Part shown: piece by piece, positions 1-64,000 of the stretch | Position numbering within the stretch: the first letter of the stretch is position 1 | Layout: each line of letters starts with the position of its first letter | Assembly: GCF_949628265.1 (NCBI RefSeq) | Contig: NC_088789.1 | Location: 5,262,886-5,326,885 of the forward strand | Length of the DNA stretch: 64,000 nt | Direction of reading: 5' to 3' | Source of the DNA: Cloeon dipterum | Lineage: Eukaryota; Arthropoda; Insecta; Ephemeroptera; Baetidae | The notes under the pieces: generated by a model | What the model saw: the letters and a program-made list of their open reading frames with translations, nothing else | Database searches by the model: none | What the model was told of the DNA's origin: nothing | Made by a program: the position numbers and the translations under genes

Positions 1-553
1 TAATGAGGCCGTCGCTCCATTGCACAAAAAAAGTCTAACTGCGTGCCAACTAGGTCTTTCTTGCTGACCCAATCTATTTTTTTAAATCTCCCATTTTAGT
101 TAACTCCATAAGAAAATATATTTTAAAATGCTTAAGTACAATTCTGAAAATGTAAATAATTTTCAATAATGCATCCAGCTGTAAATAATTCTGAGTAACA
201 TTACTCAATGTTATGTATACCGTTTCTTAATCTCACAATCAGAGTTAAAATGCCTGGTTTTACTTTCCGTTTCCTATATTTATTTATGTATACAATTTCT
301 AAAAAAAACAGGAATCGTTATTACTGAAAATTACCAAATTATTTTGTGTAAATACAAACGCATTTCTTAAAACAGAGTCAAGTAAAAGCCCCCTAATCAC
401 ATCTGCAATATAATGTTCGAATAATAGGGCTATATTGGCTATAAATATATTTATTTAAAGAAGTGATATTGGTCAGTTGTTGTCGTTTTTTAACGTCCAA
501 GCAATAGGAAAATAACTAAAAGAGTATTTTCATGAAATACTGTACCGTTATAA
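1..553. other. AT-rich non-coding DNA at window start
   Basis: No open frame with coding character was seen on either strand. The sequence is AT-rich, with many short A and T runs, as in introns and intergenic DNA elsewhere in the window. It could be an intron of a gene that begins to the left and includes the exon-like segment at 583-737. Confidence 0.5.
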
Positions 554-582
554 TTGTTAAATATTTTAAATACCAAATCTAG

Positions 583-737
583 TGCAGATTTTGAGTTGAA
601 AAATTTATTCGTTGGCTGCTACAGCGAAGTGGAGCTTGAAATTAAAAAGCGAGTCCGCTCAAGATTGAAGTACTACGAGCCGCTGTTCACGTCGGTGTTC
701 CACTTTTCCACGTGCACAATAAATGTGATAGTGGAAG
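583..737 (+). CDS. Orphan exon-like open segment, function unknown
   Basis: About 50 codons are open here and look coding: mixed, non-repetitive residues and sensible codon use. The segment is bounded by possible acceptors (ctag before 583, gcag before 588) and by a donor-like GGTATGG (GT at 738). The middle reads FVGCYSEVELEIKKRVRSR and the end FHFSTCTINVIVE. I do not recognise the family. It does not join the MSK gene, whose likely promoter lies 280 bp downstream. It could be the last visible exon of a gene to the left, an exon relic, or chance. Confidence 0.3.
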
Positions 738-1016
738 GTATGGTTTGCTCCGCAGTAAAATGTCCACTTCCTATTTGCTGTAGACTTCTGCCAAGCCAAA
801 AACTACTACTTCCCCGCTGAAAAGAAAAAATAACAGGCTAGATTACAAAAATACTAAAACATTTTCAGCCCTAGCGCAAGCGCGACCAGGGGGTTGTAGA
901 GAGATAGTTGCGTAAAGGGCAGGCAGGCCGCGGCTGGATCCCCCACCAGCGCGCCGCCGCACACAACATACCTCTTTACAGCTGGCTCTCAGCTGGCTCT
1001 TGTTTGCGTGCTGTCC

Positions 1017-1050
1017 TCAGTTGAGCGCTGAACGTGCATTCATACAGACG
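1017..1050 (+). promoter_or_regulatory. Probable Inr + DPE core promoter of the MSK/JIL-1 gene
   Basis: TCAGTT at 1017-1022 fits the arthropod initiator TCAGTY, placing +1 on the A at 1019. Exactly 28 bases on, at 1046-1050, is AGACG, which fits the downstream promoter element RGWYV at its required spacing. No TATA box is evident. The start codon is 226 bases downstream of the proposed +1, giving a plausible 5' UTR. That this is the real start site is inference. Confidence 0.45.
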
Positions 1051-1244
1051 AGCTCCGCTACGCCGCTCCTTCGTGTGCCTTTCTAAGTTTTCCGCTGACA
1101 ACTATGTGCAGTTTTTTCTCGGTGCATCACATGAACTCGTGTTCGCCGTTGTACAGATAACATTTTGCATATCGCACTACGATTTATTGGTGCAAAAGTT
1201 TGCGTTTTCGCACCACCTGTGACCCATTGACTGTATCGTTTAAG

Positions 1245-27767
<26,523 letters not shown>

Positions 27768-28745
27768 CGAAATGCTCTAGTGAAAGACAATTTGAACCTC
27801 TTAGCTGTGCTCGACGGAAAAACCATTTGACTTTTTGAGAAAAGCCCTCCAACCAAAGCACCTGCGGTGATTGCAGGTGTTTTTTTCTGAACAAGGTTTC
27901 CTCTAAAGTTTCTCTCACACTTATCAACCCGGTTCTTCTTGGAATCTAGTCATATGAAATATTTTCAACCAGACACTGACAGGAACGACGTGTGTTTTGA
28001 AATGCTGTGCTTGAGCCCAGAGGGAATTAACGAAAGAAGCGTATACTTAAAATCAAAGCAGTCAAATGGTTTCGTACACTCTGTGAATTGAAAATGAGGC
28101 GCTGTGAGGAGCCTTTTCCATGCAGGTGGGATACGATCAATGATATACTTTAATGTTAAGTTCAGCGCGTTAAGAACGAATCGTATTCCACTGTGCGGTT
28201 GATTAACTCTGATGTTATTATCTCAAATACACAATATATATTATGTATATTTATCGTTTGTGTCGTCTAGAAGAAAATTGTTTAACTTTTGTTGTGACTA
28301 AGATATTTATATACCGGAGAAGCTGGAATTTGCACCTGGAATCGTGTATCTGCACCAGACTCGAGACACAAAGCCTTTCTCTACTCGACAGTAGCATACT
28401 TAAATCGCATGGCAGACCAAACAGGCAATTTGTTTGCAATGAAAGGCATTTATGAATTCATGACCTCCATATTGCCTTAAGTGACACCAAAGACTTACAT
28501 AACACTAAACCCATTGACTTACAATATTATTATTTTATAAAATAGAGAGTAACAGAAGATGAAGAGTTCGTATGTGCATTGTGTTGCTGAATTTCCAGGT
28601 GTACCATTCACGCAGAATTGTATATATGTGTATAAAATGAATTTATTATTGAGCAAATGAAAACTGTTGTCAATCAATTTTAATTGTGTATATCTACTAT
28701 GTTACTTATAATTTAAAGGGAAAATAAAAAATAATTTTCAATAAC
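27768..28745 (+). other. 3' UTR of the MSK/JIL-1 gene
   Basis: Non-coding DNA from the TAA at 27765-27767 to the likely poly(A) signal AATAAA at 28723-28728, about 1 kb. It becomes AT-rich towards its end. A short inverted pair, cacctgcggtgattgcaggtg near 27860, could form a small hairpin. The true cleavage site needs transcript data. Confidence 0.45.
28723..28728 (+). terminator. Candidate poly(A) signal of MSK/JIL-1
   Basis: AATAAA within AAAATAAAAAATAAT, followed by T-rich DNA. It is the last canonical signal before the convergent BAP18 gene. Confidence 0.4.
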
Positions 28746-29277
28746 TCCTGGCTTTCTAGTTTGATCAGTTCCCTACTTCGTATAATTCTGAAAAGGATTT
28801 CAAACATATTAATTTAACAATGAAAATAAAAATTTTATAATACAAAAAATATTTAAGAGAAATATCCTGACATCCGCATAAATCATAAAATAAATATTTT
28901 TGAGTCATCTGAACAAAATGGTAGATATGGAAATAAATTAACGGATGTAAATTCATCCTCAGGCTATTTTCATGCCAATTTTATGAAGCCAATTAAAATT
29001 TTACACTTTTAGTATGTATTCACTTTTTCCGAACACAAAAAATTGCGCTTCTTTGAAACCATTTTTAAGCTCCGAGTTGCTTTTAACAGTTTTGTCATCA
29101 CAGCTAGATTGGGCGACAAGGCCCCAGATAAATAAAGAGTAAAACCCTCAATTTGAGACCTTTTTAAATTATAGCTGTTTTAATTAATAGCTCTTTTTGG
29201 CCATTAGAACGAAATTATGAGTTAATCGAAGGTACCTTAACTAAAACTATACTTTGTATTACATTTTCTTATTTCAG

Positions 29278-29283
29278 TTTATT
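29278..29283 (-). terminator. Candidate poly(A) signal of BAP18
   Basis: TTTATT on the + strand, so AATAAA on the coding strand, about 310 bases past the BAP18 stop. The 3' ends of BAP18 and the kinase gene converge with about 0.5 kb between their signals. Confidence 0.35.
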
Positions 29284-29593
29284 TTTCACGATTCTGCACC
29301 ATACTACGTATAATCAACATTAAAAAATATTAGAAATTTCTACAATGATGTTTGCACTAAAGGCAAAGAGCAGATTTGAATGGAATGGCGCATTGCATGT
29401 GAGTGTCAGGCACCACAGGGCCTGTAAAGTTTTTCTTGTAGCAATACAATTTAACATTCCTAATAGAATTTAAGAGTGGTGTCCAGATTCATTCACTTGT
29501 TGAAGCTTAAAATTCCTCTTAAATTATCTATACACACTGATTCGTGACGCCAAAGGTCTTTTATAGAAAAATAATTTAATCAAAAAGCATAAC

Positions 29594-30265
29594 TCAGGAT
29601 GTGACTTCCTCAGTTGCAACAAATTCCAGTTTGTCCTCGTTCAGGCCCTCGACGTCCACTTCGGATTCGACTGTAGCGTTCAAAGCATTCAAGGTGACTT
29701 CTGCTGAAGGCTTATTAACGTCTCTGCTGGCCAGCATGGAGGTGGGTGTCGTCGGCGTCTGGTTCGTCTGCTGCACTGACGTCCGCACCGGAATCCCTGC
29801 GTCCTCAAAGGCCTTTTTCTTAAGTGTCGCTCGGATTTGGTTCCTGCAAATAAGAGAGACCGACATGATAAAAACAGGGTCTCAATTGGCGCAGTTGATC
29901 TGCCGAAAGTGAACTGCACTTACACTGTCCTGGCTTTGATGATTTCCGAAATAGCATTGAGGTCTCCGCTGAACCTTTGCAGCGATTCCCTCAACATTTC
30001 TATCTCCTGTTCAGTCCACTTCCTAACAAGATCAACCGCTCAGCAAGGTCTGAATGTACACGATGCACACAATAATACACGTACCCGGCTGCCGAGTCCG
30101 TCGAAGCGTGCAGCTGCATGGTCAGTTCGCCCAGTTTGTTGAACGCAGAACCGGCTGCTGCGAAGATTTCGCCGACCTGCCCGACCGAAAGCAGAGTTGT
30201 TTTTAGTTGTGTCGTTGCGAAAAAGCTCATAATAAGCTATAAATTACCTTGGAAGCTGAATTCAT
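29594..30265 (-). CDS. BAP18: BAP18 chromatin-complex subunit homologue
   Basis: Four coding exons join in phase to 152 aa: 30265-30248, 30176-30085, 30022-29924, 29843-29594. The N-terminus MNSASKVGEIFAAAGSAF followed by KLGELTMQLH is the signature start of vertebrate BAP18 (C17orf49, 172 aa). A SANT/Myb-like segment follows at about 38-85 (KWTEQEIEMLRESLQRF, then ISEIIKARTVNQIRATLKKK), then FEDAGIP and an acidic C-terminus with EVTLNALNA and DVEGLNED, all matching the family. BAP18 binds H3K4me3-marked promoters as part of NURF and MLL complexes in vertebrates; the same role here is inferred from homology. The start is the only ATG in the first exon, which ends at AAG|GTAATT. The whole CDS spans under 700 bp, with introns of 71, 62 and 80 bp. 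Confidence 0.92.
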
Positions 30266-32254
30266 GTCCTTAGCGAGTTTCTGATGGGACAGTCTAATTT
30301 AATTCAGGTTTTAGTCCACTCTCTTACAAAAGAGAGGAAGCTGGCCGGACACAAACAATAACAAACTGAACTGACGCAGTTATTGATACGCATGCGCCGA
30401 ATGAAAATTTGAAATGGAAAGGCGCACAGGGAAGCATCGTTAAGCATGCTTGTAGCGTTGTAGGATGAAAAAGGGTAAAAATACCGTAACTGCATACGAA
30501 ATAGATTAATTAAGTTAAATAGTGTGAAAAGATAGCTATTTTGTTATTTTCCTGTAAAAAGGCTTGATTCAAGAGTAAGAGTCCATACTAATACTGTCAG
30601 CCATATATAGTGTAGTGGACTGCTCAAACTTTTTTCGCTCACTTTTTACTTCACGGTTTGTCGGGAATGTATTTGCCCTACCCTACCAAGAAGTGTGATT
30701 CATCCATATAACCTCTGCTTCATTTGTTATACATAACTTATGCACTGATAACGAGCAGTTGTGGCATTTTTTTATTACTTTATTTATTATTTTGTTTAAG
30801 AATTTTGAGATTCTATTCAATTCATCTTTATTTAACTTATGGCGTGTCACTACAAAATAGCTTAGTTTCAAGCCGTCACCACAATGCAGGCATCCATTTG
30901 TAAATTCAAAATTAAAATTTAATGGTTCAAAGGGAAATTTTTAAAATTTGCATCGATTGGTGTTCGAAATTTTAGATATTTTATATAATACGATTTATAC
31001 AGTATGACACATGAGATTTATATCATAATATTAATAAGCATTTTTTGTCAAAATCAGATTAATTTGGAAAAATGCCATCATTCGATGTTGTAGAAATTCC
31101 ATAACATGTAAATGTAATTATACATTTAATTAAAGCAGTAAATCTTTTGTTTAATTTATATAGTTTCAGCTTCATTTTATAAGATTAAATGAGTAAGACG
31201 TCGGTTAAAAATGTATTATTACTTCTTAGATTGAAATTTCACCATATCACCTGATCCCAGCTAAGCATAATGTGTCGCAGTTTGCCAAAGATGATGGTGA
31301 AAAGACTGAAATAAAGAAAAGACGTGTGCTTGCTTCAAAATTTTTATGAAGATATCGTGTTTAAATATTCAAGGTTTCTGTGTTGGAAAAGAAGCGCGAA
31401 CATATTTTTATAGGTAAATTTCAGACATTTTTATTGTTTTTATATTTAGGATATTTAGTAACACTGAAAAAGTAGAAGTTAGAGGGCCCGCATAAGTGGC
31501 TCGCGGTGCGGCACAGTATCGCTTCAGTCAAGGTTGTTTTCAGCATTTAAATTTTACCATACCAAAATATTATTAGACTGAAATTCCTCTAAAAAAAGGT
31601 TCAGGAACAAAAATAACCGGAGAGGCTGGTGCAAACTTCAATCCATAGATTTTATTTTTCCTTATCCGGTCATTTTTGCGTTTTAATGCTGTGTCGTTTT
31701 GTATCTGTTTATAAAAGAGGTAAATCCAATTTGTTTAATTTGAAACTTACTCTCATAAATCTCCACTAAGGAAAGTCTCTGCACTCAATTGAAGATATTA
31801 ATTCTTATTTTGAGGCACAAATAGAATTTTAGAGAGATTTTACAACAGCAGGCTCGTCCAGCGTGCTTCCTCTTTGAGCAATATCATCGGCTTGTCCGTG
31901 TGATAGCAAAACAGGAACTTGAACATAAATGACGGAAAGGATTGAGAAAATAAAATTTGTTGGATGCAGTTTTCCTCACGTAGCACTAAAAACATTTATT
32001 GGAATACAGTCCAGCACTCTCCTCCACAAAGACGGATCCAAAGATTTCATTGCTGCAACTACAAAACGAGCCATTTTACAGGGAAATATTTAAGCTGCAC
32101 AAGCTTAAGCTATGGTTTAGCAAGGTTTACGAGAGCACTTGTTGTGAGTACCCAACTATTACAAGCAGGAAAATAAATTTCACCAAACACTATTGCGTAG
32201 TGACTAAAATTAACTCAAAGGGCACACACGTTTTGTTTTAACCCGAATGGCACG
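30266..32254. other. Intergenic DNA, BAP18 promoter side
   Basis: Upstream of BAP18 and downstream of the receptor gene. Two TCAGTT initiator-like words lie on the minus strand (30364-30374), about 100 bases before the BAP18 start, but without a matching DPE. CTCTCTT..AAGAGAG near 30320 is a short inverted repeat. From about 30500 to 32200 the DNA is AT-rich and I see no gene. Confidence 0.45.
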
Positions 32255-32260
32255 TTTATT
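32255..32260 (-). terminator. Candidate poly(A) signal of the methuselah-like gene
   Basis: TTTATT on the + strand gives AATAAA on the coding strand, about 115 bases past the stop codon at 32375. Confidence 0.45.
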
Positions 32261-32374
32261 GATGCATGTTCTCGAAATTAATATACACATACTTTGGGTA
32301 ATATCGAGCGTTCACTCACTTCTCTTTCTCACACAAATAGTGCAAATGGATAAATAGACATGCATGCGCGCACG

Positions 32375-35300
32375 TTAATTTTGGCTCATAGTCAGCTCCT
32401 CCACCTTGGTGTTGGAGCTGATCTTGCGCATCTTGGCGCTGGCTGTGGAGGCGGTCTGCGGCTCCTTGGCCACCATCCGCTCCCGCAGCAGCCGCCGCAC
32501 TTTGGGCTTCCACACGAAGATGAGGAAGATGGCCAGGCCCTGCAGAGTGTTGCACACATCCGTCACGAACCACATGTAGGTTGGCCCTTGCACCAGGAAC
32601 GACACCACCTCCAGTATCCACGTCAGGCCCATCACCACAAACAGCTTCAGATACAGCACGAAGCTGGAACAAATTATGCTTTTTTGAAATGATGGCGTTC
32701 CAAGAATACACCCCGTGTCGTGGAGCATGTAAATTTATCGAGCTAATGGGTTAACGCAGATGTTGCGCAATTTGTCTTATTCACTTTGAACGCAGGTTAA
32801 TCCCTAGAATTGGAAGCGTGCAAAGTGCTTTTAATTTAAAATTATTTATGCCTTAAGAGTTTTGTCAACAAAAATTAAATTTAAAATTTTGACAGACAGC
32901 AAAATATAATAATTTCAATATTTCTCTCCTGATGCTGGGGTTAGTCAAATTTATAAATTAGGAACTCGCCATCCATAGTCACTGTCCATTAATTTAAATG
33001 CAGAAAAGAACATAATTATATTAACGTTTTTATGAGAAATCATAGCTCTTTTGTGAAAATGCACAAATTTAAAACAAAAAGACAGCTTTCTGAAGTTAAG
33101 AAAATGAAAACTGTTTTTACATGAAGAAAAACCAGCTAGTCTAAAAAAATGTTTAAAATTTGAAAGTTTCTGCTTTCAATTAATAGTCATTAGGTTGGGA
33201 AGCGAAATCTGGTTGGCTTGCCTATACAATATTATAGAGATAGTAAATAATAATAAATTTTAAGTAATTTCCTTGTTTCCAAATGTAAATTTAGATTCAG
33301 AGCTGAAGCTCCACCCAGAATTTATTTTATGTTCTCATAGTTGGTGTAATACAAAGCTAACAAAAAACCGATTAATCAGACTGTAAGTTTTCGCCCTGAT
33401 GTGCACGTTCAAAACAATTTCTAATTGCAAAATTTTTGGAATTTTATTCAATTTGGTTTCAATTTCATCAATAACAGTATATTTTTATTTTCGAATAATA
33501 AAAATTATGATCATTGATTTTGTTCTCTATTCTATAATTACAGTTTTTATTAAAGGAAGTAATTAAGTAAATTATAATAAAATAACGTTTATAAAAATAT
33601 TTTCTTGTGTAGAGCTTACGTTTTCTGTTTGTCATTGCTGCTCTGGTTGTCACTCCTGTTCAGCATGCCAGTTCCTTTCCTCAGAGTGACTACCCTGTAA
33701 GCAGTCCGCGCGAAAAACAAGAGATTCATGATCATCAGCACGCTGATCGGTCCGAAAAAGTACAGAATTATCGCCAGTCTGTCTGAAATTCGAGAAAAAA
33801 TACCACATGAAAACGCCACACTTGCGTGCCGGTAATTTTCACCGCACCTTCTTGTCTCGGGCTGTACCAGCATGACTGTTCTCCGAATTTTGGCCTGGGC
33901 ACGAAACTCGGCAAACTTTCTATGGTACTAGTGAGGATGCAGATAATCAGCAGGAACAGCGGGCAGCCCCACGCGTAGCTTGAGTAAATAATGAGCTTCT
34001 TGCGCTCGCGCTCAGCACTCGAGCCACTGATGGTACGCACTCGACTACGGCAAAATTAAGTTATAAGCAAACATATTATATTACGAACAATTAAGAGAGC
34101 TAAAATCAACTCATGATTAAATTGAAGGTTTTTAAAGATTGGGTTTTAACTGATGTAAAATTATAGATATTTTTACGGGGAGGTTCTATGTATTGTATAA
34201 ATAGTATGTAATATTCGACCAGAACATTATTGCATATCAGGTAGATATTAGAGAAGAAGAATTGCACAAAAAGTATTTAAAAAAATCTGAAATTGTGCTT
34301 ACAATACTAATTTTTACTTTCAACAGAGTTCAATTGTTCTAGACGCGTTTTTGCCATGAGTAGTATAATAAGCCGTTATTAAATTTTAGAACAATCAGTG
34401 TCATTGAGTTGAAAAACGTGCACGATATCAAAACAGAGGCTTGGCAACCCTATAGATTGAGGAAACTGCGTTATCGGTGGGACCCGCATTGTGTACACTG
34501 GCAGCAGTAAAATCTCACACACGTTCCGCATGCGTAAAACTCTCCCACATTTTTATTTCCCATTTACCATTATGATTTATAGTATATTGATTTGTTTATT
34601 TTCTCACTTGAACATCCAGCAGATGTCGAAGCACATGATGTTGAGCCAGAAGAAGGCGGAGGAAAAAGTAAACTGAATCACGAACGCTGAAAAATGAAGA
34701 GTCTGTGTTTAAAATAACAAAGTTTAAAAAATCCATAATCAAAATTTCATGCAAGACTTGGCTACACACATGTCAAGTGTCAAAACTATAATTTACTTCA
34801 CTGATACTCTTTAAATGACGTGTATCCAATCAACAGGAAAAGTAGGATCCATTAACATTGTGCAAAGTGCATTATATCCTTTTTGTCAACAGCGACACGG
34901 ACACTTGCAATTAATTCGCAAAGGTCATCGCGTTAGTCAGCACATCCTGCTGGTGCCGCAGCCGGCGGTCGGCTAAAACACAAATTTGTACATGTGTCCT
35001 CGCGTGTACGTGATATGGAAGAGCTGGCAGACGGCTGCAGCTTTCATTGCTATTGCTAGAATAACACAATAACACTTTTTGCAGCGGGGCGTATGGAACG
35101 GAATGAACTAATCAAGCGTCCCGCTGTGGGCAGGCAACAAACAAAGTTGAATTGGCAAAAGTGTGCTGATGGGAAAGAGAAATTGCCGGCACTTGTTAGA
35201 TGAGCCCGACAATCTAATTTAACCGCTCTAAGCTATTGGGAAATAATATGCATATACGTTTGTTCTTTTGCTCTCACATTCACCTGTCTTGGCAGATATT

Positions 35301-38300
35301 AACGATCCTTTGTACGAACTTTCAGTCGAGTCAAACTTATTCGCGAGCATGCACGAGGAGAAAAATTGCAAAAGTTAACAAAAGAAAAAAGGATCGAATG
35401 TTTCCTAAGATTTTAAAGTACTTTTAGAACAAATTTACGAAACTTGGCAGCTATAGTGGAATATCAAAAATACCCCCTATCTACTTACCACTGCCAAGAA
35501 AAAAACGATTTCAATATTAAACAGATGTGGAGCCGCAATTAAAAAAATAACACGTTCTTGCGTTGCAAACTGCCGTGCGATCCTAAAATAAGGAGGTGCT
35601 GCTAGTAAAACTAATAGGGTCGTAAACTTACGGATTAACGTGCATAACCACATAGGTATCAAGTCGGAGCCGAGCTGGACGATCGAAAGCGAAATATAGG
35701 CGGAGAGCAGGCATCCCACGTGGCACATGAGACACTTTCCGTGCAGGTTACGCAGCTGGGGTAGCAGGGCGTAGACCGCCAGGGTCAGCAACATGAATAC
35801 GGAGGACAATAGCATGCCCACCGAGTAAATGCTGTACTGCACGTTTTTTGGTGAATTTTCCATCGACTCTTCCGGGAAGCATATTAACGCTGAGATGAGG
35901 TTCAGATCTGGCAAAAGATATCAATAATGCTATTATGTATTTGAATCAAATTGGAAACTTGTCAAAAGGTCGGGTTTAGCTCTTTTTTATTCTTTGTATG
36001 GTACGTGATGGTAAAATAAGAATTACGAATTGCACTGTTTTATTTTTCTCTCATTAACCAGCCCGTTGGCTCGCATTCTGAAGGCATTCTCAGGAGTGTC
36101 AAAGCAATGGGAGTTATTTGAGCAGTTCGGCTACCCAATGTCAGAGATGGCAAAAAGTGGTTAATTTAGTGACTCGAAATGCTCAAATTGCTCAACGGGC
36201 TGGGAGGCGCACCGGCGCCGACTCGCTACTTGCTGGTTTGCACCTTTCCAGCATGCGTGATTTGGCTTCACGGAACAAATGTCTAGCGTTTCAATGCAGT
36301 CCTCGGTGCGGAGGCAAGTGGCCCTTCAGTGGGCTAGGTCCCTGTGCGGCCTGGTGCGCCCATGTTATCCGTTCGCGGTGTTATTGGGACCCGCGGGTTT
36401 CAGCATTCGTGCTAGTGCAGTGCGCGCCCTTCCCGGTCCAAGAGGACAGGGATAAAAAGAGCAAAAAAAGTCTGTTGTGTCATATTGAGCCGAATTTACC
36501 GTATTTACGGCCTCAAAAAATAGGAAACAAAAACTTAGAAAACTAAACAGCTCTGATTAATTTATCAATGATAAATAAACAAATTATGGGTTAAGGTCAA
36601 ACTTCCATCTTCTGAATTCCTTTTTTGGTCACCTATCTAATTAATTTGGAGCCTGCCTTTCTTGTTAAGCTCCACATTTATAATTGTTGTTTTGAGCAGT
36701 GACCTCTTGAGCATCACTTTTTTAACTTGAATTCTGCGAGTCACATATTATTTGTCAAAATTATTACATGCGCAGCGGCCATGGTTGGCGCTCATCAAAC
36801 GGAGTCTGCTTTTCTTCTGAGTCAAGGAAACGCGTTTGTTATGGAGCCAAAAAAATTAATTTGCAGAGTGACAGCTGAATTTCCGTCACTCTCTTGATCT
36901 TTTGTAACACAAACCTGTTTATCTCCATCTAATATAAAGAGGCCGAGCAGATTAAATATTTCCAGCGACAGCTCGAGCGTTATAAATAGGCTAGGCGTTT
37001 TTTTGATTAATTGAGTTGCGTGCAATTGTCTTTACTTCCCCCCCCCCGCCCCCTGCCCTCACAATCCTCTTAACACTAATGGCCAGGGTGGAGCCTACCT
37101 CCCTCGCTGGCAGGCTGACTGATTATTTCGTGCCCGAGCCCTTAAAGTCTGCGTTTTTTCGCTTGAATAATAGCCTGACGGGTTGCGTGCTGTCATCAGC
37201 AGAAATTTCACTGCATTACGAGAGCACTCCCGCCTTTAACAAACAAACTGAAAACACTGTTCGCTTTTTCAATCAATTTGTTGAAAAATGGGAATAATGT
37301 TTTATTGTTATTCATATTGTAAAAGTAGAGCATTTTGTAGGTATTATGATAATGAAGAAAATGATTAAGCAAGCACTGCACACAATGCGACGAGAGACGA
37401 AATAATGAATCAATGTTGTAATTGTACTGATTTTAAAAATTGAATTTGGTGGAAGAGCTACACTATTTAGGCACAGAATTATTATCGATGAGAAGCTACT
37501 TGAAAAAATTCGAGAAACCACAACTGACGCTTTTTACAACGACGATTTACAATGTCCGGATTTTATTTTAACAACAGAACTGTTTTTCGGTTAAACTTTG
37601 TCGGTTCATGCCCTTTTCAGTACACAGAAGGCAGTGCCCAAAAATAATTTTGTATTATTTTCATTACAAAAAAAATAAGCGAATTTATTAAATATCGATA
37701 AAATTAAGCTTTTTACATAATCCTATTCACCAAAAACTCTATGGTATCGTTTTAATTATTTTATCTATGCAAATTTCAACACTTCGTTATAGGTTTCTGG
37801 CTTTTTTTTCAAAATCAACGGCTCGAGACGTGGTTCATAATCGGTTTGTTGAAGCTCCTTTGCGTTTGAGCACACGTGAAGAGATAATGGGGCCATATCT
37901 CCAGAATTGAACAACATTTATATTGCACCCGTTCGAATGCTGGGCTGATAAGAAGCGGCAAAAGGGAAATTGCAAGTGCTGCATACGTCATCGCAGAATC
38001 GCAGATGACAATTTTCTCGTCAATCTGGTGGAAACGCAACGAGAGACATAAAAAATGCAACCACAGCGAGGCGTGGATTTCCCTGACCTCCAGCCGCAAT
38101 AATTAACTGCGCCGCGTTTCCACGTGGTTAGGGTTGCCAAACCTTTTGTTTCTAGGTTTGAATGAATAGTTTTTTTAAAGATATCCGAGGAAATGTGAAT
38201 ATAATTTAACTGAGGATAAGCAGGGGAATTCCCGGTCAGTCATCTTCAAACTTTTCTGGTTGAATTCTCCTATAGCCGCTGGAATCTCTGACAGCGCGTG

Positions 38301-39503
38301 GCAACCATACTTCCGCTCGCGCCAACCGCGGCTAATTCTCACGACTAATTGTGATTAAAATAATTTCCTACCTCCGAAATATTCGACGCAGTACTGCGAA
38401 AAGTGGACAGGCTCGTTCGCAGCCATCTCGCTCTCGTAAAAAAATTGCAGCAGGCCCGTCGGCAGCAGGGTGAAGTTGTCCTCAGGCTCGACGCGCGGAT
38501 CCAGCTTGTACTTGCCGTTGTTGCAATTTTGGTGCCCGGTCAGGAAGAAGACGTCCTCCTTTTTCCCGACCAGGGGCAACTTTTCTTTAAAGATATTCTC
38601 ATGGAACTTGTCATTGCCACCCTCGACGCACTCGGTCACCTCCTTGATGTGGTGGTCCAGCGGGCAGCATTTGCGTACGCAGCTTTTCACCCTGCAGACG
38701 CAACCACGAACGGTGGCGTTGCCCTCGCGAAAGTACAAGTCAGGGCTGAACCGGATGCTGCGCTCCTCGTCTAACAACGTCTTGTTCGGGAAGATCTGAA
38801 ACCGTGTGATGTGGATCGACTCCTCCATCGGACACGGACGGTCATCTTTAGCTTTGCCGGCTCTGGAAAAAAATATTTCCCGTGTAAATTTAAAAGAAGA
38901 TGAGGTAGCTGGTGCAATTAGTTTAAATCTGAATCGTCATCTCAAAACTTGCTGGCTTAAGTTAATCCAAAATTGAAAGCATATCAATTCTGTGGAATGA
39001 CTAGGCAAATGACCAAAGGTCTCCAACTCTCTGGACAGATTTTCGCGCAACTTGCACTCTGTAAAACTGTACAATAAAAAAAGATAATTTCCATTACGGT
39101 TGCCAAGATTGTGAGAAATAAAAAAATACGAACGTCATGAGTGGCGATATACTAAGAAATGTTTTTTTATGATATAATTTAAGTCTGGATGGGCTTTAAT
39201 TTGTGAATTATTCGGATGACACGCCTCGTCATTTTCAGAGAAATGTTATTTGGTTTAAAAAGCAAAGTAAATGCAAAATAAAAGCGTTGACTTTGTATTA
39301 TAAATAAAATCATTTGAGCAGAGAGACCAAACGCCCAAATCATGGAGTAAGTAATATTGAGATGTGCTGCAATTTCACAAATATTTGGAATATAAACATA
39401 ATTCCAGTGTTCTAGGGAAATTTTAAAATAGCCGTGCTTACGCTGAATTGAGGAAAACGGCCAGCAGTAACAGTAGCAATGCTACATTTGGATTTGCAAG
39501 CAT
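32375..39503 (-). CDS. mthl: Methuselah-like secretin-class GPCR
   Basis: Seven coding exons join in phase to 518 aa: 39503-39442, 38862-38372, 35907-35632, 34686-34608, 34044-33848, 33782-33620, 32663-32375. The first exon encodes a signal peptide (MLANPNVALLLLLLAVFLNS). The ectodomain (about 21-200) has ten cysteines, the number expected for the five disulfides of the methuselah ectodomain, with the typical GCVCRVKSCVRKCCPLDH. Seven membrane segments follow: near YSVGMLLSSVFMLLTLAVYA, CHVGCLLSAYISLSIV, FAFFWLNIMCFDI-like FSSAFFWLNIMCFDICWMF, LIIYSSYAWGCPLFLLIICI, LAIILYFFGPISVLMIMN, LYLKLFVVMGLTWILEVV and VTDVCNTLQGLAIFLIFVWK. The short cytoplasmic tail starts KPKVRRLLRERM. Methuselah receptors act at the plasma membrane; the fly founder affects lifespan and stress resistance. 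Which paralogue this is and its ligand are unknown. Confidence 0.93.
32664..33619 (-). other. Methuselah-like gene, last intron (956 bp)
   Basis: Very AT-rich intron between the exon ending DKQK and the exon for TM6-TM7; ends GTAAGC and gttccag on the coding strand. No other feature seen. Confidence 0.6.
34045..35631 (-). other. Two methuselah-like introns flanking the TM3 exon
   Basis: Introns of 945 bp (34687-35631) and 563 bp (34045-34607) surround the 79-bp exon for TM3 at 34608-34686. That exon is too short to stand out as an open frame but is needed for phase and for the FFWLNIMCFDI signature. No nested gene was seen. Confidence 0.6.
35908..38371 (-). other. Methuselah-like intron 2 (2.46 kb)
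   Basis: Separates the main ectodomain exon from the TM1-TM2 exon. It holds a GC-richer island at about 36170-36440 with a 142-codon frame on the + strand that I do not trust, and a run of ten C at 37038-37047. The rest is AT-rich. Confidence 0.55.
38863..39441 (-). other. Methuselah-like intron 1 (579 bp)
   Basis: Lies between the signal-peptide exon and the ectodomain exon; GTAAGC donor and tttccag acceptor on the coding strand. AT-rich, nothing else seen. Confidence 0.6.
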
Positions 39504-39562
39504 TGCGATGCCTCAAATTGCACACTAATCGTGAGTCACATTTCACTTCGTTCGTAGCATCC

Positions 39563-39576
39563 GACTGACTGACTGA
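39563..39576 (-). promoter_or_regulatory. Triple initiator-like motif upstream of the methuselah-like gene
   Basis: The minus strand reads TCAGTCAGTCAGTC, three overlapping copies of the TCAGTC initiator, 60-73 bases before the start codon at 39503. The DPE match 28 bases on is only partial (AGTGA). No TATA box is evident. A cluster of start sites here is inference. Confidence 0.35.
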
Positions 39577-40618
39577 ATGGAATGATGCAGTCTTGGGACT
39601 TTTGCTGAAATGAAAACCCCACTCCCGCGGCCGCGCCAACCGCACACACATCACCTATAACGCGGCGTATCAAGGGATCGGCTTCTCGCACACTAGACGG
39701 AGCAGGCGCCCCGGCCGCGGGTGAAAGTGCTATTTATTTTTATATTTTACGCTTCTTCTCGGCGTCCAGTGACAGAGAAAAAAAAGCTCGTCGCGTGTGA
39801 CAAATGAGAAATGAGTGGAATTACAGGCCGAAAGGGGCTCTAAATCCAGCCCTCTGCGTCACTCACACCGAGCCGTCCGTTATTATCGGGTGATTATTTG
39901 ACTTCGGCGCTAGCTCTCGTAGTGTTTTGTTTATTGTTGAATCTTCGGAGACGTGCCGCATTCCTCAATCTTGACATTTACACTTAGGCAGTGAAGTCAG
40001 CGAGATCAGAGAAGAGGCTCTCGTCTTTTATTGTTGCTCAATGCTCAACCTCGCGGTTTGGAACACGCGCGCGAGCCTTTGTTAATTATGGCATTATGAG
40101 AGCATAGATTTCCATAGAAATGTGGAAATAGCGATGATGAGTCAGTTTATGTTACGCTTCCTCTACTCTCATTCATAATCTAAAGTTTGCTGAAGGAAAC
40201 GAGAAAGACAAACCACGAGCCTGATTGTTTCCTTTGGCATTATTGGAATTTACTTGGAAGAGTAGGTGTGTGATGTATAACAGGTGGCGCTGATTGCTTT
40301 GAAAATAAACAAATAAAATTTTATAGTTGTAACTGAATGCGAGTTTCAAAAAATTCATTTCTGGTATTAAAAAATTCCTTTAAACAATTAGACAATTCGA
40401 ACGTTGATTTTTGTAGCGATTTAGGCGACCAAGTGAAACAATTAATATTGGTGCACTTCAATCTAGAGACATAATTACTTATATTTTAATGTTGTGCAAA
40501 ATGGTTTAATTTTGAATTAAAATATTTACAAATATGTCTAGTTTACAGCAATTTTTTTAATTAAGTACTTTTTAATATGGTGCAAAATTTTCTTGATTGA
40601 TTTTTTTAGCACATAGAT

Positions 40619-40636
40619 GAGGTGAAATTGACCAGG
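40619..40636 (+). repeat. 18-bp exact copy of the start of MULE-gene exon 3
   Basis: GAGGTGAAATTGACCAGG occurs here and at 42144-42161, where it opens exon 3 of the MULE-derived gene. The preceding bases are also alike (TTTAGCACATAGAT here, TTTGCACAGA there), so the similarity spans a splice acceptor. Here the frame stops at once (TAA after AGG). Probably a decayed duplicate. Confidence 0.45.
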
Positions 40637-41227
40637 TAAAAACAGACTAAGATGATGAAATGATGAATGTACCGAAATTGGCTTTTCTTTTGAAAGCGGG
40701 AGGGGCGAGCGATGTTTAAGTTTAACGTAGTTTTCACTCCCTCAGCGCACGAATTGTCCTAATTTCGGTACATCGCGTGGTACTTGATTTACGGGCCCGT
40801 CCGCCTGGTCATGGCGCCTCTCTTTTTGTCAGTGGCAGGCTAAAGAGTGTCACGACAGTGACCGAAGTTATATTTAAGATGGTTAATTTATTCATGTTTT
40901 TGCTCTTTTTAGTTGAAAACAATTTAATTTATTATACGTGTTAATTGTTAACATTGGTGTAAGTTTTATCTTAATTTCTGATTTTTTATTATGATTTTTG
41001 ATAGGTGCACTTTGGAAAAAATATTTTAATTGAAGTGCAAAATTGGAACTTTAAAAGTTTTCAGATTTCTCAATTGAAATAAAATGTTTTCATAATGGTG
41101 TCAATCCTATTCATTTTAAAGTTTGTTTTTTAATACTTCCTTTCTGCGTGAAATCTTGGTTTGCTCCGACGCCCCCTTGCCTTGACTCTCCAGTCAAATG
41201 CCGCCAAAAATTTTGAAGCTATAATCT

Positions 41228-41261
41228 CATTGGCTGAGCATTATACGTGGGGATCACGTGA
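41228..41261 (+). promoter_or_regulatory. CCAAT-type box and E-box upstream of the MULE-derived gene
   Basis: ATTGGCT (41230-41236 region; reverse complement AGCCAAT) is followed by the palindromic TCACGTGA at 41254-41261, about 280 bases before the start codon. CACGTG is bound by bHLH-zip factors of the Myc/Max, USF and MITF/TFE groups. The same octamer lies upstream of TRMT5 at 48333-48340. Function is inferred. Confidence 0.35.
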
Positions 41262-41536
41262 CCTAAACAACAAAATCTGCTTGGGAATGCTTTAGAAGTG
41301 TTATTTTAATTCTCTTTTTTAAATTGTAATGTTATCTACATTAAATCATAAGAGAATGTAAATTTCTTGTGATGGGTTCAACCCTTTATTTGCGGCTGCA
41401 CACGCTCATTTGATTTTTATAATTGCCTATCTGGTAAATTAAAAAGGACAAAACAAACTTTTCGACCTGCCACTGTAAGTTGAAAACACATAAAACGTTT
41501 TGGTAAATTCTTAACTTGTGTACAGATTTTAGAATC

Positions 41537-44500
41537 ATGTCAGACGCAGACGAGGCGATGGAGGAAGAGGCATCCGCCAGCGTTTTCCATCTAAACGTGT
41601 CTCAAGGACAGGGCGACGAGGCAGAAGAAGCCAATGACCTGAGCAACTTGATGATTAAAATCGGTGAAAAGTTCTGTAGCTTCGAGCACTACAAAACTCG
41701 AATCAAGGAGCACGAGCGGGTGACGAGAACGCGGTTCTCGCTGATGGACTCGAAGCTACTCACCTGGTTCAGCAAACCTGGCAAAAATCCTCAAAAGGTC
41801 GCTCACGCCAATCCTGAGATCAAGTACTTCTCGCTCACGGCTTGCTGCGTCCGAGGAAAGAATAATAGGAGGACCATCCCAGACAAGGATAGGCTCAGAA
41901 ACAAGCTGTAAATATCAATATTTTTAAATAGTTCTCGTTCATTCATTAACCAGGAATTTTCAAGATCGATGAAACTTGGCTGTCCTGCATTGTTTCACAT
42001 CAAAATGACTCCAGACGGCCAGAGCTTGCAGGTGATGAGAATGGTGCGAGAGCATAATCACCCTGTGGGCCAAGAGTAAGGCTAATCATAAGTTAATAGT
42101 TTCCCAAACCCCTGATTATGTTTGTTTTGTTTGTTTGCACAGAGAGGTGAAATTGACCAGGCAGAAAGCGATGAAGATGAAGGTCGTCGTTCACGAGGGC
42201 TTCATTTATCGCAGGACAACGCCGAAAGGCGGTGAAGCTGTTCTCAAATGCCAGACCGTAAAGTGCAAAGGGCAGGCGATCGAGGATAAAGACGACAATG
42301 TGATCATCGTCGTCGCGCACAATCATGACTCCACTGAGGAGTCCCAAAAGATGAACGACTGCTTGAAGAAAATGGAGGAGCGGGCCATCAGCGAGGCTAT
42401 CCCTGTCGAACAAATATTTGCTGAAGAGGCAGAGAAGTGTGTTGAATTAGAATTACTTCACAAGCTTCACAAAAACTATTGTGATTTTAATAGTGAAAAT
42501 TTAATTGGGAGAAGCCTTCATTTAGACCAAAATGTCTATCACTTAAAAATCATGTAACAATTTAATGCAATTGGAAGTAACGAATATTTTCATCTTCGTC
42601 ATTGCCACAAGAACAGTCTGCGATTCGTGCAATTTCAGTGCTTGTAAATACAAATTAATTGGAAATTCGGATTAATATGCCATTTTTGTAAGTTTTGGTC
42701 TGAAAAAGCTTTTCAAATAAATTGAAACCTGAACAAATTTTTGTGAAAATATATTAGAACAAATTTTAGGCCAAAAAATAGCCATAACAATATTTTAGAT
42801 CAATTTAGTTATTAACATGTAAAAATTTCCTGATTGCAGAAATCCTGATGTAATCACCAGAAAGAGTGAAGGATTTCTGGTCAAAACCTTGTCAAAGAAG
42901 AGGTTGCAGACAGAACCAGAAGTTCCAGAAAGTCTGCTAAGTCTGAGCAATCTGCTTGTGAGTGACCAGTATAGGCACAGGTATGGCTGCAACCTGGAGG
43001 AGTTCCCAAGGGAGCTATTCATAGGGTGCATCAAGGCCAAGGGCAGCGAGGTTGCCGCTATCTTTGCCTCGCTTTTCCTCTGCGAAAGGTTCAACGGGCC
43101 CGTGGACGAAATGCACATTGACTGTAGTTTCAACGTAATTGTTAAATTTTTTTCTGGAAATACACAAGAACTAATCAAACTTTGTTAGGATTTGCCATCT
43201 GTACCTGATGACATGAAGTACATTTTAAGCATTCATTTTGTCAAAAAGAAAATGGTAACTAAGTTTCAAACGCACTTTGGGTGATTTACAATTTTGTCAC
43301 TCTCCTCAGTTCTATCCCTCGGTCTTTGCGTTCACCTCGAGTCGGTCATCATCGATGATAAAAGGGCTTCTCATGTACCTGAAGGAAGAGGTGATGCAGA
43401 ACACAGCGCCAGACATGATCTATGTCGACTTGAAGTGGCAAATTAACTCTGTGCTGTCTGAACAGTTTCCAGGCTCAATTATTGAGCACTCCTATATTTA
43501 TTTCACTAAGGTAAGCGCTTTCCAAACCTGGCCCACAGAAATATTCAGTGGTTGAAAATCCCTGCAAGATAAACACAAATGCAGAGGGTTTTTTGCAAGC
43601 GACGATATTGACAATAGCAAGAATAAACAAACAAGAATAAATTGCCTGTAGTAATTGTAAAAATAATGTAAGTAGTGTGTTCTGACATCATATATCCTTT
43701 CTTATTAAAATTTTTAATTCCAATTAATGGACCCCTAATGCAGACAAAAAATGTGTCGAGGTTTAGACATTTCTGAAGTATCGGTAACATATTTCATTGG
43801 TGAACAGTTGTTTCATTCTTAGTTTTGATCAAATAATTTCGTTTTTAACACAATTCCTGCTTACATCATGATCTTGACTGATAGAAAGACAAAAATGATT
43901 TTTTTTCTTTTCGTTGCTGCTGTAAACTAAATTGGCTGTGCTTCATTGTGCAAAAAATATTTTAATCCCTACAGGACATCTGGAGCCAAGCCCACGAAAT
44001 CGGCCTGATGGGCCTGCAGGAGCAGGAATATGTCATCTTCTGGATCCAGCAGCTAATTTGCCTACCGTTCCTGCCAGCGGACCAAATGCTGCTGGCGCTC
44101 CTTGAGTTTGAGAAAAGCTTGCCCGACGAGATGGTGTGCTCGCCAGTGATGGTGCTGCTCATCCGCTACATACAGGAAACGTGGCTGGACACGTTCGGTG
44201 ACCAGAATCTTAGTACGCACGAAAATCACGGCCGCAGCAACTTGCTCGTCAACCAGTTCCACAAGAAAATCATCGCAGCCCTGAAAATCGCCAAAGAACC
44301 AACTGTCTGGACTATAATAAGTAAGCAAAAGTGATGTTTTAATTTTTGTTATTTTTTCATGTAGTTATTTATCTTATAAATTTATTTAAATCCATATTAT
44401 ATCCGCAAATGAGTTAGTGGAATATTAACCTGGGCTGGCAGTATATTTTTAAAGTGAAATCGCAAAAATGAGATTTTTTTCAAGATAGTACGGCCAGGAA

Positions 44501-44951
44501 ATTTAAATATTATTCTAAAATTTATCCAATTTAACAGAAATGAGAGACGCTGTTTTATAATAATAAAAAAAAAACATCCAAAACTAAGTCCCATAAGTTG
44601 ATAAGTCATATTGGTGCGGGATTTAATTTTGATCTTTCCCTCGCAGAGTGCCTTCAGACAGTGGAGAGAGACAGCTGCAAGTGCTACACAAACGAGATCA
44701 GCAACATTCCAATTAACTCGAACACCCTTTTGTTCATGTGTCAAATGGCCTATGATGAGAGAGTGAAGAAAATTGAACATGAAGTGCTAACTGAAAAGAT
44801 TGACGCGTTGAGTGCTCTCGAACCTTTGTCCAAGCGGCCAGTGATTCATGGCCTGACGCCTGAAGAGACCATATCTTTCACAGATGCCTGCAGAATTCAG
44901 ATTGAAGAAGTTGCAAATGAAGAGGTGTCAATTGACGGGAAAACGAGCTAG
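41537..44951 (+). CDS. Domesticated MULE transposase-like protein with FAR1/FLYWCH zinc modules
   Basis: Eight exons join in phase to 662 aa: 41537-41907, 41965-42075, 42143-42436, 42840-43134, 43189-43254, 43310-43510, 43975-44320, 44647-44951. After an acidic N-terminus, a FAR1-like module (about 48-160) shows TACCVRG, LGCPALFHI and REHNHP. A FLYWCH-like module (about 165-235) shows KCQTVKCKGQAI and VVAHNHD. A MULE transposase domain (about 285-575) shows HIDCSF (Asp353), YPSVFAF, YVDLKWQ (Asp419), FPGSIIE, IWSQAHEIGL, ICLPFLP, TWLDTFGD and RSNLLVNQFHKK. In active MULEs the positions after Asp419, the C-x2-H motif and the N-x-x-E motif are conserved; here they read DLK, SYIY and LVNQ. The long intact frame despite these losses, plus seven introns, argues for a host gene. 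The 5' acceptor before the ATG implies a non-coding first exon. The first intron uses acceptor ttttcaag (57 bp), the only choice that keeps phase at a workable length. Role unknown; DNA binding is likely. Confidence 0.8.
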
Positions 44952-44954
44952 TGA

Positions 44955-44973
44955 AATAAATTTTTTTAATAAA
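44955..44973 (+). terminator. Double AATAAA after the MULE-derived gene
   Basis: AATAAA at 44955-44960 and again at 44968-44973, starting four bases after the TAG. They leave almost no 3' UTR, unless a later site is used. Confidence 0.45.
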
Positions 44974-45079
44974 CAAACTTTAAAACCTTAACGCACCTTT
45001 AATCATTGGTATAATGATGACAAAGAATTTAAGGCAATGATCGCGCATTGTAACTTGTAGATTTGTCTAATACAAACAC

Positions 45080-45316
45080 ATGACATATAGTCATGATTAC
45101 GGCCAATGTTTGTTGCAAATTAAAAAACCCATACAAACGCAATTCAGGTCAGCTAAACGCGATAAAAGTTGGAGGAAAATATTCTCATTACCAGTTCCAA
45201 AAATCAGTTCAGCTGTCCCTGAGGAGCCATCCACAAGCTTTGATGTCGACCCAGCCACGTTTTTACCATGTGATGCAGAAGTGAAAGCTGTTTTTCATGG
45301 CATACAAAATGGTTAA
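45080..45316 (+). other. Orphan 78-codon open frame between convergent genes
   Basis: The second half reads like protein (LPVPKISSAVPEEPSTSF, DVDPATFLPCDAEVKAVFHG) with ordinary codon use, but I do not recognise it. It starts 129 bases past the MULE-gene stop. An acceptor-like attcag precedes GTCAGC near 45150. It could be an alternative last exon of that gene, an exon relic, or chance. The rest of 44974-45505 shows no feature. Confidence 0.25.
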
Positions 45317-45505
45317 GGCACTACACTACGTTAGGAGCCACATCCAAAACCTTTAGCTCTGAAGGAAAACCCCTGGTTCTGGTTAACTTAAGTTTTCAGT
45401 TGGATAGAACCACGTCATATTTATTATATTGTTTTTTATTGCAACTTCTTTTTTCATATTTCACTAATATGATTTTCAATATTTCAAGTCGTATTATTAA
45501 ACATT

Positions 45506-45511
45506 TTTATT
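45506..45511 (-). terminator. Candidate poly(A) signal of TRMT5
   Basis: TTTATT on the + strand gives AATAAA on the coding strand, about 140 bases past the TRMT5 stop. Confidence 0.4.
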
Positions 45512-45651
45512 TGGTGTGCAAATGATAATGAGATGGATACCTCATTTAAAAGGGTTCAAGTTGAGTTGTATTTATCTCAAAAAGGTACCCTTTTTTCTGG
45601 GAAAATTGTTCTCTATCTTCACTTTGTACAATGTATTTATGCCACCTTCGA

Positions 45652-47676
45652 TTAGTTTTGTACACTTGGGGTGCTCTTTTCCAGACAGAGTTTCTTAACC
45701 ACAGGTTCATCATTCTCGCTGGACTTGCCACTGCCAACCTCGGAATTCTCGGATGAATCATTCGTGTCCACAGGTTCATCCGAAATTGATTGGTTTTGCA
45801 CATTTGGAGAGCTCCCTTCCAGATCCCCAGGTTCATCATTCTCAGAGATCTTGTCACTGCCACCCTCCGAACTCTCAGACGAATCACTTATGTCCACAGG
45901 TTCGTCTGAAAGTGATACGTTATGCACATTTGGAGAGCTCCCTTCCAGGCAATCACCAGGTTCATCATTCTCAGAGGACTTGTCACTGCCACCCTCCGAA
46001 CTCTCGGACAAATCACTACTGTCCACAGGTTCATCTGAAAGTGATTCGTTTTTCACATTTGGAGAGCTCCCTTCTAGATCCCCAGGTTCATCATTCTCAG
46101 AGGACTTGTCACTGCCACCCTCCGAACTCTCGGACGAATCACTACTGTCCACAGGTTCGTCCAAAAGTGATTCGTTATGCACATTTGGAGAGCTCCCTTC
46201 CTGACAGTCATCAGGTTCATCATTCTCAGAGAACTTGTCACTGCCACCCTCGGAACTCTTGGACGAATCACTAATGTCCACAGTTGTGTCAGTCAGTGAT
46301 TCGTTTTGCACATTTGGAGTACCCTGACAGAGTTTCTTTACTACAAACTCGTTATTCTCATCAGAATTTTCCCCGCCATTCTCATTATTAACACTCTCTG
46401 TGGACTCAATTGTATTAAAAGATTCATCAGATGCGGCGTTGCAAATAATGTTTAGGGGATATTCGAAAGTCAGTCTAACCATAAACTTACTCGGCGACAC
46501 TTTCCGCACCAGTTTGGTTTCTATTAAGTCTTCTTTCAGTTGGAATCCGAGGCCTTTTTCCACCAACTCAAGGGCGAGTTTTTCCGGCTCAAAATAATTG
46601 GCAAAGCAGTAGACGTGGAACGTGATGGGCACAGGATGTAAGGTGTATATGCACGAGGAGTCCAGGAGACCCTTGAAGGCATTCAGGAAGGTTGTGGCGA
46701 TCAATGGAAGGTTCATGATGATGTGCAATCTAGTGTTCGGGTCGATGTCAGCTGCGAACAGCTCATCAAGGTCTTTCTTGATCACGGTCTGGATGAATTC
46801 CCGGCCATCCATGTTGAAGCATTCGACACTACCATTATTTTTGGTGACCTTGTTCTCTTTGACATTGACCTGGAGCCACTTGTAAGACTCTGGATTGAGG
46901 TCGTTGGCGAGCACGCGAGCTCCCCTAATGGCTGCTGGAATAGCGAATGGTCCGACGCCGGCAAACACGTCGTACACGACGTCATTTTTTGAAATCATGT
47001 CGACGACTCTGAAGTGCTCAGTCGACAGCCTCGAGTTCCAGTAGACCTTGCCAAAGTCAAGGTGGAAGATGCAGTTGTTCTCCTTGACGCTGGACACGAG
47101 GTTATCTTCGCCAGCCAGCACCTCCATGGTGAAGTTGCGGTACGTGTTGTCGATGGGGTCCGACTTGTTGACCACGGTGGTCACGCCGTTCACCTTGTCG
47201 AGCAGCACTTGGCCAATCAGATCCTTGTAAGGCAACAGGTGCTCGTGCAGGTTGAGGTGCAGAATATGACCGATGACCGTGAAGGCCTTAGTGCCGTCCT
47301 CGTCCTCAGGTAGCACAGCTTGCAGGATCTGCTCACTGCGCCAGTTGTTGTAGCCAACCTCGATTTCCGTTGTCTCGAACTTGGCATCCAGCTTTTCCAG
47401 CGTCTCCTGGTCCGCTTCCTTCAGGTCACACAACGTCTGGATCATATCTGGGCTGAGCAGTACCTTCTTGAACGTACTATCGGACCCGTTGACAACAGAC
47501 GACATCTTCTCAAGCTTCAGCAGGTACGGTTTGATGGTCTTCCTCACCTTGTTCATATCGTTTGCGGGGATGATCAAGCACGGCACCGTCACACTCTTGG
47601 TAAACGCTGCCCTGTCTAGCACTTGCATACCCCGGACACCCGTTGGCGGTTTTAGTGGTGATGCTGCGGTTGACAT
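45652..47676 (-). CDS. TRMT5: tRNA (guanine37-N1)-methyltransferase TRMT5/Trm5
   Basis: One coding exon of 674 aa from the ATG at 47676-47674; the frame extends 12 bases further to a GTG, but that is not a start. TRMT5 transfers methyl from S-adenosylmethionine to N1 of G37 next to the anticodon, in nucleus/cytosol and mitochondria, and so limits frameshifting. Family marks are PPTGVRGMQVLDRAAF near the N-terminus, IGHILHLNLHEHLLPYK, TYRNFTMEVLAGE, FGKVYWNSRLSTEH, the SAM-binding VYDVFAGVGPFAIPAA and ANDLNPESYKWL, and the catalytic MNLP. The core ends near residue 425. The remaining 250 residues, absent from human TRMT5 (509 aa), are acidic and Ser-rich and consist mostly of five tandem units. 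A good acceptor (tttttcag, exon edge 47698) lies 22 bases before the ATG and the frame stays open up to it, so an upstream exon, perhaps with a mitochondrial presequence, is possible. Confidence 0.94.
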   Translation of the reverse strand: MSTAASPLKPPTGVRGMQVLDRAAFTKSVTVPCLIIPANDMNKVRKTIKPYLLKLEKMSSVVNGSDSTFKKVLLSPDMIQTLCDLKEADQETLEKLDAKFETTEIEVGYNNWRSEQILQAVLPEDEDGTKAFTVIGHILHLNLHEHLLPYKDLIGQVLLDKVNGVTTVVNKSDPIDNTYRNFTMEVLAGEDNLVSSVKENNCIFHLDFGKVYWNSRLSTEHFRVVDMISKNDVVYDVFAGVGPFAIPAAIRGARVLANDLNPESYKWLQVNVKENKVTKNNGSVECFNMDGREFIQTVIKKDLDELFAADIDPNTRLHIIMNLPLIATTFLNAFKGLLDSSCIYTLHPVPITFHVYCFANYFEPEKLALELVEKGLGFQLKEDLIETKLVRKVSPSKFMVRLTFEYPLNIICNAASDESFNTIESTESVNNENGGENSDENNEFVVKKLCQGTPNVQNESLTDTTVDISDSSKSSEGGSDKFSENDEPDDCQEGSSPNVHNESLLDEPVDSSDSSESSEGGSDKSSENDEPGDLEGSSPNVKNESLSDEPVDSSDLSESSEGGSDKSSENDEPGDCLEGSSPNVHNVSLSDEPVDISDSSESSEGGSDKISENDEPGDLEGSSPNVQNQSISDEPVDTNDSSENSEVGSGKSSENDEPVVKKLCLEKSTPSVQN
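45684..46343 (-). repeat. Five-unit in-frame coding tandem repeat (126/129/126/129/132 bp)
   Basis: On the + strand, units start with CAGGTTCATCATTCTC-like sequence at 45702, 45828, 45957, 46083 and 46212, with a diverged copy at 46344. All spacings are multiples of three. Each encodes about 42-44 residues of the pattern SDEPVDSSDSSESSEGGSDK, SSENDEP, then GDLEGSSPN or GDCLEGSSPN. The two unit lengths alternate, which suggests duplication of a dimer. The frame CAGAGTTTCTT (encoding VVKKLC) occurs at both ends of the array (45686 and 46328) but not inside it. Confidence 0.9.
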
Positions 47677-47698
47677 TTTTAGCAGCACGGGCAGCAGG

Positions 47699-50396
47699 CT
47701 GAAAAAATATAGAGTTTAGTTTATAAAATACTTTGATTTATACCATGGGTGGATAAATATTCCCCTTCGAATTGTAATCCAGAAGAGATTTTCAGAAAGG
47801 AGAGCGAATAAATGTAGGTCTGGATGAAGTAAAAGATTCCATAAGAGTACATAATACATAGTCTACATATTTAGAAAAGGTGTAAGCTGCAAAGAATGAT
47901 TACATATACATAATCTGTATTTTACCTATGTCATGAATGTAAGTATAGGAATATGTAATTATAATAGTGGCACTCGAGAAAAAATGTGAAATTGTGGAAA
48001 TTGTATGTAGATAATATGTATTAAGATAATGTATGCGCATTTTGAACAGGATAATTTCTAAAACGAAGCAAAATAAATATTACATATATTATATGTACAT
48101 ACCGCATGAATAATTGTACTTCTTTTATTCTTCAGTGAACAACTTCTGTCAGTACTTCAGCGTGGGGTCTTTTGCATGACCCAAAAAAATATTGCTGTAG
48201 AGCCCCGAAACACAGCTGGGATCTGGGACTGAAAACGAGCGACCACAAGACGAAGAGCGAAGTCGACGTCGACACGTTATGTTAGGTCCCAATGTGGTCG
48301 CAGCAGCCAGCAGTTGAGCAGTTCAGCTCGAGTCACGTGATTTTTTAGTTCAAATAAAAAGACCGCGAAGAAATATAATTTCCTTCGTATTTTTCAAAAT
48401 GTTATTATCAGACACACATTTTTGTGCAAGGCACAAATTTAAAATAATTAATTTATGATTAATTTATAATAATTAATTTATGATCATGCAGTCTATAACT
48501 TTAATTTAATAAATTCAATGATCTCCAAATCTCCAAACTCTTCAAACAAAATTTTTTATGGGTGAAGAATATAAGGCAATCTGATTAAATAGTTCTCGAT
48601 GGTTGGAAGTTAATAATTTCCACAAAGATTAGAATTAATACAGGCAATGAAATAATAAAGATCACGCGTAAAAAATATGGTATGTAAAAATATTTGTAAT
48701 TTATTGATATTCAGCACATGAATTTTAAATCCCAATCCAAGCATTACATTCCAAATCAAAATATAAGCGAAAATTGCGAAAGAGACGCACAGAAAATTTG
48801 AAATACGCAGTATTGGAATTTTCATCAATTTTTTACTTTTTAAACAAATGTTTAGGATTATCTTAAAAATTAACACTTCATTTATTTTTCAGATGAATAC
48901 TTTATTGTTTTGAAAGACAGCATTTAATATACAAGTCAAATTTTCCAATCTTACAAAGTGCCAGAGTTTGTTATTAACTAAGCAATATTATAATACTTTG
49001 TAACTGCGTTAACTTTATTCAATAATCAATTGGATTTACAGTCGTAATTTATTTTGAATTCGATGTTAATGTAAATGAGCTTTGGTAGATATAATACTCC
49101 GTAATTTGCAATCGTTGTTCATTTGAGAAACGTTTCCTGTAAAACCTATTGCACCACGCACTTCTAAAATCGTGTTTTTAATAAATTACTAGGTACACAA
49201 CAATTTTTCTCATTCGATTATCAACTTGAAATTTAAAACTTTAAGGCCCACTTAGCAATTGATCAGATTTTCCCTCAAAATGTTCAACAAAGTTTTGGTG
49301 CATTTTTTCCTTACAATCCAACGTATTGAGCCTGAGATGAGAGATGTAAATTAAAAGAACAAGTTAATTTAAGCACTTTCGTCAGCACCAAGGCAACGAC
49401 GACGAGATTATTCTACTGCGGACAGATTCATTCCTTAATAAGTAGTAACTGCCGAAATTGCTGCATTCGTAGTATCACTGTACACAATGTGATGGTTGTA
49501 AGTATGTACATACATTATTATGTTGCGAATTAAAAGTAAATAGAGATCCACAAAGAGCGACTAAAATTGATTCATCATGTATTATAGTATAAATTACTTA
49601 AAAGTGAGATTCGTTAAAAGATATTTAAAAGGTTAAATTCAGCGCATGAAAAAACAATACGGACGTTTTAGAATCAAAATTGTCGATAAATAATCATTGT
49701 TTTCATTAACCCTCGTAGAGAGTTCGAGTTCAGCCTTATTGTTTCGATCGTAATTCAATTGAACCAAAGAGCCTCACACTTGTTCAGAATTGGCAGTGAA
49801 TTTAGACAAGTTTTCCAACAAATACGCAATAATTCAAAATTGAGCTCAAGAAGCGCTAACGTTGTTAATTTACAATAAGGACGTTCATGACTCCCTAGGC
49901 CCAAGCATGGATTTGATACTCGTAAAACTCAACACGATTTTGGCACATTCCAGTGCGGTTCGACACCGCCAGGAATAAAAAAAGGAAGACAAAAGTGTGC
50001 AGTCATAACTGCCAAGCCTTTGATAAAATCAATAAAAGTCAACAATGCGATATATATTATATAGAGCTCCTGTAGCATTGTGATTTTCTGATTGCTGCCA
50101 AAATTTTTCTTCCGAGCAGGTCTCAAAGCCGGGCAAATTTTATATATTGAATTCACATATGGTAAAATATCTTTACTCTAAATCAATAAAATTGGGCCAA
50201 TAAGCGGCGAGTTTTTCACTGCAACTTCTGATCACCAAAACCTGCTCAAAAAGGGAAGGAAACATACTTACCTTATGAATGGCACCAAAATATGGACTCA
50301 GAGGACTAGATATTTTACATTTGTGAAAATCTTGAATCAATATAATCTTATGTGAACTGATCTGTTGCATTTCTAAATAACTCAAACAATAAGAGT
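47699..50396. other. Gene-poor AT-rich DNA, TRMT5 promoter side
   Basis: About 2.7 kb between TRMT5 and NKAIN. 48180-48340 is GC-richer and carries the likely TRMT5 promoter. At 48445-48490 AATTAATTTATGAT is repeated about three times. A GGTTCGACACC at 49958 recalls a tRNA B box, but no cloverleaf fits. I see no gene in the remainder. Confidence 0.5.
48227..48340 (-). promoter_or_regulatory. Candidate TRMT5 promoter with E-box and initiator
   Basis: TCACGTGA at 48333-48340 and, 100 bases downstream in the direction of transcription, a TCAGTC initiator (48232-48227). The stretch is locally rich in CG, unlike its surroundings. A non-coding first exon starting here and spliced to the acceptor at 47698 would fit; the donor was not fixed. 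Confidence 0.35.
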
Positions 50397-50402
50397 TTTA
50401 AT
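50397..50402 (-). terminator. Candidate poly(A) signal of NKAIN (ATTAAA variant)
   Basis: TTTAAT on the + strand gives ATTAAA on the coding strand, about 330 bases past the NKAIN stop. No canonical AATAAA was seen closer. Confidence 0.25.
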
Positions 50403-50727
50403 TTTCACAAGCTTTTCACTGATCTAAATGACTTTTTACAAGATTCAAGTTTAAAAAAAAAAAAACACCAAATCAGTGACGCAGTATAGCAAAAAACGAT
50501 TGAAAAATGTTATTTGTTGAATCACTGGTACAGTATAAAATGGTTTCGCTTTAGACGACTTGGACAAAAGACTTTGAAGCAATCAGGTAAGTATTAAAAT
50601 CTCGAGCCTAGAAAGGACGTGAACACAAACGTTGTGCACCTAAAAATCCTATCTTTGTCACTTTTGGCGGTCAGTCAGCGAGACCCAATTCACCGACTAG
50701 CCGAGCCGGGTCTCAGAGATTTGAGGG

Positions 50728-53308
<2,581 letters not shown>

Positions 53309-54262
53309 GGCGTTCAATTTTTTACTGCTAGCATGGTGCGCGGGATAAAAACAACCTCTGGCTCTTGTCTCTCATCACATTTCGCCGCCGACTAATTGCT
53401 CCACTTTGTGCCCGGGCAGATGACGGAGGCGCCGCAAGGGTCGAGGTCGCTCAGCCTTCAGATCAGGTCAACGGGCTGAGTCAGGTGTGAGGAATGCACT
53501 CAGGTCCATTCCTCTAGGTCCATCAGACGCTTACGGAGTATTTCACAATCGAGTCAGGTTATCTTTTTCCTTCTCCTTCATTTCTCAGGCGAAGTAATGA
53601 AGACGAACCCTGGGATGCGGGGCCGAAATTCACTCAAAACAATGGGCACGCCAGGTACTTCCGTTCACACGCGTAAACACACACTTCGCAAGGTGAACCG
53701 GAGGAGCAGCGGAGAAATAAATGCCTGCGTGCCTGGCCGGAGCTTCTTTTCTTGCGTGCTAGGGTAGGGAGGTGTGCTGAGGAATTTCTGTCTACAACAG
53801 GAGAACTAATTCAGCAGGCTGGCCACTCTGCCAACAGCGGCGCTTGTCGCTCACTGTGATTGGATACTTCCGTTCATTCTCAGGTGCTTCGCTACTGTTC
53901 ATTGGCTAATACGTAGCAACACAGGTTGCATAAAAAGTGTTTCTGCTTGCTGTGTGCTGTGCACTTGCTCCATCTAGCAAAGCAAAAGACGCCTCGAGCC
54001 TGCTATATTCGCTTTTAACACCATTGATAAAAAAAACCCATGGAGTGCGGTAGTTGGCAACGCTTCACTAAATTTCTAATGAGGCGACTGGAGCAAAAAG
54101 ACAACGAAGTAGCAGCGAGGTAGACCGACCCGCGAAACGGGGCTCATTATCACGAAAAAAACTAGCTTAGTGTCATAATAGCAAAACTATTACTCCTCGT
54201 AGTGAAATTAAAACCATTTTTTGATAGTTATTATTTCAATGGTACTCTTACACCTTTAATCT
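53309..54262. other. NKAIN upstream region
   Basis: Contains the NKAIN 5' UTR and promoter and ends at the PPS 3' end. GC-richer between 53330 and 54010. Two CCAAT-type words (TGATTGG near 53858 and ATTGGCT at 53901-53907) lie about 550-600 bases before the start codon. No open frame of interest. Confidence 0.4.
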
Positions 54263-54268
54263 TTTATT
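54263..54268 (-). terminator. Candidate poly(A) signal of the PHD/SPOC gene
   Basis: TTTATT on the + strand gives AATAAA on the coding strand, about 355 bases past the stop codon at 54621. Confidence 0.4.
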
Positions 54269-54620
54269 GTTGTTTCAGACAAAATTAATTGGATTTAATT
54301 GTAATTTTAACCTTAGCAACAAAAGATTAACACCAAGTTTATAGCAAAGCTCACTCTGTTTTCGGAGCTTTGCAAAATTCTTGTGCAATTTGTACATAAA
54401 CAGCTTCCATCAAAAAAGGGGCAAAATATTACAAATTGTCAACGTTTACGCCAGCTGATCAGTGATGTGTGGCAAAAATATAACACCGTGTACTCTCGAG
54501 ATTACATCTGCGATCAGTAGTTTACACAGAGGCAAGCACTCCTCAAACAAAAGCTAAAGTCGAGATGGTGTGATATAAATGCAGCTAAAGGAATGGACAA
54601 ACAAATCGAATATAGGCGGC

Positions 54621-57600
54621 TCAGTCCTTGCCCCTCGGCTGCTGCGGCGGCGACATCATCGACCTCTTGCTGTAAGAGGCACCGCTACCATCCGTGTCCC
54701 AGTCGTCCTGTCTCTTCCTGTCCCACCTCGGCAGGTTGGGCTTCTTGTTCACCTTGAAGGATATTATGCCCTTACGCTCAGGGGTTGTCGGTTGCTGCTG
54801 CTGCGGCTGCAACTGTCGCATGTCCTGGTCCTTGAAGTCTGTGCATGGTGGCGGCGGAATGTCAAAGACCGAAGGCACCATTGCGGGTATCGGAGGCGGC
54901 AGGTGCATCGGGGGCGGGAAACTCATCTGGGGTGGGATGACGGCAGCAACGGGTACTGCCACGGGCACGTCCTGCGCCATCAGCATCTCATTGGCCTTGG
55001 CGATTAGCTCTTCCTCGCTCAGCTTGCTCAGTGCTGACTGCTTTTCAGGCGTCGACATCGCCTGCTTCTGCCGCGGGTCCCTGTGTGGTGCAGGCAGCAC
55101 CTCCTTTGAAAAGTGCTTCACGTCCTCCTCAAATTGCTCGATCTCCATCAACGCTTTGGTCGTCGAGTCCAGTGGGGGAGTGCTAGGTTCCTCAATCGTT
55201 TCGTCCGCGTACTCTCGCACAATAGGGTCGCAGTCCAGTGACATGCCCATGCTCAACGCCTCTGGCATTGACGGCTTCTTCTGGATGCTCGCTAGGATCT
55301 CCTGAAAATAGCAATAGGACTCATTATTTGGATATTTTTGAACAGATTTGACGTAAGGGCTAGTGATCAGGTGCTGAAACATTTTATTTCTTTTTTAAAT
55401 CACTCTTACTTCAAATTGGAGCAAAATACAATGATGAATTTGTAGTTTTGAAATACGTTAAAATAGATATCTGATGTAAAAAATATAATTCTTTTATAAA
55501 TTTAAAAAACTTGCGAAACACCTAAAGAGTAAAATTAACATTTCGAGGTAAACAGAAAAAAATGTTGCTTAAAAATAATATTTTTAAAATTAGGCCGAAT
55601 TATCAAGATTAGCGTGTATTCAAGGAATGTTGCGGTATTTTCAGTTAGAAAGAGCAAAACGTACCACATTTTCAATTCGCTTTTATCCTCCCCATAGTTG
55701 ATTAATAAAATAATTCAAAATAAAAACTTTCCTAATATAAAATATTAATATTTAAAATGACATTATGTGTGACTCCATTGCTCAAAATTTTGCTTGGATT
55801 TTAAACGCCTTTGGGCTTTTATTTATAGATGCAGATAAGCAATATTAAAATTTTAATAACTTTTGATGGAGGATGAAAAATATTATATTACCTGCAAATT
55901 CGAAGGAAGAGAAATAGTCGAGGTATCGCGCAGGAACGGTATGGACTGGGCCTGCGGAGGTGGAGTAAATGACCGTGACGGGCTGTAGGCCTCATCATCA
56001 TCATTTTGCTTTGCTGAGGCCCCCCCAACCGACTCAGATAACCCGGGTATCTTGGTAGCTTTGGCTGAACTTTTATCTGTAGAAATTGATGACAAGAAGG
56101 ACGAAACCTGGAATATCAGAATGATTAATTTCAGCTCAACTTTGTAGGAGCATTGAACCAACCTGTGCAGGTTCAGCCTTGGTGGAAACAAGCTCACTGC
56201 TGATGGTCTTGATTCGCAGCTTCTCCTCCTCTATCTTGCGGTTCAGCTCCTCAAGCTCGCTAGACAGAGGTTCCGTCTCCTCAGGACTGTTCAGGCCCCC
56301 AGTTGGACTGTATGGTTCGTCATCCTCGATAGGCGACACCTTCACTTTGGCCGTATGGGTTGGCGAGTATGGCTCCACGATGGTGGTCGCCACAGGCGGA
56401 GTGTATGAGCGCTTGACTTCCGGCAGCGGCGGTGTGTAGCTGCGCTCCTCCGTCTTGGAGCTGCTCTTGGACACCTTGCTGGGACCCGCTGCACTACTAG
56501 CCGAGTCGGCTGCCGGTCGTTTCCTATGCATTTGCACAATCACGCCCAGCAGCAGGTTTGGCCTGTTATCCTCGAGCCCTGGACCGTTGAATGGCAGCAA
56601 CACCTGCGGCACTGGCGACTTGCTTGGCAAGGGGAAAATGTAAAAGTCTTTGAGCTTGGGCCCTTTCTTGCCGACCACGCCAAATCTGTCAAGACATTCA
56701 AATCAGTGTAAATAACTCACATCAAAATGTTTAATTCACCTGTTCCGGCTGAGCAGATAGTTGTAGTAGGTTATGTAACTGTGTTTGTCATCAGGACTAG
56801 TAGCAGTGAGCTTCACCACCATAATATCTTTTGTGCCCACTTTCTTCACCTTTGTGATGTACTCCCACACTGTGTCTGCGGCTATCCTGCCCACTATGTC
56901 ACACACTTTTGGGAAGTCCGCATTGAAATTGGGCGCAGATCCAGATACCTGCAAGTAAATTGCATCATTATTTTATTGCTTCAACGCAATTGGAATTTTA
57001 AAAATGAAAATTAAATTGAAACAAAAATTTGAAAAAAAAAGAATCTCATCTCTTTACCTCGCTGATTGCTATGCTGAAATTTGATACGTCTTGCGTAGTG
57101 ACCAAACCCCTCCAAATTGATGTAATCCCATCATCAACAACACTCTCAGGAGTTCTGGAAATCAAACAGTTTAGACTTGTAATATTTCTCAGTTAAATTC
57201 CTTACTTAATAATGACAGTAGAGCTGGGTTCTCGATCAGACAGAGTTTCTTCTTCTGGCACACTAACTGCTGGCGTAGGTGCAGATTTAATTTTTTCCAA
57301 CTTCTCCATAATTTCTTTTGCACTCTCAGACAATTCTTCGACAACAGCAGCCTTCTTCTCCTTGCTGCTGGACTTTGAGTCAGAAGATTTGCTCAGGGAT
57401 GAGCTGCTCCTGGACGATTTTTCTTCTGATTCTCTACTTTTGAGGTCTGAACTGCTATGGCGCGAGTGTCGTCGACTGCTGCTGCTGCTGCTCTTTGAAT
57501 GGGAGTCCCCGCTTTTTATCTTTGACTCCTTTTCCTTATTGCTGTCTTTTGGGTCTTTAGAGTGAGATTTTTCTTTGCTGTGTGAGGAGGAAGAGGAAGA

Positions 57601-60600
57601 GGAGGACTTGTGGCTGCTTGAGTGCTTCTTGCTGTCGTGGTGCCTGCTGCTCTTGCTTGACTTGTGATGGTGGTGGTGTTTGCTGCTGCTGCTACTGTGG
57701 CTCCTCTCCTTTTCCTTGGACGAGCTTTTGCTCCGACCATGCGACGAGGACGACGATGGTGGCCGCATGGTGGCTGCCTCCTCCGACCCTTCCACAGTAG
57801 ACGAATCGGGTACAGGCTCAGCCGTGGTTTCCGCTAAAACAGCATCAGCTGGAGATAGGAAAAATTTGTTCAGGTTAATTTTTTTTTTTACAAAATTAGA
57901 CTTGAAAGGAAATTAAATAGGCAACCCATATTTAATGAAAGGCTAACTTACCTTGAAGCTTGAGAGAATCATCAGTTTCAATCATCTGTTCGCCTTTGTG
58001 AGTCTTGATGTAGGTGACATTTTGGTGCAAAAGGTCCATTTCGGTTTTTTTAATCATTTCAATTTGCTGTTTTAAAAAAATATAATTTAGCGGGCTTTAA
58101 CTTTCGAGCAGAAATAGTTACATGTTTCTCCTCCTGTTCTCTCCATTCCGCCAGTTCTTTAGAAGCCAGGTCTTCCGAGCTTAGGCGCACAAGTTGATGG
58201 GGCGTGTGCTCGCCAGACACAATTTTCTTGAAGAGGGATAAGTTTTTTGGGTCCTTGACGTTGAAATGAATGCTCCTGAACAAAATCATTGAGTTAAAAT
58301 GCAAGAAGCATAAAAATATAGAATATTCACCTGAACTTTGCTTTGTATTTCGCACCAGTATCCTTGAAGTAGGCAAAGAGTTCCTCTTCTATCGACGTGG
58401 CGATGCCTTTGAGCTCGTTCTCGCTCACCTTCAAATCCTTGCATTCCTCCATTCGCGCTTTGAACACCTCCTGCAGGGAGTTCCGCACGCTCAGTCTTGT
58501 TGCTTCCACGCTACTTCCCTGCTTCTTGGTGGAAGGAGCTGGCTCGGCCTTGCTGCTTGAGGAACTGGCACTTTGCTCCTTGCTAACTATTTTTGGAGCA
58601 ATAGGTTTCAATCCAACACTTGGTGGCTTGGTCGCGCTTTTAGTCAACGCTACTTTCACACTGGCCCCAGGAACGCTCTGGCTTTTAGCCTCCACCTTGG
58701 GAACGGACTTTGTAGCAACAGTAGGAGATTGCCCTATGGACCAAAATGTTAGATATCTTTTGAAAAATAACTCATTACAAAAAGAGTACCTGCTACAGGT
58801 AGTCGCTGTGATGGAATCACAATTGTTCTACCACCGGGCGTGTGAGGAGCTTTTGGCGTTTTCATTGGAAGGCCCAGAACAGGAATGGCTAACGGTTCAG
58901 GCTTTGGATGCTGTGGTTTGATGTAAATTTGCTGCTTGTCACCAGTCAGCTTTTTTAGTTTTTCTCTGAAAAATTAAGGAAGGTATAACAATAGAGCAAA
59001 CGGATTTGTGATTGGATTGTTATGAAAGATAAACAACAGCGAAAGTTTCTTATTTTTTTTTTAAATATCATTAACAGCAATGCCCTAGAAATAAAAGTCA
59101 ACTACGGAGCTGAAATGAAACTTGATTTTACTCTCGTAGACTTAATTAGATGAAAAACTGGCTGCGAATCCTCCTGCTGAAAAGCTGATGAAGTATACAA
59201 ACCTTTTACAGCCAACCACTCGAAACACAATTTGAGTAATTTTTCATTTTAAGATTAACATAATTTACAGCATCTACAACAAACTCATTATGGGTCCAGA
59301 ATTGTTTTATTTATTTTGAATTTATGGGATCCCATTTCACACGCCACTCCATTTGTTTAGCTACCACCAAATTAAGCGATCTAGCAGGTTGTTCTTTACT
59401 TCTGCATTTTACACAAAAGGAATCAATTTATGACGGTAATGTATCTCAAGACAAATAAAGCCTGCTGGAATCATGGCTAATTGAATAGCATGTAACAAGT
59501 AATAATTAATTTGAGTAATAGATACTGGCTCACACATAAAATGAGAAAATAATACGAATTTTATTTTATTTTAATATTAACTTTTTTCTCATTTTACATG
59601 TGAGCCAGTATCCATTACTCAAATTAACTAATACTTGTTACAGGCAGGACACAAATAAAACCTGTCTTTGGTTTACTTTTACCAGTAAGAGCTGCCCTTA
59701 AGCTATGGATGGTTCAATTAACTTCAGAATAATCAAAATGAAAAGTAAGAAGTGGTACCTGTCCAAGCACGCCTTTTTGCCATCACCAAAGGTGTTTTCA
59801 AAATAAATACTATACATTAACTTGCATACAAGAATTTGATAAATTCTGGGCACAAATTTAATTAACTTAGATAGTTTATTTATTGAACGAATATATTATA
59901 TGTTTGATTATTTCATTATCGGATTAGCTCTGTGTTGCATCTTCAACTTAAAGAGGTTGGCGGAGTTAAGTAATAATTTAAAAACACATTTTTCAGTAAA
60001 TAATGTTTAAAAATAATCTTTATATTATTTCCATAATGAAACTGTTGTTTAGCTTACAGCTAGGATTACCCATGACTTGATAAGCACCTGATATTAGCCA
60101 CCAAGTTTGGTTTGCAAACTTGGAAGGTTGGATGCTCTTTGAGCCAAGTGTTCAAATTTGATTCAGTTGGAGCATTAGTTCCTGCCAGAATCCTACCACT
60201 CTTCTGTTCATACATTAACACTCTGTTTTCAGAGGTGTCTGCCGGAGGTGTTTCTTGACTCTTGGTTGGGTCAAAAACCTGCGCAAGATTATGTTAATGT
60301 TGCTACAACATTAGTTTGAATCAAACCTTTGGAGTTGTAGGTGTTAGAACCTTATCCTTTTTCAGTAGGTTTAGCGCGTCCTGAGCGTGAACAAGGATGC
60401 AATCGTCACTGCAGTAGATGCTTGAAGTGCGAGCAGGTTTCTTGCACACAATACACGAGACTTTCTTCACTGCAGTCGGAACTAGCGGTGGGGGTTGCGA
60501 AGGTTGCTCAATGGTCAGAGGAGCCAGTTTTTTAGCCTGTATTTTGAATTGTAAAACAGAATGGAGAGCAATTGAAAGCGTACCTCTGGCCTTTTCAATG

Positions 60601-63600
60601 AGAGCTTTTGAGGTTTCTCTGGCGTTTTCGCCACTGGTGGCGCTTTGGGACTCTTCTTGTTTGTTGCGGATGAAGAGGCGGAGGAGGCCGATGAGCTCCT
60701 CCTGGCTTTAGCAGGAGCTTCGACTTCAGGGTCTATTTTTTCACCTGGCTCATTAGCTTTCAGAGGGATTTCGTTCGCCATGAGTAATTTTTTACATTTT
60801 GGACAGGTCCATTCTTTGCCTTGAGCCTCCATTTGTTTCCCTGCCGTCAGATGCAAAATAAAAACCCATTTGCAAGAAAATAAAATAGCCTTACCCATCG
60901 CTTTGGTGATACCCACACACTTGCCATGGAACCAATCTTCACACTTGTCGCAGCATATCATGAATCTGTTGTTGTGTGGCTTGCGGCATATGCACCACAG
61001 TTTGTCTGGGTCATCCTCAGAGTCCCACTCTTCGTCGCCGTCATCGTCATCATCATCCTCTTCGTCGCTGTCCGCCTGTATATCCTTGATAGCGTCCGAC
61101 GTGACTTTGCTGAGGCCACTCTTCCTGGCCGGCCGACCACCCTTGGCCGCCTCATCCTCCGCCTTGACGGACGAGCTTCTCCTCCTAGCCACCACTGCCT
61201 GCGCCTTCAGCTTCTCTTCCTGCGCCTCCTCTAGCAATGCTTTATCCATCTCGGCCTAAAAATGTTTGCACACACGTAAAAGAAAAGGAAATAAACAATC
61301 ACAAACCACATCCGGGAGTATGAATTATTTTTTATCTTTAGGGTTAACTTGTGGAAACCCTTTTTAGCCTGTTAATAAACTGATTCATTTCAATATTTAC
61401 TAAATAAGGAATGAATCTATAACTTCTAGAATTTTAGCTGGCTTGATTAATTCACATGTCAGCTGATGGTTGTTTTAATGAAAAAATGTAGTGATACAAT
61501 GTTGCATTGAAACAAATCAGTAGAAGTGAGAATGACGGTAATATTTCGTTGGATCAAGGATTCATTCGTGGACGAAAATGTGAGTCAAAAAGATTCCTAA
61601 AATGTTTGATATTGTTGCTTGAGACTGCGTGCCAAAAGTCATATTTTGCCTTCACCCGCCAGTCCAGCAGAGCAAATTTGTGCCACAAAATGGGTAACTT
61701 ACTGTTAAAAATTTTGCCTAAGTATTTCAATAAATCCCATACAATCCAATGTTGTTTGTAATCAGTGTAAATTTTACTGTATAATCTAAAATATAATCAG
61801 AATTGAATAGGGCTGCAGTTGACTGCCAAATTTAGTATGCACAGATAAAACGACAACTCTTTAAAGAGGATTAGCGAATTTTTCTTCGATGTGAGAAATA
61901 TGTTATGAATTTTAGCAATGGTATTGGAAAATTTGTTGACATATTTTTCAGACAAGCTCTACATTAGTTAACTGGAATTTTTTCTATCATAAGATAACAG
62001 ATAAATTAGACAAAGCTGACTTTTCTGTACATGTTTAAGATTTTAAAATCCCAGTTATTTCAATTTATGCACCTTTTGCCTTCAATGGCAGAAGTGCTTA
62101 ATATCCAGCTTCTATATTATTGTGCAATTAGTTTAAAATATGGAATTTAACTTCTCAAAATTTGATTCACAATTTAGGAATCAGGGTCAGATATGGGACA
62201 TTTTAAATTTATATTACTGGTTTTTTTTTACCTCCCATCAACGTATTCTTAACACTTTAGAAGCTTGGTACATAACATTAAAAAGCCAAACAACCAAAAA
62301 CACCAACTCGAGAGCTAGTCTGGCCACATGATAATTTATTTAGGAAAAGAAAATAAGCCAAAATACAAAGAAAATAAATAGCAAAATGAGTTAATCTCAC
62401 CTTTGCCTCCTCCAGTGGTTTTAACACTTCAGGTCCAAGGTCACTGAGGACAGCCTGCAGCTCCTCAATCGCTTCTGGCTCAAGCAACGCCTGAGCAGCG
62501 CTAATATCTATGGGGAAGGCTGGAATGTCTTCTGCTTTTGGCAGCACCTCCAGCACAGGTTCACTTTTGACCAGTTCCACAGACTTTTTCTGACTCTCAG
62601 CGCTAGCCGACAGGCCAGGAGGGAAGGCATCAGCCAGATGCGCCGGCGGCTTGCGGTTTGTCCTTTGCGGATAGGTTTTGCGCTCAGGAACGAAAGGGGG
62701 CTCTTTGACAGGTGACGTTTTAGCCACGCGCAAAAGGGTTTTGGCTGGCGTCTGACCCAGCTTAGTCAAGTTGGCAGGCGGCGTGCTCTCAGGAGGTGGG
62801 ACCACCACAGGAGGCGCAGCTCTGGTTGATTTGCGAACGGCAGCAACCTTTGCCACTCTACCCCTTGACACACCTGTAGGAACGGTTTTACCACCTCGCG
62901 CTCCTCGGCCCTGAACAAAGAGTATAATTAATAATTGTCATCCGAATTTAGCTGCTTCTGCCAATCTCACCCTTCCTCTTGGCTGATGCTGCATACGTCT
63001 TTTCCTCTCGAGTTCCTCATCCTCCTCGCTCTCTGTCTCTTCAGCAGACTCATCAGAGTTCTTTCTTGAACTGCCGGTATAACAGTGGTCCAGCTGAATG
63101 CTGGTGGTTTTCTTGCTTGGCACGTCACCCATTTCGTCTTTGGGCGTTAACATGCCTATCAGAGAAAAGTTTTGGTAATAAAGAATCAATTTGATTTAAA
63201 AATCTTTACCTAACATGGCACTGACGCCTTCTCCGAGGATTTGCTTAGCATGCTCTGACTGAAGAGCATTCTCCAAATTTTCCAGCTGCTCAGGATCCAT
63301 TTGCATGAAAGGATCGATATTGTCCGAAGAGGATGGCACACCGTCCGTGGGTGTAGCATTAGGGAAGAAGTTGTTAACCGTGAGATTCACTTCTGGCTGG
63401 CCATCGTCAGAGATGACAACATCGTCCAGGGTGATGGGCGCGCTCATCATTTCTCCACCTTCACCGCTTTGGCTCATGCGAACGACGCTCACTTGCTGCT
63501 GCAGGTTTTTCGCAGCTGTTTGGACAAAAGGTGGTTGGGAACCAGTGGGTAATAATTGAGGCAGAGACGAACCAAGCAATTTCTGAAGTGTCTGCTCGTC

Positions 63601-63693
63601 AAGTGAAACAGTTCCATCTTCATTCAGAACTATGACCACCGAGCCCTGCTCTGGCTTCTGCTCTGAGTTGTCTGCTACAAATGAGCTAGACAT
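54621..63693 (-). CDS. pps: PHF3/DIDO/PPS family protein: PHD, TFIIS-central and SPOC domains
   Basis: Seventeen coding exons join in phase to 1804 aa: 63693-63210, 63155-62971, 62910-62401, 61255-60895, 60840-60584, 60536-60327, 60278-60088, 58965-58790, 58733-58331, 58275-58122, 58066-57952, 57848-57206, 57154-57058, 56948-56740, 56685-56163, 56107-55892, 55301-54621. The PHD finger (about 475-530) reads LWCICRKPHNNRFMICCDKC, EDWFHGKCVGITKAMG and, across an intron, EWTCPKCKK. A Cys/His segment near 620-650 reads SCIVCKKPARTSSIYCSDDC. The TFIIS central domain (about 870-977) has RNSLQEVFKARMEE and KYKAKFRSIHFNVKDPKNL. A Ser/His/Lys-rich linker spans about 1016-1229. The SPOC domain (about 1244-1385) has IWRGLVTTQDVSNF and ITYYNYLLSRNRFGVVG. 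SPOC proteins of this family bind the phosphorylated Pol II tail and affect elongation or splicing; fly PPS works with Snf in Sxl splicing. Acceptor ttttgcag one base before the ATG implies a non-coding first exon upstream. Confidence 0.94.
55302..55891 (-). other. PPS last intron (590 bp)
   Basis: Extremely AT-rich intron before the Pro-rich C-terminal exon; GTAATA donor and ttttcag acceptor on the coding strand. Confidence 0.6.
58966..60087 (-). other. PPS intron 7 (1122 bp) with fold-back
   Basis: Donor GTGCTT after AATATCAG and acceptor tttttcag; phase two on both sides. It carries the inverted repeat at 59491-59642. The rest is AT-rich with no other feature. Confidence 0.6.
59491..59642. 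repeat. 152-bp fold-back (inverted repeat with 59-bp arms)
   Basis: The left arm 59491-59549 starts TGTAACAAGTAATAATTAAT; the right arm 59584-59642 ends ACTAATACTTGTTACA. Compared as reverse complements, 54 of 59 positions match. The 34-base loop is almost pure A/T. No clear target-site duplication flanks it (GAATAGCA left, GGCAGGAC right). It could be a small MITE, a hairpin RNA source, or a recent inverted duplication. Confidence 0.85.
61256..62400 (-). other. PPS intron 3 (1145 bp)
   Basis: AT-rich intron between the exon ending LEEAK and the exon starting AEMDK; GTGAGA donor and ttttag acceptor on the coding strand. Nothing else recognised. Confidence 0.6.
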
Positions 63694-63694
63694 T

Positions 63695-64000
63695 CTGCAA
63701 AATTCCAAATCAAGTTAATAAAGTTTTTATATCTGATAGCGTTGAAAGGGGCGTGACTCTTAAAATATTTTTTACCCATTATTTACAGCGATTTATTGCA
63801 ATATATCTGTAAATCAAATCGTCTTATTAGGAGAGGTGTCTTTCCACAAATAATTATCAAAACTGGCATTTAAGTTAAAGTGGTGTCGTGCATTATTTTA
63901 ATTGTAGATATACTCGATTATTTACAAACAATCCAGGCTCTTTTGGTGGGGATAATAACAAAGAATCAAAATAGGAAGTAAATAATTATAGGTGTAGGCG
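63695..64000 (-). other. Upstream of PPS coding start, probably intron in the 5' UTR
   Basis: The coding strand shows a good acceptor (ttttgcag) ending one base before the ATG, so this AT-rich stretch is probably the 3' part of an intron whose non-coding first exon is outside the window. Confidence 0.45.

Follow-up and report, generated by a model that had tools for sequence, protein, structure and literature searches.

MULE-derived regulators are already described in animals (PMC10027918), and FHY3-like proteins are reported in some of them (PMC10027918; PMC13306707). FLYWCH transcription factors have been described as derived from Phantom/Mutator elements (PMC12265568; PMC10027918). Some arthropod MULE relatives without ends have been suggested to be possibly domesticated (PMC6446971). 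The kind of gene reported here is therefore already known, and this particular gene is taken to be new as a member of it. The combination of a ZSWIM3_N module, a FLYWCH module and a dead MULE core was not found in the titles, abstract beginnings and passages of the open-licence papers that the literature searches listed.

The catalytic residues of this group are known from Muta1, an active MULE of a mosquito. Its transposition requires each of two Asp residues, a Glu, a His and a Trp: replacing D214, D283 or E419 with alanine abolishes it, and the change H307A lowers it by 99.5% (PMC5225508).

The gene described here was found in the window, a 64,000-nt stretch of the genome of the mayfly Cloeon dipterum that covers positions 5262886-5326885 of contig C4. 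It is probably a domesticated MULE transposase that is dead for transposition and would act as a DNA-binding regulator.

Gene structure and zinc modules

Splicing, open reading frame and coding-score analysis placed the gene at 41537-44951 on the plus strand, where eight exons join into one frame of 662 codons (1989 nt, that is, 662 aa and a stop). The seven introns are all GT-AG, have consistent phases and measure 54 to 464 nt, which bears out the original prediction of 662 open codons over eight in-phase exons. From base composition, the chance of 662 open codons is p about 3e-16, and the remaining two forward frames, after splicing, contain 42 and 41 stops. The acceptor of intron 1 (41908-41964) was set between CAAG and ATC because a CAG 11 nt upstream of it disrupts the frame. 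Exon 3 lacks a strong donor (GTGTGT).

On a codon-usage model derived from four neighbouring frames, the true frame of the spliced gene scored 0.354 bits per codon, the best of the six frames (at most 0.153 for the other five). Six of the eight exons scored 0.15-0.52 individually in the true frame. Exon 5 scored -0.06, still the top of its three frames, and exon 2 scored better outside the true frame (0.04 vs 0.21); both values count against the preferred reading. The GC3 of the gene, 0.63, is host-like: it is 0.57-0.67 in four neighbouring open frames, which were taken from stop to stop and may have non-coding ends, and 0.44-0.51 in four MULE frames resident in the same genome. The introns have a GC content of 0.30, unlike the exon GC3.

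The two neighbours named earlier are both present on the minus strand: the methuselah-like gene as a Methuselah_N frame at 38355-38936, and TRMT5 as a methyltransferase of the TRM5/TYW2 type at 45652-47715. The TRM5-type gene ends, from 45697 to about 46300, in an acidic, serine-rich tandem repeat with a unit of about 42 residues.

Two zinc modules were matched over their Pfam cut-offs. ZSWIM3_N lies at aa 40-156 (E 6.9e-14; 52.7 bits, cut-off 27.8); its first part is encoded with the N-terminus by exon 1 (41537-41907) and the remainder by exon 2 (41965-42075). FLYWCH lies at aa 172-222 in exon 3 (42143-42436; E 1.1e-5; 25.9 bits, cut-off 23.6). An overlapping FAR1 match to the first module scored 27.5 bits, slightly below its cut-off of 28.1. 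Of the earlier description of FAR1-like and FLYWCH-like modules, the second name holds, but the N-terminal module is better named ZSWIM3_N. Cys and His residues able to act as zinc ligands occur in both modules: C103/C104 (exon 1) with C130, H154 and H156 (exon 2) in the former, and C197, C202, H220 and H222 in the latter. Their assignment as candidate ligands follows what we take to be the patterns of these zinc-finger classes. Pfam gave no match to a C-terminal SWIM finger in the gene, including exon 8 (44647-44951), which encodes the C-terminus; a frame of one resident MULE family, family A, does match SWIM.

The transposase-like core

Exon 4 (42840-43134) encodes a linker and the putative first MULE Asp, D353, and is followed by core sequence in exon 5 (43189-43254) and exon 6 (43310-43510). 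A MULE-type domain had been proposed after the zinc modules. The order stood, but the Pfam match is weak: against a cut-off of 27.6, MULE scored 13.5 bits at aa 376-437 (E 0.099) and 16.2 bits on a hand-cut 108-aa core (E 0.015), for which it was the sole Pfam match. The ZSWIM1-3_RNaseH-like model gave no match in the gene at E up to 10. The protein had no match among solved structures. One NCBIfam match at E 0.11 was read as chance, none of four pattern matches to viral contigs was confirmed, and Rfam gave no match at gathering scores.

Core residues were compared through the columns of the Pfam MULE profile, anchored on the match ends with no gaps assumed up to the match end. Columns 71, 92 and 95 hold the second Asp, C and H in the resident MULE L003 and D419, S440 and Y443 in the gene, and the Asp-to-C spacing is 21 columns in both. 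The residues S440-Y-I-Y443 of exon 6 thus replace C-x2-H, as had been read at the outset, and D353 and D419 stand in the spliced translation where they were first placed. The claim that the N-x-x-E position had changed was sustained as to the loss of the acid, as no acidic residue occurs at 536-541 in any register; the exact residue, N539, was read by eye. It lies in exon 7 (43975-44320), beyond the Pfam profile, where R-S-N-L-L-V-N in the gene faces R-T-T-N-x-x-E in the resident MULEs. The conserved Trp is apparently kept upstream as W516, also by eye. Trp and Glu are 20 residues apart in three resident sequences, but W516 and N539 are 23 apart, which leaves the register of these two residues uncertain. 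The D-D-E triad is incomplete, with both Asp residues kept and the third acid absent. Given these replacements and the Muta1 mutants, the gene product is predicted to be unable to transpose.

An alternative is that the C-terminal part of a host protein was never a transposase, and that zinc modules shared with MULEs through ancient descent or capture are joined to an unrelated core. The sub-threshold MULE match fits this, as does the ZSWIM1-3_RNaseH-like model, which misses the gene yet matches nine resident places. The resident cores also fail to align with that of the gene: neither MAFFT nor hhalign produced an alignment with the resident MULE frames. This result counts against the preferred reading, as does tblastn of the gene against 12 resident stretches, which gave nothing below E 1. 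Against an unrelated core, the second Asp and the C and H positions fall in the same columns of the MULE profile, equally spaced, as in a resident MULE, and the 108-aa piece, which was cut to fit, matched MULE only, at E 0.015 among 24736 models or about 6e-7 for one preselected model. A zinc module followed by an RNase H core is the order of MULE transposases, and a predicted intron is common to the gene and resident MULEs. We regard a core that was never a transposase as quite unlikely.

Resident MULE families, copy number and flanks

The genome searched was a 190-Mb assembly of 10 contigs; profile searches were run exon by exon, so that the counts are lower bounds. The MULE model matched at least nine places, all of them also matched by the ZSWIM1-3 RNase H model and none of them the window gene. 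Family A (L024-L028) has five copies, four of which are 99.4-99.9% identical to L024 over main alignments of 3.2-9.8 kb. Family B (L029-L030) has two copies that share 99.9% identity along 9.8 kb; their inverted repeats measure 858 nt or more and run up to the edge of the sequence examined. Both families look like young ZSWIM-type MULEs. Arrays of tandem repeats, each about 174 nt long, flank family A. The remaining two of the nine places share 89% identity over 1.4 kb.

Catalytic residues were read in three of the five family A copies (L003, L004 and L006), in both family B copies (L008 and L009; Trp and Glu in L029 only) and in L002. The motifs of the resident frames are D-[SAT]-T, D-K-[DA]-M and C-x-F-H, then N-x-x-E-S-H downstream of the conserved Trp; wherever they were read in families A and B, the D, D, C-x2-H, W and E positions are all retained. 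At the ninth MULE place, L010, the C-x2-H position reads CYFQ.

ZSWIM3_N at E up to 1 was found at no fewer than 10 places, the window gene being the best (8.3e-11). Elsewhere the model matched family B twice over its cut-off, and family A five times and two other places below it. In alignments of this module, the gene scored 92 against family B, a value that none of 300 shuffles reached (highest 48), and 47 against family A, a marginal value that 1 of 300 shuffles equalled and that counts against the preferred reading. FLYWCH at E up to 0.01 was found at three or more places, the window gene and two adjoining places on C4 at 21.65 Mb. The latter are two adjacent FLYWCH-coding frames at about 3600-6830 of L033, with no MULE match listed there.

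Intron 1 of the gene, phase 2, lies directly before S-M-K-L-G-C. In families A and B, a phase-2 intron is predicted directly before S-Y-K-(L/Q)-G-C, that is, at the same residue. The resident splice sites are predicted only, picked by eye with the acceptor chosen by frame and the donor to match, and GTTTGA, the donor chosen in family B, is a weak one. The chance of an identical intron place and phase over the module of about 117 residues is estimated at roughly 1 in 350, before the choice of splice sites is considered.

The DNA of exon 1 matched itself alone in the genome, and so did 42840-45650, except for about 60 nt of intron 7. This short repeat, at 44466-44525 of the window, has three relatives elsewhere in the genome. 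The parts searched are thus single copy apart from short repeats, in keeping with the low copy number expected of an exapted gene, and the resident MULEs are multi-copy and near-identical. No MULE ends were found at the gene, whereas family B has long inverted repeats. MULEs without terminal repeats have been described (PMC6446971), so the absence of ends at the gene is weak evidence.

Two candidates for ends were rejected. The first is a pair of AT-rich 20-nt inverted arms (19/20) found by repeat search around the gene, the left at 41114-41133 on the plus strand and the right at 44966-44985 on the minus strand. None of 100 shuffles and none of 200 random placements in the window gave a pair this good. 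The right arm includes AATAAA just past the stop codon, and no target duplication of 8-10 bp was seen by eye beside the arms. The pair is probably a coincidence; it might be a worn transposon end, which counts against the preferred reading. The second candidate is a repeat at 40666-40866. The 1237 nt of 5' flank had at least 52 genome matches (40 of 68 candidates scored), of which one is the flank itself and the rest fall within this repeat; it is MITE-like instead and has dozens of relatives elsewhere in the genome. It contains a pair of 13-nt inverted arms. Sequence comparison revealed that the junction of intron 2 and exon 3 has a decayed second copy at 40602-40655 on the plus strand (78% over 54 aligned columns). 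This duplicate adjoins the MITE-like repeat, and no further copy of it was among the genome matches listed for the flank.

The gene could also be a solitary, dead MULE copy with no host function and a frame that has yet to break. Dying families can leave single copies, the catalytic residues are gone, and the 20-nt inverted pair surrounds the gene. However, the frame, splice sites and zinc ligands are intact despite three changed catalytic positions and a very divergent core, the GC3 is host-like, and the arms have no target duplication, with AATAAA in the right one. A relic of this sort is unlikely.

The gene is intact, rich in introns and apparently single copy; its codons are host-like, its zinc modules complete and its catalytic residues replaced, a set of features that a domesticated MULE transposase explains best. 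The copy-number, residue, zinc-ligand, intron and GC3 evidence agrees with the exapted transposase of the original prediction, in which ZSWIM3_N is the better label than FAR1-like. We infer that selection maintained the protein. It would enter the nucleus, where one or both zinc modules may bind specific DNA, and it would be unable to cut or join DNA. It may thus regulate host genes or chromatin, and the former RNase H core could act as a dimerization or partner scaffold, as in FAR1/FHY3-type proteins. By analogy, the mode of action is most likely that of FAR1/FHY3- or FLYWCH-type regulators, namely DNA binding without cutting.

A domesticated protein might instead restrain the resident MULEs by occupying their ends. 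The ZSWIM3_N module is common to the young resident MULEs and the gene, but the modules are distant (marginal for family A) and no other observation supports such restraint, which we hold to be very unlikely. Most improbable is a composite in which the DNA-reading heads of two MULE lineages, ZSWIM3_N with its ancestral intron and FLYWCH, sit on a dead core and brake the young ZSWIM-type MULEs by reading their ends.

Comparison with described systems

Domesticated transposases matter here as a repeated source of new DNA-binding proteins. This retired gene and its young MULE relatives, with an intron position predicted to be common to them, occur in one genome, which allows a side-by-side comparison. 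The losses on domestication would be the third acid, C-x2-H, SWIM and the ends; the zinc ligands and two Asp residues would have been kept.

The gene resembles the resident ZSWIM-type MULEs (L024-L030) in its ZSWIM3_N module (over the cut-off in family B, under it in family A), in the predicted phase-2 intron site and in module order. It differs from them in that they are multi-copy, that family B has long inverted repeats and that D-D-C-x2-H-W-E is kept where read. In addition, a family A frame matches SWIM, and no FLYWCH match was listed for the resident elements. Judged on its triad, its C-x2-H position, its ends and the copy number of the parts searched, the gene is not an active MULE.

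Like ZSWIM3/ZSWIM1 proteins, the gene has an N-terminal ZSWIM3_N over the cut-off followed by a putative RNase H-like (MULE) core. Unlike them, it has an intervening FLYWCH module, and the ZSWIM1-3_RNaseH-like and SWIM models are unmatched; the domains of vertebrate ZSWIM1/3 were taken here from Pfam names. The gene is not a full ZSWIM3 protein, as it matches neither the RNase H model nor SWIM.

The plant FAR1/FHY3 proteins and the animal FHY3-like proteins (PMC10027918; PMC13306707) are MULE-derived, as the gene probably is, and the gene has an overlapping sub-threshold FAR1 match. It differs from FAR1/FHY3 proteins in that this match falls slightly short of the cut-off and in its additional FLYWCH module. 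With FLYWCH transcription factors it shares the FLYWCH module, which in the gene is over the cut-off and has four candidate ligands. In contrast to those factors, the gene still has another zinc module as well as an entire transposase-like core.
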